Assembly (NCBI RefSeq): GCF_001672295.1
Contig: NZ_JXMS01000012.1
Span: forward strand, 1 to 64,000
DNA: 64,000 nucleotides
Source: Halodesulfovibrio spirochaetisodalis
GTDB taxonomy: Bacteria > Desulfobacterota > Desulfovibrionia > Desulfovibrionales > Desulfovibrionaceae
Reading direction: 5' to 3'
The translations under genes and the position numbers were made by a program. The notes under the pieces are model-generated. The model saw nothing but the letters and a program-made list of their open reading frames with translations. It did no database searches and was not told where the DNA came from. Below are positions 1 to 64,000 of the stretch, in pieces (positions within the stretch are counted from its first letter, which is position 1; the number at the start of each line of letters is the position of its first letter).

Positions 1-648
1 GGCGACAGCCGATGGTCAAACTAATCTATGCAATCAAAAAGTGACCACGTCAGGAAAGAGTAGATTGGTCTTTCTTTTTTGGCTCCTTGCCGTTACCGAC
101 AGGTATTCTCCAGCCATAACGCTGGCTTGAAATATACCTGTCCCTGCTGAACCCATATCTATCTCATCCCGTTTCTTTAACTCATACTAAGTCCCAAGCT
201 TTCTCTTCCCACGCTCCCGCGGGGGGACGGGAGATGCTAGCGCAGATCTCCCTTTCCATTCCCTCTGCGCTTTAACGCGTCACCCCATCCGTCCTCTTTC
301 CGTCATTATTCTCGGAATATTCACGGCGGCTCGTAATGAGTCTCACGTATGTTCTCAGGCACGAAAAACAATGCCGAGAATAATGACTTCAATGCGAGGT
401 TGGGGCGGGAAAATGTGAGCTTCTGAATCCACGCTGGGTCAATTAATTGTAAAGCGACACACCTTCAGGCTCTAATCTGTTCTTGCGTAATTTTTCTGAT
501 GAACCAATTTTTTCCTTTACTGTGTTGAAAGAAATTGAGTCTTGTGTGTTTTTCTGCTTTTTTACCCGTACAGTGTTTACTTATAGATACTGCTTTACTG
601 TTTGATTGAACAAATTGTATCAACAGGTGTTAACAGTGGGGGGATAAT
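1..648. other. Non-coding stretch upstream of the HD-GYP gene
   Basis: I see no convincing coding region here. The stretch holds a nested inverted repeat (arms at 98-106 and 134-142, with a 5-bp stem at 110-114/121-125 inside) and the longer inverted repeat at 302-387 listed separately. The last 60 bases are AT-rich and presumably carry the promoter and the G-rich ribosome binding site of the next gene. It may also be the tail of a feature starting before the window. Confidence 0.5.
302..387. repeat. Inverted repeat with 14-bp perfect arms
   Basis: The arm GTCATTATTCTCGG at 302-315 is repeated exactly, inverted, at 374-387, with a 58-nt spacer. The outer GTCATT...AATGAC ends resemble those of the larger inverted repeat at 24444-24566, so the two may belong to one family of intergenic palindromes. 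No gene lies inside it. Confidence 0.6.
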
Positions 649-2232
649 GTGTTGGATAAAAATTTCATAAATCGATTACTATATATTGCTGCTATGCAGT
701 GTTTGTTTTTTTGGGGAACGGTATTGCTGCATTGGATAGGTATTGCATGTGAACCTGACGGTTTTACTGTATCGCCATTTTGGCCATTAACTGGCTGGAT
801 TTTTATTTGCTATTGGTTTTTTGGAATTAGACCAACTGTTGCGATTGTAGCAGCCAACCTTGCAGTGTCATATTGGGCGTTGAATGATGTTGCTGGTGCA
901 ATCCTTTTTGGAATCATTAACTCCGTATCGCCTATTCTTTCCGTATTTATTTTACAGCGTATCCACTCCACAAAGAAGCTGGTTTTTACACTCAATACCT
1001 TGCTGTTGTTTATAACACTCGGAGCAGTGCTAACAGCCGGTGTTCAGGCAACGCTTGGTCTTCTTGCCAATATTTTTTGTGAGATTGTTGCTGTTCCTCA
1101 TATTGAATTTTTTGAAACCTGGTTTCTTTCGGCATTATCAGGGATGGTCATTTTTGCGCCGATTTTCAAAAGAGTTTTTGATTTTGTGAGTGGTAGGGTT
1201 CAATTAACAGTCAGAACTGAGTTTCTGTTGTTATTGGCTGCAGATTTTTTTGCACGTTCTGTTTTGTTCAGCGGGGTAGTGCTTCCCAATAGCAGTTCAT
1301 ATCCGTTGACGTTTTTATTGATGCCTATTGCCTTTTGGGCAGGTTTACGGCTGACTTTTTCTGAACTGACAGTGTATGTTGTCGCGTTTTCTCTTGTTTC
1401 AATTTTAGGGACTACCTACTCTTTGGGGCCATTTAGTGGATTTGCTCCCCTTACCTCTCTTTTGCTTGTGCAGGTCTACGCCGTTACTCAGGCCGTTATG
1501 ATGTACATTATCCATACGATTCTTGATGAACGTAAAAAGGAACATCAAAAATTGGAGCAGGTGCAGGATGCTACTATTATGACTCTTGCTTCACTAACGG
1601 AAACCCGTGACTCCGAAACCGGCTCTCATATTTTGCGGACAAAATCGTATGTTCGGGAGCTGACAGAAGAGTTACGAAGGCAGAATCTATTTACAGAAAC
1701 CATCACCCAGTCTTTCATTGATGATATTACGAAGTCTGCACCACTGCATGATATTGGCAAGGTGGGCATTCCTGATTCAATTTTGTTGAAACCTGGAAGG
1801 TTGAGTAAAGAAGAGTTTGAGGTGATCAAAACACACCCTGTGCTTGGTGAACACGTGTTGCGTAGAACCGTTGCCGGACTTGGTAAGGGCTCATATTTAG
1901 AACTGGCAGTAGATATTGCAGGCACTCATCATGAAAAATGGGATGGAACGGGGTATCCATATGGCCTTCAAGGGGACAATATCCCCCTTGCAGGGAGAAT
2001 TATGGCTGTGGCTGACGTCTATGATGCGTTGACCATGGAACGGGTCTATAAAGCTGGCATGTCACACGAGCAGGCTCTTGAGATTATGCTATCTGAACGT
2101 GGAAAGCATTTTGATCCGGTCATCTTGGATACCTTTGTGTCCATAGGAGATCGGATCAGTGACTTGTCTGCTAGTGTTGGCGTATTTGAAGAGCTTATGA
2201 AAGTGGAGTCTTCCATTAGGAATCAATATTGA
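649..2232 (+). CDS. Membrane HD-GYP cyclic-di-GMP phosphodiesterase with MASE1-like sensor
   Basis: About 290 N-terminal residues form eight or so hydrophobic segments resembling a MASE1-type membrane sensor. A short coiled linker then leads into an HD-GYP domain. The metal and signature residues are intact: HDIGK at about residue 367, HHEKWDGTGYP at about 427, then GRIMAVADVYDALT. HD-GYP proteins hydrolyse cyclic di-GMP, so this is probably an active phosphodiesterase responding to an unknown membrane signal. The start is a GTG preceded by a run of G that can serve as ribosome binding site. It is transcribed alone and ends at a bidirectional terminator. Together with the GGDEF-EAL protein at 9598 it fits control of motility. 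Confidence 0.9.
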   Translation: MLDKNFINRLLYIAAMQCLFFWGTVLLHWIGIACEPDGFTVSPFWPLTGWIFICYWFFGIRPTVAIVAANLAVSYWALNDVAGAILFGIINSVSPILSVFILQRIHSTKKLVFTLNTLLLFITLGAVLTAGVQATLGLLANIFCEIVAVPHIEFFETWFLSALSGMVIFAPIFKRVFDFVSGRVQLTVRTEFLLLLAADFFARSVLFSGVVLPNSSSYPLTFLLMPIAFWAGLRLTFSELTVYVVAFSLVSILGTTYSLGPFSGFAPLTSLLLVQVYAVTQAVMMYIIHTILDERKKEHQKLEQVQDATIMTLASLTETRDSETGSHILRTKSYVRELTEELRRQNLFTETITQSFIDDITKSAPLHDIGKVGIPDSILLKPGRLSKEEFEVIKTHPVLGEHVLRRTVAGLGKGSYLELAVDIAGTHHEKWDGTGYPYGLQGDNIPLAGRIMAVADVYDALTMERVYKAGMSHEQALEIMLSERGKHFDPVILDTFVSIGDRISDLSASVGVFEELMKVESSIRNQY

Positions 2233-2243
2233 TTTGACGTAGA

Positions 2244-2273
2244 AAAGCCGGTGTTCATTAGGACACCGGCTTT
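2244..2273. terminator. Bidirectional terminator between convergent genes
   Basis: An 11-bp perfect stem, AAAGCCGGTGT against ACACCGGCTTT, with an 8-nt loop and flanking A and T tracts, lies between the ends of the HD-GYP gene and the flavodiiron gene. Confidence 0.85.
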
Positions 2274-2306
2274 GTAATGTATAGATGATGATACGTTAGC
2301 TTTTTG

Positions 2307-3500
2307 CTAACAGTTTGGTGTGAACTCAAGGGTTGCTTCAGCAATTTTATGTCCGTACTCAACGCATGCCTGAAGCTGCTGCTCGTCAGGAACAAATTTA
2401 ATACGAAGTCCGTCGTCGATTCGTTTGATTTTCAGGTCATCGAGTGCACTGTTAATCTGACGTACACCTTCGCCACCCCACCCATATGAGCCGAATCCTG
2501 CGCCAAGTTTATTTTTAGGCTTGAGTCCTTTTATGTAATGGAGAAATGCTGCCATGCTCGGGATGACCCCGTTGTTGATTGTCGGGCTGCCCATAACAAT
2601 GGTACTTGCGGTAAGGAATTCTTCCATAATGGCACCGCGATGCCATGTTTTAAGGCTGCACAGGGTTACTGGAACATTTTTTTCTTCAATGCCCTGCGCT
2701 ATGGCTTTTGCCATAATCTCAGTGGACTTCCATTTGGTATCGTAGACCACGAGTACTTCTTTCTTGTGCTTCTGGCAGCTCCATTCAGCATAGGCTTGCA
2801 AAATTTTATCAGGGTGTGAACGCCAAATGTAACCATGGTCTGGAGCAATCATTTTGATACCAAGATTCATTGCATCCAAAGAACGAAGCGTTTTTTTGAT
2901 CAGCGGTGAAAGCAGGTTCAGGTTGTTTGCATAAAAGAATTTTGCCCCTTTGATAGGTTCTGCAATATCCACTTCATCATCAAATCGGTTATCTGAAGCA
3001 ATGTGTTGTCCAAATGCGTCATTGGAGAACAAAATGCCGTCTTCTTTCAGGTAGGAGAACATGGAGTCAGGCCAGTGGAGCATGCGGGTCATGATAAAAT
3101 GAACTGTGCGAGCTCCCAAAGAGATTTCATCACCGCTCTTTACCACCTGAAAAGGCCAGCTTTTGTCATGGAAGTGCGCAATTATGGCGTCTTTACCAGC
3201 TGCTGAGCAGAAAATTTTCTCCGGTTTAATGGTCGAAATAATCTCTGGCAGGCTGCTTGAATGATCCGGCTCAACATGGTTAACAATCATGTAGTCGATT
3301 TTTTCCGGATCAATGATGTTACGTACCCGCTCCCAGAATTGATCTCTATGTGAATGTTTTACCCCGTCCACGAGGGTAATTTTTTCATCAACAATCAAGT
3401 AAGCGTTGTAGCTGGTTCCTGCGTACCCACTGGAAGCAGGGATATCGCGATCAACAGCACCAACCCAATAAATACCGTTTGCAAGCGTAATATCATTCAT
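2307..3500 (-). CDS. roo: Flavodiiron protein, rubredoxin:oxygen oxidoreductase
   Basis: A cytoplasmic flavodiiron protein of 397 residues, close to the roughly 400 of Desulfovibrio Roo. The N-terminal metallo-beta-lactamase-like domain has the diiron ligands NHVEPDH (residues 74-80), then LHWPDS, FSNDAFG and APDHGY. The C-terminal flavodoxin domain has VVYDTKWKST and GSYGWGGEG for FMN. Such enzymes reduce O2 to water, and some reduce NO, with electrons from rubredoxin. An upstream in-frame start would add 35 hydrophobic and basic residues. I prefer the ATG at 3500 because GAGGAGAGG precedes it and MNDITLANGIYWVGAVD is the usual family start. No rubredoxin gene adjoins it. Confidence 0.95.
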   Translation of the reverse strand: MNDITLANGIYWVGAVDRDIPASSGYAGTSYNAYLIVDEKITLVDGVKHSHRDQFWERVRNIIDPEKIDYMIVNHVEPDHSSSLPEIISTIKPEKIFCSAAGKDAIIAHFHDKSWPFQVVKSGDEISLGARTVHFIMTRMLHWPDSMFSYLKEDGILFSNDAFGQHIASDNRFDDEVDIAEPIKGAKFFYANNLNLLSPLIKKTLRSLDAMNLGIKMIAPDHGYIWRSHPDKILQAYAEWSCQKHKKEVLVVYDTKWKSTEIMAKAIAQGIEEKNVPVTLCSLKTWHRGAIMEEFLTASTIVMGSPTINNGVIPSMAAFLHYIKGLKPKNKLGAGFGSYGWGGEGVRQINSALDDLKIKRIDDGLRIKFVPDEQQLQACVEYGHKIAEATLEFTPNC

Positions 3501-3560
3501 GTCTGACCTCTCCTCAATTTTCACTTGAAATGAAAAACAGATAACTCTAAAAAAGAAATT

Positions 3561-3597
3561 AATAGATTTGATTACTATTACTATTAATAAATCTATT
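3561..3597. promoter_or_regulatory. AT-rich palindrome upstream of the flavodiiron gene
   Basis: AATAGATTT at 3561-3569 is repeated inverted at 3589-3597 around a spacer rich in ATTACTATT. It sits 61-97 nt upstream of the start codon, a usual place for a regulator site, but no known operator is recognised. Confidence 0.35.
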
Positions 3598-3773
3598 CTT
3601 GTCATCTACCGTGTAGTGATGAACATTGCAAGATTAAACTTATTCTTTTCATATTGTTAGTTGTTTTTTGTGGTTTCATTTTGGCAGGTTACAGTTGCAA
3701 AGACATCCTTTGCTCTTCTGCTGAACCATTATGGAATGATTTTGTTATATAAAACGAGATGCATGGGGGTAAA

Positions 3774-4592
3774 ATGGAAAAGGAATATCAGGATCTTACC
3801 GTAGATGAAGTACGGGACTTTATGTCTTCTTCACGGGAAGATGCGTATCAGTTAGTAGATGTACGTCAGCTTGAAGAATATGAAGAAGACCACCTTGCAG
3901 GCGCAATATTATTGCCTGTTGGAGAAATAGAGCAGCGAGCTTCTGAATTGTCTTCATCAAAAGATACGGTTGTATATTGTCTGTCAGGAAAACGCTCAGT
4001 TGCTGCTTCAGTCTTTTTAGCAAATCACCCTGAGTTTTCAGGAAAGATTTACAACATGCTTGGTGGATATCTTGAATGGGACGGTCATTACATTGAAGAT
4101 ATGCCGAATATAAAAGTTTTTGATTTAGAAGGCTCAGATGCTGACTTGCTGTATCAGGCAATGAATCTGGAAAAAGGTGCACATAAGTTTTATGAACTTG
4201 TTCTGGAACATTTTCCCGACGCGCCTTTCAGGTCCGTAATGGAGCAGCTCGTTAAGGCTGAAGAAGCCCATGCCCATATGATTTATAAGTTCTGGGAAAA
4301 AATGCAGCCGGATGCACCTTCATTCCAGTCAGTATACGAGTCATTGGATGGAGATATTCTGGAAGGGGGACTGGAATTTGATCAGTTGGCTGAACAGCTG
4401 CTTAATGAAGGAACTCAATGCCAGAACGTAATTGAAATGGCCATGGCAATTGAATTCTCTGCGTATGATCTCTACCGTAATATGGCGCACCTATATTCTG
4501 ATTCACCGATAGAAAAACACTTTTTATCGCTGTGTCAGTCAGAGAAAGAACATATGCGTATTGCTGCTGAGGCACTTAATCACTGTAGATAA
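3774..4592 (+). CDS. Rhodanese domain fused to ferritin-like diiron domain
   Basis: The 272-residue protein has two parts. Residues about 5-100 form a single rhodanese domain with LVDVRQLEEYEEDHLAGA and the active-site loop YCLSGKRS, where the cysteine would carry persulfide. Residues about 125-270 form a ferritin-like helical bundle with metal motifs EKGAHKFY, KAEEAHAHM, AIEFSAYDLY and SEKEHMRIA, as in rubrerythrin-type proteins but without a rubredoxin tail. A role in sulfur transfer coupled to peroxide defence is inferred. The ATG at 3774, preceded by GGGGG, is preferred over one 15 nt upstream. It is divergent from roo, which also fits oxygen stress. Confidence 0.85.
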   Translation: MEKEYQDLTVDEVRDFMSSSREDAYQLVDVRQLEEYEEDHLAGAILLPVGEIEQRASELSSSKDTVVYCLSGKRSVAASVFLANHPEFSGKIYNMLGGYLEWDGHYIEDMPNIKVFDLEGSDADLLYQAMNLEKGAHKFYELVLEHFPDAPFRSVMEQLVKAEEAHAHMIYKFWEKMQPDAPSFQSVYESLDGDILEGGLEFDQLAEQLLNEGTQCQNVIEMAMAIEFSAYDLYRNMAHLYSDSPIEKHFLSLCQSEKEHMRIAAEALNHCR

Positions 4593-4596
4593 TGTA

Positions 4597-4632
4597 TGAG
4601 CCCCCGTTTTGAAAAATCAAAACGGGGGCTCA
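4597..4632. terminator. Bidirectional terminator
   Basis: A 14-bp perfect stem, TGAGCCCCCGTTTT against AAAACGGGGGCTCA, with an 8-nt loop lies between the convergent rhodanese/ferritin and Fe-S membrane protein genes. Confidence 0.9.
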
Positions 4633-4638
4633 TTTTGT

Positions 4639-6156
4639 TTACTTGTTCTTCTTCAAAATTACAGGCTGGGGTTGATTGCCTGTAAACTTAATGAGGAGCA
4701 ATGATGCGGAAAGAACGATTCCGAATGCAGTCGCCATAAGCCCTCCAGTGCTCATTCCAGAGAATACGTTTACTGGTAATGAGATATTGAACCAGTTGGC
4801 GGTAATGAAGAGCGAAGTCAGTCCCAACGTAATTGTTGTAAAGTAGAACGGGAGCGCACTTGCTTTGCCGGCCGAAGACGTTTTTTGTTTTTGGGCAATT
4901 TTGAATATTGCAAACAGAGAAGATACAAATCCTGTTAAAATTAATCCCATAAGGACGTAGCCTTCTGTCTGTGTAGAGAACAGAGCGTTGGAGGATACAG
5001 CAATGTTTCCGTTTGCGATGAGCTCAATTGTTTTGTTCCCCACTGGGTTTTGGAGAACGTATTTTCCGTACCCCAGCTTTGTGTTCAATGTATCCATCAT
5101 TTTGCTGAGGTGCAGGGTGAATATGAGCGGAATAAGCGCAGGCGAGTAAGCCTTGGCGTAATGCATCACAGAATCGCGTTTTGCTAACAGGAAGGAGGCT
5201 GCTGCTGTTCCGAACACGATGAGAGCCGGGAACAGGAATGTTACCCATCCAGCGGTAAGCCATTTATAACCGAAGATAGTTTCAGGCATTCCGATTGAGA
5301 TGAGGTACTCCGGAATATAGTTAACAAAATGCTCCACTACGACCCATTCTTCACCAAATTCTTCAAACATGATGCCGAGAAGAAGAACTACGATGAAAAC
5401 ATGGGCGACTGTGCCTGCGCTTTTCCATAGTGCACGAAGCGGTTTGTGGAAGGAAAAGGAGATATTGTCGTTAGGGCATTCTTTTACACAATCAAAACAC
5501 AGCAGACAGTTTTCCATTTCTTTTGGTGCACCCATGCAGATACCGGCAGGGCAAGCACGGAAACAAGCTTTCGTGCGACAGCTTTTGCAAACGTCTTTGT
5601 CAGAACAACGTAATCCAGCTGTGCCGAGTTTGGAGTACGCTCCGATAAATCCGCTGAGAGGGCAAAACGAATTACAGAAGGAATCTTTTTCAAAAATTAA
5701 GCCGATGAGAAAGGCAATTCCCAGCAGGCTGAGCAGGTAGACAGAAGTAAACCAGCTAAAGTGGTGCACTCCGTAAGAAACAATGACGGTATGCAGAGCA
5801 AAGAAACCGATAATGACAAACAATTTGTTTTTACGAATTGAAGCTGGAACCTTAACTTGCCAGCCAAGATGTCCGACTTTTTGTGTTATATATCGGAGAG
5901 GGCAGATTGTGCACCAGATACGGGATGAGATGAAGCCGGTAATGACAAGAGCAGGCCACCAGATGCACCAGACCCAGAAAGAGGTGATATTGGTGAACCG
6001 GTAGGCTTCAGTTGTTCCCGTAAAACCGAAAAAAGCCAGCGCAAAAAAAGCGATAAGGCCTATAATTTGTATTAATCCGGGAAAGTGCTTGCTTTTAAAC
6101 AATGAGTTCGACGGCGTCGAAGCATTGCATTGTTTCTTTTGTGAACAATTCTCCAT
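4639..6156 (-). CDS. Membrane polyferredoxin (NapH/YccM/CcoG-like 4Fe-4S protein)
   Basis: A 505-residue integral membrane protein. The N-terminal half has about four or five hydrophobic segments and cysteine pairs resembling NapH/NosR-type electron-transfer subunits (WCTICPL, FCNSFCPL). A cytoplasmic ferredoxin-like stretch follows at about residues 185-235, with repeated CxxC/CP motifs (CKSCRTKACFRACPAGIC, CLLCFDCVKECP). The C-terminal half is again hydrophobic with about five segments. It probably moves electrons between the quinone pool and a soluble or periplasmic partner; the partner is unknown. AGGAG lies 9 nt before the ATG. It stands alone on the minus strand, so co-transcription does not help assign it. 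Confidence 0.7.
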   Translation of the reverse strand: MENCSQKKQCNASTPSNSLFKSKHFPGLIQIIGLIAFFALAFFGFTGTTEAYRFTNITSFWVWCIWWPALVITGFISSRIWCTICPLRYITQKVGHLGWQVKVPASIRKNKLFVIIGFFALHTVIVSYGVHHFSWFTSVYLLSLLGIAFLIGLIFEKDSFCNSFCPLSGFIGAYSKLGTAGLRCSDKDVCKSCRTKACFRACPAGICMGAPKEMENCLLCFDCVKECPNDNISFSFHKPLRALWKSAGTVAHVFIVVLLLGIMFEEFGEEWVVVEHFVNYIPEYLISIGMPETIFGYKWLTAGWVTFLFPALIVFGTAAASFLLAKRDSVMHYAKAYSPALIPLIFTLHLSKMMDTLNTKLGYGKYVLQNPVGNKTIELIANGNIAVSSNALFSTQTEGYVLMGLILTGFVSSLFAIFKIAQKQKTSSAGKASALPFYFTTITLGLTSLFITANWFNISLPVNVFSGMSTGGLMATAFGIVLSASLLLIKFTGNQPQPVILKKNK

Positions 6157-6379
6157 GAATGTAGTCTCCTATTTTCGTATATTTCCTTTGCACGTTATGA
6201 GGATAACGTTGGTGAGCAGAGGAACATATCAGTGTCGTTTGTGTTTTGATTATGCTGGAGGAGACTATGGGATGTTTTATGAAGAAATTATGAAGGAAGT
6301 TTCTGTGTTGATTTAAAGAATCCCTCTCCATTGAAAGTATGATGTATTCAGTGGAGAGGGATTTTACTTAGTAGGAACG
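6157..6379. other. Intergenic region
   Basis: It contains the promoter side of the Fe-S membrane protein gene and the terminator of the histidine kinase gene. Short ORFs of about 75 codons on both strands lack family resemblance and good ribosome binding sites, and I do not call them genes. Confidence 0.5.
6319..6363 (-). terminator. Terminator after the histidine kinase gene
   Basis: A 12-bp stem, AATCCCTCTCCA against TGGAGAGGGATT, with a 21-nt loop sits just past the stop of the kinase. The T-run on the minus strand is weak, so efficiency is uncertain. Confidence 0.6.
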
Positions 6380-7774
6380 TTAAGAGCGGGTGTGAGGTAA
6401 GATAATGTTTACTTTGCACCATTCATCTAATGAACTTTCAATGCTAATGCTGCCCCCGTGAAGTTCAACAATTTGTTTTACAATGGTGAGGCCAAGCCCT
6501 GTTCCACCATATTTATGAGAATGGGATTTTTCGACTCTGTAAAATTGCTCAAATACATTCTCTAGCTCACCATCTGGAATACCGGGGCCGGTATTATGAA
6601 CGGAAAGAAAAATCGCATAGTTTTGTTCAAAAACTGAAATAGTGATCGACCCTGAAGGGATATTGTATTTGATGGCGTTGTCTACGATATTGATTACAAC
6701 TCGGGTCAGATGATCGTTGTTTCCCATGTACGGCCGGCAGGGGAAGTTATTGAACCTGAGTGTGATATCCTTGTGTGACAGCAATTCCTTAAAGTCATCA
6801 ATTACCTTTTCGCACAGTGAATTAAAACAAAGTCGTTCACGTTGGAGTTGGCCAAATTCTAGAAAAGAAAGTCCGAGAATATCTTGAGCCAGGCGGCTGG
6901 CTCGACGCAAGGTCTGTATCTGATTTTGCATCTGGATAAAATAACCTTCTGGCAGGTCTGTCCGTTGCTGCGATTCTTCAAGAAAAAGCCTTACGATAGT
7001 GATAGGTGTCTTCAATTCATGCGCAGCATCGGCAATATATCTTTTTTGTCGGCTGAAAGAATGATGAAGACGGTTGAACATGCTGTTTAAGGTTTGGGAC
7101 AGCTCGTCTAGTTCATCATTGTTTTTTCGGACTGGCAGGCGTTTATCGAGCGTACCTTCATCAATTTCAGAAGCAAGTCTGTTGATGTTGCCCAGTGGAC
7201 GGACTACCTGTCCTGCAACCCAGTAGCTTAACAGAATAAAAAGTATTGTAATAATGAAGAATCCCGTCAGGACGATGAAGAATATTTCTTGTTCTTCTTG
7301 AGCTATGGCCTCTCCTTTTGCATTGGCAATGGGGTATCCCAGCGTGAGAATATACATTGATCCTTCATAGATAAACTCTTGTGAATGTACCCATAGATGC
7401 AGGGTGGAGCCGTCTTTTGGAGTCAGCGCAACCATGTCGCCTCCTGTTTCAGAGGGAGGGAGATGCGTGGTTTTATTCTGTAAGGACTCGTAAAGAATGT
7501 TTCCCTCAGGGGTGCGGAGAACAATCCAGAAGGGCTCTGAATGGTTTTCATCCTCAATGGGGGTGAGAGCCGGATGGAGTGGATATTTTTTGAATGCATC
7601 TAAGCCATTTTCTGTGATTTGCCGGATCATCTGCTTTCCTGAGCGCAGGAGTAGGGTATCGTACGCAGAAAATGCCATTTCCCGCATTTCGACAAAAATA
7701 TAGATAGAAAAAAGCAGCCCAACCAATATGCCGGAACAAGAAAACCATAACGAAATTTTATGTTTTATTTTCAT
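6380..7774 (-). CDS. Sensor histidine kinase, HAMP type
   Basis: A 464-residue inner-membrane sensor kinase. A first membrane segment (about residues 8-29) is followed by a roughly 130-residue periplasmic domain, a second membrane segment (about 165-187), HAMP, a dimerisation domain with H252 in DAAHELKTP, and an ATPase domain with NIVDNAIKYN, NTGPGIP and GGTGLGLTIV. All catalytic boxes look intact. It begins 3 nt after the response regulator stop, so the two form one operon. The architecture resembles CusS/QseC-type kinases, but the ligand cannot be read from the sequence. Confidence 0.9.
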   Translation of the reverse strand: MKIKHKISLWFSCSGILVGLLFSIYIFVEMREMAFSAYDTLLLRSGKQMIRQITENGLDAFKKYPLHPALTPIEDENHSEPFWIVLRTPEGNILYESLQNKTTHLPPSETGGDMVALTPKDGSTLHLWVHSQEFIYEGSMYILTLGYPIANAKGEAIAQEEQEIFFIVLTGFFIITILFILLSYWVAGQVVRPLGNINRLASEIDEGTLDKRLPVRKNNDELDELSQTLNSMFNRLHHSFSRQKRYIADAAHELKTPITIVRLFLEESQQRTDLPEGYFIQMQNQIQTLRRASRLAQDILGLSFLEFGQLQRERLCFNSLCEKVIDDFKELLSHKDITLRFNNFPCRPYMGNNDHLTRVVINIVDNAIKYNIPSGSITISVFEQNYAIFLSVHNTGPGIPDGELENVFEQFYRVEKSHSHKYGGTGLGLTIVKQIVELHGGSISIESSLDEWCKVNIILPHTRS

Positions 7775-7777
7775 GTA

Positions 7778-8449
7778 CTACTCGGCAATGGTAAAACCGA
7801 CGCCTCTTACCGTTTTAATGATTTGACGGTCAGAGTCGTTAATTTTTTTTCGTAAGTTTTTGATATGCACATCAATGAAGTTGGACATGGCAAACAGGTC
7901 ATACTCTTCTCCCCAAACATGTTCAGCCAGACTGAAACGGGAAACTGCTCTGTTTTTATTGTAGAGCAGGAACTCGAGGATACTGAACTCCTTGGGAGTA
8001 AGTTCAAGGGGGATACCTTGGAAGTGTGCTGTTCTGGTGCGAGTGTCTACCTCCACCTCTTTTACAGAAAAAATGCTGGAGCGGTTGTCCCCTGCCCGTC
8101 GCAAAATAGAGCGAACTCTTGCCATGAGTTCATCCATGGAGAATGGCTTTGTCAGATAGTCATCAGCACCGGTATCCAGTCCTCTGACTCTGTCTTCTAT
8201 GGCTTCACGGGAAGTGAGCATGATCACAGGTGTTGTGATGTCTGCTTTACGCAGCTCAGAGAGCACAGAAAAACCGGAACGTGCCGGAAGCATGATATCA
8301 AGCAGAACCAAGTCATATTGGTAGTCGAAAAGTTTGGTAAGACCTTCATCTCCATCATAAGCAACATCAACGTCGTACTTCATGGAAGTAAGAGCCTGTG
8401 CAATGGTGGAAACGATTTCCGGCTCGTCCTCAATAATAATAATCCTCAT
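7778..8449 (-). CDS. OmpR-family response regulator
   Basis: A 223-residue two-domain regulator. The receiver has acidic residues E7-D8, the phospho-acceptor D51 in LVLLDIMLP, a conserved T in VIMLTSREA and K in YLTKPFS. The C-terminal half is a winged helix with ELTPKEFSILEFLL and KTVRGVGFTIAE. It is phosphorylated by the kinase encoded directly downstream. The azlD stop lies 54 nt upstream on the same strand, so transcription from azlCD into this pair is possible. Confidence 0.93.
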   Translation of the reverse strand: MRIIIIEDEPEIVSTIAQALTSMKYDVDVAYDGDEGLTKLFDYQYDLVLLDIMLPARSGFSVLSELRKADITTPVIMLTSREAIEDRVRGLDTGADDYLTKPFSMDELMARVRSILRRAGDNRSSIFSVKEVEVDTRTRTAHFQGIPLELTPKEFSILEFLLYNKNRAVSRFSLAEHVWGEEYDLFAMSNFIDVHIKNLRKKINDSDRQIIKTVRGVGFTIAE

Positions 8450-8503
8450 GGAAACTCCGTCAGAAGAGGCTTAATGAGAGCGATATCGGCGGAAATCAGC
8501 GTG

Positions 8504-8827
8504 CTAGAATAGATATTCCAGTAAGTATAAGGTGCCCATTCCAGAAAGAATGGTCAGGAAGATATTTTTTGTTTTATAGGAAATACAAAGCGCAACCAGT
8601 GCTGCAATCAGGCGTTCTTTTCCTGCAAGCTCCTGAACGGAGCCTTCATGAAAAAAAATAGCCGGAGCAACAAGGGCTGCTAAAACCGACGCGGGAATGA
8701 ACCTGAGAATGTCGGCAAATTTGTCGCTCAGTTTAAACCGCTCTGCCGTGAGGATAAATGAGCCACGCATGAGCATGGTTACTATACCGATGGTGGTGAT
8801 GACAATCCAGAATGTCAGGTTATACAT
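8504..8827 (-). CDS. azlD: AzlD-type membrane protein (branched-chain amino acid export subunit)
   Basis: A 107-residue protein with about three or four hydrophobic segments, matching AzlD/YgaH-type small subunits (TMLMRGSFIL, FIPASVLAALVAPAIF). In characterised relatives AzlC and AzlD together export branched-chain amino acids. The ATG at 8827 overlaps the end of azlC by 8 nt, so translation is likely coupled; an upstream in-frame ATG would lie deeper inside azlC. The substrate is inferred from the family only. Confidence 0.85.
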   Translation of the reverse strand: MYNLTFWIVITTIGIVTMLMRGSFILTAERFKLSDKFADILRFIPASVLAALVAPAIFFHEGSVQELAGKERLIAALVALCISYKTKNIFLTILSGMGTLYLLEYLF

Positions 8828-9527
8828 GGTGCGCTCTTTGTTTTTTGCTGAAGAAGTATCCGGCAAAAATTCCGGTAAATGCACCTGCCATCAGACCCAT
8901 ATTATATGGGAGAGAGACCGACAGAATCGCTACAAGCGCTGCAACACCTGCGGCAAGCGCTGTTGCGCGGTCTGTTATGTTTGGCATCAGTAAGGCAAGG
9001 AACGTGAGGGGCACGGCAAAGTCAAAAGACCATTCTGGCGGTATAAGTGCGCCGAAAAAAATGCCCCCGATGGTGGCTGCCATCCATGTGACATACAAAG
9101 AGACACATGCTCCTAAAAAGAAAGGCGCTCTCTGAAATGGACTGTTTTTTTTAGTGAATTCCACAATGGAGACAGCGTATGCCTGATCGGACAAGGTGTA
9201 TGCAAGAAACAACCGTTGCCAGATCGAAATTTTGCCGAGGTACGGTGTGATTGAGGCGCTGTACATGATGAATCTGAGGTTGATCATGATGGTAGTTGCG
9301 ACAATCATGATTGCGGTGCTGTTTTCGGCAAGTAATTGGGCTGCAGTAACTTGCGCTGCACCCGCGAACATGAACAGCGTCATAAAAATAGCATTAACAG
9401 GGGAAACTCCTGCAGCTATTGTCACGACTCCTGTGAGCATTCCAAAAGGAACGATTCCCGGCATGACAGGGATAATCGTGCTGGCACCTATAAGGAAGGA
9501 TTCTTTTGCGGATCGGGTTGTTGGCAT
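8820..9527 (-). CDS. azlC: AzlC-type branched-chain amino acid exporter
   Basis: A 235-residue membrane protein with the AzlC signature near the N-terminus (PVMPGIVPFGMLTGV, FMFAGAAQVTAAQL) and several transmembrane segments. It forms the larger subunit of the AzlCD exporter. The G-run upstream is directly adjacent to the ATG, an unusual spacing, so the start may be poorly translated or slightly different. It is the first gene of the minus-strand set azlC-azlD-regulator-kinase. Confidence 0.88.
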   Translation of the reverse strand: MPTTRSAKESFLIGASTIIPVMPGIVPFGMLTGVVTIAAGVSPVNAIFMTLFMFAGAAQVTAAQLLAENSTAIMIVATTIMINLRFIMYSASITPYLGKISIWQRLFLAYTLSDQAYAVSIVEFTKKNSPFQRAPFFLGACVSLYVTWMAATIGGIFFGALIPPEWSFDFAVPLTFLALLMPNITDRATALAAGVAALVAILSVSLPYNMGLMAGAFTGIFAGYFFSKKQRAHHV

Positions 9528-9597
9528 CCCCTGAGAATACTATTCTAACGAGTGTCTGTCGATGGCTTTTGATGCCGATCCGCAAGCTTTGCCCCTG

Positions 9598-11376
9598 TTA
9601 TCCGGTTTGCCATGCCTGTTGTTCCGGGTGCTGCATTGTATGTACAACAACTGGAAGCTCTACAGGTGCAATAGGGCGCGAAAACAAATAGCCCTGCGAA
9701 TAATCGCAGCCAGCTTCAAGTAACATTATGCGTTGCTCTTCTTCTTCCACACCTTCTGCAACAACAGTAAGCCCGAGCGCATGTGCCAGCGCAATGACAG
9801 CTTTGACGATTTCATAGTTTGCCGGATTTTTTTCCATATCTTTAACAAAGCTTCTGTCAATTTTCAGAGTGCTGATGGGGAATTGTTGCAGATACATCAA
9901 CGATGAGTACCCAGTCCCAAAATCATCAATGCACAGCTCAACCCCAAGCGATCTCAGGCGACGCAGGGTAATATCTGCATAGTCAGGATTTTCCATAAGC
10001 ATGGTTTCCGTCACTTCAAGTCGCAGGCATTGCGGCGGTAGCTCGGTTTCTTTCAATATTCTGGATACAGTGTCTGTTAGTTCAAGGTCGGAAAGCTGAC
10101 GCGCGGAAAGATTGACATTAACTTTCAAATTCTTGAATAGCGGATTTTCGTTACGCCATGCGGCAAGAGTGGCGCATGCCTCTCTTAGTACCCACTCTCC
10201 AAGCTCCAGAATGAGACCGGTTTCTTCTGCAAGCGGAATAAATTTGCCCGGCGAAATAATGGCACCCTGACGGTTTTTCCATCGGACAAGCGCTTCAAAT
10301 CCCGTGATGCTCCTATTGTGGGTGTTAACCACAGGTTGATATTCAAGGAAAAATTCTTCGTTGATAAGAGCACTATGAAGATCCAGCTCCATGCTGATGA
10401 GCTTGAGTGCTTTGGAAAAAATGTGTGAGTCGTAGACCGCAACACCGTCTGTTCCGTTAGAACGTCCGTGATTAAGTGCGATATGTGCGTTTTGCAGATA
10501 GCGCTCTGCAGTATTCACTTCAGGGTCGGCGTGCATGATACCGAAGCTGGCCGACATATGAATTTGCTTATTGTTCCAGAGGATCGGACGCTTGATGCTG
10601 TGTATGAGCGTATCAATGAACCTATGGACGGATTCGTGTCCTGTTGTGTCTTCACACAGGAGAACAAACTCATCCCCGCCGATTCTGAAAACAGTATCAA
10701 TACCGTATGTAACGGCTTGAAGCCTGTCTGCAAGCTTGCAAAGAATCGCATCCCCCGCAGTGTGTCCAAGAGAGTCATTGATGTTCTTAAAGCGGTCGAT
10801 ATCCATGTACAGAATGGAGAAATTCCATCGTGAACATTTTGTTGCCCGTTCTATGGCCTGCTCAATCCTTTCGAGGCATTTTGATCTGTTAGGAAGTTTC
10901 GTAAGGCTGTCATGCCATGTGAAGTGGGTAAGTTGCTGTACAACATTATGGTGGGCGGTAACATCATGGCAAAATGCCCTGATGCCGCAGTGGCACCCTT
11001 GGGAATCAACGGCGCGGTTTGCTTCAAATTTCATCCACCGCTTTTTGCTGTCTGGCAGGCGAATTTGAAACTCAGCGCAGGCATAGTGTTCACCGTTATG
11101 TAGCTTGCACCACACTCCGTTCCATAGCGAGAGATGCTCTTCAACTATGATTGCTTCCATGAAGCGAGGATTGCGGTAAAAATGTTCCGCTTCGTACCCG
11201 CAGCAGGTTTCGCATGCATTGGAAACAACTTTTAGTGCTCCATCTGCAGCGTACCAAAACTCCCATAATGGTGAATGAAGTACCATATCACTGGTGAAAT
11301 CGTGGAAAGAAGCGCGCTGTGCTGTTTTACTAGTAATTGGCGATGGTACAGCTGTTTTATCTGTCTTTCCTGCCAT
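9598..11376 (-). CDS. PAS-GGDEF-EAL protein
   Basis: A 592-residue soluble protein. A PAS-like domain at about residues 30-150 is followed by a GGDEF domain (RIGGDEFVLL) and an EAL domain (FEALVRWKNR, IDDFGTGYSSL, VVAEGVE). Both catalytic signatures are intact, so it could make or degrade cyclic di-GMP. The allosteric RxxD site before GGDEF reads YGID, so product inhibition at that site is probably lost. AGGGAG lies before the ATG. It is transcribed alone. Confidence 0.92.
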   Translation of the reverse strand: MAGKTDKTAVPSPITSKTAQRASFHDFTSDMVLHSPLWEFWYAADGALKVVSNACETCCGYEAEHFYRNPRFMEAIIVEEHLSLWNGVWCKLHNGEHYACAEFQIRLPDSKKRWMKFEANRAVDSQGCHCGIRAFCHDVTAHHNVVQQLTHFTWHDSLTKLPNRSKCLERIEQAIERATKCSRWNFSILYMDIDRFKNINDSLGHTAGDAILCKLADRLQAVTYGIDTVFRIGGDEFVLLCEDTTGHESVHRFIDTLIHSIKRPILWNNKQIHMSASFGIMHADPEVNTAERYLQNAHIALNHGRSNGTDGVAVYDSHIFSKALKLISMELDLHSALINEEFFLEYQPVVNTHNRSITGFEALVRWKNRQGAIISPGKFIPLAEETGLILELGEWVLREACATLAAWRNENPLFKNLKVNVNLSARQLSDLELTDTVSRILKETELPPQCLRLEVTETMLMENPDYADITLRRLRSLGVELCIDDFGTGYSSLMYLQQFPISTLKIDRSFVKDMEKNPANYEIVKAVIALAHALGLTVVAEGVEEEEQRIMLLEAGCDYSQGYLFSRPIAPVELPVVVHTMQHPEQQAWQTG

Positions 11377-11552
11377 ATCTAACTCCCTGTAGCTTTTAGA
11401 TTATGCAGGATGAACCCCGTTGTGATGACAAAGAAAACATACAAATTGGTTGTCTCCTGTTTGTAGTGCCGTGGAGAAAACACAAACGTGTGTCGATAGA
11501 ATTCGCTAAGTTATTACATAAAAAAAGGTGATTAGGGAACTGAATAAAAAAT

Positions 11553-11594
11553 AAAGCACCCTGTACTGAAGTAAAGTTCAGTACAGGGTGCTTT
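11553..11594 (-). terminator. Terminator after the TPR gene
   Basis: An 18-bp perfect stem, starting AAAGCACCCTGTACTGAA, with a 6-nt loop, followed on the minus strand by a T-rich tract, just beyond the TPR gene stop. Confidence 0.9.
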
Positions 11595-11621
11595 GTAATT
11601 TTGTAATGTAATAAGCAGTAA

Positions 11622-12176
11622 TTATGCAGCAATATGTGCTAACACTTCTTTAGCTGCCTCATGTTCAGGGTCGAGGCGTAAAATTTCTTTGAATTCTTCA
11701 ATAGACTCATCTTTGCGGTCTGTAGAGAAGAGGCAGGTAGCGTAAGAGAAACGTACTGCAGTGTCTGTATTGTCTTCTTCCAGAGCTCTGGAAAATACAG
11801 GAAGAAGTTCATCTACACGTTCTGTGCTGTAACCTAGCTGAAGCAGGCCGTTTAACGCAACTTTGTTAATAGGATCAATGGAAAGAGCAATAAGGAACTG
11901 TTTGAAGCTCTCGTCATTTTTGCCCTGTTCAGCAAGAACAAGTCCGATACCCGCATGTGCTTTTGCACTTTTTTCTACTGCTGCGGCTTTCATGTATAAA
12001 GCTAATGCGGAGTCGTAGTCTCCTTCAAAGACACTTACAGCAGCAAGACCGATGATCGGTTCACAAGATTCGCTGTTAGCTTCAATAGCAGCTTTAAAGC
12101 ATTCGGTTGCTTCCGCGGTATCGCCTAATGCGAGATTGTATTCGCCAAGTACTTTTAATGTCTGGTAATCGCTCAT
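11622..12176 (-). CDS. TPR-repeat protein
   Basis: A 184-residue acidic soluble protein built almost entirely of tetratricopeptide-like helical pairs (for example GEYNLALGDTAEATECFKAA and EEFKEILRLDPEHEAAKEVL). No catalytic domain or signal peptide is visible. TPR proteins are interaction scaffolds and the partner is unknown. AAGGAT precedes the ATG. It is divergent from the first flagellar operon. Confidence 0.75.
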   Translation of the reverse strand: MSDYQTLKVLGEYNLALGDTAEATECFKAAIEANSESCEPIIGLAAVSVFEGDYDSALALYMKAAAVEKSAKAHAGIGLVLAEQGKNDESFKQFLIALSIDPINKVALNGLLQLGYSTERVDELLPVFSRALEEDNTDTAVRFSYATCLFSTDRKDESIEEFKEILRLDPEHEAAKEVLAHIAA

Positions 12177-12496
12177 TCGGGTATCCTTATTTAGTTTAGC
12201 TACATCCCCACAATTTCACACGATTAGGCGTGTAGGAAAAATAGTTCAGATTTTGTGTAGTCGCAAAGTATGTAGCAACTAACATGCCAAGAAAAATCAT
12301 CATTCATTTTCTCTTAGTGACAAATCTCCGTCACTGTTTCTGCTTTTTTCGGTTGAGCATTAAAGGCTCTGCAATAAATCTCATTATAAACAGCATGTTA
12401 TAAGTGTGGAACACCTTTTGCTTAATCGTGAGTACCGTTGCCTCTTTTTTCATAACTGACGCATCGGCAAGATTTACTGAAAGGGAGGATACCTGC
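12177..12496. other. Intergenic region before the first flagellar operon
   Basis: It holds the promoter side of the TPR gene and the sigma-54-type promoter of the flagellar operon (separate entry). I see no gene. Confidence 0.6.
12407..12421 (+). promoter_or_regulatory. Sigma-54-type promoter of the flgB operon
   Basis: TGGAAC-N5-TTGC matches the -24/-12 consensus TGGCAC-N5-TTGC, with the invariant GG and GC separated by exactly 10 nt. It lies 75 nt upstream of flgB. Many polar-flagellum class II operons use sigma-54, so this fits. Confidence 0.7.
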
Positions 12497-12907
12497 ATGA
12501 AAGGTCTATTTGAGAGCCATACATTGCTGAGCGCAAAAGTTATGGACATGCAGTTGCAGCGTCAGAATGTCGTCATGAGTAACATGGCGAACATTAAAAC
12601 CCCCGGGTACCTCGCTCGCAGGGTTAAATTTGAAGAAGATCTTCAAAAAGCGCTGAACCTTGATGCTCGTGGAAAAATGACACGTACATCCGGCAAACAT
12701 GTTCCTGCAGTGTTCGATGAGAAAAAATTCGGAGCTGAGTGGGAAAAAGATATGCCACTTCGTATCGTTCACGGTGAAGACCGAGTTGATATGGATAAAG
12801 AAATGGCAGTGATGGCTAAAAACACCATGCGTTACAACACACTGGCAACAGTGATGAAAAGCAATTTTGAGGGCATGAAAAATGTCATCTCAAGTGGAGC
12901 TAAATAA
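12497..12907 (+). CDS. flgB: Flagellar proximal rod protein FlgB
   Basis: A 136-residue rod component in the periplasm with the usual N-terminal rod/hook motif (SNMANIKTPGYLARR, about residues 31-45) and a C-terminal helical region. The ATG at 12497 has AGGGAGGAT upstream and gives the normal FlgB length. It is the first gene of the operon and its stop overlaps the flgC start by one base. Confidence 0.95.
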   Translation: MKGLFESHTLLSAKVMDMQLQRQNVVMSNMANIKTPGYLARRVKFEEDLQKALNLDARGKMTRTSGKHVPAVFDEKKFGAEWEKDMPLRIVHGEDRVDMDKEMAVMAKNTMRYNTLATVMKSNFEGMKNVISSGAK

Positions 12908-13347
12908 TGGATTTCATGACAGCACTCGATATCGGGGCTTCTGCGCTCAGTACTGAGCGTACAAGCATGAACATTATTTCAATGAACCTTGCAAACGCTA
13001 AAACTACCCGTACTCCTGAAGGCGGCCCGTACCGACGCAAGACTGTTGTTTTGCAGGCTACCGAGGTTGACCATCCGTTCAGCAAGCAGATGAAGACTGC
13101 AATGGACAGGGACTTACGCGGTGTTCGTGTTCAGCAGGTAGCTCAGGATAAGCGTCCTCTTAAACGCGTATATGAGCCGGGACATCCGGATGCGAATGAG
13201 GAAGGATATGTGTTTTATCCGGACATTAACGTTGTGGAAGAAATGGCAAGTATGATGACTGCTCAGCGAAGCTATGACGCAAACATCTCTTCAATGGATG
13301 CAGTCAAAACCATGTACAACAAAGCACTGGAACTTGGCCGCGGCTAA
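12907..13347 (+). CDS. flgC: Flagellar rod protein FlgC
   Basis: A 146-residue rod protein. The N-terminus has SMNLANAKTTRTPEGGPYRRK, typical of FlgC, and the C-terminus has YPDINVVEEMASMMTAQRSYDAN. Translation is coupled to flgB through a TAATG overlap. Confidence 0.95.
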   Translation: MDFMTALDIGASALSTERTSMNIISMNLANAKTTRTPEGGPYRRKTVVLQATEVDHPFSKQMKTAMDRDLRGVRVQQVAQDKRPLKRVYEPGHPDANEEGYVFYPDINVVEEMASMMTAQRSYDANISSMDAVKTMYNKALELGRG

Positions 13348-13370
13348 GTCAGTCTGTTCAGGAGTAAGCA

Positions 13371-13697
13371 ATGTCCATTCAGAATGTAGGAATGAAAGCA
13401 TATTCCGAAGCCTTAAAAAGCTTCGCTTCCGGTACTCACAAGGTGCAGAAGTCCGCTGCATCCGAAGAGAAAGTAACCAGTTCCTTTATGGAAACTGTTG
13501 AAGCATCTGTGAAGAAAGTAAACGAAATGCAGCAGAATAAAGCTGCAATGGTTGAATCTTTCGCTTCAGGTGAACAGCAAAACGTACACGAACTTATGAT
13601 TTCGTTACAGAAAGCCAGCGTAGCAATGAATCTTACGTCCGCCGTACGTAATAAGGTTCTCAACGCATATAATGAAATCAGCAAAATGCAGTTCTAG
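13371..13697 (+). CDS. fliE: Flagellar hook-basal body protein FliE
   Basis: A 108-residue protein that joins the MS-ring to the rod. The C-terminal half has VHELMISLQKASVAMNLTSAVRNKVLNAYNEI in family style, with a basic and serine-rich N-terminus. It lies 23 nt after flgC. Confidence 0.95.
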   Translation: MSIQNVGMKAYSEALKSFASGTHKVQKSAASEEKVTSSFMETVEASVKKVNEMQQNKAAMVESFASGEQQNVHELMISLQKASVAMNLTSAVRNKVLNAYNEISKMQF

Positions 13698-13749
13698 TCC
13701 CTACTGTTAAATATCGCCTTTTATTAACTGTATTTTTTCGGAGTAAATA

Positions 13750-15375
13750 ATGTCCCCCATGTTAAACGATGCTGTTGATCGCACGAAAAATTTCTGGTCG
13801 AGCATTACCCTGTCGCAAAGGGTATTTATCGGCGGTCTTGCTGTTACAGTAGTAGGCATATTCTTTGCCTTGCTGTTCTGGCTTAATAAGCCAGATATGC
13901 AGTTGCTGTACTCAAATCTGGCTCTTGAGGATGCGAATAGAATCGTCAAAGTTTTGCAGGCTGAAAAGGTTGCATACAGCTTGGAAAACAGCGGTTCCAC
14001 CATCCTTGTTCCGGCTGACAAAGTATACGATATGCGTATCAAGATTGCCGGTGACGGTGGTTTAACAGGGCAGGGCATTGGCTTTGAAGTGTTTGACGAC
14101 GTGAAGGTCGGTCAGACAGAGTTTGTACAGAAAATTAACTACCAGCGTGCTTTGCAGGGCGAACTGAGCCGTACCATTACGGAATTCCCTGCGGTTGAGT
14201 CTGCAAGAGTGCATTTGGTAATTCCTCAGAAAAGCTTGTTCATTGAGGAAGAAATGCCGCCGTCCGCTTCTGTTGTTTTGACCCTTGGTGAAGGGAAGAA
14301 AATGACAAACAAGGACGTGACAGCGGTAGTAAACCTCTTAACCATGTCTGTTGAAGGTCTGCAGAAAAGCCGTGTTTCAGTGGCAGACACGAAAGGTACT
14401 GTGCTCTATCATCCTGAAGATGAAACTTCCATCGAAGGCATGACAGCAACACAGTTTGACCACAAACAGACTATCCAGAGAAATCTGGAAATGCGCATCC
14501 AAGATCTTCTGTATCCGATCATCGGTGCAGGTAAGGTGATTGCGAAAGTTAACGCAGACCTTGATTTCAGCCAGAAAACAATTCGTAAGGAACTGTTTGA
14601 TCCTGAGAGCTCCGTTGTTCGTTCCGAGCAGAAAAGCGCGGAAACAACAAGCGGTCGTGCTAACATGGAGGCTGGCAGTGCAGATGCAAACTTCAGAGGC
14701 GACGGTATCAACGGCAGCTTGAGCCAGCAGGACGCAACCCGCGAAACATCCACAACAAACTACGAGATCAATAAAGAAGAGCAGAATATCGTGACCCCTG
14801 TGGGTCAGATAGATCGCCTTAGCATCGCGGTTGTTGTTGATGGTATGTACGCAGCGGATCCTGAGACCGGCGCAATGGTATTCACCCCGCGTACTGAAGA
14901 AGAGATGGCACGCATTAACGCTCTGGTTTCCAAAGCTGTTGGTTTTGAATCAGCACGCGGTGATGCTATCGAAGTTTCCTGCATCGCTTTCGGCGAGCTG
15001 AATGTAGAGCAGGAACGCAGCCTTGCAGAGGTTATTGGCGATTACGCATTACGCATGGGTAAACCGATCCTCAACGCAGTACTCGTCTTCCTCTTCCTTC
15101 TCCTTATTGTTCGTCCGGTTATCCTCGCACTTATTCGACCAAAAGTTGAAGCAGGTGAGGTTATGGAAGGGCTTGAAGGTCTTCCAATGGGCGAAGAGCG
15201 CATAGCGCTTATTGAAGGTGAAGAAGAATTGGATGCACTGGATGCACTGAAGAAGATCGAAGACATTAAGGCGCATGCATTACAGATTTCAGAACAGAAC
15301 ATGGAACAAGCTGTAGGCATCTTGAAGTCTTGGCTTAAAGATACCGGAGGACATAAAGTTGGCCACTCAGCTTAA
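13750..15375 (+). CDS. fliF: Flagellar MS-ring protein FliF
   Basis: A 541-residue MS-ring protein: a transmembrane segment at about residues 25-45, a periplasmic ring domain (LALEDANRIVKVLQ, YQRALQGELSRTI), a variable serine- and acid-rich middle, a second transmembrane segment at about 437-460 and a C-terminal FliG-binding tail. A Shine-Dalgarno-like GGAG precedes the ATG. Its 3' end overlaps fliG by 17 nt. Confidence 0.95.
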   Translation: MSPMLNDAVDRTKNFWSSITLSQRVFIGGLAVTVVGIFFALLFWLNKPDMQLLYSNLALEDANRIVKVLQAEKVAYSLENSGSTILVPADKVYDMRIKIAGDGGLTGQGIGFEVFDDVKVGQTEFVQKINYQRALQGELSRTITEFPAVESARVHLVIPQKSLFIEEEMPPSASVVLTLGEGKKMTNKDVTAVVNLLTMSVEGLQKSRVSVADTKGTVLYHPEDETSIEGMTATQFDHKQTIQRNLEMRIQDLLYPIIGAGKVIAKVNADLDFSQKTIRKELFDPESSVVRSEQKSAETTSGRANMEAGSADANFRGDGINGSLSQQDATRETSTTNYEINKEEQNIVTPVGQIDRLSIAVVVDGMYAADPETGAMVFTPRTEEEMARINALVSKAVGFESARGDAIEVSCIAFGELNVEQERSLAEVIGDYALRMGKPILNAVLVFLFLLLIVRPVILALIRPKVEAGEVMEGLEGLPMGEERIALIEGEEELDALDALKKIEDIKAHALQISEQNMEQAVGILKSWLKDTGGHKVGHSA

Positions 15376-16360
15376 AGGCGCGGATAAGACCGCCGTATTA
15401 CTTCTGGCGATGGGAGATAAGTTCACCGCCGAGACGTTCAAGCGTCTCGACCGTGCAGACATCGCTCATATTTCAAAAGCCATGATGGAGCTGGACACAG
15501 TTCCAAAAGAAGATGTTGAAGATATCTTACGTGAGTTCCATCACTCAATGATCTCAGGCAAAGATATGATTACCGGTGGCGAAGATGCTACCCGTCGTAT
15601 GCTCCTGAAGAACCTTGATAGTGAAACAGCCAAGTACATCATGGATACTCTTGAGCTGGATAACGGTCCTGCACCGTTCCGTGAACTTGAAAACGTAAGT
15701 CCTCGAATCCTTGCCCAGATCCTGCGTAACGAACATCCGCAGACACTGGCACTTATTCTCGGTCACCTGCATTCAGATCAGGCAGCAGAGCTTATCCAGA
15801 TGCTCCCTGCCGGTATCAGACCGGAAGTGCTTATGCGTCTCGCCCGTCTCGAAGCAGTACCGGAAGATATGCTTATGGCAGTAGACAAAGTATTGCAGAG
15901 CCAGCTTATCGCAATGGGCGGCAAGGAAGGCAAGAAAGTGGGCGGCATCGCTGCTGTTGCAGAAATTCTCAACGCAGTGGATCGCGCTACCGAAGAAGAA
16001 GTACTCGCAGAGATCGAAGAAGAATCTGTACAGATGGCAGAAGACATTCGAAACCTCATGTTCGTATTCGAAGACGTGGCAACACTGGATGGCCGTGCAA
16101 TCCGCGAAGTGCTGAAAGAAGTATCCAACGACGATATGACTCTGGCACTCAAAGGTGCATCCGAAGACATGCAGGACGTATTCTTCAGCAACATGTCCGA
16201 ACGTGCATCCAAAATGATCAGGGAAGATTTGGAGATCATGGGACCTACAAAGCTTTCAGATGTAGAGGGTGCACAGCAGGCGATCGTAAAAATTGTTCGT
16301 CGTCTGGAAATGGAAGGACGTATAGCCATCGGACGTGGAGGCAACGATGTATTCATTTAA
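15359..16360 (+). CDS. fliG: Flagellar motor switch protein FliG
   Basis: A full-length 333-residue rotor protein. The N-terminal FliF-binding, middle (EHPQTLALILGHL) and C-terminal torque domains (LDGRAIREVLKEV, LKGASEDM, MSERASKMIREDL, GPTKLSDVEG) are all present. The charged residues that face the stator in E. coli have counterparts here: the K of LKGA, the R of SER, ED of RED and K of GPTK. The start is TTG at 15359 with GGAGG 8 nt upstream. Its last codons double as the ribosome binding site (GTGGAGG) of the next small gene, whose ATG overlaps it by 14 nt. Confidence 0.95.
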   Translation: MATQLKGADKTAVLLLAMGDKFTAETFKRLDRADIAHISKAMMELDTVPKEDVEDILREFHHSMISGKDMITGGEDATRRMLLKNLDSETAKYIMDTLELDNGPAPFRELENVSPRILAQILRNEHPQTLALILGHLHSDQAAELIQMLPAGIRPEVLMRLARLEAVPEDMLMAVDKVLQSQLIAMGGKEGKKVGGIAAVAEILNAVDRATEEEVLAEIEEESVQMAEDIRNLMFVFEDVATLDGRAIREVLKEVSNDDMTLALKGASEDMQDVFFSNMSERASKMIREDLEIMGPTKLSDVEGAQQAIVKIVRRLEMEGRIAIGRGGNDVFI

Positions 16361-16814
16361 CACAAGTTCTGATTCAATTGTATCTGCTCCGGCAATGCCG
16401 AAATTCGATGACCGTGGTATCAGCGAACTGCTCAATGACGCTGCAGGAAAAGACATGGCACATGCTTACAGCGCAGCTTTTGATGCGGTTTCCAGCGAAG
16501 CTGAATTTTCTTTCCATGAAGAGGACAACGATATTGCTGTTCCTAAGCTTGATGACCGTGGAGTCTGCGAGCTGCTTGAAGAAGATATTTGTACTGCTGA
16601 ACCGGCACAGGTTGCAGAACCGGTTGTTGAACAGCATCAGGCTGCCTTCTTTAGCACTATGTCTGATCGTGCTTTCAAGACTGTTGATGATCTGGAGAAT
16701 ATTGTTGCGACAAAGCTTTCAGATATCGCTGGCAGTCAGCAGGAACTCATGGAACGTATCAAAATGAACGGACGATTTGCCGCAGGGCACGGAGGATACA
16801 ATGCCTATGTCTAA
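16347..16814 (+). CDS. Chimeric FliH-N/FliG-C small protein 1
   Basis: A 155-residue protein not known to me as a flagellar family. The first ~20 residues (MYSFNTSSDSIVSAPAMPK) resemble the FliH start encoded downstream (MPTSNVISAEMLAEPATPK). The rest resembles the FliG C-terminus: FDDRGISELLN, then a second partial copy LDDRGVCELLE, then AFFSTMSDRAFKTVDDLE, TKLSDIAGSQQ and a tail GHGGYNAYV like FliG GRGGNDVFI. It overlaps fliG by 14 nt with GTGGAGG 5 nt before the ATG. The reading frame is intact despite strong divergence, which suggests it is kept. Torque-site residues are partly retained (SDR, DD, TK). A modifier of the rotor or export apparatus is one possible role; this is speculation. 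Confidence 0.8.
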   Translation: MYSFNTSSDSIVSAPAMPKFDDRGISELLNDAAGKDMAHAYSAAFDAVSSEAEFSFHEEDNDIAVPKLDDRGVCELLEEDICTAEPAQVAEPVVEQHQAAFFSTMSDRAFKTVDDLENIVATKLSDIAGSQQELMERIKMNGRFAAGHGGYNAYV

Positions 16815-17085
16815 CAGTACTTCTGAATCCGTATTGTCCTACGCAGTAGAACAGAAATTTGACAGCCGCGGCAGTCGTGAATTGCTGAATGAAGCATCAA
16901 TTGATGATATGCTGGCACATAACGACGCGTTTTTCAGCAATGTTTCTGACCGTGTTTTCAAAGCGATAAAAGGAAACATGGAAGATATTATTTCTGCAAG
17001 TCTTTCCGGTGTGGTCAGCACACCCAAAGCTATGTCTCATCTTGACGTGAAGGGAGGCGTAGGAGGCAGCGATGCCTACCTCTAA
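16801..17085 (+). CDS. Chimeric FliH-N/FliG-C small protein 2
   Basis: A 94-residue protein, a second copy of the same kind. The FliH-like start MPMSNSTSESVLSYAVEQK is followed by FDSRGSRELLNEASIDDM (compare FliG LDGRAIREVLKEVSNDDM), AFFSNVSDRVFKAI (FliG FFSNMSERASKMI) and the tail GVGGSDAYL. It has lost more of the FliG charges: the RED position reads KGN and GPTK reads ISAS. GGAGG lies 5 nt before the ATG, and it overlaps both neighbours by 14 nt, as the first copy does. Function is unknown. Confidence 0.78.
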   Translation: MPMSNSTSESVLSYAVEQKFDSRGSRELLNEASIDDMLAHNDAFFSNVSDRVFKAIKGNMEDIISASLSGVVSTPKAMSHLDVKGGVGGSDAYL

Positions 17086-17836
17086 CGTTATTTCCGCAGA
17101 AATGTTAGCTGAGCCGGCTACACCTAAAGGTGTAGCTGCGTGGGGTACCATTTTTACCGGCCCCGGTTCTGCCAATGAACATACCCTTGAAGGGATGGAA
17201 GGCTCCCGATCAGGCCAGTGGGATGATGCCACAGAAGCCATGTACATGGAGCGTGTTCGTGAGCGCGCTGCAGAGCGTGCTTCTGGAATTCTTGCCAAAG
17301 CACGTGAGGAAGCGGAGTGGCTTAAAGAAAAAGCGCGTCAGGAAGGGTATGAGCAAGGTTGCCAGCGTGCTCAGGATGAACTGACCGCGTTGCAACAGCA
17401 GCATGCAGACTCAGTTTCAAGTGTGCTGGGTGCCATTCAAGGGCAATGCTCAAATATTTTTGACAGCTGGCGCGGTGACTTGGTTGCCATCGTCCGCTCT
17501 GCCGTCGAGCGTATGTGCGCTGTGGAGATGTCAGAAAACCGTCAGGCATCTTTGGAAAAGCTGTTTTCAGAGGCTGTTCAGATTTTGGATGAGCGCAGGC
17601 AGCTTGTTATTACCGTACATCCTGATGATGAAGAGATGGTCACAGGTATTATCCAGAACGCACAGCAGCACTACACCGGTCTTGAAGCCTGGAAGGTCAA
17701 AGCTTCTGCAGCGGTTGCTGCAGGCGGCATCCTTGTTGAGAGTCAGGATGGTATGGTCGACAATACTATCACCAGCCGTCGCGTAGCTGTAGATGAAATT
17801 TTAGACCAGCTTATGATTCCAGAGGATCAAATATGA
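17072..17836 (+). CDS. fliH: Flagellar export ATPase regulator FliH
   Basis: A 254-residue FliH. An N-terminal variable region is followed by a long alpha-helical segment rich in A, E, K, R and Q (about residues 65-125) and a C-terminal globular domain that binds FliI. FliH holds the FliI ATPase and docks it at the export gate. GGAGG precedes the ATG, and the stop overlaps fliI as ATGA. Its first 20 residues recur in the two small genes upstream. Confidence 0.9.
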   Translation: MPTSNVISAEMLAEPATPKGVAAWGTIFTGPGSANEHTLEGMEGSRSGQWDDATEAMYMERVRERAAERASGILAKAREEAEWLKEKARQEGYEQGCQRAQDELTALQQQHADSVSSVLGAIQGQCSNIFDSWRGDLVAIVRSAVERMCAVEMSENRQASLEKLFSEAVQILDERRQLVITVHPDDEEMVTGIIQNAQQHYTGLEAWKVKASAAVAAGGILVESQDGMVDNTITSRRVAVDEILDQLMIPEDQI

Positions 17837-19146
17837 TCGATCCGCATGGTGCCCTTGAGATGCTGAACAACCTTGAGCCGAGCCAGTCATTTGGCAAGGT
17901 GAACAAGGTTGTTGGTCTGATCGTTGAAGGGTGTGGAATTAAAGCTCCACTTGGGGCTGTTTGCCAGCTTATTCCTGAAGATGGTGCTGAACAGATTCCT
18001 GCAGAAGTCGTTGGATTTCGTGACGGTAATATTCTGTTCATGCCGTATGGTGACATGCGTGGCATTAAACCGGGCTCACTTATTCGTAACTCAAGTTTGC
18101 CGCCGACATTTCCTGTGGGAAATGACATGCTCGGCAAGGCATTTGATGCATTCGGTAACGAGCTTGGCACTGAAACCCCGATGCACACTGCTGAAGGGTA
18201 TAAGCCGCTGTATGCAACTCCGCCTAACCCGCTTTCCCGTGCTCGAATTGTAGAGCCGCTGGACGTTGGCGTTCGTTCTATCAATAGCTTGATTACCTTG
18301 GGTAAAGGGCAGCGTGTCGGTATTATGGCTGGTTCCGGTGTTGGTAAATCTACCCTGATGGGTATGATGGCTCGATACACTGAGGCAGACATCAACGTGA
18401 TTGCGCTTATCGGGGAACGTGGCCGTGAGGTTCTTGAATTTATTGAAAAGGATCTCGGGCCGGAAGGGATGAAGCGCTCAGTATTGCTTGTGGCAACGTC
18501 TGACCAGTCACCGTTGGTGCGTATGCGTGCAGCTTATGCTGCAACAGCAGTGGCGGAGTTTTATCGTGATCAGGGCAAAAACGTTCTGCTCATGATGGAC
18601 TCAGTAACCCGTTTTGCAATGGCAGCCCGAGAAGTTGGACTTGCAACAGGTGAACCACCAACCACAAAGGGATACACTCCTACGGTATTCACCCAGCTTC
18701 CAAAGTTATTGGAACGGGCAGGCAACAGTGACAAAGGCAGCATCACCGGAATCTATACAGTACTTGTAGACGGCGATGACTTTAATGAGCCGATTGCTGA
18801 TGCTGTGCGTTCAATTCTTGACGGTCATATTGTGCTGACACGTGATCTTGCGGATAACGGACATTATCCTGCAATTGATGTGTTGAAGTCTGTATCCCGT
18901 TTGCGTGGCGATATTTGCTCGCGTGAGGTTATTGACGAAGGACAGTCTGTAACCAAGCTGCTGGCCGCCTACCAGAAAGTGGAAGATATGGTAAACATTG
19001 GTGCGTACTCTCACGGGTCAAACCCTGTGGTGGATAAGGCTATTTCAATGGTGCCGCTAGTAAATGAATTTTTGCAGCAGCGAGTAGAGGAACCTTGTAA
19101 TATTGAGGACTCTTATTCCCAGTTGCATACTCTGGTACAACAATAA
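17833..19146 (+). CDS. fliI: Flagellum-specific ATP synthase FliI
   Basis: A 437-residue export ATPase of the F1-beta type. Walker A GSGVGKST is at residues 167-174; it is followed by GERGREVLEF, the Walker B region VLLMMDSVTRFAMAAREVG and GEPPTTKGYTPTVF. It powers or primes type III export of flagellar parts. It is the last gene of the operon; no fliJ follows before the terminator. Confidence 0.97.
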   Translation: MIDPHGALEMLNNLEPSQSFGKVNKVVGLIVEGCGIKAPLGAVCQLIPEDGAEQIPAEVVGFRDGNILFMPYGDMRGIKPGSLIRNSSLPPTFPVGNDMLGKAFDAFGNELGTETPMHTAEGYKPLYATPPNPLSRARIVEPLDVGVRSINSLITLGKGQRVGIMAGSGVGKSTLMGMMARYTEADINVIALIGERGREVLEFIEKDLGPEGMKRSVLLVATSDQSPLVRMRAAYAATAVAEFYRDQGKNVLLMMDSVTRFAMAAREVGLATGEPPTTKGYTPTVFTQLPKLLERAGNSDKGSITGIYTVLVDGDDFNEPIADAVRSILDGHIVLTRDLADNGHYPAIDVLKSVSRLRGDICSREVIDEGQSVTKLLAAYQKVEDMVNIGAYSHGSNPVVDKAISMVPLVNEFLQQRVEEPCNIEDSYSQLHTLVQQ

Positions 19147-19251
19147 ACCGGAGCAGTTGACGACAACGGGAAGGGACGCCCGTACTCCAGCGCACTGTAT
19201 CGGCGATATGACAGTACGCCTTGTCTAAAGCTTGCTTTGTTTAATGCAGTA

Positions 19252-19300
19252 CACAATAAAAAATGCCGTGTCTTTTTAAGACACGGCATTTTTTATTGTG
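19252..19300. terminator. Strong terminator after fliI
   Basis: A perfect 23-bp stem with a 3-nt loop centred on AATGCCGTGTCTT, flanked by A and T tracts. It ends the first flagellar operon. Confidence 0.95.
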
Positions 19301-19638
19301 TAAAGGTGTAGAGAGCATATCTGATGTTATCTATTGATTTGTAGACATTTTTTATGTTCGATTTAGTGTGCATTTGCAATGTTACGTGTGGCAACACTGT
19401 TCTACAGCTCTGTTATCACAATAAATTTGAGTAAACATTGTTTTCTATAGATGACACATTGTAGAGGGTAAATATATAAAGCTGTTGTGCCGATACGTTA
19501 CTGTATTGAAGGTATGCATAAGCAGAGGGGGGCATTCCTGATTCATCTCTTCGATGTGTATCCTAGTCCTTTGCATTATTCACGATCATTTTTTCTACAT
19601 CCAGTTGAACTGAGTTAGTACTTGAAACGGGAGCAGGC
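19301..19638. other. Non-coding region before the outer-membrane protein gene
   Basis: An AT-rich leader of about 340 nt. I see no gene or clear consensus promoter in it. GGAG lies shortly before the next ATG. Confidence 0.4.
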
Positions 19639-20415
19639 ATGAAAAAACTTATGCTGTTGATGATTCTTTTGGCATTTCCTGTGTCGGCACTTGCGGGCAC
19701 AACCTATACAGTATCTCCAAAGGCCGTGTATTATTCGTATCACGAGCAGGTGATGGATGAAACTGGCTACCTTGTTGGAGTTAATCTGGATGTGGCACAT
19801 GTCACACCGGAGAAGTACTTCCTTGGTCTTGAGGCAGAAATATTGAAAGGGCAGTTGCGTTATGATGGCGGGTATTCAAACGGTGACAGTCTGCGATGCG
19901 ATACAAACGATATTTTGTTCCAAGGAACAGCAGCAGCAGGAAAAGAGTTTGCAGTAGCTTCCTGGCGTCTGACGCCTTACACTGGGATTAAATACCGTTA
20001 CTGGCAGAACGATATTGTTGCCACTGGCGGATATCTTCGCAGGATCAGCCAGTTTTACTTGCCGGTAGGTTTGAATGCTCAGTACGATCTCACGCCTGAC
20101 TGGAAATTGACATTCAAAGTAGAAGGCTCACTTCTTCTTTTTGGTGAGGTTCGTTCAGATCTGAGTGACGTGAGCAGCGCTTACTCTGACATTAAGAATA
20201 ATCAAAAGTTTTCTAATGCAATCGGAGCCAGAGTTTCCACAAAGCTGGAAAAGAATTTAGGAACATATTCTTTGGGAATTGCTCCGTACTTTGAATGGTA
20301 TGAAGCTGAAACTTCAGAGAAAACAGAAACAACTGTCAATAACCGCCGCATGTGGTTCATTGAGCCGCATAACACAACATGGATGGTCGGACTGGCATGT
20401 ACGGTGTCTTTTTAA
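19639..20415 (+). CDS. Outer-membrane beta-barrel protein
   Basis: A 258-residue protein with a signal peptide of about 20 residues (MKKLMLLMILLAFPVSALAG). The mature part has alternating polar and aromatic strands and ends in phenylalanine (TCTVSF), the usual BAM recognition end. The repeated strand pattern (YFLGLEAEI, WRLTPYTGIKYRYW, WKLTFKVEGSLLLFG) suggests an 8- to 10-strand barrel. I do not recognise a named family, and function is unknown. Confidence 0.7.
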   Translation: MKKLMLLMILLAFPVSALAGTTYTVSPKAVYYSYHEQVMDETGYLVGVNLDVAHVTPEKYFLGLEAEILKGQLRYDGGYSNGDSLRCDTNDILFQGTAAAGKEFAVASWRLTPYTGIKYRYWQNDIVATGGYLRRISQFYLPVGLNAQYDLTPDWKLTFKVEGSLLLFGEVRSDLSDVSSAYSDIKNNQKFSNAIGARVSTKLEKNLGTYSLGIAPYFEWYEAETSEKTETTVNNRRMWFIEPHNTTWMVGLACTVSF

Positions 20416-20495
20416 GGCAGACTATCCGGTACGTAGAACGCTGGATTATGTCTACGCTCTAGGCACAGCCGTTGTCTCATAATAGATAGTTATAA

Positions 20496-20532
20496 AAAAA
20501 GGAACCACTTGTAATACAAGTGGTTCCTTTTT
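20496..20532. terminator. Bidirectional terminator
   Basis: A 16-bp perfect stem, AAAAAGGAACCACTTG against its complement, with a 5-nt loop. It serves the outer-membrane gene on the plus strand and tRNA-Arg on the minus strand. Confidence 0.9.
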
Positions 20533-20548
20533 GATGCTGTTAATAGCA

Positions 20549-20625
<77 letters not shown>

Positions 20626-20634
20626 GTGCGCGAT

Positions 20635-20663
20635 TAAGTAGACTTGAGAGTCTGTGATGTCAA
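20635..20663 (-). promoter_or_regulatory. Sigma-70 promoter of tRNA-Arg
   Basis: On the minus strand TTGACA (20658-20663), a 17-nt spacer and TACTTA (20635-20640) lie about 10 nt before the tRNA 5' end. Confidence 0.65.
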
Positions 20664-21095
20664 GTTATATAACGTGTTGTCATGCCCTGTCAGTAGAAAA
20701 TGGTGTAAACTGAAAAGGCACGGTGGCTCGGGATTCTCAAGAGTGTATGCTCACCTAACGGTGAATTTCAGGGCGTTTCATCGTGTCTCGATATGTCTCG
20801 AAATGCATAATGAAAATGGGCAAAATTACATTATTGTTATTTTGAGAAGTTCGAGGTACAAATAACTTGAACGTAGCGCAACAAATTACAAAATACGAAA
20901 CAGAAAATAACATTTTTGTGTAAAAAAGCAAAAAAAGTTTCACTGAAGATTATTTAACTGGCACTCGTATAATTAGTTTGTTAAAGCCGCTTGCAAGACA
21001 AAATCATAAACCGGCATTCGTGTACGGTGCTTTGTCTTGTCTGCGTTTTTTAATGTTATACCGGAATAGCTATGTTCCGATAGCAAGTGAGAGTC
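20664..21095. other. Non-coding region upstream of ubiX
   Basis: About 430 nt without a gene I can support. A TATAAT at 20968-20973 may be the -10 of the ubiX promoter, leaving a leader of about 115 nt, but no good -35 is visible. Confidence 0.35.
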
Positions 21096-21659
21096 ATGAA
21101 AAAGATTGTTGTGGCAGTGACAGGCGCCAGCGGTATGCCGCTTGCTGTTACGCTGCTCAAAGAACTCGCCGCCTCTTATCAGGCTGAGGTACATCTTATT
21201 GTATCTGATGCAGCCAAGACAGTCCTTGGGCTTGAGTCTGGGCTGGATCTCGATCACCTCACCTCCTATGCACACTCTGTTTATACACAGCATGAATTCG
21301 GAGCAGCACCGGCAAGTGGATCATGGCTTCATGACGGCATGATTATCTGTCCGTGTTCCATGGCTTCTCTTGGCGCCATTGCAAACGGTATGGGTTCTAA
21401 CCTTATTCATAGAGCTGCTGACGTAACATTAAAAGAACGTAGAACATTGATTCTTGTTCCCCGTGAGACACCGCTCAATCGTATACACTTGCAGAATATG
21501 CTCGCCGCTGATGAGGCTGGTGCGCTTATTATGCCGCCTACTCCGGGCTTTTACTCCAAGCCTGAGACTATAGAAGATATTTGTAATCATCTGGTAGGCA
21601 GAATGCTTGATCACTTAGCAATTGAGCATTCTTTAGTTAAACGCTGGGACGGCATGTAG
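21096..21659 (+). CDS. ubiX: UbiX-family flavin prenyltransferase
   Basis: A 187-residue flavoprotein. The family start [21 protein letters not shown] is followed by [32 protein letters not shown] and [16 protein letters not shown]. UbiX makes prenylated FMN for UbiD-type decarboxylases; no ubiD is adjacent. The ATG at 21096 is chosen over a GTG three codons upstream because it gives the usual N-terminus; both have weak Shine-Dalgarno sequences. Confidence 0.93.
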
Positions 21660-21687
21660 CCGTAACGCTTTGACCGGAGGACTGTAC

Positions 21688-22407
21688 ATGCAGGAATTAC
21701 AATGGAACGGGCATGCAAATTTTCAGCTGAAAACCCCGAAAGCAACTATATTGATTGATCCTTTTTTTGAGGGAAATCCTTCTGCTGCAACAACGTGGCA
21801 GAACTCCTCAAAGCCGGATGCTGTATTTATTACACATGACCATAGCGATCATACTGGTTCAGCTGTAGAAATTTGCAAGGCCACGGGAGCAAAGCTTGGT
21901 GCCATTGTCGGCACGGCTGAAAAGTTAGTAAAAGCTGGCGTACCGCAAGAACAAGTTCTTAACGGTATCGGGTTTAACATTGGTGGAACCATTGTGGTGG
22001 ATGGTGTGAGTGTTACAATGACACAGGCATACCACTCTACAGAATCCGGTTCACCGGTCGGATATATCTTCCGGCTGAATGATGGATACACAGTGTACCA
22101 TGCCGGCGACACAGGAATTTTTTCCGAAATGGAATTATGGGGGCGTTTGTATGACATCGATCTCGCCCTGCTGCCGATAGGTGGCGTGTTCACTATGGAC
22201 GCAAAGCAGGCCGCACTTGCATGCAGCTTGCTTAAGTGCAAAAGCGTACTTCCTATGCACTGGGGCACCTTCCCCGTCCTTGAACAGAATACAAAAGATT
22301 TTGCATACCAGTTACAAAACTACGCTCCGGAATGTCGGTTGTATGACCTGAAGCCGGGCGATACGTTGAAGCTTGAGAAAACAACAGCTGATGCCTGCAA
22401 ATGCTAG
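21688..22407 (+). CDS. UPF0173-type metal-dependent hydrolase
   Basis: A 239-residue metallo-beta-lactamase-fold protein. The metal motif is THDHSDHTG, followed by [25 protein letters not shown] and LPMHWGTFP. It matches the UPF0173 family, whose substrate is not established. The ATG at 21688 has GGAGG 7 nt upstream and lies 28 nt after ubiX, so co-transcription is likely. Confidence 0.85.
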
Positions 22408-22450
22408 CAGATGTCAGATTGCATGGACTGGTATCGTGCAAGACGAAACG

Positions 22451-22741
22451 ATGTCGAAAGAAAAACCTTGGGTAGTCTATCTTGTACAGTGTGCAGACGG
22501 TTCGCTCTATTGCGGCATAACCACCGATATGGACAGACGCCTTGGTGAGCACAACTCGGGAAAGGGGGCGAAATATACCCGCTCCAGACGTCCCGTGTCC
22601 CTGATCGCCAGCGCCTTTGTTCCAAACAGGAGCATCGCGTCAAAGATAGAATGTAACATTAAAAGACAGCCCTCCGGTAAGAAGGTAGAGACTCTGAACA
22701 GGTGCGTAAGAGAACTCACTTCTTCTGCAGCGCAGTCATAA
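22451..22741 (+). CDS. GIY-YIG nuclease-domain protein
   Basis: A 96-residue single-domain protein of the UPF0213/YhbQ type: WVVYLVQCADGSLYCGITTDMDRRLGEHNSGKGAKYTRSRRPV. The arginine of RRLGEHN and a later glutamate match family catalytic positions. Its cellular role is unknown. The start is uncertain: no strong Shine-Dalgarno precedes the ATG at 22451, but the domain begins there. Confidence 0.8.
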   Translation: MSKEKPWVVYLVQCADGSLYCGITTDMDRRLGEHNSGKGAKYTRSRRPVSLIASAFVPNRSIASKIECNIKRQPSGKKVETLNRCVRELTSSAAQS

Positions 22742-22771
22742 GATGCCAGTTAGTGCATAAGGAATTTAATT

Positions 22772-24370
22772 ATGGAACGGTGTATTTTTTCTGAACTCCC
22801 GCTCTCTCCGGAGTTACTTAAGTCTATTGAAGACATGGGATTTGAAGAAGCATCTCCAATTCAGGCCATGGCCATCCCACACCTTCTTGAAGGTAAGGAT
22901 GTAATTGGTCAGGCTCAGACAGGTACGGGTAAAACAGCAGCGTTCGGTATTCCAGTATTGGAAAAAATCGACGTGCGTCATAAATCTCCTCAGGCAATCA
23001 TTTTGTGCCCGACCCGTGAACTTGCCATTCAGGTAGCAACAGAAATGAGCCAGCTTGCAAAACGTAAGCGTGGTTTGTTTGTACTGCCTATTTACGGTGG
23101 CCAGCCTATTGAACGCCAGATCAAGGCACTTCGCCGTGGCGTGCAGGTTATTGTTGGTACCCCTGGTCGTATCATGGACCACATGAAGCGCGGTACCATT
23201 TCTCTTCAGGACATCAACATGGCTGTTCTTGATGAAGCGGATGAAATGCTCGATATGGGCTTCCGTGATGATATCGAGTTCATCCTTGAGCAGGTTCCTG
23301 AAGAAAGCCAGACTGTATTCTTCTCCGCTACCATGCGTGACGAAATTCTGCAGCTTGCAAAGCGCTTCCTCAAGACTCCTGAGTTTTTGAAAGTTACTCA
23401 GAAAGTACTGACCGTTCCTAACATTGAGCAGATCTACTACGAAGTTCGTCCGTTCCAGAAAATGGACGCACTCTGCCGTGTACTCGATGTATACAACCCT
23501 AAGCTCACTATCGTTTTCTGCTCCACTAAGCGTGGTGTAGATGAGCTTACTGCAAACCTTCAGGGGCGCGGATATCAGGCTGACGGTCTGCATGGTAACC
23601 TGAACCAGACTCAGCGTGACCGTGTAATGAACCGCTTCCGTAAAGGTAATATCGAAGTACTCGTTGCAACTGACGTAGCAGCACGCGGTATTGACGTTGA
23701 CGATGTTGAAGCAGTTGTAAACTACGATATCCCGAACGACGTTGAATACTACGTTCACCGTATCGGCCGTACTGGTCGTGCAGGTCGTATGGGGCGTGCA
23801 TTTACATTTGTTTCCGGTAAAGAATTCTGGAAGCTTCGCGATATCAAACGCTTTACTAAAGCTCGTATCGTACAGCATCAGGTTCCGACCATCGCTGACG
23901 TTGAAAACGCTAAGTCTAGTAAATTGCTTGATGAAATCCGTGATAACATCCACAAGCATGAGCTTGACCGTTACCTCACCATCGTTGATGACTTCATCCA
24001 GAATGAATTTGATGGCGACCTTACAACTGCAGAGATGGCAGCTGCGCTGCTGAAAATCCTCATGCATCGTGAACTCGGTGACGCAATGCCGGAACAGAAG
24101 AAGTCTTTCGGTGATACCGGAGCGCAGGCTGGCATGGTTCGTCTGTTCATCAACGTAGGTCGCAAGAGCCGTATCGGTGCTCGTGACATCGTAGGTGCTA
24201 TCGCAGGTGAATCCGGTCTTCCTGGTAAAATGATCGGTGCAATCGATATTTATGACCGCTTCAGCTTTGTTGAAGTTCCAGAAGATTACGCACAGGAAGT
24301 TCTTAACGTAATGAACGGTAACCAGATTCGCGGCAACAAGTTGTTTGTTGAACCTGCTTCCCGTCGATAA
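22772..24370 (+). CDS. deaD: DEAD-box RNA helicase, DeaD/CsdA type
   Basis: A 532-residue ATP-dependent RNA helicase. Motif I AQTGTGKT is at about residue 48, then PTRELA, DEAD at about 154, SAT, and HRIGRTGRAGR at about 329. The C-terminus carries a DbpA-like RNA-binding domain (VRLFINVGRKSRIGARDIVGAI, to the end). Relatives act in ribosome assembly and cold adaptation. AAGGAA precedes the ATG. A long open frame on the opposite strand is a codon-usage shadow. Confidence 0.95.
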   Translation: MERCIFSELPLSPELLKSIEDMGFEEASPIQAMAIPHLLEGKDVIGQAQTGTGKTAAFGIPVLEKIDVRHKSPQAIILCPTRELAIQVATEMSQLAKRKRGLFVLPIYGGQPIERQIKALRRGVQVIVGTPGRIMDHMKRGTISLQDINMAVLDEADEMLDMGFRDDIEFILEQVPEESQTVFFSATMRDEILQLAKRFLKTPEFLKVTQKVLTVPNIEQIYYEVRPFQKMDALCRVLDVYNPKLTIVFCSTKRGVDELTANLQGRGYQADGLHGNLNQTQRDRVMNRFRKGNIEVLVATDVAARGIDVDDVEAVVNYDIPNDVEYYVHRIGRTGRAGRMGRAFTFVSGKEFWKLRDIKRFTKARIVQHQVPTIADVENAKSSKLLDEIRDNIHKHELDRYLTIVDDFIQNEFDGDLTTAEMAAALLKILMHRELGDAMPEQKKSFGDTGAQAGMVRLFINVGRKSRIGARDIVGAIAGESGLPGKMIGAIDIYDRFSFVEVPEDYAQEVLNVMNGNQIRGNKLFVEPASRR

Positions 24371-24394
24371 GACACTCTGCTTTGAATAAAAATG

Positions 24395-24420
24395 AAAGGC
24401 TGCCCATTCGGGCAGCCTTT
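24395..24420 (+). terminator. Terminator after deaD
   Basis: An 11-bp stem, AAAGGCTGCCC against GGGCAGCCTTT, with the loop ATTC, followed by a run of T. Confidence 0.95.
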
Positions 24421-24443
24421 TTTTGTTGGAAACAAAAGGTCAC

Positions 24444-24566
24444 ACCGTCATTCCCCTGTTCTGTAAAAATTCCCGAGCGGGCTTTTCTAGAGTGAGATTG
24501 GGAGGGGCAGCGTGATGTTGCACTAAAAACAGCACGTGAATTTTTTCAGAACAGGGGAATGACGGT
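24444..24566. repeat. Long inverted repeat, 29-bp arms
   Basis: The arm at 24444-24472, starting ACCGTCATTCCCCTGTTCTG, is repeated inverted at 24538-24566 with a single mismatch. The 65-nt centre has no gene. The GTCATT ends match those of the smaller inverted repeat at 302-387. It may be a miniature mobile element or a REP-like palindrome. Confidence 0.75.
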
Positions 24567-24803
24567 ATAATTCGCTGTAGTTATGGAGGCAGTTGATTGC
24601 CTCAGGTCGGCGGCTCTTGAGTAATGACAATGCTATTGCTTAGCTTTAAACAGCCTTTGTTAAGCCGTAATTGGAGGGCAAAATACTATTTTTATCGTCT
24701 AACAGGGGGGCAGGGGGAATTATTTCCCCTGCCCGTCGGAGACAAAAAAAGAAAATAACTTTGTCGGTAATCCGCGATGTTCTAAGTATTGAATCGGATT
24801 GAG

Positions 24804-25706
24804 TTATGCCGTTACCTTTGCCTTCTTGGCTGGAGCAATCTGTGTAAGGATTACTCCTCCGAGAACTAAGCCGGAAGCAATAAACTGGGTTATGGAAAGG
24901 CGGTCTCCAAGGAACGCAAATCCCATGAGCATAGTAAATACCGGAATAAGGTTGGTGAAGCCGGACGCCTGTCCCGCAGGTACCTTGCTTAGCCCGTAAT
25001 TATACATGCCGTATGCCCCCATTGTAACAACGCTGGCAAGGTAGAGAATCGCTATACTCGCATCAGTTGGAAATTCAGTTGGAAAAGCACCCGGAGTAAA
25101 TGCCAGTAACGGTAAGAAGAAAATTGCCCCAACCCATGCTTGCAGTGCAGTGATGAACAGCGGTGAGTAACGGTTGGATAAATTCTTAGCCGTAATCATA
25201 TAACCTGTGGCAGAAACCATGGCGAGGGTTTCAAGAGTGTTACCAAGAAGGGGGTCGGGAGCGTTTTCAGTTGCTGTTGCTCCCCATGAGAGCATGGCTA
25301 CACCAAATGCCGCCACAAAAAAGCCTGTCCATACGCGCAACGCGAGCTTTTCTTTAAGAACAAAGAATGCTGCAATTGCTACAAATACAGGCAACGTAGC
25401 CACAATCATGCCTGCTTGTGTCGCAGATGTGTATTTGAGAGCGTATGCTTCGAAAACGAAGTACAGGCAGGGCTCACACAGTGCCATAAAGATAAGCTGC
25501 TTCCAGTCCTGTCGTCGGACAGAAAGACCTCGAAAATTTTTCCAGAGAACAAGAAAGAGGAGTGATGCGATAATCATTCGACCGAAGACTACTGCAATCG
25601 GAGAGAAGCCGGATACGGCTATTTTCATGGCAATAAAGGAGCTTGCCCAGAGGATCATAGCACCCAGCAGGGATAAGGTCGGAAGTAGGTGATGTTTAGT
25701 ACCCAT
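24804..25706 (-). CDS. EamA/DMT-family transporter (copy 1)
   Basis: A 300-residue inner-membrane protein with about ten hydrophobic segments in two EamA repeats (LLGAMILWASSFIAMK at the start, SVVTMGAYGMYNYGLSKVPAGQAS in the second). Such proteins mostly export metabolites or amino acids; the substrate is unknown. It is closely similar to the gene at 25913, which points to a tandem duplication. AGGAC lies upstream of the ATG. Confidence 0.88.
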   Translation of the reverse strand: MGTKHHLLPTLSLLGAMILWASSFIAMKIAVSGFSPIAVVFGRMIIASLLFLVLWKNFRGLSVRRQDWKQLIFMALCEPCLYFVFEAYALKYTSATQAGMIVATLPVFVAIAAFFVLKEKLALRVWTGFFVAAFGVAMLSWGATATENAPDPLLGNTLETLAMVSATGYMITAKNLSNRYSPLFITALQAWVGAIFFLPLLAFTPGAFPTEFPTDASIAILYLASVVTMGAYGMYNYGLSKVPAGQASGFTNLIPVFTMLMGFAFLGDRLSITQFIASGLVLGGVILTQIAPAKKAKVTA

Positions 25707-25734
25707 TGTTGTTACGTCCTGAAAAAAGTCTCAA

Positions 25735-25769
25735 AGAAAAAAGCTGCTTCAGCAAAAGGACGAAGCAGC
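25735..25769 (-). terminator. Terminator after the second EamA gene
   Basis: An 8-bp stem, GCTGCTTC/GAAGCAGC, with an 11-nt loop, followed on the minus strand by a run of six T. It separates the two EamA genes. Confidence 0.8.
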
Positions 25770-25912
25770 GGAGCAGCAAAAACGTACATTCACGTAGCAT
25801 TACGCAGGTACAATACAAGGCTGAGTTGTATTGAAAAGTACTACTATGTCGGAAGTACGTGTTATGTGAGTAGCTACTTTCTTCAATATTGTAAATCGGA
25901 GAGTATCGATTG

Positions 25913-26854
25913 TTACTGATTCTCCGTTACCGGTTCAGGCACTGCTTCTGGTTCGGGAGTTGAGGAATGCTCAGCGGTTTTTTGCTGGCTCATCCATACT
26001 CCTGCCAGCACAAGAATGCATGCTGCGTATTGAAGGAGAGTAAGTGATTCGGAAAGCACAACATGGCCAAGCCCAAGAGCAATAACCGGAATAAGGTTGC
26101 CATACGCAGATGTCTGAGCAGCCGGAGTATGCCGAAGTCCGTAATTGTAGAGCAGATATGCTCCGAAGCTGACTGCGGTTCCAAGATAGATAATGGCAAT
26201 AACAGCATCCGGCTGAATGTTGGCAGGTATTGTTTCGCCGGAGAGCAGGAGAAGCGGGAAAAAGAACAACGTTCCTATCCATGCTTGTAATGCCGTGAGT
26301 GTGAAGGCGGAATAAGAGCTACAGAGGCGTTTTGCGGTCAAAATATAGCCAGTGGCAGAGAGCATGGCCAGCATCTCAAAAAAGTTCCCTAAAAGTGGGT
26401 TGGGTGCAGTTTCTGTGGCAATGCTTTTAAATGAAAGCAATGCCACGCCGCAGATGGCGGTGATGAATCCAGTCCAGACAATTCTGGGCTGCTTTTCTTT
26501 ATAGAGTAGGTAGGAGCCTGCTGCCACAAAGATTGGAACAATGGAGCAGACCATGCCAGCCTGAGATGCAGATGTATATTTAAGCGCATGTGCTTCAAAA
26601 ACAAACAGCAGGCATGGCTCGCACAATACGAGAAATGCAAAGGTCTTCCAGTGAGTGCGCGGTATTTTGGTTATCTGGATTCTGTGTCGCTGCGTAAGCA
26701 GAACAAGTGACGCAATTGCCATTCTGCAGAAAACCACAAGCATGGGAGAGAAAGCTACAATGGCAAATTTCATGGCAACAAATGAGCTTGCCCATAGCGT
26801 CATGGCAGCACAAAGCGAAAGTTGAGGGAGTATAGACGATGTTCGTATGTTCAT
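25913..26854 (-). CDS. EamA/DMT-family transporter (copy 2)
   Basis: A 313-residue paralogue of the preceding transporter with the same landmarks (MTLWASSFVAMKFAI, LKYTSASQAGMV, SFGAYLLYNYGLRHTPAAQTS). The C-terminal tail is acidic and proline-rich. It lies 33 nt after the ABC permease gene at 26888 on the same strand and may share its transcript. The substrate is unknown. Confidence 0.87.
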   Translation of the reverse strand: MNIRTSSILPQLSLCAAMTLWASSFVAMKFAIVAFSPMLVVFCRMAIASLVLLTQRHRIQITKIPRTHWKTFAFLVLCEPCLLFVFEAHALKYTSASQAGMVCSIVPIFVAAGSYLLYKEKQPRIVWTGFITAICGVALLSFKSIATETAPNPLLGNFFEMLAMLSATGYILTAKRLCSSYSAFTLTALQAWIGTLFFFPLLLLSGETIPANIQPDAVIAIIYLGTAVSFGAYLLYNYGLRHTPAAQTSAYGNLIPVIALGLGHVVLSESLTLLQYAACILVLAGVWMSQQKTAEHSSTPEPEAVPEPVTENQ

Positions 26855-26887
26855 AACAGGAAATGACGGGCAACAGAGTGGAAGGGA

Positions 26888-27688
26888 TTAATACAGTCCG
26901 GTGCGTTTGTAGAAGCGGCGTACAGAAAGTTCCACAAGAACAAACAGCACAATAGGGACAACAAGGAAAATCAGAGTCAGTGCGCTTGCCATGGCTCTGT
27001 CTGCACCTGTGATGAACGGAAAGAGGTAGCCGGTGAATGATGGCACCACCCCGCCGCCGATAAGGAAGACTAAGTAGTAGTCAGAAAATGCAACCAGAAA
27101 GACAACGGAGCCGCCAGCAATAATACTTGGAAGCAGCAGCGGGAATGTCACATATCGCAAGCGCATCCATAGTGATGCACCAAGGTTCTTTGCACATAGT
27201 TCGTATTGGTCACTGTATGCTTCAAAACCGGAGATAAGTGCACGCAACATGAACGGGTAACTAAAAATGGTCAGTATGAGCACGACGCCGAAAAAAGTAT
27301 CTGCAAGAGATAGTCTAATAAATACGTGATGGATGCCCATGGAAAATGTCATTGCGGGAATTAGTGCCGGAGTCAGCAGTATACCTTGTATAATGTTCTG
27401 TCCTGTAAAGCGTGCACGGGCAAAATAGTAGGCCGGAAGAAGACAGAGTATGAGCGTGCAAAATGTGGTTGTGAGCGAGTATAGGACAGAGACTCCGAGA
27501 TGAAGCAAAATGGAGTTGCTGTGCTGCAGAACGGACATCAACGCTTTTGTGGATAGTTGCCGCGGGAGAATGTTCGGCCATGTCCAGCCCGGTGCAAAAA
27601 GGGAAATGACAAGTATAGCGGTAGGTCCCGCAAAAAAGAGTACGAAAAAGAGAAAGAGTGCGTGATGGCGCAGCCGGATATTAGTCAT
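26888..27688 (-). CDS. ABC transporter permease (PotC-like)
   Basis: A 266-residue permease with six hydrophobic segments and the EAA loop (EAYSDQYELCAKNLGASLWMR, followed by FPLLLP) that docks the ATPase. It resembles the second permease of spermidine, thiamine or iron importers. Its start overlaps the upstream permease gene by 8 nt. No ATPase or binding-protein gene lies in this cluster. Confidence 0.88.
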   Translation of the reverse strand: MTNIRLRHHALFLFFVLFFAGPTAILVISLFAPGWTWPNILPRQLSTKALMSVLQHSNSILLHLGVSVLYSLTTTFCTLILCLLPAYYFARARFTGQNIIQGILLTPALIPAMTFSMGIHHVFIRLSLADTFFGVVLILTIFSYPFMLRALISGFEAYSDQYELCAKNLGASLWMRLRYVTFPLLLPSIIAGGSVVFLVAFSDYYLVFLIGGGVVPSFTGYLFPFITGADRAMASALTLIFLVVPIVLFVLVELSVRRFYKRTGLY

Positions 27689-28553
27689 GCATTTCCTCCG
27701 GTCGTTTCGGAGTTACTGCGCGAAGGTAGAGTGTAAGGAAGGTAACGGAAAAAACAAAGATCCCGATGAGAATCGCCATAGCTTGTGGGCGATGATACAG
27801 CTCTTTTCTGAAATATAGGTTGTATGCCTCGATGCTGAGCATGGCAGGGCTTGAACCACCCAGTAGAAATGGAATTTCAAATGCGCCGAACCCAAAAAGG
27901 AAAAGAATGCAGAAGGTGGAATGCACAACACTGCGTATATGTGGATAGGTAACGGCACAGAAGGCTTTCCATCGGGTAGCCCCAAGCATATATGCTGTCT
28001 CTAGAAGACACATATCCAGACGTTTCAAGGAAGCGTAGCTCATAAGCAGTGCAAACGGAATTTGCTTGTATGTGTAGGCGATAATCATTCCCCATCCGTC
28101 ACTTCCAAAAAGGATGGAAGGAAAGTCTTGTGGGGAGCCTGTGATTCCTGCATGGAACATGGCTGATGATATAAGGCCTGATTTTGCCCAGAAGAAGAAA
28201 ACAATAAAGCCGACAGCAAGGTGGGGCAAGATAAGCGGGATTTTATAGATTACCCCTGCCTGTTGGAGCAAGGCGGGCATTCTCCACAGCCCAATTGCCA
28301 GAATTGTACCTAAGGCAACGGAAAAAAGCGCGGCAAATGCCCCTACTTTAATGGACAGAAGAAATGAACGCAGCATATACGGCGTAAGCAGTTCTTTATA
28401 GCTGTCCAGTACACCGCCCTCATACGGAAAAGGAAGACCAATTCCTATTGATTGGAGGACTGCCAGTAATATTCCTCCAGCAAAAAAGAAGAAAAAAGGA
28501 ATGAGTAATGGCGATAAATAGCGTAAATGCTGAAAAATAGAGTGGTTATGCAT
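27681..28553 (-). CDS. ABC transporter permease (PotB-like)
   Basis: A 290-residue permease with six hydrophobic segments and an EAA-like loop (LETAYMLGATRWKAFCAVTYPH). It pairs with the gene at 26888. It is the first gene of a minus-strand set whose remaining members are the second permease and possibly the EamA gene. A complete importer would need an ATPase and a binding protein encoded elsewhere. Confidence 0.88.
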   Translation of the reverse strand: MHNHSIFQHLRYLSPLLIPFFFFFAGGILLAVLQSIGIGLPFPYEGGVLDSYKELLTPYMLRSFLLSIKVGAFAALFSVALGTILAIGLWRMPALLQQAGVIYKIPLILPHLAVGFIVFFFWAKSGLISSAMFHAGITGSPQDFPSILFGSDGWGMIIAYTYKQIPFALLMSYASLKRLDMCLLETAYMLGATRWKAFCAVTYPHIRSVVHSTFCILFLFGFGAFEIPFLLGGSSPAMLSIEAYNLYFRKELYHRPQAMAILIGIFVFSVTFLTLYLRAVTPKRPEEMHD

Positions 28554-28682
28554 GGCGTTGTTTGTCGGTCAAAAGTATGACTCGTTGGGGTAATACAATG
28601 TAGCTGACAAGGTACAGCTTCAGTGTACAGTCAGCAATTACTATATGATGTCCGGCTTTTTGGGAAAATCATGAGGAACGAT

Positions 28683-30200
28683 ATGAACGTAAAAACAGGG
28701 TCAGTACAGACAATATGGTCATCTGCCGCAGTGGTTTCTGCGGGCAGCTTTTGTTCCCGCCTTATGGGCTTGCTGCGTGACGTTCTTATCGCTTCTCTAC
28801 TGGGTGCAGGGCCGATGGCAGATGCACTCATTGTTGCTTTTCGTATTCCTAACCTGTTTCGAAAGCTGTTTGCGGAAGGTTCGTTATCTTCCGCTGTAAC
28901 TGCCTCCATAACCCGTTTACAAAAGGTAGAAGGCGAGGCACGGGCAGCTTCCTTTATCCGCACTTGCCTGTTGTGGACAACAGGGGTTTTCTCTGTACTG
29001 TTTGTGCTTGCCGAAATGGGGAGCAGCATTCTTACAACAATACTCGTGCCGGGACTGTCTTTTTCGTCTGACTTTTTTGCACAAGCTGACTCGTTGCTGC
29101 AATTGACTCTGCCGTATCTTGTATGCATCGGGCTTGTGGCATTTTTGTCCGGCGTTCTGCATAGCCGTAATCATTTTTTAGGCCCTGCGCTTGCCCCACT
29201 TGTTCTCAATTGCACGTTGGTAGCAGGTGCAGGAGTCGCATGGCTGTTTTCATTGCCTGTGGCGCAAACGCTATGCATCTTTTTAGTGCTTGGCGGGGGT
29301 CTCCAGGTGTTGTTGCAGGTGCTGTGTTTGCGTGATGCAGCGTTATGGCGTGGGGGCTGGCAGCTCCGTGATTCTCAAGCATACGCATTAGGAAAAATTT
29401 TACTTCCTACAGTCTTGAGTGGAGCAGTTTTTCAGATAAGTGTTGTACTGGTGACAATTCTTGCTTCGTTTCAGTCAAAGGGCACGATTGCAAAGCTCTA
29501 TTTTGCCGACAGGCTGGTTCAATTTCCTTTGGGGCTTATCGGTGTTGCGATTGGCATCGCTGTGCTTCCGGCGCTATCTTCTCTTGCGATTTCTAAGAAT
29601 ACACAAAAATTTGGCGAAGTACTTTCTTCAGCTCTTCAGTTTACGCTTTTCCTATCGTTACCTGCTGCTGCGGGGTTGTTTGTGTTGGCGCATCCTATTG
29701 TGCAGCTGTTTTTCGAACGCGGTGCGTTTTCATCGGCTGATGCAGCTGCGGCCGCAGGTATGCTTCAAGCATTTACTGTCGGTTTGCCAGCCTTTGCTGT
29801 TACCCGCCCGTTGTTAAGTGCCTATTACGCCAAACAGGAAAGCCGTGTGCCGTTGCTGGCCGGAGGAGCAAATCTTCTGAGCACAGTTGCAGCTGGTGCG
29901 TTGTTCATGCAGGTGTGGGGTGGTGCAGGCCTTGCGGCAGCAGTATCACTTGGTGGCTGGATTAATAGTGGATTGCTGTATGCTCTGCTGCGAAGACAGG
30001 GCTTAAAGGCAATACGGCTCAGTCGGTGGGTTGCTTGCTATCTGGTTATGAGTTTTTTTGTGGGGATGGCCTGCCTGTGGGTTTTGCCGTACGGCATAGC
30101 TGGATTACTGAGTATCCCTGTCGTTGCCGTGTTGTATATTCTCGTCATGTATATAGCCAAAAGCCCTGATGCACGTCTTCTGTTCTCCCTGTCACATTAA
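28683..30200 (+). CDS. murJ: Lipid II flippase MurJ
   Basis: A 505-residue MVF/MviN protein with about 14 hydrophobic segments. Family landmarks include SFCSRLMGLLRDVLIASLLGAG, ADALIVAFRIPNLFRKLFAEGSLSSA and FFERGAFSSADA. It flips lipid II across the inner membrane for peptidoglycan synthesis. The ATG at 28683 is preferred, since GAGG lies 6 nt upstream and the family normally starts near here; in-frame ATGs further upstream lack support. Confidence 0.93.
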   Translation: MNVKTGSVQTIWSSAAVVSAGSFCSRLMGLLRDVLIASLLGAGPMADALIVAFRIPNLFRKLFAEGSLSSAVTASITRLQKVEGEARAASFIRTCLLWTTGVFSVLFVLAEMGSSILTTILVPGLSFSSDFFAQADSLLQLTLPYLVCIGLVAFLSGVLHSRNHFLGPALAPLVLNCTLVAGAGVAWLFSLPVAQTLCIFLVLGGGLQVLLQVLCLRDAALWRGGWQLRDSQAYALGKILLPTVLSGAVFQISVVLVTILASFQSKGTIAKLYFADRLVQFPLGLIGVAIGIAVLPALSSLAISKNTQKFGEVLSSALQFTLFLSLPAAAGLFVLAHPIVQLFFERGAFSSADAAAAAGMLQAFTVGLPAFAVTRPLLSAYYAKQESRVPLLAGGANLLSTVAAGALFMQVWGGAGLAAAVSLGGWINSGLLYALLRRQGLKAIRLSRWVACYLVMSFFVGMACLWVLPYGIAGLLSIPVVAVLYILVMYIAKSPDARLLFSLSH

Positions 30201-30327
30201 AAGAGTGAAACATAGTGATGTGATTTATTAATAGATTGAAAAGAAGTTTTTGCTGAGTTATTCCTAGATGATACCTTTCTAATACTATCGGTGCGGTACG
30301 AAAGTTATATCTTCAGGTGGTGTTGCG

Positions 30328-33162
30328 ATGCAGAGGCGGCTTCTGAAACTGCGGCTGTTCCCGGATAGCTATATTAAAAATTTCATTGCGGTAAGCATTC
30401 TGCTTACCGTTGCTTTTCTCCTGATTTTTAACTCGTTGTTCTATTCTTTTGCTGTTGAAAAACGCAAAGAAAACTTTCTCCATAAGCATACAGTACATGC
30501 GCAGGTTCTGGCTTCGCATCTCTCGGCAGCCCTTGGCGCTGATGAATTTGAGCGGGCAGACAGACTGATTCATGAAGAGTTATCGTATGAGAGCACCTTG
30601 GGCATGTACCTGTATAATGCCTCAGGTGTGCTGCTCTGCGGTTTTTATGACGGGCAGGAGGCAAGCCTTCTTCCGCATCTTGGGGAGTATGAACACCGCA
30701 TAGAAATGCCAATTTATTTCCAAGATAATAAAGCTGGCACACTGGTCTCCATTGTTACGTTCCTACCAGATCATCACCATTTTTTGAGCTTATTCCTTCC
30801 GTTTCTTATGGCCAATGTGACTGCTACATGTTTGCTTGTGATCATGGTCATCGTCTTTATCGTCCGAACATTATTACGGCCTTTGCGGGAATTGAGTAAA
30901 ACCGCACGCAGGGTGCGTGAAGAACAGACGTATACTGTCCGCGCTAAGCGTAAAGGTATGGGCGAATTGGCAGAGCTCACGGATTCGTTCAACAGTATGC
31001 TTGATCATATTGAAGCACACGACATGTTCAGGCTTTCGGAAAGTCGTAATCTGGAAAAGCAGGTTCTTGAGAGGACAAAAGAACTGGAAAAAGCAACACA
31101 GGCTGCAAAGGCTGCAACTACAGCAAAGAGTGAATTTATTGCCAGTGTGAGTCATGAACTGCGAACCCCCATGAACGCAATACTTGGCATGACAAATATG
31201 TTGCAGACAACAGAACTGACCGGAAAACAGCGGGAGTATGCCGAGATCATAGCGGCAGCTTCCCAGAATTTATTGCATCTGGTGAACGGCGTGCTCGATC
31301 TTTCCAAGCTTGAGGCTCAAAAGCTGGAGATAGAAGAAACCACGTTTGTTTTGCGGGATGTTCTGGACGAATTGTCTGTAATATTTACAGAAAAAGTTGC
31401 TGTAAAAGAAATGGATCTGGTTGTTGTGGTAGACGAAAGTGTGCCGCCGGTTATGCGAGGAGATTCGTTCAGGTTAAAGCAAATACTGCTTAACCTTGTG
31501 GGGAATGCCTTTAAGTTTGCAGACAGGGGGGCAGTGGAGCTACGGGTGTCTGTGGATGGAACAGCAGGGCAGCCTATTCAGATGCCGCATGTAAAGGACA
31601 GTGATGAGATTGTTCGATTGGCATTTTCAGTCAAAGATAAAGGGATAGGCATTGCGGAGGACGCGCAGCAAAAATTATTCGATACCTTTGTTCAGGCAGA
31701 CGGCTCCACGTCGCGTCAATATGGTGGTACGGGGCTTGGGCTTTCTATTGTTGCGGAACTTGTTTCGTTGATGGGGGGATCAATCTCTGTGGATAGTGCT
31801 GTGGGTAAGGGTAGTACATTTCTTGCTGTGCTGCCGTTCGTAGTGGCGGACGATTGCCGTAAGACAATGCTACCCGTTTTTTCCGGTCGCAGAGTCCTTG
31901 TGCTTGAACCGTCTATTACAGCTCGAACCATGTGGCGGAATCTGTTTACTGAGCTTGGTATGCTTGTCGTGGTGCTGGGAACAGAAAGTCAGGTGTTGAG
32001 GCAACTGGAAGATGCTTCGGTGGATTCCAGTTTTGATCTGGTGGTGCTCGGCAGCAAAGAGCTTTTGGATATGACAGGGGAACTGATTAATTATTTGTGC
32101 AGGCACCCTGCCCACAAGGTTGTTCTAGTATCGCGGCTTGGAGATGAAACTTTGCCAGACCGCTCCTGTCCATTGGAAGTGACAGCTTTTTTGCGACGCC
32201 CTGTGACCCTCTCTCAGGTGAAGCTTATCGTGCTTCGTGCATTATCTCCAGATAAGCTGGGACAGCTAGAACGCAGCATGGAGTCACTGGCTCTGGAGGG
32301 ATTGTCTGTACTGGTTGTAGAAGATAACCCGATAAATCAACAAGTGATGCGCGAAATACTGGAATATCTCGGTGTAGATGTAACAATAGCAAAAGATGGT
32401 ATTTCCGCATTAGAACTGCTTTCTGTGTATACGTACGATATGGTTCTGATGGATATCCAGTTACCGGGGATGGATGGATTTGAAACCACAAACCGGTTGC
32501 GTGAGGAGCTTGAACTGACCAGCCTGCCTGTCATTGCCATGACAGCTCACACAATGCAGGAGGATAGGGACAAGGCCGCAGACGCAGGCATGAATGGGTA
32601 TCTGACCAAACCTGTTGAGTTGGATGAGCTGATACGTACGCTCAGGCGATATGGCTCAGGAAGAATGCAGAGCCAAGGGGCTTTATTACAGCATGGCAGT
32701 GTTCAGGGAACTGATTCATTAGAAGAAGGTGCAGGAGCAATACGTTCTGGTAATTCTCAAGAAATGATCAAGAATGAAGAACAGCCTGTGACTGCGATGA
32801 ATACGGATGATGAACCGCAATTGCCAGAAGAGCTTCCGGGGCTTGATGTTGCAGAGGGTGTTAAGCGTTTGAATGGAAAGCGTGGAATATATCTCAAGGT
32901 ACTAAAAACGTTTGTTCACAGGTATGCAGGAGCAGCAGAAGAACTCAGGGCGTTGTATCTTGTGGAAGATTGGGCAGGGCTTGCCGCAAAGGCGCATACG
33001 TTGGCTGGTGCAAGCGGGAATGTTTCTGCAAAAGAAGTACATGCACGTTGTGAAAAGCTGGAGCAGGAAGCAAAGCGCCGTAATGTGGACGCCTTAACTC
33101 TTAAAGAGCTTGAAGCAGCGCTTGAAACGGCTTGCCGTTCCATGAAAAGTCTTTTGGAATAG
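30328..33162 (+). CDS. Hybrid sensor histidine kinase with two receivers and HPt (BarA-like)
   Basis: A 944-residue membrane protein: a first transmembrane segment at about residues 17-40, a periplasmic loop, a second at about 153-175, HAMP, a dimerisation domain with H276 in SVSHELRTPMNAIL, and an ATPase domain (NLVGNAFKFA, GTGLGLS). A degenerate receiver follows at about 515-640, with no phospho-acceptor aspartate. An intact receiver has D709 (VLMDIQLPGMDG), and a C-terminal HPt has H890 (AKAHTLAGASGNV). The order resembles BarA/EvgS phosphorelay kinases. BarA-type kinases act above the Csr system in other bacteria and csrA is in this window, but a link is only inferred. AGGTGG precedes the ATG. 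Confidence 0.92.
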   Translation: MQRRLLKLRLFPDSYIKNFIAVSILLTVAFLLIFNSLFYSFAVEKRKENFLHKHTVHAQVLASHLSAALGADEFERADRLIHEELSYESTLGMYLYNASGVLLCGFYDGQEASLLPHLGEYEHRIEMPIYFQDNKAGTLVSIVTFLPDHHHFLSLFLPFLMANVTATCLLVIMVIVFIVRTLLRPLRELSKTARRVREEQTYTVRAKRKGMGELAELTDSFNSMLDHIEAHDMFRLSESRNLEKQVLERTKELEKATQAAKAATTAKSEFIASVSHELRTPMNAILGMTNMLQTTELTGKQREYAEIIAAASQNLLHLVNGVLDLSKLEAQKLEIEETTFVLRDVLDELSVIFTEKVAVKEMDLVVVVDESVPPVMRGDSFRLKQILLNLVGNAFKFADRGAVELRVSVDGTAGQPIQMPHVKDSDEIVRLAFSVKDKGIGIAEDAQQKLFDTFVQADGSTSRQYGGTGLGLSIVAELVSLMGGSISVDSAVGKGSTFLAVLPFVVADDCRKTMLPVFSGRRVLVLEPSITARTMWRNLFTELGMLVVVLGTESQVLRQLEDASVDSSFDLVVLGSKELLDMTGELINYLCRHPAHKVVLVSRLGDETLPDRSCPLEVTAFLRRPVTLSQVKLIVLRALSPDKLGQLERSMESLALEGLSVLVVEDNPINQQVMREILEYLGVDVTIAKDGISALELLSVYTYDMVLMDIQLPGMDGFETTNRLREELELTSLPVIAMTAHTMQEDRDKAADAGMNGYLTKPVELDELIRTLRRYGSGRMQSQGALLQHGSVQGTDSLEEGAGAIRSGNSQEMIKNEEQPVTAMNTDDEPQLPEELPGLDVAEGVKRLNGKRGIYLKVLKTFVHRYAGAAEELRALYLVEDWAGLAAKAHTLAGASGNVSAKEVHARCEKLEQEAKRRNVDALTLKELEAALETACRSMKSLLE

Positions 33163-33189
33163 CATGTGCATTTGCATGACAAAGGGTAC

Positions 33190-33217
33190 AAAAAAAGCCC
33201 CGTACAAAGTACGGGGC
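33190..33217 (-). terminator. Terminator of tRNA-His
   Basis: A 9-bp stem, GCCCCGTAC/GTACGGGGC, with loop AAA. On the minus strand it is followed by a run of T, so it ends the tRNA-His transcript. It also lies just past the hybrid kinase stop. Confidence 0.85.
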
Positions 33218-33230
33218 ATTCTTACTTGGA

Positions 33231-33307
33231 TGGGGCGAATGAAGAGGATTGAACTCTCGACAACACGGGCCACAACCGTGTGCTCTACCAACTGAGCTAC
33301 ATCCGCC
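33231..33307 (-). tRNA. tRNA-His (anticodon GTG)
   Basis: A 77-nt cloverleaf with the histidine-specific extra G at -1 paired to C73, the anticodon loop TTGTGGC, the T-loop TTCAATC and an encoded CCA. Confidence 0.97.
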
Positions 33308-33323
33308 ACAAGCAGGAATGTGT

Positions 33324-33350
33324 ACTATAGATTTCAGCGTTTGCGGTCAA
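33324..33350 (-). promoter_or_regulatory. Candidate promoter of tRNA-His
   Basis: On the minus strand TTGACC (33345-33350) and TATAGT (33324-33329) are spaced by 15 nt, shorter than ideal, about 17 nt before the tRNA. Confidence 0.45.
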
Positions 33351-33476
33351 GCATAAAATTCATTTTTTTGAAAATTTATTGCGTCCGAGGATAACTCGGC
33401 TTATACGACCATACATGAGAGGGACTGATATTCGTTGTATAACTTACGATGTTAGAGACCCGTTTAAGGGAGACAT

Positions 33477-34733
33477 ATGGAAAAACTAGTTATTCAAGGT
33501 GGCGTTCCGTTAAAAGGAACAATTCGTGTCAGTGGCGCTAAAAACGCTGCATTACCGATTCTGATGGGTTCAATCTTACTTGCTGAGCCTGCACGTTTTA
33601 CAAATGTGCCTAACCTTCGTGACATCCGCACTACAATCAGTCTGCTTGATATCTTAGGATGTCCGGGTCGGTTTGCTGACGGAGTTGTTGAAACAGACGG
33701 GTGTGACCCTAAACCGGAAGCGCCGTACGATCTCGTAAAGACCATGCGCGCATCTGTGTTGTGTTTAGGCCCTCTGCTTGCCCGCCTTGGTGAAGCTAAA
33801 GTTGCATATCCCGGTGGCTGCGCAATTGGCGCACGCCCTGTTGATCTGCACCTCTCTGCACTTGAAAAAATGGGCGCAGTTTTTGACGTGGACTCAGGCT
33901 ACATCATGGGGAGATGTGAAGGCCGTTTAAAGGGTGCGCACATTGTATTTGAGAAAGTAACTGTGGGCGGTACAGAAAACCTGCTCATGGCTGCAAGCCT
34001 TGCAGAAGGCGAAACAATCCTTGAAAACGCAGCTCGTGAGCCGGAGATTGTAGATCTTGCAAACTTCCTCATCGCCTGTGGTGCTAAGATTGAGGGTCAT
34101 GGCTCAAGCGTGATTCGTATTCAAGGCGTAGAGCGTCTTGTTGGGTGCGAATACTCCATTATGCCTGACCGCATTGAAGCTGGTACGTTTATGATTGCAG
34201 CAGCAATTACAAAAGGTGACCTGCTTCTTGAAGATTGTCCGAATTATGCTCTTGATGCTGTTATTACCAAGCTTGAAGAGATGGGCATGAAAGTAACAAA
34301 AGAGGAAAAAGGAACTCGCGTAACCTACGTTGAGCCACTTTCTCCTGTGGAAATTACTACACAGCCGTATCCGGGGTTCCCGACAGACATGCAGGCGCAG
34401 TTTATGGCGCTTATGTGCTACGTGGACGGAACATCAATGGTGGAAGAAACTATCTTTGAAAATCGCTTCATGCATGCTCCTGAACTTGCACGTATGGGAG
34501 CAGATATTCGCCCTGCAGGACGAACAGCCCGAATCAAAGGCAGAGATTCCCTGCGTGGTGCTCCTGTGATGGCATCTGACCTGCGCGCAAGTGCTTCACT
34601 TGTTCTTGCTGGTCTTGCCGCAGAAGGGGAGACTCATGTGCAGCGTATCTACCACCTCGATCGCGGATATGAAAAGATTGAAGAAAAGCTTATTCCGGTT
34701 GGTGCGCGTATTCAGCGCATGAATGAAGAATAA
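33477..34733 (+). CDS. murA: UDP-N-acetylglucosamine 1-carboxyvinyltransferase
   Basis: A 418-residue cytoplasmic enzyme for the first committed step of peptidoglycan synthesis, transferring enolpyruvate from PEP to UDP-GlcNAc. KNAALPILM near the N-terminus carries the catalytic lysine. The fosfomycin-target cysteine is at residue 115 in [10 protein letters not shown], the E. coli position, so natural target-site resistance is not expected. [10 protein letters not shown] is also conserved. GGGAGA precedes the ATG. Confidence 0.97.
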
Positions 34734-34758
34734 CTACTTCTGGTTTATCGATGTCTGT

Positions 34759-34783
34759 AAACTGCGGCCTTTGGTCGCAGTTT
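34759..34783 (+). terminator. Terminator after murA
   Basis: A stem of 11 pairs with one G-T wobble, AAACTGCGGCC/GGTCGCAGTTT, loop TTT, followed by nine T. Confidence 0.93.
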
Positions 34784-34984
34784 TTTTTTGCGGAATGATC
34801 GCAATGCAGGAGATGTCTAATTGTGTTGTTGTAACGGTTAGATAAAAAAAATGGACATACTTTGCTGGTAAGCCTTGGCACAGGCTACTGTGAGTGGTAT
34901 GCCTTGCGGCGTTGTTTCCCGAAACTCTGCTGTACGGGACAAGCCGCAGTTCATCCGTATGGATGGCTGCAGAAAAAGAAGCAG

Positions 34985-35226
34985 AGATGAATTTCCGGAA
35001 ACAGTAAGGGTATAAGCCATATACCTTAGTGTTTCTGTTCCTCTTGTCAGCTTTGCAATGAGGGACTGAATGGAAAAGGGGGAACCTGGCCGGCTCCCCC
35101 TTCTACTCAGAGTAAGGCAAATCCGTACAGTGTGCTCACTGCACGAATGTGCCTTACTCTGAGCGCCACATTTTTGAAATGCAAACCGCCGCCTGCTTCA
35201 TATGAAATAGGCGGCGGTTTTTTGCG
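34985..35226 (+). ncRNA. Candidate structured non-coding RNA
   Basis: No coding region is visible, but four strong hairpins follow one another. One lies around 34994-35041. The second has arms GGGGGAACC/GGCTCCCCC at about 35078-35103. The third has 14-bp arms at 35106-35119 and 35150-35163 plus further pairing inside. The last has 12-bp arms AAACCGCCGCCT/AGGCGGCGGTTT (35183-35220) and a run of T on the plus strand, which makes it an intrinsic terminator. A terminator without an upstream ORF implies a plus-strand small RNA or long leader. No known family is recognised. Confidence 0.45.
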
Positions 35227-35262
35227 TCTAATGATATCTATGCAGACAACAAAGTGCAGAAG

Positions 35263-36333
35263 CTACCAGAGGCGGTTATACAGTGCCATGTAGGCCTCTG
35301 CCATTTTCATGTCGGTGAATTCTTGAACCCGCTTGTTGCCGCCCTCTACGAGGCGCTCACGGAGTTTTTCATCGAGCATAAGCTTGTGCAGGTGCGCTGC
35401 CAGTCGACGGTAGTCGTGATTCGGAAAAACGAGGCCGCTTTTTTGATCTTCAACAAGCTCAAGGTTCGATGGAAGATTAGAGGCGACGACTGGAAGTTGT
35501 CCAACCCAGCCTTCCTTGATGACGCCGGAGGAACCTTCCCCGTTAACAGAAGGAACTGCCAGCAAATCAAAAAACGGCAACTGGTCTCGCGCATCCTGAC
35601 GTCCCAGCAGGGCAAGATGGCTGCTTACTTTTAATTCTTCAGCAAGCTCTTTGATTTCAGTAAAGAGCGGGCCGTCTCCAACAAAGCGTGCTTCCCATGT
35701 CGGGGTATCTTTGTATTTGGCAAGCTCAGCAAGTGCCTTCACAAGAACAACATGTCCTTTTTGCTCGGTGAGTGCGCCAATCATACCGATGATTATGCGA
35801 TCGTCATCACGCTTTCGTTTAGCCTGATAGCGGGCAGCATCAATACCGGAATGAATTGTGGACACTTTGCTTTTATCCAGCATCGGTGCGGATTCAAGCA
35901 CGGTATCAGAAATTTCCTGACTGACACCGACAATAGCGTCTGCAAGTAAATATTTCTTCCCACTCCATCCTTTTTTAAGGGGATAGGAAACTCTTCGGGT
36001 GTGGACAAGGCTGAACGCATTGCCGCATATTTTTTTGACTATTGCGCCAAGGGACGCGCTTTTGGCGCAGTTTGTATGAATAACTTGCGCACCATATTTT
36101 GTAATGGCGCGACGCAGCTTGTACAGGTTGCGTATATCCCAGTCTCTTGTACTGGAAAGCGGCAGCAGGGTAATGCCTTCTACCTTGGCCGCATGGTCGA
36201 GTAATGGTGCATTGGCCGGTGCTGCCAACGTTACTGTGAACTTCTGGGAACGGGCTAATGCTCGTGCCAGGTAGAACACTTGCCATTGTCCACCACGCAT
36301 TTCATTCCCCAGATCAAGCAACAGAATGTGCAT
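35263..36333 (-). CDS. Glycosyltransferase family 4 (GT-B)
   Basis: A 356-residue cytoplasmic glycosyltransferase with the GT4 pattern: a glycine-containing N-terminal loop (MHILLLDLGNEMRGGQWQVFYLARAL), HTNCAKSASLGAI, SGIDAARY, then the C-terminal donor domain (GMIGALTEQKGH, LLAVPSVNGEGSSGVIKEGW with the EX7E-like acidic pair). It is probably lipopolysaccharide or other envelope glycan related; the acceptor is unknown. The ATG at 36333 has AGGAAA 8 nt upstream and gives the family start; an upstream in-frame start would add 41 unrelated residues. Confidence 0.88.
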   Translation of the reverse strand: MHILLLDLGNEMRGGQWQVFYLARALARSQKFTVTLAAPANAPLLDHAAKVEGITLLPLSSTRDWDIRNLYKLRRAITKYGAQVIHTNCAKSASLGAIVKKICGNAFSLVHTRRVSYPLKKGWSGKKYLLADAIVGVSQEISDTVLESAPMLDKSKVSTIHSGIDAARYQAKRKRDDDRIIIGMIGALTEQKGHVVLVKALAELAKYKDTPTWEARFVGDGPLFTEIKELAEELKVSSHLALLGRQDARDQLPFFDLLAVPSVNGEGSSGVIKEGWVGQLPVVASNLPSNLELVEDQKSGLVFPNHDYRRLAAHLHKLMLDEKLRERLVEGGNKRVQEFTDMKMAEAYMALYNRLW

Positions 36334-36556
36334 AGGTATTTCCTGAATGTTAAGCACGACCCCCCCGTTTCCCCCCGTGAGTTTCGTACTGCAAATGTTA
36401 TGTTTCTTGTCGGTACATGCAGTGGCTGCAAAAAGCCGGTGCTGCCGAAACAGCACCGGCTCTATAGTACCTTATTTGCAAGCAGAGCCAGAGTCGATAA
36501 AAAAAGCGGGTGTACCCGCGTGGTCGGGTTATCGGCTTATAATCAAGTCTCTTTGA
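36334..36556. other. Intergenic region
   Basis: It holds a terminator (next entry) and a short palindrome GCGGGTGTACCCGC near 36507. No gene is seen. Confidence 0.5.
36430..36460 (-). terminator. Terminator after the aminotransferase gene
   Basis: A 10-bp stem, GCCGGTGCTG/CAGCACCGGC, with a 6-nt loop and a run of five T on the minus strand, about 95 nt past the aminotransferase stop. Confidence 0.75.
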
Positions 36557-37498
36557 TTAAATCGGCAGTCCGTTTGCTTCAAGATCTTGTTTGAGAACCT
36601 GTCGTATTTCTTTAGCTACAGGGCCGGGGCGAACATCGTTGATTGGCTGTCCTTCAAAGCGGACAATAGAAATACAGTCAGATGTTGTACCGAAGATGAG
36701 GACTTCTTTAGCTCTGTAAAGATCATCTTCACGCACTGCCCCGAATTCGATTTTTATTTTGTCTTTCATCAGTTCTACAGCACGCATGATGGTTGTTCCC
36801 ACAAGCGCGTTGGAGAATTCAGGAACAATAAGTGTCCCCTCCTGATTAACAAGCGCAACGTTTTCTGTTGCACCTTCAGCAATGAAATCATCTGCATCAA
36901 AGCTGAACGGGAAATCAAAACCACGCTCATCCGCTTCGCGCTTCATAAGCACGTTTGGGATGTAGTTGGCGCTTTTTACGCGCGCCATATGCGCTGGCTT
37001 TGCCGGAATAGAGGAACGGAAAGCAGTAGCGCCTTTTTCGTACCATTCTTCCGGTTTCGGCTTGAACTTGTAGGCGACAATATACAAGCTGCTGACAGGG
37101 CATTCTTTAGGGTCAATGCCGAATCCACCCGGGCCTCGCCCAATGAGAACCCGTATAAGGCCGTTTTCGGTTTCCGCAGCCTTAGCTACTTCAACCACAA
37201 GCTCAGAAAGCTTTTCCCATGTGCATGGCGGCGACAGGTGTAGTCCTTTTACAGAACGTTTCATGCGCTCAATATGCGCATCAAGCTGATACAGTTTGCC
37301 GTTTACCCATTTCATGTTCTCAAAGACGCCGTCTCCCCTGTGGGCGAGGTGGTCATCCATAGGAAGCAACATCAGTCTCGGGTTTTTACAGATACACCCG
37401 ATGCGGTGTTCGTAAAAGGCAAGTACATCGCGCTCACCAGCGCGACGGCTGTTCAGAATTTTAGAAACGTATTCTTCTGTATCACATACTGTCGCCAC
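36557..37498 (-). CDS. Class IV aminotransferase (branched-chain/4-amino-4-deoxychorismate lyase type)
   Basis: A 313-residue fold-type IV PLP enzyme. The PLP lysine is in RVKSANYIPNVLMK, with EGATENVALV and GTTSDCISI downstream. The family includes branched-chain aminotransferase IlvE, D-amino acid aminotransferase and PabC, and I cannot choose among them. The start is GTG at 37498 with AGGAG 9 nt upstream. It follows asd by 12 nt, so the two are probably one operon, which favours an amino acid role. Confidence 0.82.
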   Translation of the reverse strand: MATVCDTEEYVSKILNSRRAGERDVLAFYEHRIGCICKNPRLMLLPMDDHLAHRGDGVFENMKWVNGKLYQLDAHIERMKRSVKGLHLSPPCTWEKLSELVVEVAKAAETENGLIRVLIGRGPGGFGIDPKECPVSSLYIVAYKFKPKPEEWYEKGATAFRSSIPAKPAHMARVKSANYIPNVLMKREADERGFDFPFSFDADDFIAEGATENVALVNQEGTLIVPEFSNALVGTTIMRAVELMKDKIKIEFGAVREDDLYRAKEVLIFGTTSDCISIVRFEGQPINDVRPGPVAKEIRQVLKQDLEANGLPI

Positions 37499-37510
37499 GG
37501 CTGCTTTCTC

Positions 37511-38557
37511 CTAGTCGAATACTGTTGTGTCTTTTACACCAAGAAGGTCACGTTTGATAAGCTCTTCTGCAATCTGAACGGTGTTGAGTGCAGCACCCTT
37601 ACGGATGTTGTCTGCGACAATCCACATATTCAGACCGTTTTCGATGGTTTCATCTTCACGGATTCGGCCAACGTAGGTGTCGTCCTGTCCTGCAGCATCG
37701 ATAGGCATCGGGTAGATTTTTTCGCCAGGGTTATCAAGCACTGTAACGCCCGGTGCCTGTGTCAGAATCGCACGTGCTTCCGCAGGAGTGATTTTCTGTG
37801 TTGTCTCAATATTCACAGATTCACTGTGACCGTAAAATACAGGAATACGTACACATGTTGCGGTCACTTTTACGGAAGGGTCATTGAAGATCTTAATGGT
37901 TTCGTTAACCATCTTCATTTCTTCTTTGGTGTAGTCGTTGTCCATGAAGACATCAATTTGTGGAAGTGCGTTAAACGCAATCTGGTGCGGGTACACTTCT
38001 GCTTCCGGTGTCTGCATGTTGAACAGCTGACGGATCTGGGTTTCAAGCTCTGTAATCGCTTTTTGACCGGAACCGGATACTGCCTGATAGGTGGAAACAA
38101 CGATACGTTTAATCTTGGCGGTGTCGTGCAGTGGCTTAAGCGCAACCATCATCTGAATGGTAGAGCAGTTCGGGTTTGCAATAATCCCGTTATGCGAATC
38201 AAGCGCTTCGGAGTTCACTTCCGGTACTACCAGCGGGCAGCGGTCGTCCATACGCCAAGCGCTGGAGTTGTCTACAACAACACAGCCTGCTTTGGCAGCA
38301 ACTGGTGCATACTTTTCAGACGTGGAACCACCGGCGGAAAAGAGCGCAATATCAACGCCGTCAAAAGAGTCTTCAGTCAGTTCTTTGACTGTAAGTTCAC
38401 CACCCGCAAACGGTACTGTGGTGCCTGCGGATCGTGCAGATGCAAGGGCAATAACTTCGGTTGCCGGAAAATCACGGCCTTCCAGTACGGAAAGCATTTC
38501 CCGCCCTACAGCACCTGTGGCACCGACAACGGCAACCACTAAACGATCTTTACTCAT
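37511..38557 (-). CDS. asd: Aspartate-semialdehyde dehydrogenase
   Basis: A 348-residue NADPH enzyme reducing aspartyl phosphate to the semialdehyde on the route to lysine, threonine, methionine and diaminopimelate. The NADP loop VVGATGAVGREM, active-site Cys131 in NPNCSTIQM and the substrate region CVRIPVFYGHSESV are present. The ATG at 38557 has AAGGAGAG upstream; an earlier in-frame ATG lacks one. Confidence 0.96.
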   Translation of the reverse strand: MSKDRLVVAVVGATGAVGREMLSVLEGRDFPATEVIALASARSAGTTVPFAGGELTVKELTEDSFDGVDIALFSAGGSTSEKYAPVAAKAGCVVVDNSSAWRMDDRCPLVVPEVNSEALDSHNGIIANPNCSTIQMMVALKPLHDTAKIKRIVVSTYQAVSGSGQKAITELETQIRQLFNMQTPEAEVYPHQIAFNALPQIDVFMDNDYTKEEMKMVNETIKIFNDPSVKVTATCVRIPVFYGHSESVNIETTQKITPAEARAILTQAPGVTVLDNPGEKIYPMPIDAAGQDDTYVGRIREDETIENGLNMWIVADNIRKGAALNTVQIAEELIKRDLLGVKDTTVFD

Positions 38558-38632
38558 GTAAACTCTCCTTGAGCACATAGAAATTAGGTAACAGTCGGTA
38601 CATAGATAGTAACGGAAACCGCCATTCCCGTG

Positions 38633-39046
38633 TTATGCTGCACCTTTTTGTATTAAAAACTCGGCCATTTTCCGATCTATTCCATTGATATGATTGAACC
38701 ACCAGTCTGTGAGGTAGTCCAGAAGCTCCGGAGTAATGTCTGCTTTATCATTCAGGTAATCAAGCAGGAATCCGATTGCGTTAGAGAAGAATTCTCTATG
38801 CTGTTCCAGATGTTCCTGAAAGTCTGGCAGCTCGTCACGGTACGAACTCATTAAGTCGGCTTCCGTCGCAAAATGCATGTGCGCATAATCGTTCACTTTA
38901 TGTATGAGCGAACAAAGCACGGAGTTTTCTTCTCCGTCCATGTATGCATAGTACAAAGTGTTGATAATCTGCGTTAGTTCGGCATGTTGTGTATCAATAA
39001 CATCAATACCGGTATTCATTGAGGAGTTCCATTCGAACGTCGCCAT
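38633..39046 (-). CDS. Bacteriohemerythrin
   Basis: A 137-residue single-domain oxygen-binding diiron protein. The ligand pattern is complete: DTQHAELTQIIN, HMHFATEADLM, HLEQHREFF and WWFNHINGIDRK. In related bacteria such proteins store or deliver oxygen or act in oxygen sensing, which fits the flavodiiron protein elsewhere in the window. AGGAGA precedes the ATG. Confidence 0.93.
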   Translation of the reverse strand: MATFEWNSSMNTGIDVIDTQHAELTQIINTLYYAYMDGEENSVLCSLIHKVNDYAHMHFATEADLMSSYRDELPDFQEHLEQHREFFSNAIGFLLDYLNDKADITPELLDYLTDWWFNHINGIDRKMAEFLIQKGAA

Positions 39047-39167
39047 GCATATCTCCTGAATAGCATCCCTTTCGGAAAGGGCTAGGTGTTCCTTATTAAT
39101 CTTCTTTCACCGCGAGACAATAGGACAACAATGCTACTAATTCAATCAGTAATATATGGTGAATGTT

Positions 39168-39611
39168 TTAATAGCGATTTATGAGGTATACGCCGCAGAT
39201 GAGCAATACTACACCAATTATGCGCATAACTGTAACCGGACGGAGCGGGTAACCTACAAGCCCGTAGTGATCAAAAATAATGGATGCAAGAAGCTGGCCG
39301 CAAATGAGCAGAGACATCATGGCAAGGGCACCGATGCGCGGTGCAAGGTAGGTTAGTGTTGTGACTATAACAGCACCCAGTAGTCCACCAATCCAGGCAT
39401 ACCAAGGTGCTGTAGAAGAGGTCAGAGAAGGAAGCGGGGTACGGGATACAAGAATAAGAATCCCTAATGCTACTGTGCCGAGAAAAAAGGAAAATAGTGA
39501 TGAAAGAGGTGCACTTTTGCTCCAGTGCAGAGTGAGCAGCGCATTCATTCCCATTTGCAGTGGGATAAATGTACCGGCGCAGAGTGCCAGAAACATAAGC
39601 AAAGCATGCAT
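39168..39611 (-). CDS. YdcZ/DUF606-type small DMT membrane protein
   Basis: A 147-residue protein with five hydrophobic segments and family landmarks AGTFIPLQMGMNALL, PWYAWIGGLLGAVIVTT and IGALAMMSLLICGQLLASIIFDHYG. It is half the size of EamA transporters and probably works as a dimer. The substrate is unknown. It is transcribed alone on the minus strand. Confidence 0.82.
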   Translation of the reverse strand: MHALLMFLALCAGTFIPLQMGMNALLTLHWSKSAPLSSLFSFFLGTVALGILILVSRTPLPSLTSSTAPWYAWIGGLLGAVIVTTLTYLAPRIGALAMMSLLICGQLLASIIFDHYGLVGYPLRPVTVMRIIGVVLLICGVYLINRY

Positions 39612-39736
39612 GGAAGCCCCTTTGAGACAGCGTATCCTTCCAGTATGATTTTGCGCAGAGACTTGCCCCGAAAAATGGAACTACATACTTTGCACTGCTT
39701 GCTGACAAAGAGGTGATGACGGTACTGGCTGGAATA

Positions 39737-40129
39737 CTATGCGAACGTTGTTAATGCCTGCACAATAGGAATGTCTGCTTCAAGGAATGTAAGTTTGCAT
39801 GCCTCTTCCGGTGAAACCCACTGTACAGTGTGACCTTCTTGAGGGGCAATTGTACCTGTAAACGAGGTTATGTGAAAGAAAAGAAGCGTAACAATAAGCT
39901 CCTCATACTCGTGGGTGACGGTCTGCCAGTACTCCCATTTGGTGGGGGTGATATCGAGCTCTTCCTGAAATTCGCGCACCAGTGCAGCGTCCGGCGTTTC
40001 TTCCGGCTCAATTTTTCCACCGGGGAATTCCCAGAATCCCCCGAAAGGCGCAGTATCCGGTCTGCGTGCGGCAAGATAGCGATCATTATCCCACACAATT
40101 CCGGCAACAACGGTGATGGCTTTTTTCAT
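39737..40129 (-). CDS. Nudix hydrolase, MutT-like
   Basis: A 130-residue pyrophosphohydrolase. The Nudix box GKIEPEETPDAALVREFQEE carries all the metal-binding glutamates. YLAARRPDTAPFGGFWEFPGG resembles MutT-type 8-oxo-dGTPases, though the substrate is not proven. The ATG lies 2 nt past the ABC-F stop, and translation is probably coupled. Confidence 0.87.
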   Translation of the reverse strand: MKKAITVVAGIVWDNDRYLAARRPDTAPFGGFWEFPGGKIEPEETPDAALVREFQEELDITPTKWEYWQTVTHEYEELIVTLLFFHITSFTGTIAPQEGHTVQWVSPEEACKLTFLEADIPIVQALTTFA

Positions 40130-40131
40130 CG

Positions 40132-42096
40132 TTATACCGCCAATGTTTCCCGTTGTTTCTCCAGTTCGTTGATTTCCATTTCCAGCTCACCCATCTTTTC
40201 CATAAGGGTTTCGCTGTCGTTCTGGAGTTGTCCGAAGCGCTTGAGTGCGTCCTGCATGGCTGCTGAATTAGCAAAGAATTCAGGATCAGCCATTTGCGTC
40301 TCAAGCTCTCCTTGTTCTTCCAGCATGAACATAAGCTCTTCTTCCATTTTTTCGTACTTCTGCTGTTTCGGTTTAAGTTCTTTATAAATACGGTTGCGCA
40401 GTTCCGCCTGTTCGCGCTTGAGGCGTTTTTGTTCTTCTCTGCTTAGCCCGCCGCCAGCAGTTGCCTCTTTTGACTTTCCAGCAGCAAGGGCATTTTGATT
40501 TTTACGGTATGCGTCGTACTCATCAAAGCCGCGTTCATGCACAGTAAGGCCGTTGGGAGAAAGGCTCCACAACTGATCAGCCACTTCTTTTAGCAGGTAG
40601 CGGTCGTGGGCAACCATCAGGATTGTGCCCTCAAAGGAGGCGAGAGCTTCAATAAGAGCCTCACGGGATTCAAGGTCAAGATGGTTTGTCGGTTCGTCGA
40701 GAACAAGAAAGTTGCAACGGGAAAGAAATAGGATCGCCATCATGAGGCGGCTTTTTTCACCACCGGAAAGCTCTCCCACAACTCGTTCAAAGTAACTTTG
40801 TCCAAGCATAAACAGACCGAGAACAGACATAAGCTCTTCTTCGGTTGTTTTAGGGTCAGACAGTCTGCGGATTTCGTTAAGCACAGTATTCTGTGCATTC
40901 AGCGTATCAAGCTGATGCTGGGAGAAGTAGCCCATCTTTGCTTTGGAAGCCATCATGATGGAACCGCTGTTCTTTTCTAGACGTCCGGCGATAAGCTTGA
41001 GCAGAGTGGATTTACCGCAGCCGTTTGCTCCTACAAGGGCAATCTTTTGACCACGGTACAGTTGAAATTCTAAATTTGACCAGAGAGTTACCCCGTCCGG
41101 GTATGTAAAGCCGAGGTTGTCTACGCTGAGGATGAGCTTTTCAGCAGGGGCAGGCTCTGGCCATGAAAAAGCAAGCTGTTTACGTTTGGACTCAAACTTG
41201 ATTCCATCAAGCTCTTTTTGCAGGCGTTGCGCCATTTTTTGTTTGGAACTTGCCTGTCGAGCCTTGGTAGCTTTGGCTTTGAAACGGCGGACAAAGTCCA
41301 TGTTGTGTGCAATGCTTTCTTGTAACTTGGCTGCCTCACGTTCTTTTTGAGCTTCAATCTCTTCTTGAATCACGAGAAACTGCGTGAAGTTGCCTTTACG
41401 GAATGCTGGCTTGTTACCGCCAAGGTACAGAATGTGGTTCCCCACTTTATCCATGAAAAATCTGTCGTGAGCTACGAATATGAGCACACCCTGATAATCC
41501 AGCAGGAAGTTTTCCAGCCATTCTACAGCATCGAGGTCAAGGTGGTTTGTCGGTTCGTCAAGAAGCAGTACATCGGCTCCTGCAGTAAGAACGCGGGCAA
41601 GCTTGGCACGTTCGCGCCAGCCACCGGAAAGTTCACGCATGGACTTGAGCCACTTGTCTTCGCTGAAACCGAGACCAGTGAGCACCGTTTTTGCTCTATG
41701 CTCCGGATTGTGGCCGTAAATTTGTTCTAATTCAGCCTGACGTATTCCAAGACGTTTGAGCGCGGTTTCATCTTGAGCCTGACTTGCGGCCTCCCATTCT
41801 TCCCAGAAATCATTCCAGTCCGGTAATACTTCAAGTACCCAGCTGAGCAGTGGGAGATCCAGCAGTGATTCGTCCATTTCCTGTTGGACAAATCCTAACC
41901 GGCATCCTTTGGGCAGCAGCACACGTCCGGAATCAACCGAAGTAATTCCAGCAACCATTTTAAGAAGTGTTGACTTACCGCACCCGTTAGGGCCGCAAAC
42001 ACATAGGCGTGTACCATCCGCAATGTCTAATGAAAACTGAGGGATGATCTCTTCGCCGCCGTAAAATTTGGATATATTATCTAATGTAATGCTCAT
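40132..42096 (-). CDS. ABC-F family ATPase (ribosome-associated)
   Basis: A 654-residue soluble protein with two ABC domains: Walker A GPNGCGKSTLLKM and GANGCGKSTLLKL, signatures LSGGWRERAKLA and LSGGEKSRLMMA, and Walker B VLLLDEPTNHLDL and VLDEPTNHLDL. A charged linker joins them, and a coiled-coil C-terminal tail follows at about residues 555-650. There are no membrane segments, so this is an ABC-F translation factor (Uup/YheS-like) rather than a transporter. It forms an operon with the Nudix gene. Confidence 0.92.
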   Translation of the reverse strand: MSITLDNISKFYGGEEIIPQFSLDIADGTRLCVCGPNGCGKSTLLKMVAGITSVDSGRVLLPKGCRLGFVQQEMDESLLDLPLLSWVLEVLPDWNDFWEEWEAASQAQDETALKRLGIRQAELEQIYGHNPEHRAKTVLTGLGFSEDKWLKSMRELSGGWRERAKLARVLTAGADVLLLDEPTNHLDLDAVEWLENFLLDYQGVLIFVAHDRFFMDKVGNHILYLGGNKPAFRKGNFTQFLVIQEEIEAQKEREAAKLQESIAHNMDFVRRFKAKATKARQASSKQKMAQRLQKELDGIKFESKRKQLAFSWPEPAPAEKLILSVDNLGFTYPDGVTLWSNLEFQLYRGQKIALVGANGCGKSTLLKLIAGRLEKNSGSIMMASKAKMGYFSQHQLDTLNAQNTVLNEIRRLSDPKTTEEELMSVLGLFMLGQSYFERVVGELSGGEKSRLMMAILFLSRCNFLVLDEPTNHLDLESREALIEALASFEGTILMVAHDRYLLKEVADQLWSLSPNGLTVHERGFDEYDAYRKNQNALAAGKSKEATAGGGLSREEQKRLKREQAELRNRIYKELKPKQQKYEKMEEELMFMLEEQGELETQMADPEFFANSAAMQDALKRFGQLQNDSETLMEKMGELEMEINELEKQRETLAV

Positions 42097-42151
42097 AATG
42101 TTCTCGCGAGAAGCCTCGAATACCAGATGATGTATTGAAAGACCAGTATGG

Positions 42152-42264
42152 CTTCAGATGGGTGAGAAATTAGTACGTTGCTCCGTTATTTCTCAAAGTC
42201 GATCCTGCTTCGCTTTTGCGTTTTCTTGCGCCTTGCACTGTACTAGTTTCTCACCTATCTGAAG
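42152..42264. repeat. Inverted repeat with 25-bp arms between divergent genes
   Basis: The arm at 42152-42176 (CTTCAGATGGGTGAGAAATT...) is repeated inverted at 42240-42264 with two differences, one G-T type on either strand. The 63-nt centre has no gene. It lies between the ABC-F gene and the flavin reductase gene. It could be a transcribed hairpin or a small palindromic element. Confidence 0.6.
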
Positions 42265-42331
42265 GTAGGGGCGAGTAAACTCATTTTATGAAAACACAAT
42301 AACTTTTTAGCGACAGTGAAGGAGCAGTACA

Positions 42332-42922
42332 GTGATTTTAGGAGTAGAAGGTAGCCCGAGGCGGGGAGGAAATTCGTATTCCATGCTTACCATGTTTTCT
42401 GAACACTGTACTCGGGAGGGAATGTCGTTTTTTGATGTTCACCTGCGTGATTACAGGTATGAGCCATGCGTAGGATGTGAACGGTGCAGGAAAGATAAAA
42501 TCTGTACAAAGTTCACTGACGGAATGACATTATTGTATCCGAAGATTCAAGAATCTAAGGGGCTGGTACTGATTTCCCCTGTGCATAATTATAACGTAAC
42601 AGCTTGGGTAAAAGGGTTTATCGACAGATTCTACTGTTATTACGATTTTACTAAAGATCGTCCTCGAGGTTGGTCCAGCAGGCTTGCAGGGCAAGGGCGA
42701 AAAGCTGTGATCGGAGCCATTGCAGAGCAGGAAACAGAAGCGGATATGGGCATTGCTATGGATGCCATGCGTATGCCGCTGGAGGCCTTGGGCTTTGAGG
42801 TCGTGGCAGAACTTCCAGTGCTTAATATTTTCGATGCAGGGCATATTAAGAAAAATGATGTTGCTGTTAACCAAATTGCTGAGGCGGCACAAAAATTGGT
42901 AACCTCATTACGCAGTTCATAG
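42332..42922 (+). CDS. NAD(P)H-dependent FMN reductase/flavodoxin-like protein
   Basis: A 196-residue flavodoxin-fold protein. The FMN phosphate loop is GSPRRGGNS, a cysteine cluster CVGCERCRKDKIC follows, then SPVHNYNVTAWVKGFIDRF. Relatives include iron-sulfur flavoproteins of anaerobes and NADPH-dependent FMN reductases; the partner is unknown. The start is GTG at 42332 with AGGAG upstream. It is transcribed alone and ends at a strong terminator. Confidence 0.82.
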   Translation: MILGVEGSPRRGGNSYSMLTMFSEHCTREGMSFFDVHLRDYRYEPCVGCERCRKDKICTKFTDGMTLLYPKIQESKGLVLISPVHNYNVTAWVKGFIDRFYCYYDFTKDRPRGWSSRLAGQGRKAVIGAIAEQETEADMGIAMDAMRMPLEALGFEVVAELPVLNIFDAGHIKKNDVAVNQIAEAAQKLVTSLRSS

Positions 42923-42973
42923 CTACACTATAATTCTGACAGATGCCGCTCTGGTATCTGTGTTTTGAACTAA

Positions 42974-43032
42974 AAAAGAGGCGTACAGAGTATTTTTGAG
43001 AATTTCTCAAAATGGCTCTGTACGCCTCTTTT
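42974..43032 (+). terminator. Strong terminator
   Basis: A 17-bp perfect outer stem, AAAAGAGGCGTACAGAG against its complement, with an inner palindrome TTTTGAGAATTTCTCAAAA, followed by T-rich sequence. It separates the reductase gene from the second flagellar operon. Confidence 0.9.
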
Positions 43033-43074
43033 CCTTTGTTTATCCACCTGTTGCGCACGCTGCTTCCGCGCCTT

Positions 43075-43089
43075 TGGCGCATGTTTTGC
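43075..43089 (+). promoter_or_regulatory. Sigma-54-type promoter of the flgF operon
   Basis: TGGCGC-N5-TTGC fits the -24/-12 consensus, with GG and GC exactly 10 nt apart. It lies 41 nt before the flgF ATG and resembles the promoter found before flgB. Confidence 0.72.
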
Positions 43090-43130
43090 AATTCCCCTTC
43101 TGACAGAAATTCCACTTGGGAGGAAACGTC

Positions 43131-43913
43131 ATGCAAAGCAGTGTGTATAGCGCCCTATTCGGTGCTCTTACAAATGAACACCGTCTCAATAATATCAGTA
43201 ACAATTTAGCTAACATAAATACAACAGGCTACAAGCGTGACACCCTTGCCTTTAAGGACACCTTTGTCATGTTTGCCCATGATCAGATTATGGAACCTGT
43301 GGCAAATGTTCGCTCAGAAAAGTTGTTCCCGGAGCCTAAGCTCATGGCAAAGCCGCGTATTGCAGTGGCTCAGACCGATTTTTCGCCGGGAGCAGTAAAA
43401 CTTACTGGAGGCCCTTTGGATATGGCAATCCACGGGGAAGGTTTCTTTAAAATCCAAACTCCTGACGGTGAGTATCTGACCCGTAACGGCAAGTTCCGTC
43501 AAAGCACTGACGGCACCTTGGTTACTGACAGAGGCTACCCTGTACTCGGTGATGGCGGGCCTATTGAATTGCCACGTAACGCAAAAGTTATTGTTGGTGA
43601 AAGAGGTGAGGTCTACGCAAACAATGTGCAGGTGGGGCAGCTTCAGCTGGTTACCTATGATGATTTGAAAAGTTTGGAAAAGCTCGGACAGAACTTGTTC
43701 AGAGTTCGTGATGGCTCCAATGCAGCAGAGCAGCCAGCAGCAACCGCTTCTATTCAGCAGGGTGCTCTTGAGTCAGCAAACGTGGAGGTCGTTTCAGAAA
43801 TGGTAAACATGATTGAAGCGCACCGCCAGTTCGAAGCCTATACCAAAGTTATGAAAGCCAGCAGCGAACTGGATAAAAACTCAACGCAACGCCTTGGTAA
43901 ATCCAGCGCGTAG
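43131..43913 (+). CDS. flgF: Flagellar proximal rod protein FlgF
   Basis: A 260-residue rod protein with the N-terminal motif NNISNNLANINTTGYKR (about residues 17-33), a central domain and the C-terminal helix SEMVNMIEAHRQFEAYTKVMK. GGGAGGAAA precedes the ATG at 43131. It is the first gene of the second flagellar operon. Confidence 0.93.
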   Translation: MQSSVYSALFGALTNEHRLNNISNNLANINTTGYKRDTLAFKDTFVMFAHDQIMEPVANVRSEKLFPEPKLMAKPRIAVAQTDFSPGAVKLTGGPLDMAIHGEGFFKIQTPDGEYLTRNGKFRQSTDGTLVTDRGYPVLGDGGPIELPRNAKVIVGERGEVYANNVQVGQLQLVTYDDLKSLEKLGQNLFRVRDGSNAAEQPAATASIQQGALESANVEVVSEMVNMIEAHRQFEAYTKVMKASSELDKNSTQRLGKSSA

Positions 43914-43933
43914 TTTATCGGAGGATACTAGTT

Positions 43934-44716
43934 ATGATGCGTTCCCTTTGGACCTCTGCGTCCGGTATGTACGCCCAGCAGTTGAACATTGATACTATTT
44001 CTAACAACCTTGCAAACGTAAATACCATCAGCTTTAAGAAGAGCCGCGCAGAATTTGAAGATCTTATGTATCAGTCCATGAAGATCGCCGGTTCTCCTAC
44101 AGGTGACAACGGGCAGGTTCCAACTCCTGTTCAGGTTGGTATGGGTGTTCGTCCGGCAAGTGCACATAAGTTCTTCACTCAGGGTGATTTCCAGAATACC
44201 ACAAACCCGCTTGATTTTGCCATCGAAGGCGAAGGCTTTTTCCAGGTAGAGGTGAACGGTGAGCTTCGTTACACCCGTGCCGGTGCATTCAAGCTGGATA
44301 AAGACGGAACTGTTGTGACTTCCAACGGCTACAAACTCCAGCCGGAATTTGTTGTGCCGCAAAATACTAAAAGCATCACCCTTGGTGAGAAAGGCCGTCT
44401 CGTAGCTCTTGATTCCCAGGGCAATGAATTAGCTGCTGCGGATATTCCGCTGTACTCTTTCATCAACCCTGCCGGTCTCGATCCACTCGGTCGTAATATT
44501 TATGCACAGACACAAGCTTCTGGTGATGCAGTAGAGAACGTGGCCGGTGAAAACGGTACGGGCACTCTTGCTCAGGGCTTCCTTGAGATGTCCAACGTAA
44601 AGATCGTTGACGAAATGGTAAATATGATCGTTGGTCAGCGTGCATACGAGATGAACTCAAAATCAATCCAGACATCTGACTCAATGTTGAAGCTTGCATC
44701 ACAGCTCAAAAGTTAG
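43934..44716 (+). CDS. flgG: Flagellar distal rod protein FlgG
   Basis: A 260-residue rod protein with NLANVNTISFKKSRAEFEDL near the start and the C-terminal VDEMVNMIVGQRAYEMNSKSIQTSD. It follows flgF by 20 nt with GGAGG upstream. Confidence 0.96.
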   Translation: MMRSLWTSASGMYAQQLNIDTISNNLANVNTISFKKSRAEFEDLMYQSMKIAGSPTGDNGQVPTPVQVGMGVRPASAHKFFTQGDFQNTTNPLDFAIEGEGFFQVEVNGELRYTRAGAFKLDKDGTVVTSNGYKLQPEFVVPQNTKSITLGEKGRLVALDSQGNELAAADIPLYSFINPAGLDPLGRNIYAQTQASGDAVENVAGENGTGTLAQGFLEMSNVKIVDEMVNMIVGQRAYEMNSKSIQTSDSMLKLASQLKS

Positions 44717-44739
44717 CGTAGCCCATTCGGAGTATGCGT

Positions 44740-45738
44740 ATGCGTAATATAATTGTCATTTCCATGCAGCGGATAACGCTCTGCTGCATGGCTGTATGGA
44801 TGCTGGCAATGGCGACTACTGCTGTTGCTGCAGAGGCTGACTGGCACTTTACAGTATTTCCTGCTGCAATCGTGAAGGGAGACACTGTACTGCTTGGCGA
44901 GATCGCACAACCTTCCGGTGATATTTCGGAGGAGTCCTGGCAGAATCTTGCAAAAAAGAAGCTGTGGCCTGCACCGAACAGAGTTGGACGGCCTATGGCT
45001 ATTACACGTCCGAAATTGCGCAATGCGTTACAGCGCTACCTTGGTAAGATGGCTTCAAAAGCTGTGTTGCCCGGTTCCATTGCTCTTCAGCGTGGTGGAA
45101 AGGTTGTGCAGAAGAATACGCTCTCGCAAATGGTTTCACGATCTATCACTAATGCTACGCAGCAGTTGGATGGTGAAGCAGTCTTGCGTGATATGACTAT
45201 TCCGAATTTTATATTTCTTCGTGATGCAAAAAACCGTCTTGATATTGAACCGCTCAGAACTGTTGATGCCGGACGTATAGCAATCAGGTTCATGGAGCTT
45301 GATCCGAACGGAAAGGTAGTACGTCGCGTCAATGGCGGTGCGTTTTTAGACTTATGGGTAACTGTGCCTTGCGCAGCTGCACCGTTAAATAGAAACGATA
45401 TTTTGACACCGGAGCAGATTACATACCAGCGCAAGAACTTGGCGTACCTGCGTGGTGATGCGTGGGACGGACGAGGCGGGCCATACAGGGTTACCCGTAC
45501 TCTTGGTGCTGGAACACCGATCTTTGAGCAGGATTTAGAGATTGTACCGGTTGTTACCAAAGGTTCTCGAGTTGCCCTTATCTACAAGGGTAAGGCTATC
45601 CGTTTGTCAGTTGTAGCACTGGCAATGGAAGACGGGCGTACAGGAGAGGTTATTCCGGTTCGCAATTTGCAAAGTAAGAGAACAGTTTACGCAACAGTGT
45701 TGAATGACAGCACGTTGGTTATTGAAAGAAAACGCTAA
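44740..45738 (+). CDS. flgA: P-ring assembly chaperone FlgA
   Basis: A 332-residue periplasmic protein with a signal peptide of about 30 residues (MRNIIVISMQRITLCCMAVW..., cleavage near AVAAEA). Its C-terminal SAF/FlgA domain (ILTPEQITYQRKNLAYLRG, VTKGSRVALIYKGKAIRLSV) helps FlgI assemble the P-ring. Two in-frame ATGs lie 6 nt apart; the second (44740) has GGAG at 7 nt. Confidence 0.9.
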   Translation: MRNIIVISMQRITLCCMAVWMLAMATTAVAAEADWHFTVFPAAIVKGDTVLLGEIAQPSGDISEESWQNLAKKKLWPAPNRVGRPMAITRPKLRNALQRYLGKMASKAVLPGSIALQRGGKVVQKNTLSQMVSRSITNATQQLDGEAVLRDMTIPNFIFLRDAKNRLDIEPLRTVDAGRIAIRFMELDPNGKVVRRVNGGAFLDLWVTVPCAAAPLNRNDILTPEQITYQRKNLAYLRGDAWDGRGGPYRVTRTLGAGTPIFEQDLEIVPVVTKGSRVALIYKGKAIRLSVVALAMEDGRTGEVIPVRNLQSKRTVYATVLNDSTLVIERKR

Positions 45739-45788
45739 ACGTATTGAATTTAGCGGAGATAACAAAGTTTTTGAGTATGAGGTATTCC

Positions 45789-46478
45789 ATGAATATTCGT
45801 TTTTACACTGTCATCATTCTGGCAGCACTCCTGTTAACGGGGTGTCAGGCTGCCAAGGAAAAGCCGGTTCCATCAATGCCGCTGGCAGAACCGCCGCAAT
45901 TGCTTACTCCAGAGATGCAGCAGGCAAATCCGGGCTCTCTTTTCCAGCCAACTAACGCAGATTTCCTGTTTGCAGATAACCGCGCCCGAAGAGTTGGTGA
46001 CATCGTTATGGTGAATATTGTGGAAAATGCCACTGCCAATAACAAGGCAAATACCAAAAGCGACAAAGACTCTTCAATTGATCTCGGCATTGATGCTTTC
46101 TTCGGTAAGTCTTCTGTTCCGGTATTCGGAAAGATTGGTAACCCGATGTTGAAAGCTTCCAGCGGAGTTAAATTTAAGGGTGACGCTGAAACAAAGCGTG
46201 AAAATAAATTTACCGCAACGGTTGCGTGTCGTGTGTTGAAAGTGGGCACAGGGGGAATGCTTCAGATTGAAGGTGTTCGTGAAACTCAGGTGAACGATGA
46301 AACACAGTACCTCATGCTTACAGGTCTTATCCGTGCTCGCGATATCAGAGATGACAACAGCATCCTTTCAACACAGGTTGCTAATGCCCGCATCAAGTAC
46401 TTTGGTGAAGGTGTTGTGTCTGACAAGCAGAAGCCGGGTTGGGGTACACGCCTCATGGATACTATTTGGCCGTTCTAA
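45789..46478 (+). CDS. flgH: Flagellar L-ring lipoprotein FlgH
   Basis: A 229-residue outer-membrane lipoprotein with lipobox LLLTGC at about residues 14-19, then [25 protein letters not shown] and a C-terminal GLIRARDI...[18 protein letters not shown]. It forms the L-ring bushing. The ATG at 45789 is chosen because it gives a normal lipoprotein signal with GAGG upstream. Confidence 0.94.
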
Positions 46479-46495
46479 GACAGGGTGAAATTACT

Positions 46496-47605
46496 ATGAA
46501 ACGTATTCAACACATAGCAGCGCTTTTGATTTTCGCATTCGTTATGGCTGCAGCGCTTCCGCAGGCTGCCAGTGCTGTGCGTATCAAGGATATTGCTGAC
46601 TTTGGCGGCGTCCGAGATAACCAACTTGTAGGATATGGCCTTATCACCGGTCTTAGTGGCACAGGTGACAGTTCCTCTTCTACATTCACTACCCGTGCTG
46701 TTGTGAACATGCTGGAAAAAATGGGCGTGAGCGTAAGTACACGCGACATTAAATCCAAAAACATTGCAGCGGTTATGGTTACTGCAAAACTTCCAGTTTC
46801 TGCAAAACCGGGTTCCCGAATTGACGTAACTGTTTCCAGCCTTGGCGATGCAAAAAGCTTGCTTGGTGGCGTTCTGCTTATGACTCCGCTGAAAGGTATT
46901 GACGGGCAGGTGTATGGTATCGCGCAGGGTGCTGTTGCCATTGGCGGTTTTTCTGCAGAAGGCAAAGCCGCAAAGGTGACAAAGAACATTACCACAGTGG
47001 GGCGTATTCCTAACGGTATGAACGTTGAACGCGCAGTGCCGTTTAAGTTTAATAGCCAGAATACCCTGACCTTGAATATGCACAATCCTGATTTTTCCAC
47101 AACAAATCAGGTTGTAGAAAGTTTGAATATGGCAATTGGCGGTAACTTCGCTTTTGCTAAAGATATTTCCACTATTTCTTTGGATGTGCCTCCGCAGTAC
47201 ATAAACAATATCGTACCGCTCATGGCAGCTATTGAAAATATCGAAGTGAGACCTGACCAGAGAGCTCGTGTTGTTGTTGACGAGAACACAGGCACAGTTG
47301 TTGTGGGTAGCAATGTTACCATTTCACCTGTGGCGATTGCTCACGGTTCCTTGCAGATTGTTGTTCAGGAAGACCAGAAAGTATCGCAGCCTAATCCGTT
47401 CTCACAGGGTAAAACTGTGACAACTCCGCAGACTAACGTACAGGTCAAAGAAAAGAACAAACGTCTGGTTCTGGTAGAAGGTGCAACCTTGAAGGAACTG
47501 ACCGAAGGTTTGAATGCTATCGGCGCTACGCCGCGCGACCTTATCTCTATCCTCAATGCTCTGAAAGCAGCCGGTGCGCTGCATGCGGAACTGGAGGTGA
47601 TCTAA
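46496..47605 (+). CDS. flgI: Flagellar P-ring protein FlgI
   Basis: A 369-residue periplasmic ring protein. The signal peptide ends near [12 protein letters not shown], and the conserved [19 protein letters not shown] follows. AGGGTGA precedes the ATG. Its last codons contain GGAGGTGATC, the near-complete Shine-Dalgarno of the next gene. Confidence 0.97.
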
Positions 47606-47606
47606 G

Positions 47607-48833
47607 ATGGTATCTCCTGTTGATTCTGATCTGCTTAATGCCTCTATGGGGGCACAGCAGTTAAAAGCAAAATCTAAGCAGCTTGCCGCCCTGAAAAAGG
47701 GCGGCGCTGAAGAAAAAGCAAAACTGCGTAAAGCGGTTGAGGGCTTTGAAGCCATCTTTATTCAAAAGATGTGGCAGCAAATGCGAACCTCAATACCGAA
47801 AAGCGGTATGTTTAACAGCCGTGAAGAAAAGATGTGGCAGGGGATGTACGATCAGGAACTGGCGGTTAAAATGTCGCAGTCCGGTGGTGTCGGGCTTGCA
47901 GATCTTCTGTATTCCCAGCTTTCAGATAAGCTTGGTGATGCGAGCCGCAGTACCCATAGCAGCGGTGCAGATGTTCCTCCGGTCAGAGACCTGTCTTCTA
48001 ATGACGTCTTTACCAAAATTAAGGCGCTCTCCGAACGTGATGGCCCAAAAACAAAGAGTGTTCAGCCATTGGATGATTTGTATTCTCCGATGGAAGAACA
48101 GGAAAGTCAGGCTCAGTCAGTCGCAATGAAGGTTGTTAAGACTGATCTGGACTCCATGTCCGACAAGGATGTGGTTGAGAATGTTGACGAGCTTGAACGT
48201 CAGCTTGAGATGGAACTTGCTTCTGACCCTGCGCAGGTTTTCCAGCAACAGGGACAGGTGGCTCCAGATAACCGTGCGTCAGCAGAGCCAGTTCGGAACA
48301 ATTACAAGCCAGCAGTTGAGACGGATGTTACTCCGGTTGGTGGACTGGAAGCCTCCGGTGCCACATCTCAGGTGCTCGGCATGGGTGGGCCGGTTCCTCC
48401 TTCTCCAGATATGGCAACGATTAACTGGCCGCTTCCCGGGCCGATTTCTTCCCAATTCGGTTGGAGGAAAGATCCGTTCACAGGGAAGCGTGCCTGGCAC
48501 AGCGGAGTGGATATTGCCGGTAAGGTCGGTGATCCCGTAGCTGCTGCATGGGATGGTAAGGTCATTTATTCCGGTGAAAAGGATGGGTACGGAAAACTGG
48601 TTGTTCTGGAGCATCCTAACGGATGGCGCAGTTACTACGGCCATAACAGCAAATTGGATGTCAAAGTCGGTGAGAGTATCGCGGCTGGCAAGAAAATTGC
48701 TGAAGTAGGAAGTACAGGACGTTCCACAGGGCCGCATCTGCACTTTGAAGTGCGTCAGGGTGAACTTGCATGGAACCCCCAACAGATTAGATCCCGCCTG
48801 ATGGCAGGACTTCCCATAGGTCGGGTAACGTAA
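47607..48833 (+). CDS. flgJ: FlgJ rod-binding domain fused to M23 peptidase
   Basis: A 408-residue protein. Residues about 30-110 are the FlgJ rod-binding domain (GFEAIFIQKMWQQMR, MFNSREEKMWQGMYDQELAVKMS). A roughly 170-residue acidic, low-complexity linker follows. Residues about 275-400 are an M23/LytM metallopeptidase with HSGVDIAG and HLHFEV zinc motifs. Salmonella FlgJ carries a glucosaminidase instead. The job is probably the same: clearing peptidoglycan for the rod. No signal peptide is seen, as for FlgJ exported through the flagellar channel. Confidence 0.88.
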   Translation: MVSPVDSDLLNASMGAQQLKAKSKQLAALKKGGAEEKAKLRKAVEGFEAIFIQKMWQQMRTSIPKSGMFNSREEKMWQGMYDQELAVKMSQSGGVGLADLLYSQLSDKLGDASRSTHSSGADVPPVRDLSSNDVFTKIKALSERDGPKTKSVQPLDDLYSPMEEQESQAQSVAMKVVKTDLDSMSDKDVVENVDELERQLEMELASDPAQVFQQQGQVAPDNRASAEPVRNNYKPAVETDVTPVGGLEASGATSQVLGMGGPVPPSPDMATINWPLPGPISSQFGWRKDPFTGKRAWHSGVDIAGKVGDPVAAAWDGKVIYSGEKDGYGKLVVLEHPNGWRSYYGHNSKLDVKVGESIAAGKKIAEVGSTGRSTGPHLHFEVRQGELAWNPQQIRSRLMAGLPIGRVT

Positions 48834-48843
48834 CGGAGAAACC

Positions 48844-49308
48844 ATGTACACAGAAACTCACCAGAATTTACATCGTCAGGAAAAAGCGCTTGAGGTGCTT
48901 GAAACGCTACTTGGGGAAGAGTTTGCCGAGTTACGTGAGCGTAAACCGGAATCTATTACCGCGATTGAGTTTTCTGTTCATGAGCTCATGCGACAAATTG
49001 CTAACGAGCGTACAGAGCTGAAAAATACTCTGGGTGGACAGCGGCTTGCGGATGTTATTCAGATTCTTTCAGAGGAAGAACAAACAGAACTTAACGGGAT
49101 GCTTGCCCGCATTGATGTGCTGGAAAAACGTTGTTCTCGTCAGGCTTCCATGAACGCTGAACTTGCTCTTGCTCTGCATGATCAAAGTCAGGCACTGCTC
49201 AACCATCTCCAAAGTCAAATTCAACCACGCAAACACGCTACCTACGGAAAAACCGGATCATATACGCAAAGTCGTCCGGAGGCCGTACTTATACACGGGA
49301 GACTCTAA
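48844..49308 (+). CDS. flgN: Flagellar chaperone FlgN
   Basis: A 154-residue mostly helical cytoplasmic protein with a long N-terminal helix (HRQEKALEVLETLLGEEFAELRERK) typical of FlgN, the chaperone of FlgK and FlgL. It sits 10 nt after the FlgJ-like gene, and its stop codon directly abuts the flgK ATG. Confidence 0.85.
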   Translation: MYTETHQNLHRQEKALEVLETLLGEEFAELRERKPESITAIEFSVHELMRQIANERTELKNTLGGQRLADVIQILSEEEQTELNGMLARIDVLEKRCSRQASMNAELALALHDQSQALLNHLQSQIQPRKHATYGKTGSYTQSRPEAVLIHGRL

Positions 49309-51399
49309 ATGGCTATAACCTCGTTACTCAATTTGGGCGGCAATTCCGTCTACACTCCTCCTAAGGAAATAAAGCCTACTGATAGCAACATCCCTGCACG
49401 TAAAACGAGCGATGTTGCGTCTGCAGAGCAGTCTGTTCGAAACACCGGTATTTTTTATCTACCGGGGCTTATGAACGTCAGTAAGACTGGTAACGAGGTG
49501 ATCTCTCAATTCATGGAACAGGTTGAGTTGCAGAAGGTCGGGCGTACCTCGGACTTTGCTCGTTGGGACAGCCAGCGTGAAATGCTGCTTAATGTTGATT
49601 CCATGTTTGCCACAGAAGATGCCCGAGGCTCTCAGGATACGATCAGTCGTTTTTTTGATAACTGGAAAACACTGAGTACAAATCCGCAGGATGAGTCTAC
49701 AAGACAGGCTGTTCTTTCCAGTTCAGAAGCTGTTGTTGAGATGTTGCGCGGCCAGCGCGATATGTTGAAGGCAACATCAAATGCGTTGGGTGAAGCCGTT
49801 CAGGAGTCATTAACCAGCCTTAATGACAAATTGCAGGCTCTCGTGGACGTAAATGAACGTTTGGCATCGCCTGACAATTCCGGAATGCGTAGTGAACTGA
49901 TTCGCGAGCGAAATGAAATTGTTCATGCCATTTCAGAGAAGTTGGATATTGATACCAATTTGAATACCCGCGAGCAGATGAAAGTTTCTACCCGTTCCGG
50001 ATTCACACTGGTGGATGCAACATCTGCATACACATTGCAGTTGAGTGAGCCATCTATTTCATCCCGCCTAACTCCTGCTTCCACCTTTGACGGTAACGTA
50101 TCTTTTTCAGGTACCTCCTCCCGTGAAGTGACGCTTGAAATCACACAAGGCGGTGCAGTAGGCACAGGTGAAGTACGTTTCAGAGCTTCATTGGACGGTA
50201 AGCGTTCATGGCTTTCTGATGCAGAAGGCAATGATCTTCAATTCACAGTTGAAGCAAACGGAACAGCACCGTCAGTACAGAATTTAGACGTAACCTTTAA
50301 TGCCAACGCAGGAATGCTTGCAGCTGGCGATACATTCTCCATTGTGCCAAAGCAGCACGTTACCGGATTTACACCGCAGGGACGTGTGAACCTGACACCC
50401 CAGTCCTTTTTTGACGGCAGCGACAATGAATTGCGTATTACAGGCGGACAGATTGCAGGGTTCATGCAGCTGCGTGATAACAAACTCGGTACTTATTCTG
50501 AAAAGTTGGATGCACTTGCATCTACAATAATTACAGCAGTAAACAAGTTTCATGCGCAAGGCGCATCCACGGTTTCCCAGTCTGAGGTGACAGCTTCAAA
50601 TACTGTTGTGAACCCGGACGTGCCGCTTGCAGGCAACGGCTCTGGCCTGGCAACGAATAACAATATTTCTGCCGGTAAAATGACCCTTATTGTTTCAAAT
50701 ACAGAAACCGGCAAGCCTGCGCCTACCACAGCGTACGGTATTATCGATTTTTCCAGTGTTGCTCCGTACTCACGGGATTTTGATCCTTCTGTGCACTCCT
50801 TAAACAACGTGCGTGATGCTCTGAACAGTTCCCTTGGACAGTTCGGCTCTGCAACTGTTGAAGGAAACGCGTTGAAAATTACTGCAACAGAGAATCATTC
50901 ATTCTCCTTTGGAGAAGACACATCAGGGCTGTTCGCAGCTTTGGGAATGAATACATTTTTTGCGGGCACAACTGCCAGTAATATGGAAGTCCATGCTGGG
51001 TTACGTGAAAATCCTGCTGCTATTAATGCTGGTGTTGTAAACAATGCAGGTGCCGTTGTGGCAGAAAATGGTGATATTGCTAAGTCCATTGGTGCTCTCA
51101 AGGATAAGCCTTTCACGTTTGCGACTCCGGGGGAAGCAACAAAGAAAGAAAGTGCGCGCGACTATTACTCCGCCTTGAGTGTACAGGCAAAAGATGATGC
51201 AGCAAAAGCGTTATACAAAACGCAATTTAATGAGGCCCTGCTACTTGACCTTTCTCGTCAGAATGCCACAATACACGGCAGCAATTTAGATGCTGAAATT
51301 TCAGAAATGACCCGATTCCAGCATTCGTACAAGGCAGCAGCAAAACTCATTATGTCTGCAGAAGATATGATGCAGGCCATCGCTGGAATGCCTAATTAA
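49309..51399 (+). CDS. flgK: Flagellar hook-associated protein FlgK, divergent N-terminus
   Basis: A 696-residue hook-filament junction protein. The overall pattern is FlgK-like: [25 protein letters not shown] near residue 115-140 and the C-terminal [31 protein letters not shown]. The N-terminal motif that FlgB, FlgF and FlgG retain (NNxANxNTxGY) is not recognisable; the matching stretch reads [17 protein letters not shown]. The other frames there do not restore the motif, so this is divergence rather than a simple frameshift. flgL, usually next, is absent. Confidence 0.88.
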
Positions 51400-51430
51400 C
51401 AGAAGACCACTGTGAATGGCGGATACCGCA

Positions 51431-51452
51431 TGTCGCAGTTGTTCCTGCGACA
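51431..51452 (+). promoter_or_regulatory. Hairpin between flgK and csrA
   Basis: An 8-bp stem, TGTCGCAG/CTGCGACA, with a 6-nt loop, followed a few bases later by five T. It could attenuate transcription between flgK and csrA or be an mRNA processing feature. Confidence 0.45.
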
Positions 51453-51494
51453 GCAGGTTTTTGTCATAAAACTTTAGCAAGAGTAGTGACGCCT

Positions 51495-51731
51495 ATGCTT
51501 ATACTGACCCGACGTGCGGGGGAGAGCTTGTGCATAGGGGACAACATAAAGGTCACAGTCCTCAGTGTACAAGGAAAGCAGGTAAAGATTGGATTGGATA
51601 TACCAGACGGGATGCCGGTATACCGTGAAGAAGTTTATTTGCGAATTAAAGAACAGAACCGTCAGGCAAGTGAAACGCTCGACACAGACTTTTTAATGGC
51701 AACAGAATTATGGAAAAGCAAAAAGAAATAG
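51495..51731 (+). CDS. csrA: Carbon storage/translation regulator CsrA
   Basis: A 78-residue RNA-binding dimer subunit with [23 protein letters not shown] and [14 protein letters not shown]. It binds GGA motifs in mRNA leaders. The ATG at 51495 gives the family start; the Shine-Dalgarno is weak. It overlaps fliW by 22 nt. FliW sequesters CsrA in other bacteria, so the pair likely tunes flagellin or filament protein synthesis. Confidence 0.95.
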
Positions 51732-52159
51732 TAATCGAAACCCGTATAGGTACACAAAGTGTCTCTATGGATAAAGTCATTGAGTTTCCTCGGGGGCTGC
51801 TGGGTTTTGAGAACCATCACAACTTTACGTTGCTTCAGCTTCGGGATGCCTCTCCATTTCTTGTTCTGCAAAGTACTGAAGAGCCGAAACTGGGGTTTCT
51901 TGTAGCAGACCCTTACAGCTTTATTGACGACTATCCAGTTATTATTAACTCTGTTGATGAAGAAACGTTGCAGGTTAAAGATCCATCCGATGTTGCCGTG
52001 CTGGTAACCGTGACTATTCCACATGGGCGACCGGAGAATACTGCTTTGAACCTGACAGGTCCGATTCTGGTGAACAGAAAAAGTCGTCGCGGAGTGCAGA
52101 CTCCGTTGAATGACCGTAAGATTCCGACCCAACTGTATTTGAATATAGAGAGTAGCTAA
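51710..52159 (+). CDS. fliW: Flagellar assembly factor FliW
   Basis: A 149-residue protein that binds CsrA and flagellin. Landmarks are [23 protein letters not shown] and [21 protein letters not shown]. It overlaps csrA and ends the second flagellar operon. Confidence 0.95.
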
Positions 52160-52190
52160 TTTTTGCTGGTTGAAATGCGTAAGCAAGCAA

Positions 52191-52223
52191 AAAGGGTGAG
52201 TTGATTGGTTCAACTCACCCTTT
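52191..52223. terminator. Terminator between fliW and hisG
   Basis: A 14-bp stem, AAAGGGTGAGTTGA against its complement, with a short loop, followed by seven T on the plus strand. Confidence 0.93.
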
Positions 52224-52287
52224 TTTTATTCTACTAACTGACAGTCACGAAGAGGTATTTGCGGGCTGTCAGGATATTGTATTATAG

Positions 52288-53172
52288 TTAGATTACCTTG
52301 TTCAGTGCGTATTCAATAATACCTTCTGCACCTTCCGCTTTCAGACGCGGAATGAGGTCACGAACAAGTCCCTGATCTACAACAATCTCTACAGAGTGCC
52401 ATGCTGTATCTGTAAGTTCAGCAATGGTTGGAGAGTTCAGAGAAGGAATTTCATTAAGAATTTCCGGAAGCTTATCACTCGGTACGTTCATTTTGAGACC
52501 GACGAGGGACTCTGCACGTAAAGCGCCCTGCAAAAGCAGATCAATCTGTTCTATTTTACGGCGCTTTTCAGGATCAGCCCAGGCTGCTTCGCTTGTGACG
52601 AGCTGTGTGTTGGTGACGAGCACTTCAGCAATAATGCGCAGGCCGTGAGCGCGAATAGTTGTACCGGTTTCGGTTACTTCAACAATCGCATCGGCAAGTC
52701 CTTCAACAACCTTCGCTTCTGTCGCACCCCATGAGTACTGTACATCCACATCAATACCGGCATCTTCAAAATATTTTTTGGTAACGCCAAGCAATTCCGT
52801 AGCAACACGTTTGCCTGCGAGGTCTTCCGGACGCTTGTACGGAGAATCGCCCGCAACAGCCAGAACCCAGCGAGCAGGGCGGTTGGATACTTTGGAGTAC
52901 ACGAGGTCAGAAACAACCTTTACGTCTGCGCCAGTCTCAAGCAACCAGTCTTTACCAGTAAGACCTACGTCAAGAATACCGTCTTCAATGTATGAAGGGA
53001 TTTCCTGAACACGACAAAGGCGTGCGGTGATTTCCGGATCGTTGATCTCAGGAAAGTAGTTTCTGTGGTGCTGGTGAATTTTCCAGCCGGAGCGTTCAAA
53101 AAGGCTTAAGGTAGGTTTTTCTAAAGAACCTTTAGGCAGACCGAGTTTGATAATTGGATTGGTAGAAGACAT
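52288..53172 (-). CDS. hisG: ATP phosphoribosyltransferase, long form
   Basis: A 294-residue first enzyme of histidine biosynthesis. The N-terminus has LGLPKGSLEKPTLSLFERSGW, the middle ADAIVEVTETGTTIRAHGLRII (PRPP-binding region), and the C-terminal ~80 residues form the regulatory domain of the long form. Its ATG overlaps the hisI stop by one base. Confidence 0.95.
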   Translation of the reverse strand: MSSTNPIIKLGLPKGSLEKPTLSLFERSGWKIHQHHRNYFPEINDPEITARLCRVQEIPSYIEDGILDVGLTGKDWLLETGADVKVVSDLVYSKVSNRPARWVLAVAGDSPYKRPEDLAGKRVATELLGVTKKYFEDAGIDVDVQYSWGATEAKVVEGLADAIVEVTETGTTIRAHGLRIIAEVLVTNTQLVTSEAAWADPEKRRKIEQIDLLLQGALRAESLVGLKMNVPSDKLPEILNEIPSLNSPTIAELTDTAWHSVEIVVDQGLVRDLIPRLKAEGAEGIIEYALNKVI

Positions 53173-53555
53173 TATGAGTAGACCTCCTTAGGGTCGAAAA
53201 CTAACGGCGAACAGATTGAAACGTCGCCCTCTTTGTTACGTTCACGATAAAAACAGCTTTTATACCCTTTATGGCAGGCCGCGCCGCCTTTTTGCTCTAC
53301 GATCAGCAGAATTGTATCGCTGTCGCAGTCAAGGCGCACGGCCTTGATATGCTGGGTATGTCCTGACGTTTTGCCTTTATGCCACAGTGCATTACGGCTG
53401 CGGCTAAAGTAATGGGCTTCGCCCGTTTCAAGAGTCCTGTTCCAAGCTTCTTCATTCATATAGGCCATCATGAGCACATCGCCAGTTGCTGCATCTTGAG
53501 CAATAGCGGGAACAAGACCACCTGTTTTCGCAAAGTCAGGGGTAAAGTCTGTCAT
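53172..53555 (-). CDS. hisI: Phosphoribosyl-AMP cyclohydrolase
   Basis: A 127-residue third-step enzyme of histidine biosynthesis without a fused HisE. Metal-binding motifs are RLDCDSDT and [13 protein letters not shown], and [18 protein letters not shown] is the substrate region. It is first in the hisI-hisG pair. Confidence 0.96.
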
Positions 53556-53828
53556 TTAAGTCCCTTTGGTAGTCTTTGTTATAATGTTTCGGGAAGGATT
53601 TCCAAATTTGTAAATTGTATGCCTAACTAATAATCCTGAGAGTTGCAACTCTCATTATGGCAAATGCCCCCCTGTTTACGGGGAATGTTGCTGCCTCCGG
53701 CGGGTCTCCGACGGGCAGGCGGGCGTTGCCTCCTGCACCCCCACAAGGGGACACGTCCCCTTGACCCCGAATATACGCGAGTCTGACGTTGGAAGCCGTG
53801 TAAGAGCTACTTCTTAAAAGAAATTTGT
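53556..53828. other. GC-rich non-coding region
   Basis: A stretch of about 270 nt with several short inverted repeats (for example CCCCTGTTTACGGGG) and the motif GCCTCCGGCGGG at 53693-53704, which recurs at 58168, 58528 and 58572. No gene is seen. It looks like a patch of intergenic repeat sequence. Confidence 0.45.
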
Positions 53829-54812
53829 TTAGCGTACGACATCAACATGGATGGAAGCAAGGTGCTCCAGTTCTTCGCTGAGGGAAAGTGCATGGCTGAG
53901 TGTGTCTGCCCAGCAAACGAGCCCATGCTTTTCCATGTAGACAGCATCATGCGTGATGGCAGCCTTACCTGTTGCTTTTGCAAGTTCCACTGTCCCAGGC
54001 TCAAAAGCAGGTGCCGTGGTCATACGGGAGCCGATTAAATCCGTTTCATAAATAGGGAGTTTGAGCATTTTTTCAGGAGCTACAAGCACACCCAGAGCAA
54101 GAATTTTTGGCGGGTGTGTATGTAAGATAGCACGAGCCTTTGGTTGATTGCGATAAATATCTAAATGCATTTCGCCTTCGGAAGACGGTTTACTGCCGGA
54201 AAGAACCTTGCCGCTTGCAATGTCCACCAGAACAAAATCCTTCGGCTCAAGGCATCCCTTGGCAGAGCCAGTTGCTGTCATAAGACAGGCATCACCAAGC
54301 CGTATGGATGCATTACCATTGAAGCCGGAGAACAGTCTGCGGCTCCACGCGCTGCGACAGACACTAGTGATTTCCTCAATGTCTTCACGGCGGATGTCTT
54401 TAGGCGTTATCAGATTAGCGGGGGTTGGTGTCTTTTTGATGTCGATAAGCGGTGTTTTGTCTAACGCTTCAAGCGGCTCCACACGCATTTTGTTGGTATC
54501 GATTTCAAGAATGGTGACAGTATGAACGCCCACAGGGTTAGGACGTGCAGGGGAACGTGTGGAAAAAATACCGCGTTTCGGGCGGGAGTGATCGCCGCGC
54601 GGATGTACTGCCATAACGTCCCTGTCAGCCTTATGGAGCCACGTCAGCAGATCAATGGATTGACCGACTTGTAACCCTTCAAGTCCTGCTGCGAATTGGG
54701 GCTCAAGTTCTACCCAGCCTTCTTTGCCTCCCTCATCGCCCTGCTTCGGGCATGTCTCCAGATCATCAAACTGTGTGCGAACTCTGCCTATGAATTGAAT
54801 TTCTGCGGTCAT
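53829..54812 (-). CDS. TrmO-like methyltransferase domain fused to class II aldolase
   Basis: A 327-residue two-domain protein. Residues about 1-125 match the TsaA/TrmO family, which methylates the t6A base of tRNA using SAM (FIGRVRTQFD, HPRGDHSRPKRGIFSTRSPARPNPVG). Residues about 140-325 match class II aldolases/adducins with all the zinc and catalytic residues: GNASIRL, SSEGEMHLDIY, LHTHPPK and MEKHGLV. The two activities have no obvious shared pathway. The ATG at 54812 has AGGAAC 8 nt upstream. Confidence 0.85.
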   Translation of the reverse strand: MTAEIQFIGRVRTQFDDLETCPKQGDEGGKEGWVELEPQFAAGLEGLQVGQSIDLLTWLHKADRDVMAVHPRGDHSRPKRGIFSTRSPARPNPVGVHTVTILEIDTNKMRVEPLEALDKTPLIDIKKTPTPANLITPKDIRREDIEEITSVCRSAWSRRLFSGFNGNASIRLGDACLMTATGSAKGCLEPKDFVLVDIASGKVLSGSKPSSEGEMHLDIYRNQPKARAILHTHPPKILALGVLVAPEKMLKLPIYETDLIGSRMTTAPAFEPGTVELAKATGKAAITHDAVYMEKHGLVCWADTLSHALSLSEELEHLASIHVDVVR

Positions 54813-54899
54813 GGTGTGTTCCTGTGAGCTGAAAATGAGTAGCTGCAAAGTGGTGTAGAAAATACGTTGCTGGAAAAAACTTTGTAACGAGGCCTTACC

Positions 54900-55907
54900 C
54901 TACGCGAAGTGATCGAAACCGCCTTCAGTGACGGATTGTCCGTTGAGCATCACTTTGCCGTTATTGGTGACGGTTCCCAGCTTTTGCATCTGTGGAAGTT
55001 TCATATGCAGTTCTGTAAAGATGGATGCAGGGCAGGTGCCGAGCAATGCGTAATCTTCACCGCCTTTGAACGCTTCCAGCACTGGATCACAGTCATTTTC
55101 CAGTGCAAATGAAAGCTGCTCTGCGTGGAGCATGTCTGTTGTGATGTTGATGCTCGCCCCTTTGCTGGACGGTTTGTCAGCTGAGGCAGTAGTTTTGTCT
55201 CCAAGCAGTCGAGGAATATCACGTGCAAGCCCGTCAGATAAATCCATCAGTGTGACTCCGCTGTACGCAGAGAGGATTTGTCCAGCTTCAAGCTGCGGTA
55301 CTGGACGCAGGTGCGCGTTTGTTGCTGCAGGGTATTCGTCTACTGCATTGCGACCTATGGATTCCAGCGCATACAGTCCTGTTCGGGCAAGGCCGAGCGT
55401 ACCGATGAGGAAGATCACATCGCCTTCTGAGCATCCAGTGCGGTTTAAGAATACAGGCGTTCCGCCGGCGGTGCGTGTTGGTGCGCCCCAGATGGTAACA
55501 GATGTTCCTAAAATAGGTGATTTGGAAAGATCACCGCCTGCCAGCGGTACATTGTGCTTTTTAGCAAGGCTTGCCATGCCTCCGAAGAAATCATCCCAAT
55601 ATGCATGATTACGGCCTTCAGGAATCATAAGGTCAAGCGAGAAGCCCAGCGGTGTAGCACCGGATGCAGCAATATCGCTCAGGCTGACAGCAAGCGCCTT
55701 GTAGCCGATATCTTCAGGCGAAAAGTACTGCTCACGAAAATGCACATCTTCAAGAAACAAGTCGGAAGACAAACAAACACGTTCAGGGCAGGAGAGTACT
55801 GCGCAGTCATCGCCACGCCCGACAATCAGATGCGGGTGGCTGTTGGGAAAATGGCGGTCAATGCAGTCTAAAAAAGCAACTTCGGACGATAATTTTTTCT
55901 GTGTCAT
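54900..55907 (-). CDS. thiL: Thiamine-monophosphate kinase
   Basis: A 335-residue ATP-dependent kinase making thiamine diphosphate. Motifs are VGRGDDCAVL, DLFLEDVHF, AVSLSDIAASGATPLG and DLSDGLARDI. The ATG at 55907 has AGGAGT upstream. It is probably co-oriented but not tightly coupled with the TrmO-aldolase gene. Confidence 0.93.
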   Translation of the reverse strand: MTQKKLSSEVAFLDCIDRHFPNSHPHLIVGRGDDCAVLSCPERVCLSSDLFLEDVHFREQYFSPEDIGYKALAVSLSDIAASGATPLGFSLDLMIPEGRNHAYWDDFFGGMASLAKKHNVPLAGGDLSKSPILGTSVTIWGAPTRTAGGTPVFLNRTGCSEGDVIFLIGTLGLARTGLYALESIGRNAVDEYPAATNAHLRPVPQLEAGQILSAYSGVTLMDLSDGLARDIPRLLGDKTTASADKPSSKGASINITTDMLHAEQLSFALENDCDPVLEAFKGGEDYALLGTCPASIFTELHMKLPQMQKLGTVTNNGKVMLNGQSVTEGGFDHFA

Positions 55908-55993
55908 GGATGACTCCTGAATAATGGCTTCCGGCAAACTGGGTGCAGATCGTAAGGATAGCGCGTTTGCCGGAATTGGTCATGGATATTGGG

Positions 55994-58150
55994 TTAGTCT
56001 TCCATAACTAAATATGCTTCCATAATGACTTTCAGCCCGAAGCCGGGGAAGTTCACACGGTATTTGTCTGGTGGCAGATGTTGAATAATCTTGCCGCGTC
56101 CGAAAATTTTGTGTGTGCAGTGTCCAAGTTTTCCACCGCTCACGCTGCTGCCGCTGCTTCCAGATGCTGCACTCGGTTTTGGCTTCGTAGTAGAACCGCT
56201 TTTCTGCGGTGCGCGGTGAGGCGGCGTGCTGGTAGGACGTGCTGTCTGGGTGACGGTGCCTGCGTAGTTCTCGCGCCATTCTTCATAGAGGGAACCCGGA
56301 ATATCCCGCACAAACGGGCTAGGGATAGCAGGCTCGTTGCCGCCAGTGCCGCGTGCATACAAAGAAGACGGCACAAACAGGCCAAGGTATTTACGCGCAC
56401 GGGTGCACGCAACGTACATGAGGCGGCGTTCTTCCTCGAACTCATCTGCTTTCTGTACGGCATGGCGTGAAGGGAAGCGATCTTCAACCAGATCGATGAT
56501 AAGCACAGCGTCCCACTCAAGGCCTTTAGCAGAGTGGATTGTGGATAGCGTAATGAGTTCCGGATTCTCTTCTTCCTGTTTCTGTGTCGGGTCTTCCAGT
56601 GAAAGATCAGACAGGAACATGTCGATATCTGAGTAGCCGGACGCAATCTGCACAAGCTGCTCAAGCCCGTGTTCACGACGCGGGTAATCATCCGGATAGA
56701 TGGTCTTAAGCTTTGGCTTGTAGTGCGCAAGCACCTCTTCAAGCAGCTCTACAGGCTCCAGACGCTGACGGCGCAAGGAGTCGATCAGATCAAGGTCTTC
56801 GCGCAGGTCAGGGTAGCGAACCAGTGCTTTTTGCAACTTGGTCGGGTCTTCAGCCTGTGTTGCTTCATAAATACGGATAGATGTCTTAGGGCCAACGCCC
56901 TTGATATTGGCGGTTAGTCTGTGGAATGCCGGTAAATCAAGCGGGTTCATCAGCAAGCGCACATAGCTCATTACGTCTTTGACGTGCGCAGCATCAGAGT
57001 ATTTTAGTCCGCCGAATTTGCGGAATTTCAAACCAAGCTTATTCAGCTGCATCTCAAGATGGTAGGACTGGTAGCCCGCGCGGAACAGTACAGCAATCTC
57101 GTTGTTCTTGTATTTTTTGCGCAGCTTGCCGATCTTATCCACCACCATTTTTGCCTGTGTCAGGTCAGACAGCGGAAGAAGCACTTCCGGCTTTCTTCCG
57201 TCTTTCTTGTTGGAGAACAGGTTCTTCTGAAACGCCTGCGGTGCTTCGGCAAGAATGGAGTTGGTCAGATCAAGAATAGGCTGAATAGAGCGGTAGTTCT
57301 CTTCCAGCTTAACCATTTTGCAGCCCGGGAACAGTTTTGGGAAATCAAGAATGTTCTGCACGTTTGCGCCACGGAATGCGTAAATAGACTGCGCATCGTC
57401 GCCCACAGCCATAACATTGCCGTGCCCGCCCGCAAGCAGTCGCACAATACGCGCCTGCACAAGGTTGGTATCCTGATACTCATCCACCATGATGTACTTG
57501 AACCGCTGCTGGTAATACTCGCGAACCTCTTTGTTCACAGTAAGAAGCTGCTCCAGCTTAAAGAGCAGGTCATCGTAATCCAGCAAACCGTGCTGCGCCT
57601 TGTACTGCTCGTACTCGGTGCCGATAGTGGCAATGTCGTCACGGTATGCAGCAAGGTGGAATGCTTCACGGCGCAAAATGTCGTGCAGATCCATTTCCTT
57701 GTTACGGCTCTTGGACAACATGCCCATAACGGTCTGGATTTTCGGGAACGACTTGTCACCCTTACCGATTGAAAGCGTGTCCTTGCAGTACTTAAGCGCT
57801 CCGTTTGCATCCGCAGAGTCCATAATGGAGAGCGAGCCTTCGTATTCATCAGGCGGATTCTGGCGCAAAACAGAATACGCAAATGCGTGGAACGTGCCGC
57901 CGGTGATGTTGCCGACAGAATGTCCCAGCAGCTCCGCAGCACGCTGGAGCATCTCCTGCGATGCCTTGCGCGTAAACGTAAGCAGCAAAATTTCGTGTGG
58001 CGAAACGCCTTGTTCGATCATGTTCGCAAGACGGTACACCAGCGTACGGGTTTTACCGGAGCCGGCACCCGCAATAACAAGCATAGGGCCTTCAAGTGTC
58101 GTTGCCGCTTCGTACTGGGCAGGGTTCAATTCATTTTTGTAATCAATCAT
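55994..58150 (-). CDS. uvrD: UvrD/PcrA-type DNA helicase
   Basis: A 718-residue superfamily 1 helicase. Walker A AGAGSGKTRTLVYRLANM is near the N-terminus, then LLTFTRKAS, DEYQDTN, DDAQSIYAFRGA, NYRS, STIHSAKGLEWDAV and ACTRARKYLGLFVPSSLY. The C-terminal LGHCTHKIFGRGKII is the UvrD/PcrA tail that binds RNA polymerase in relatives. It acts in repair and conflict resolution. The ATG at 58150 is chosen by homology; no Shine-Dalgarno is visible. Confidence 0.92.
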   Translation of the reverse strand: MIDYKNELNPAQYEAATTLEGPMLVIAGAGSGKTRTLVYRLANMIEQGVSPHEILLLTFTRKASQEMLQRAAELLGHSVGNITGGTFHAFAYSVLRQNPPDEYEGSLSIMDSADANGALKYCKDTLSIGKGDKSFPKIQTVMGMLSKSRNKEMDLHDILRREAFHLAAYRDDIATIGTEYEQYKAQHGLLDYDDLLFKLEQLLTVNKEVREYYQQRFKYIMVDEYQDTNLVQARIVRLLAGGHGNVMAVGDDAQSIYAFRGANVQNILDFPKLFPGCKMVKLEENYRSIQPILDLTNSILAEAPQAFQKNLFSNKKDGRKPEVLLPLSDLTQAKMVVDKIGKLRKKYKNNEIAVLFRAGYQSYHLEMQLNKLGLKFRKFGGLKYSDAAHVKDVMSYVRLLMNPLDLPAFHRLTANIKGVGPKTSIRIYEATQAEDPTKLQKALVRYPDLREDLDLIDSLRRQRLEPVELLEEVLAHYKPKLKTIYPDDYPRREHGLEQLVQIASGYSDIDMFLSDLSLEDPTQKQEEENPELITLSTIHSAKGLEWDAVLIIDLVEDRFPSRHAVQKADEFEEERRLMYVACTRARKYLGLFVPSSLYARGTGGNEPAIPSPFVRDIPGSLYEEWRENYAGTVTQTARPTSTPPHRAPQKSGSTTKPKPSAASGSSGSSVSGGKLGHCTHKIFGRGKIIQHLPPDKYRVNFPGFGLKVIMEAYLVMED

Positions 58151-58588
58151 GGTGATGTTTTTTTTATGCCTCCGGCGGGCAGAGGGGGAACCCCGTTTTT
58201 TCAAAAAACGAGGTTCCCCCTCTGCACTCCCCCTCCTGAAAAAGGGTAGGACACCGAGAGGCTCTGAAAGTTTGTCGGTTCGTGAATAAGGGAACCGTGT
58301 TGTTTTCCTGCCGTATCTTTTGCGATCGACTGGGACACAGAAAGTGGGTTCTCCCCCAGACTCCCTTCCTAAAAATCTTATTAGGGGTGCTAGCGGGTCT
58401 GGGGATATAAATTTTCGTATCTGAAAGGTAATGGTGCAAAAGCCGCGAGGCTACTCCAAAAACGGGCTGGTATCGCAGTTAAAAGTTTTTGGAGAGTCCA
58501 GAGAACCTTGTTTCAACAAGGTTCTTTGGCCGCCGGAGGCTCGTTGAAGACAAAAGTCTCACCAAAAAACACCGCCGGAGGCATGGGT
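58151..58588. other. Non-coding region rich in hairpins
   Basis: About 440 nt without a gene. It contains the 23-bp hairpin at 58179-58225, a perfect hairpin AGAACCTTGTT/AACAAGGTTCT at 58501-58524, and three copies of GCCTCCGGCGG (one direct, two inverted). Together with 53556-53828 it suggests a family of intergenic repeats. Confidence 0.5.
58179..58225. repeat. Near-perfect 23-bp hairpin
   Basis: The arm at 58179-58201 (GCAGAGGGGGAACC...) pairs with 58203-58225 with one mismatch and a 1-nt loop, so as DNA it is almost a perfect palindrome. It lies in the leader of the helicase gene and is GC-rich at its base and AT-rich at its tip. Confidence 0.75.
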
Positions 58589-59899
58589 TTACCTTTCAAG
58601 ATCAAAGTGTCGTAAAATTTCAGTGCCGACATCCCGCACGCGTTGCGGCTGTGCGTTGTGGCTATCGTAAAAGAAGGTATCCTGTACGGTGTGTGTTCCG
58701 GTTCTGCCGAAAAATCCGAACGGTTCCCTTCTGTTAAATTTCGCTTTGAGATCAAATCCTGCTACGGGCTCGCACACGAGGTTTGGTGCAAACTGCGCCA
58801 TTTTGCCTGTGTAGAGCTTTTGTCCTTTGTGGATTTGTTTGAACACGCGCTGTCCGTTGTAGGTAACGGCCATGAGTTGTTCGGCTATGGACTGTTCTAG
58901 CGCAGGAATGTCTGAATCGGCAATAGTGCCGCGTGCAAACCGGCTGGTAGCGTGGATGTAAATACGCCCCGGGTCAAGCGCAAAAGCTTTGCATCTGGCA
59001 GATATCTGTTGCGGATCAAGCTCGTTGCAGGCTTCGGGCGGCAGCTGTGTTGCTAACAGTCCCATATCGCGGAGCAGCGCGTTTAGATCAACCTCTGTTA
59101 TCAGGCGCGTGAAGCCGTGGTCTGCCAGTGACATAAGTCGCTTTGGCTCCGGCAGTGCATCGTAGGCGTCGAGCACTTCACCTATCAGACTGTCCCATTC
59201 TTCCAGCAGGCTCAGGCATTCGGCATGCCACGGGTGCGCAGGTTCTTCCACGGCATCGAAGAGGAAATGGAAAAGCCTGTCCGTTTCGGTGAGTACAAAA
59301 ATAAACAGATCCCATGCACCGTCTTTCCAGAGCAGGGAGAAGGCGCGCTTTCGTGCTGCCAGTGTTTTGCGTAGCTGGTCGAGCAGAAACGCAGGATCGC
59401 TGGCTCCGGTGGTGGTGTCTGCTTCGAGCAGAAAATCTGCGCCGAGCATATTGAGCAGAAATTTAGGGTAGACCGCTTGGGACAGCTCTTCCGCAACAAA
59501 GCCGGAAATCAGCATGCCGTTGATGGCTCGTGCAGGATAAGTGTTCGGTAAGTTAATGCTTCTTGTCCGATAACCTGCCTCACCGAGTCTGTCGAAGATA
59601 GTAGGGTGCTGCGGCTGCTCAAAGTTACACAGCCCCATTGTATAGTCGCGGCTGTGAATACGGGTAAACCCGTACACGCCGTGTTCACCGGGATCTGCTG
59701 CTGTGTAAAAGCTTGTCCAGTTAACAGGGGACAGTTCCGGCAGTTCTGCCTGCATTTCAGTTGCTGAAGGTGTAAGCCGTGCAAGGGACGGAAAACGTCC
59801 TGTTGCAGCCAGTTTTCGGGCAAGCGACAGCGGCAGCCCGTCCAGTCCGAGCACAACGAGTTTTCCGTTGCTGTTGGTGTTTTCTACTATCAATGACAT
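58589..59899 (-). CDS. Type I phosphodiesterase/nucleotide pyrophosphatase-family protein
   Basis: A 436-residue alkaline-phosphatase-superfamily protein. The metal site begins VVLGLDGLPLSLAR, the nucleophile threonine lies in SPVNWTSFYTAADPGEHG, and LTETDRLFHF and SLADHGFTR give further metal ligands. No signal peptide is seen, so it may be cytoplasmic. The substrate is unknown. A GTG two codons upstream of the chosen ATG is also possible. Confidence 0.82.
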   Translation of the reverse strand: MSLIVENTNSNGKLVVLGLDGLPLSLARKLAATGRFPSLARLTPSATEMQAELPELSPVNWTSFYTAADPGEHGVYGFTRIHSRDYTMGLCNFEQPQHPTIFDRLGEAGYRTRSINLPNTYPARAINGMLISGFVAEELSQAVYPKFLLNMLGADFLLEADTTTGASDPAFLLDQLRKTLAARKRAFSLLWKDGAWDLFIFVLTETDRLFHFLFDAVEEPAHPWHAECLSLLEEWDSLIGEVLDAYDALPEPKRLMSLADHGFTRLITEVDLNALLRDMGLLATQLPPEACNELDPQQISARCKAFALDPGRIYIHATSRFARGTIADSDIPALEQSIAEQLMAVTYNGQRVFKQIHKGQKLYTGKMAQFAPNLVCEPVAGFDLKAKFNRREPFGFFGRTGTHTVQDTFFYDSHNAQPQRVRDVGTEILRHFDLER

Positions 59900-60271
59900 G
59901 ACCACGTGTTTACCAGATGGGCATGTGCAGGGCTAGAGGGGAAACGGGAAAAGCACAGATTGCTGACAACCCCGCGCATTGCGGCGTCTTTTCGAAAACA
60001 TCAGGTGCTCACATATGGTTTTATATACGTCGCGCTGAATTTTTCTCATTCCGTGTACTGCACAGAGTTAGCTTAATCTGGCAGGTAGGGCTTTTGTGGA
60101 TAGGTTATGGGTAGTTGTATAACCGTCAGGAGCATTATAAAAAGGACGGAACCAAGTGCCTGCGGGGGATGCTGACCTGTTTGGTGCCCACGTAGCAGTA
60201 GCAAGAAGGTTGACAGAACCTGTACGGAATGGCTTGTATTGCGCACGTATTTTACAAAGCAGGAGTTATTG
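59900..60271. other. Non-coding region upstream of a small conserved gene
   Basis: About 370 nt between divergent genes. I see several weak pairings (for example AACCAAG...TTTGGTG) but no riboswitch family I can name. AGGAG lies just before the next ATG. Confidence 0.35.
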
Positions 60272-60637
60272 ATGGCTACGTTTGATTGCGAAGTGTTAGG
60301 TTACGTACGGTACAATCCGGAACTCAGCTACTCAGAGCTTATCGAGTGCGAAGACGACGTAAAAGAAAAGCTTACCGACTCGCTACGCGAGCAGGGCGCA
60401 GAGCACGTGGACTTTTTCGCGCTGGACGACGGATTGCGGATTCAGTTTGTCCTCAACGAGTACGACGAAGGACAATTGCATACGCTCTGTGATGCTGTTC
60501 TGCCATGTTTACCGGAAAAGACCGTAACACGCTTGTATGCCATCCAGAAAAACTTAGAGACTTCTACCCTGTTTCAGTTCGAAAACGGTGCATGGAAAGA
60601 GGCCGGAATAGAAATATCATCCGCTTTCTGTCTATAG
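60272..60637 (+). CDS. Conserved hypothetical small protein
   Basis: A 121-residue acidic protein without signal peptide or membrane segment (start MATFDCEVLGYVRYNPELSY). I do not recognise the family. AGGAGTTATTG before the ATG at 60272 and coding-like codon use support it as a gene. It lies just upstream of tRNA-Leu on the same strand. Confidence 0.7.
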   Translation: MATFDCEVLGYVRYNPELSYSELIECEDDVKEKLTDSLREQGAEHVDFFALDDGLRIQFVLNEYDEGQLHTLCDAVLPCLPEKTVTRLYAIQKNLETSTLFQFENGAWKEAGIEISSAFCL

Positions 60638-60670
60638 TTGGAGAAAAAGCAAAAAAAATGCATAATGTGG

Positions 60671-60698
60671 TTGACGACATCCCGCCTAGCGGTATAGA
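60671..60698 (+). promoter_or_regulatory. Promoter of tRNA-Leu
   Basis: TTGACG (60671-60676), a 16-nt spacer and TATAGA (60693-60698) lie 18 nt before the tRNA 5' end. Confidence 0.65.
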
Positions 60699-60716
60699 AG
60701 TCTTCACCTTTTCTGT

Positions 60717-60803
60717 GCCCGGGTGGTGGAATTGGTAGACACAAGAGACTTAAAATCTCTCGTCCTCACGGACGTGCCGGTTCAAGTCCGGCCCCGGGTA
60801 CCA
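60717..60803 (+). tRNA. tRNA-Leu (anticodon TAA)
   Basis: An 87-nt class II tRNA: acceptor GCCCGGG with the matching 3' strand, anticodon loop CTTAAAA giving TAA, a long variable arm CGTCCTCACGGACG, T-loop TTCAAGT and an encoded CCA. tRNA-Leu genes are classic integration sites for P4-like satellites, and an accessory-looking region begins just downstream. Confidence 0.97.
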
Positions 60804-60809
60804 GAGATA

Positions 60810-60855
60810 AAAAAGCCTTCACGGTGATTCTAACGAATCGTTGTGAAGGCTTTTT
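60810..60855. terminator. Bidirectional terminator between tRNA-Leu and the NTPase gene
   Basis: A 13-bp outer stem, AAAAAGCCTTCAC against its complement, with an inner GATTC/GAATC pair, followed by seven T on the plus strand. Confidence 0.92.
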
Positions 60856-60880
60856 TTGTTTTTGGTTAGTTGTTAGACTA

Positions 60881-62806
60881 TTAGGTTGATGATCCTTCTT
60901 GTTTGGGGTGCTGTTGGGTAGCGTTTAATGCTTCCTTGAAGTGCTTTAAGGTTGGATGCAAGTACTGTTTTAAGTAACGTTCAATAATAACACCAGATAT
61001 TTTAGAATTGCGTTGGGTAACTTTTGTTTCTAGGTTTTCTATAATTTTTTCAAACCAAGCTAGTTCGTCACTTAATGCAATAGCGTGTACTGAGAGTTTA
61101 TATCGCTCTTCCAATCCTCTTGAAACCCAATACCCTGACTTGTGAACGTTATCGATAAAGGACTCTGTGACTTCTTCAACGGGAAGGAGATGAAGGATTG
61201 GTGTTTCTCGGTATAGAGAGCTGTTGGCAAAAAAATCGTAAAAACTTTTTCCTGCCCCTTTTATCAACGGAATTATTTTATCTAAAGTCTGCTCATAAGT
61301 TTCTTCACGAAGAAATTTTTCTTTTTCTAAGAGATGGTTTTTGATTTTTAGAAAGTCTGAGGCATCTCCATCGTGAAATATTTTATTTTGCCATGCATCA
61401 TCAAACCCATCTGTAACACTTGAATCACGAAATGGAACGTACTTAGCATTGGCTGTAGCAACGTCAATTGCTTTAATTGAAATTTCTGTTAATTCTTCAA
61501 CGTTAGGTACATTCAACCCTTTTTTGCTGTACGAGATAAGCATAGCAGCGACATGAAGGATTTCTCCGCCACGTAACAATTCATCGTTTTTTAACTGATT
61601 TTCAACAGTGCTACAAAGTTGATCAAACTCATTGTCAGATAACTTGGTATAGTTCCAAAGTTGCACCCACGCCGGAGAGTGTTCCTCTTGAAATATTGGT
61701 GAGTTTTTTAATTGAGTGGAGATGGAGTCAATATTAATAATACTATTGAAAAGAAGGTCTACCCACTCTTCTTTCGAAAGTAAGTAAGAGTTAAAAGTGA
61801 AATGCGTATATTTTTTTCGAAGGTTTTTATATATGTTTTTGGGGAGTTCTTTGGGGTTGCTAGAATCTTCGGCTAGCATTTCTATTACTGCAAAATGTTC
61901 AAGATCATTCTCGTGCTGTTTAATTTCGTCTTTTGTAACGTCGCCAGATTTAATTTCAAATGAAAGTGCAAAGAAGTGGTGGGCAAAGTGTAGAAGTAAT
62001 TCTTCATGTTCAGAGATTTCTGAAGGCAGTTTTTCGTAAAGGCGATCAAAGTCTTGAGTCGCTTGACGCAGGTGACGCAAGTTCATGTGTTTAGCAACAT
62101 GAAATGTTTTGAGTAACTCATTTTTATGTTGTTGAAAAAATGAGCAGAGACATTCTGAGCGAACTTCTCTTATGAACCCTTCATATGCAATGTCTGCTTC
62201 TGGTTTTATTGAAAATGTTTTTCCAATAACCTTCTCTTTTATTTTATTATAGTCTTTTTTTGTAGCTTCAAAGCGCTCTTCGTTCGCAAGAATAATGACT
62301 TTGTGTTCTCCATGTTCAACGAAGGCGTTTATATACCCAAGGACTGTCTCTATAGGGATGGCGCAGCGTTCTAAGTCATCAAAAATTAGAATTCTACTTT
62401 CTGTGTCTTGCAAGTATTCAGGTAATGATAAGTCAGGGAGCTGTGGTGAAGCCGTGCCATCAGCGTTACCATCGTCATCTAAATCGACTTTAAATGCTCC
62501 TCTTAAAAAGCCTTTTGCAAATTTGCCTGCTAAAAGAACTCCCTTTGAGCTTAAAACGGGATGAAGTTGCTTAAAGAATTCTATTTGGATTTGATTACAA
62601 TCTGTCATTCCATAGAGGCTGACATATATAAATTTTTTTTCTGACTGTTCTAACTGTTTAATTTGTTTTTTTATAAAATGTGTCTTGCCAGCCCCCCATT
62701 TCCCAGTGAGTAAAATGGCATAGTCTGGAGACTGCGGTAAAGAACAGTAGTACTCGAGAAATTCTTCAATATGCTTGTTTGGCGATGGCCGTTGAGCTTG
62801 AGTCAT
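60881..62806 (-). CDS. KAP-type P-loop NTPase
   Basis: A 641-residue protein. Walker A GKWGAGKT is at residues 35-42, and Walker B with the KAP-style acidic run ILIFDDLERC is at about 140-150. NEERFEATKKDY follows, and then a long helical C-terminal region of unknown fold. Many KAP NTPases carry membrane helices between Walker A and B; I see none here, so it is probably cytosolic. KAP proteins include phage-exclusion factors such as PifA, so a defence role is plausible but not shown. It is visibly richer in AT than its chromosomal neighbours. AGGAG lies 5-6 nt before the ATG. Confidence 0.85.
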   Translation of the reverse strand: MTQAQRPSPNKHIEEFLEYYCSLPQSPDYAILLTGKWGAGKTHFIKKQIKQLEQSEKKFIYVSLYGMTDCNQIQIEFFKQLHPVLSSKGVLLAGKFAKGFLRGAFKVDLDDDGNADGTASPQLPDLSLPEYLQDTESRILIFDDLERCAIPIETVLGYINAFVEHGEHKVIILANEERFEATKKDYNKIKEKVIGKTFSIKPEADIAYEGFIREVRSECLCSFFQQHKNELLKTFHVAKHMNLRHLRQATQDFDRLYEKLPSEISEHEELLLHFAHHFFALSFEIKSGDVTKDEIKQHENDLEHFAVIEMLAEDSSNPKELPKNIYKNLRKKYTHFTFNSYLLSKEEWVDLLFNSIINIDSISTQLKNSPIFQEEHSPAWVQLWNYTKLSDNEFDQLCSTVENQLKNDELLRGGEILHVAAMLISYSKKGLNVPNVEELTEISIKAIDVATANAKYVPFRDSSVTDGFDDAWQNKIFHDGDASDFLKIKNHLLEKEKFLREETYEQTLDKIIPLIKGAGKSFYDFFANSSLYRETPILHLLPVEEVTESFIDNVHKSGYWVSRGLEERYKLSVHAIALSDELAWFEKIIENLETKVTQRNSKISGVIIERYLKQYLHPTLKHFKEALNATQQHPKQEGSST

Positions 62807-62903
62807 ATTCACTCCTGTAACTATTTGTCGCTATAGATAATCTTGTATATGGATGGGCGTTGTAAATGTCTAGTGGGGTAGGTTGTTGCAAAGACAAACA
62901 AAA

Positions 62904-62930
62904 AAGCCCCCTACCAACCGTAGGGGGCTT
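62904..62930 (-). terminator. Terminator after the small immunity-region genes
   Basis: An 11-bp stem, AAGCCCCCTAC/GTAGGGGGCTT, with a 5-nt loop, followed on the minus strand by a T-run. It separates the two small genes from the NTPase gene. Confidence 0.9.
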
Positions 62931-62963
62931 CTTCATTTCATCTAATTCCATTCCAACATCTTT

Positions 62964-63161
62964 CTACTTCCTCACCAACCCTTCTGCGTCGTCGAAGTGA
63001 GCGGCGGCAGCGTAGACGAACTTTTCCATGCTTTTCAGGATGAAAACAAGCTCTGGATATCGTTCGCTGCAGTCCTCGTGCATGTATTTGAGAGAACGGG
63101 CGATTTCGTAGAGATTCATTACATGATCTGTCTGATCTGAATGTTCGATCTGTTGATTCAT
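62964..63161 (-). CDS. Small protein of unknown function (65 residues)
   Basis: A 65-residue protein (MNQQIEHSDQTDHVMNLYEI...) predicted to be mainly helical. It has no family I recognise. GGAGGG lies 7 nt before the ATG, a strong ribosome binding site, and the ATG overlaps the stop of the 33-residue ORF as ATGA. By position it is the second gene under the C4-like RNA region, where P1 and P4 carry antirepressor, cell-division inhibitor or kil genes. Confidence 0.75.
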   Translation of the reverse strand: MNQQIEHSDQTDHVMNLYEIARSLKYMHEDCSERYPELVFILKSMEKFVYAAAAHFDDAEGLVRK

Positions 63162-63259
63162 GCTGCTACCCTCCGATTGATCGTATTTGTTTTGCGATCA
63201 ACAAGTAGAGTAACGGTTCTTGGTGGGATTCCGGCGGGAAAAGTGACTGATAGTGTCAT
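63158..63259 (-). CDS. 33-residue leader ORF under antisense control
   Basis: A short ORF starting MTLSVTFPAGIPPRTVTLLV and ending RRVAA. AAAGGAG is placed 7 nt before the ATG, and the stop overlaps the next start as ATGA, so translation of the two is coupled. Part of its ribosome binding site is complementary to the RNA unit at 63312-63399. The sequence has no family I know. It may act mainly as a translated leader controlling the 65-residue gene. Confidence 0.7.
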   Translation of the reverse strand: MTLSVTFPAGIPPRTVTLLVDRKTNTINRRVAA

Positions 63260-63268
63260 GTAGCAACT

Positions 63269-63286
63269 CCTTTGGTACTTTGAGAG
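63269..63286 (-). promoter_or_regulatory. Downstream target site of the C4-like RNA, over the Shine-Dalgarno
   Basis: On the plus strand CCTTTGG (63269-63275) and TTTGAGAG (63279-63286) are identical to the loop and the 3' segment of the antisense RNA encoded at 63312-63399. The mRNA can therefore pair with that RNA over 7 and 8 bases with a short internal loop. The first block covers AAAGG of the Shine-Dalgarno. Confidence 0.65.
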
Positions 63287-63311
63287 TTCTAGAAGTTGAC
63301 CTTAGCTAAAT

Positions 63312-63399
63312 AAAAAAGGTCAGGAGCTCTCAAACCGTCCAAAGGTACGGCGGAAGGTTTTTCCCTTTCGGGTGTTGTATGACCTTCGCACTCCCGACC
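63312..63399 (-). ncRNA. C4/CI-type antisense RNA candidate, unit 1
   Basis: A three-way-junction RNA of about 82 nt plus a T-run. The closing stem is GGTCGGGAG/CTCCTGACC, which includes a G-U pair only if read on the minus strand. A 4-bp hairpin has loop ACCTTTGG. A long arm has GAAGGT/ACCTTC and inner CCC/GGG. The closing stem plus six T also forms an intrinsic terminator. The architecture and flanking target sites match phage P1 c4 and satellite P4 CI RNAs. Confidence 0.7.
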
Positions 63400-63438
63400 A
63401 AAATATTTGGTATATGCAAGTAATGATATTTCCGTTCA

Positions 63439-63472
63439 CAAGATGCACTAATCCTAGGGATCGTGCATCTTG
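63439..63472. repeat. 10-bp hairpin between promoter and unit 1
   Basis: CAAGATGCAC/GTGCATCTTG with a 14-nt loop containing the palindrome CCTAGG. It lies in the transcribed leader between the upstream target site and the RNA unit. Confidence 0.55.
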
Positions 63473-63515
63473 CTCATAGAACGCAAAAAGCCACTTTTAC
63501 GGGAGCGGTTAACCG

Positions 63516-63538
63516 CCTTTGGTAAGGTGTTTGAGAGC
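63516..63538 (-). promoter_or_regulatory. Upstream target site of the C4-like RNA
   Basis: On the plus strand CCTTTGG (63516-63522) and GTTTGAGAGC (63529-63538) are identical to segments of RNA unit 1, so the minus-strand transcript from the promoter at 63549-63578 begins with sequence complementary to that RNA. Confidence 0.65.
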
Positions 63539-63548
63539 ACCTATGCAG

Positions 63549-63578
63549 AGATTAGTCTCTTTTAGGAGCAGGTGTCAA
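63549..63578 (-). promoter_or_regulatory. Sigma-70 promoter driving RNA unit 1 and the small ORFs
   Basis: On the minus strand TTGACA (63573-63578), an 18-nt spacer and TAATCT (63549-63554). The spacer shares CC...CT...TAAAAGA with the promoter at 63931-63960, possibly a shared operator. Confidence 0.65.
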
Positions 63579-63628
63579 TCTTGGACAGAGCGCCGGTGTG
63601 CTATCTGCATGGCTTCATAGAGAATAGG

Positions 63629-63716
63629 AAAAGGATCGGGAGTTCTCAAACCGCCACTCAGCGCGGCGGAAGGATTTCCCCATTCGGGTTTTGTATAGCC
63701 TACGCACTCCCGATCC
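63629..63716 (-). ncRNA. C4/CI-type antisense RNA candidate, unit 2
   Basis: The same fold as unit 1. The closing stem is an 11-bp perfect GGATCGGGAGT/ACTCCCGATCC, with two base changes that keep pairing relative to units 1 and 3. A 5-bp hairpin CCGCC/GGCGG has a different loop (about GCGCTGAGT). The junction TTTGAGA and the ATACAAAACCC arm are conserved. Four T follow on the minus strand. No matching target is seen in the window. Confidence 0.65.
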
Positions 63717-63740
63717 AAATATTGGTGATATGAAAGGAGT

Positions 63741-63829
63741 AAAAAGGTCAGGAGCTCTCAAACCGCTACACAGGAAACGGCAAAAGGCTTTTCCCTTGTG
63801 GGTGTTGTATCACCTTCATACTCCCGACC
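63741..63829 (-). ncRNA. C4/CI-type antisense RNA candidate, unit 3
   Basis: The same fold, with closing stem GGTCGGGAG/CTCCTGACC, conserved TTTGAGAG and GATACAACACCC segments, and a short CCG/CGG hairpin with its own loop sequence. Five T follow on the minus strand. It lies 29 nt from unit 2 without a promoter between them. No target is seen in the window. Confidence 0.65.
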
Positions 63830-63930
63830 TAAATATATAGCTCATTCTAGGGACGGTGCTTGTTAAGCCTACCTCACCAAGAACGCTGATTACGGAAACG
63901 AATGCCGTAGGTAAAGATTACAGCAGGTTA

Positions 63931-63960
63931 AAACTAGTCTTTTAAGATAGTTGGTGTCAA
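63931..63960 (-). promoter_or_regulatory. Candidate promoter driving RNA units 3 and 2
   Basis: On the minus strand TTGACA (63955-63960), an 18-nt spacer and TAGTTT (63931-63936). The layout mirrors the promoter at 63549-63578 and shares spacer sequence. The -10 is weak. Confidence 0.5.
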
Positions 63961-64000
63961 CTGGATGTAAGGTGGGGGAAGTACGGAGCAAGGCTACTAA

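Follow-up and report, generated by a model that had tools for sequence, protein, structure and literature searches.

Two extra open reading frames between a complete fliG and a complete fliH in Halodesulfovibrio spirochaetisodalis pose the question of where such frames came from and why they have stayed open within a flagellar operon. They lie in the cluster flgC-fliE-fliF-fliG-fliH-fliI, which occupies ~12.9 to 19.1 kb of the window (the whole stretch of 64,000 nucleotides analysed); fliG and fliH were identified by Pfam, and flgC, fliE, fliF and fliI are names given from sequence. The initial annotation had described frames of 155 and 94 codons, here ORF1 and ORF2, joined to each other and to their neighbours by the same 14-nt overlap and GGAGG at all three junctions, and we verified the lengths, positions and reading frames as well as the junctions. 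The features are given below in window coordinates.

15359-16360, plus strand: fliG, complete, 333 aa, TTG start; Pfam FliG_N, FliG_M and FliG_C over cut-off, 97% identity with the sister species; parent of the FliG-C part of the hybrids
16082-16360, plus strand: fliG source segment, codon ~242 to the stop, after the MFXF motif (FliG-CC, torque domain); from BLASTP alignments of ORF1 and ORF2
16337-16360, plus strand: junction 1, fliG/ORF1, GGAGG and 14-nt overlap (16347-16360); from sequence
16347-16814, plus strand: ORF1, hybrid FliH-N/FliG-C, 155 aa; BLASTP, sister-species orthologue, purifying selection
16347-16457, plus strand: ORF1 module 1, residues 1-37, FliH-like start and PKFDDRGISELL; 61% identity with the orthologue
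16458-16538, plus strand: ORF1 variable linker, residues 38-64; 6% identity with the orthologue, contains a 10-residue indel
16539-16586, plus strand: ORF1 residues 65-80, where the junction motif occurs for a second time, as VPKLDDRGVCELL; repeat family D1 and orthologue comparison
16641-16814, plus strand: ORF1 C-terminal FliG-like module, residues 99-155, with FFSTMSDR, KLSDIAG and GGYNAYV; repeat D2, BLASTP and orthologue comparison
16791-16814, plus strand: junction 2, ORF1/ORF2, GGAGG and 14-nt overlap (16801-16814); from sequence
16801-17085, plus strand: ORF2, hybrid FliH-N/FliG-C, 94 aa; BLASTP, sister-species orthologue; frame kept, protein-level constraint not significant
17062-17085, plus strand: junction 3, ORF2/fliH, GGAGG and 14-nt overlap (17072-17085); from sequence
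17072-17836, plus strand: fliH, complete, 254 aa, Pfam FliH; the hybrid starts derive from its codons 1-19 (17072-17128)

Composition and origin of the hybrid frames

BLASTP against FliG of the same genome aligned ORF1 with residues 240-333 (E = 4e-16, 38% identity) and ORF2 with residues 243-333 (E = 4e-10, 35% identity), while the two ORFs matched each other at E = 1e-10, and the likeness of the hybrids to FliG-C is far above chance. The parts that align to FliG 240-333, at about 35-40% identity, are residues 65-155 of ORF1 and 20-94 of ORF2, and a profile based solely on the hybrids recovered FliG-C in 230 of 288 genomes of the family, so that BLASTP and the reciprocal profile search both identify homology to the torque domain that follows MFXF. 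Neither ORF has the FliG_N, FliG_M and FliG_C domains and the TIGR00207 match over cut-off that define FliG, the motor switch protein: ORF1 gave a partial Pfam FliG_C match (E 1.7e-4; 22.3 bits, under the cut-off of 23.3) and 23 bits against TIGR00207 (cut-off 226.7), and ORF2 matched neither Pfam FliG_C nor TIGR00207.

At about 19 residues the FliH-like starts are short; they are convincing in view of FliH in the relatives and of the hybrids in the sister species. FliH in the relatives reads MSSSNILSGEILSDTAAPK followed by GVAAWGTIF, and in the sister-species hybrids ...APAAPK is followed directly by LDDRG, the start of the last domain of FliG; four close congeners have a FliH that starts MSSSN..SG.ILSDTAAPKGVAAWGTIF. 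At the DNA level, repeats at 16079, 16398, 16542 and 16852 connect the copies, and the second partial copy that had been noticed inside ORF1 is real. The earlier description of each hybrid as a FliH-like start followed by FliG sequence is thereby borne out by BLASTP, the repeats and the FliH of relatives, the start comprising residues 1-19 and the remainder a shortened form of the domain after MFXF.

In Desulfovibrionaceae fliG and fliH usually adjoin, and in nearly all genomes where they do, fliH overlaps the last 14 nt of fliG, which makes the overlap ancestral and the insert derived. We found the insert in only 2 of 288 Desulfovibrionaceae genomes, this one and a sister Halodesulfovibrio species in which both ORFs have intact orthologues, and a tree of six flagellar proteins places the two carriers as sisters with 100% bootstrap support. 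From this confinement it follows that the insert had a single origin, by tandem duplication in their ancestor, and the contrast between one ancestral junction in relatives and an in-register repeated unit in the derived lineage is that of a tandem-duplication chimera. The evidence from sequence thus supports the origin proposed in the initial annotation, in which the fliG/fliH junction was tandemly duplicated more than once, with the limits of the unit moved from fliG codon ~243 and fliH codon ~20 to about codon 242 of fliG, directly behind MFVFED, and codon 19 of fliH, breakpoints that are approximate at the present divergence; such a unit would account for both hybrids. The duplication may have left two or three extra copies, and if three, two of them would later have fused inside ORF1.

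The Halodesulfovibrio carriers are a small branch of marine sulfate-reducing bacteria. A scan of named genomes with ORF1 gave no match, and a same-genus genome of 86% completeness (G003) has no match to fliG or fliH and is hence uninformative on the insert. A second match in genome G051, from another Desulfovibrionaceae genus, was rejected as an insert between fliG and fliH, being a free-standing FliG-C-like protein encoded elsewhere (L129, G051:C56:30895-31167, minus strand 1498-2028). This protein, of 176 aa, carries an FTFEDF motif and the last domain, ends in GKGEVFI and lies apart from the fliG of that genome. Separately, the frame in the place of fliH is unusually long in four Desulfovibrionaceae loci (L045, L046, L047 and L102), at 398-543 codons against about 250. 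Our literature search found no report of hybrid ORFs arranged in this way between fliG and fliH.

Divergence and selection

Between this genome and the sister species FliG is 97% and FliH 82% identical, whereas ORF1 and ORF2 retain 43% and 35% identity. The corresponding dN is 0.47 for ORF1 and 0.66 for ORF2 against 0.014 for FliG and a median of 0.098 for neighbouring ORFs, a set that includes some spurious frames; the median neighbour dS is 0.95. As a separate observation, fliG has a dS of 0.35, far under those of fliH (1.96) and fliI (1.09), which suggests strong codon constraint in fliG.

Divergence this fast is what would be expected of duplicates that are decaying without selection and are open by chance, but neither frame is interrupted in either species, and in simulations of drift the joint probability of this was 0.001 at 0.35 substitutions per site, falling to <1e-5 at 0.7, the latter being realistic for this pair. 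All of the gaps (8/8) in a frame-blind nucleotide alignment of the two species are multiples of three, and the ATG, the overlap and GGAG or GGAGG are retained at 6/6 junctions across both genomes, with GGAGG beginning 10 nt upstream of the ATG at each of the three described here. Open frames, intact junctions and in-frame indels reject drift as the cause, and decay, to which we give very little credence, is already refuted unless the sister orthologues are misassembled. No Rfam family match and no unusual RNA fold was found at the junctions. Upstream, the TTG start of fliG is nested in the end of fliF with a 17-nt overlap (15359-15375), a junction of the same type as fliG/fliH.

Constraint on the proteins was assessed by comparing fitted omega with frame-preserving simulations at omega = 1 that were re-aligned identically. 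For ORF1 the likelihood ratio statistic against omega = 1 was 48.9, a value reached by none of the 300 null simulations, and for ORF2 it was 7.2, reached by 43 of 400 and not significant. ORF1 is therefore under moderate protein-level purifying selection, as judged from one species pair, with one genome per species and saturated synonymous sites. Its conserved parts are residues 1-37, 65-80 and 99-150, and no constraint was detected in the linker (38-64). Saturation of the fitted dS makes the omega of 0.04 estimated for ORF1 unreliable; at a neighbour-like dS of 1-2 simple arithmetic, as distinct from a fit, puts omega at about 0.25-0.5. The dN/dS comparison suggested in the initial annotation thus gives a value below 1 for ORF1. 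The claim that the copies are selected consequently holds for the frames and junctions of both and for the protein of ORF1, and at the protein level does not extend to ORF2.

The copies adjoin their parent, and repeated gene conversion from fliG could in principle have kept relaxed copies open. Synonymous divergence between hybrids and fliG is high, however, at about 1.6-3.9 over whole ORFs, where no low-divergence tract was seen at that scale, and the orthologues share derived features that fliG lacks (KLSDIAG, GGYNA and the same 3-residue deletion). Since synonymous sites are saturated between the ORF1 orthologues, their similarity does not stem from recent conversion, and we regard this account as scarcely credible.

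Retention of the frames and possible roles

We favour, at roughly even odds (0.5), a two-part reading in which the duplicated frames are kept mainly by coupling to fliH and ORF1 has additionally a function as a small protein. Each unit would have carried the ancestral overlap and ribosome binding site, so that a copy would arrive as an open frame ending inside the next start. Ribosomes would then reach fliH by passing through ORF1 and ORF2, and FliH output would fall if either of them acquired a stop or frameshift; this dependence is probably the main reason that the frames are open. Termination-reinitiation commonly couples overlapping genes. Using premature upstream stops, coupling was found in 13 of 14 overlapping gene pairs tested (PMC6728339). 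Each junction has a good ribosome binding site of its own, and fliH might thus also start without coupling.

Such a relay would account for frames and junctions conserved amid rapid sequence change, especially in ORF2, which may be little more than that. It is conceivable that nothing else is involved and that the protein sequences are irrelevant, given that frames, overlaps and ribosome binding sites persist at 35-43% identity and that ORF2 is compatible with omega = 1 in simulation, but the modules of ORF1 are kept far better than in any of the 300 neutral frame-preserving simulations, at saturated synonymous sites, and we find this simpler account doubtful. The constraint on ORF1 that a relay leaves unexplained is the reason for the second part of the favoured reading, under which the likeliest product of ORF1 is an accessory protein that is small and evolves fast.

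As to what such a protein might do, the initial annotation had suggested a bridge between rotor and export machinery or competition for either; on this view both hybrids would be adaptors or competitors, the FliG-C part acting on the rotor or stator and the FliH part on FliN/FlhA, and so tune torque or export. The selection on ORF1, the location in a flagellar operon and a torque-helix-like stretch of ORF1 in this genome (FFSTMSDR..DDLE..TKLSD) are in keeping with such roles; the lack of significant constraint on ORF2 is not. In Salmonella, FliH makes its contacts with FliN/FlhA through Trp-7 and Trp-10 (PMC9114704). From position and conservation WGTIF, which holds the only nearby Trp, is probably the counterpart in this genus, but the copied FliH piece ends upstream of it, and none of the four hybrids (ORF1, ORF2 and their two orthologues) contains Trp, the residue through which the FliH N-terminus makes those contacts. 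On the FliG side, MotA/B bind the torque helix (PMC11087270) through conserved charges (PMC11853002), and these are conserved neither between the ORF1 nor between the ORF2 orthologues: the Arg position of MSER is R in ORF1 and S in its orthologue, R in ORF2 and D in the orthologue of ORF2, and the ED pair is, in this order, DD, EN, GN and KD. Helix C2 (ALKGASED) is missing from all four, and two AlphaFold runs, on ORF1 only, returned low-confidence helices (pLDDT 50.4 and 59.1, pTM 0.15 and 0.19) with no confidently predicted FliG-C fold. The bridge is not supported by these findings; unconserved charges, the absent ALKGASED and the low-confidence helices make a FliG-like mechanical role unlikely, and we hold the adaptor or competitor idea to be improbable as well, though a short motif might still mediate binding. 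One tentative candidate for such a motif is PK(L/F)DDRGxxELL, the repeated junction motif, which did not exist before the duplication; there is a slim chance that it is the functional part of ORF1 as a new, lineage-specific flagellar protein modulating the rotor or the FliH/FliI complex.

Comparison with known systems

The hybrids resemble FliG-CC (Pfam PF01706) in the homologous region after MFXF and differ from FliG in having neither N nor middle domain nor MFXF itself, in the deletion of helix C2 and part of the last helix, in their unconserved torque charges and in a Pfam score under cut-off. With the FliH N-terminus they share the first ~19 residues, the start context and the 14-nt overlap with the upstream gene, but they end before WGTIF and lack the coiled coil and the FliI-binding domain. 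Every junction has the overlapping stop and start and the internal Shine-Dalgarno site of the coupled pairs studied previously (PMC6728339); here the overlap is 14 nt, two duplicate ORFs stand between the original partners, and coupling is predicted from the layout. If fliH is coupled through the hybrids, the reading frame itself would trap duplicate ORFs in the operon, allowing one of them to gain a function.

The locus offers a dated case of new bacterial genes born ready for translation, in that duplicating a unit with a stop/start overlap gives a frame already equipped with start codon, ribosome binding site and stop codon. Chimeric genes are known to form by tandem duplication across a gene boundary in Drosophila (PMC4503668), and the hybrids share that mechanism of birth; unlike the Drosophila chimeras they are bacterial and lie in a core flagellar operon, and since the duplicated unit contains the start/stop overlap they were already in frame and had ribosome binding sites at birth.
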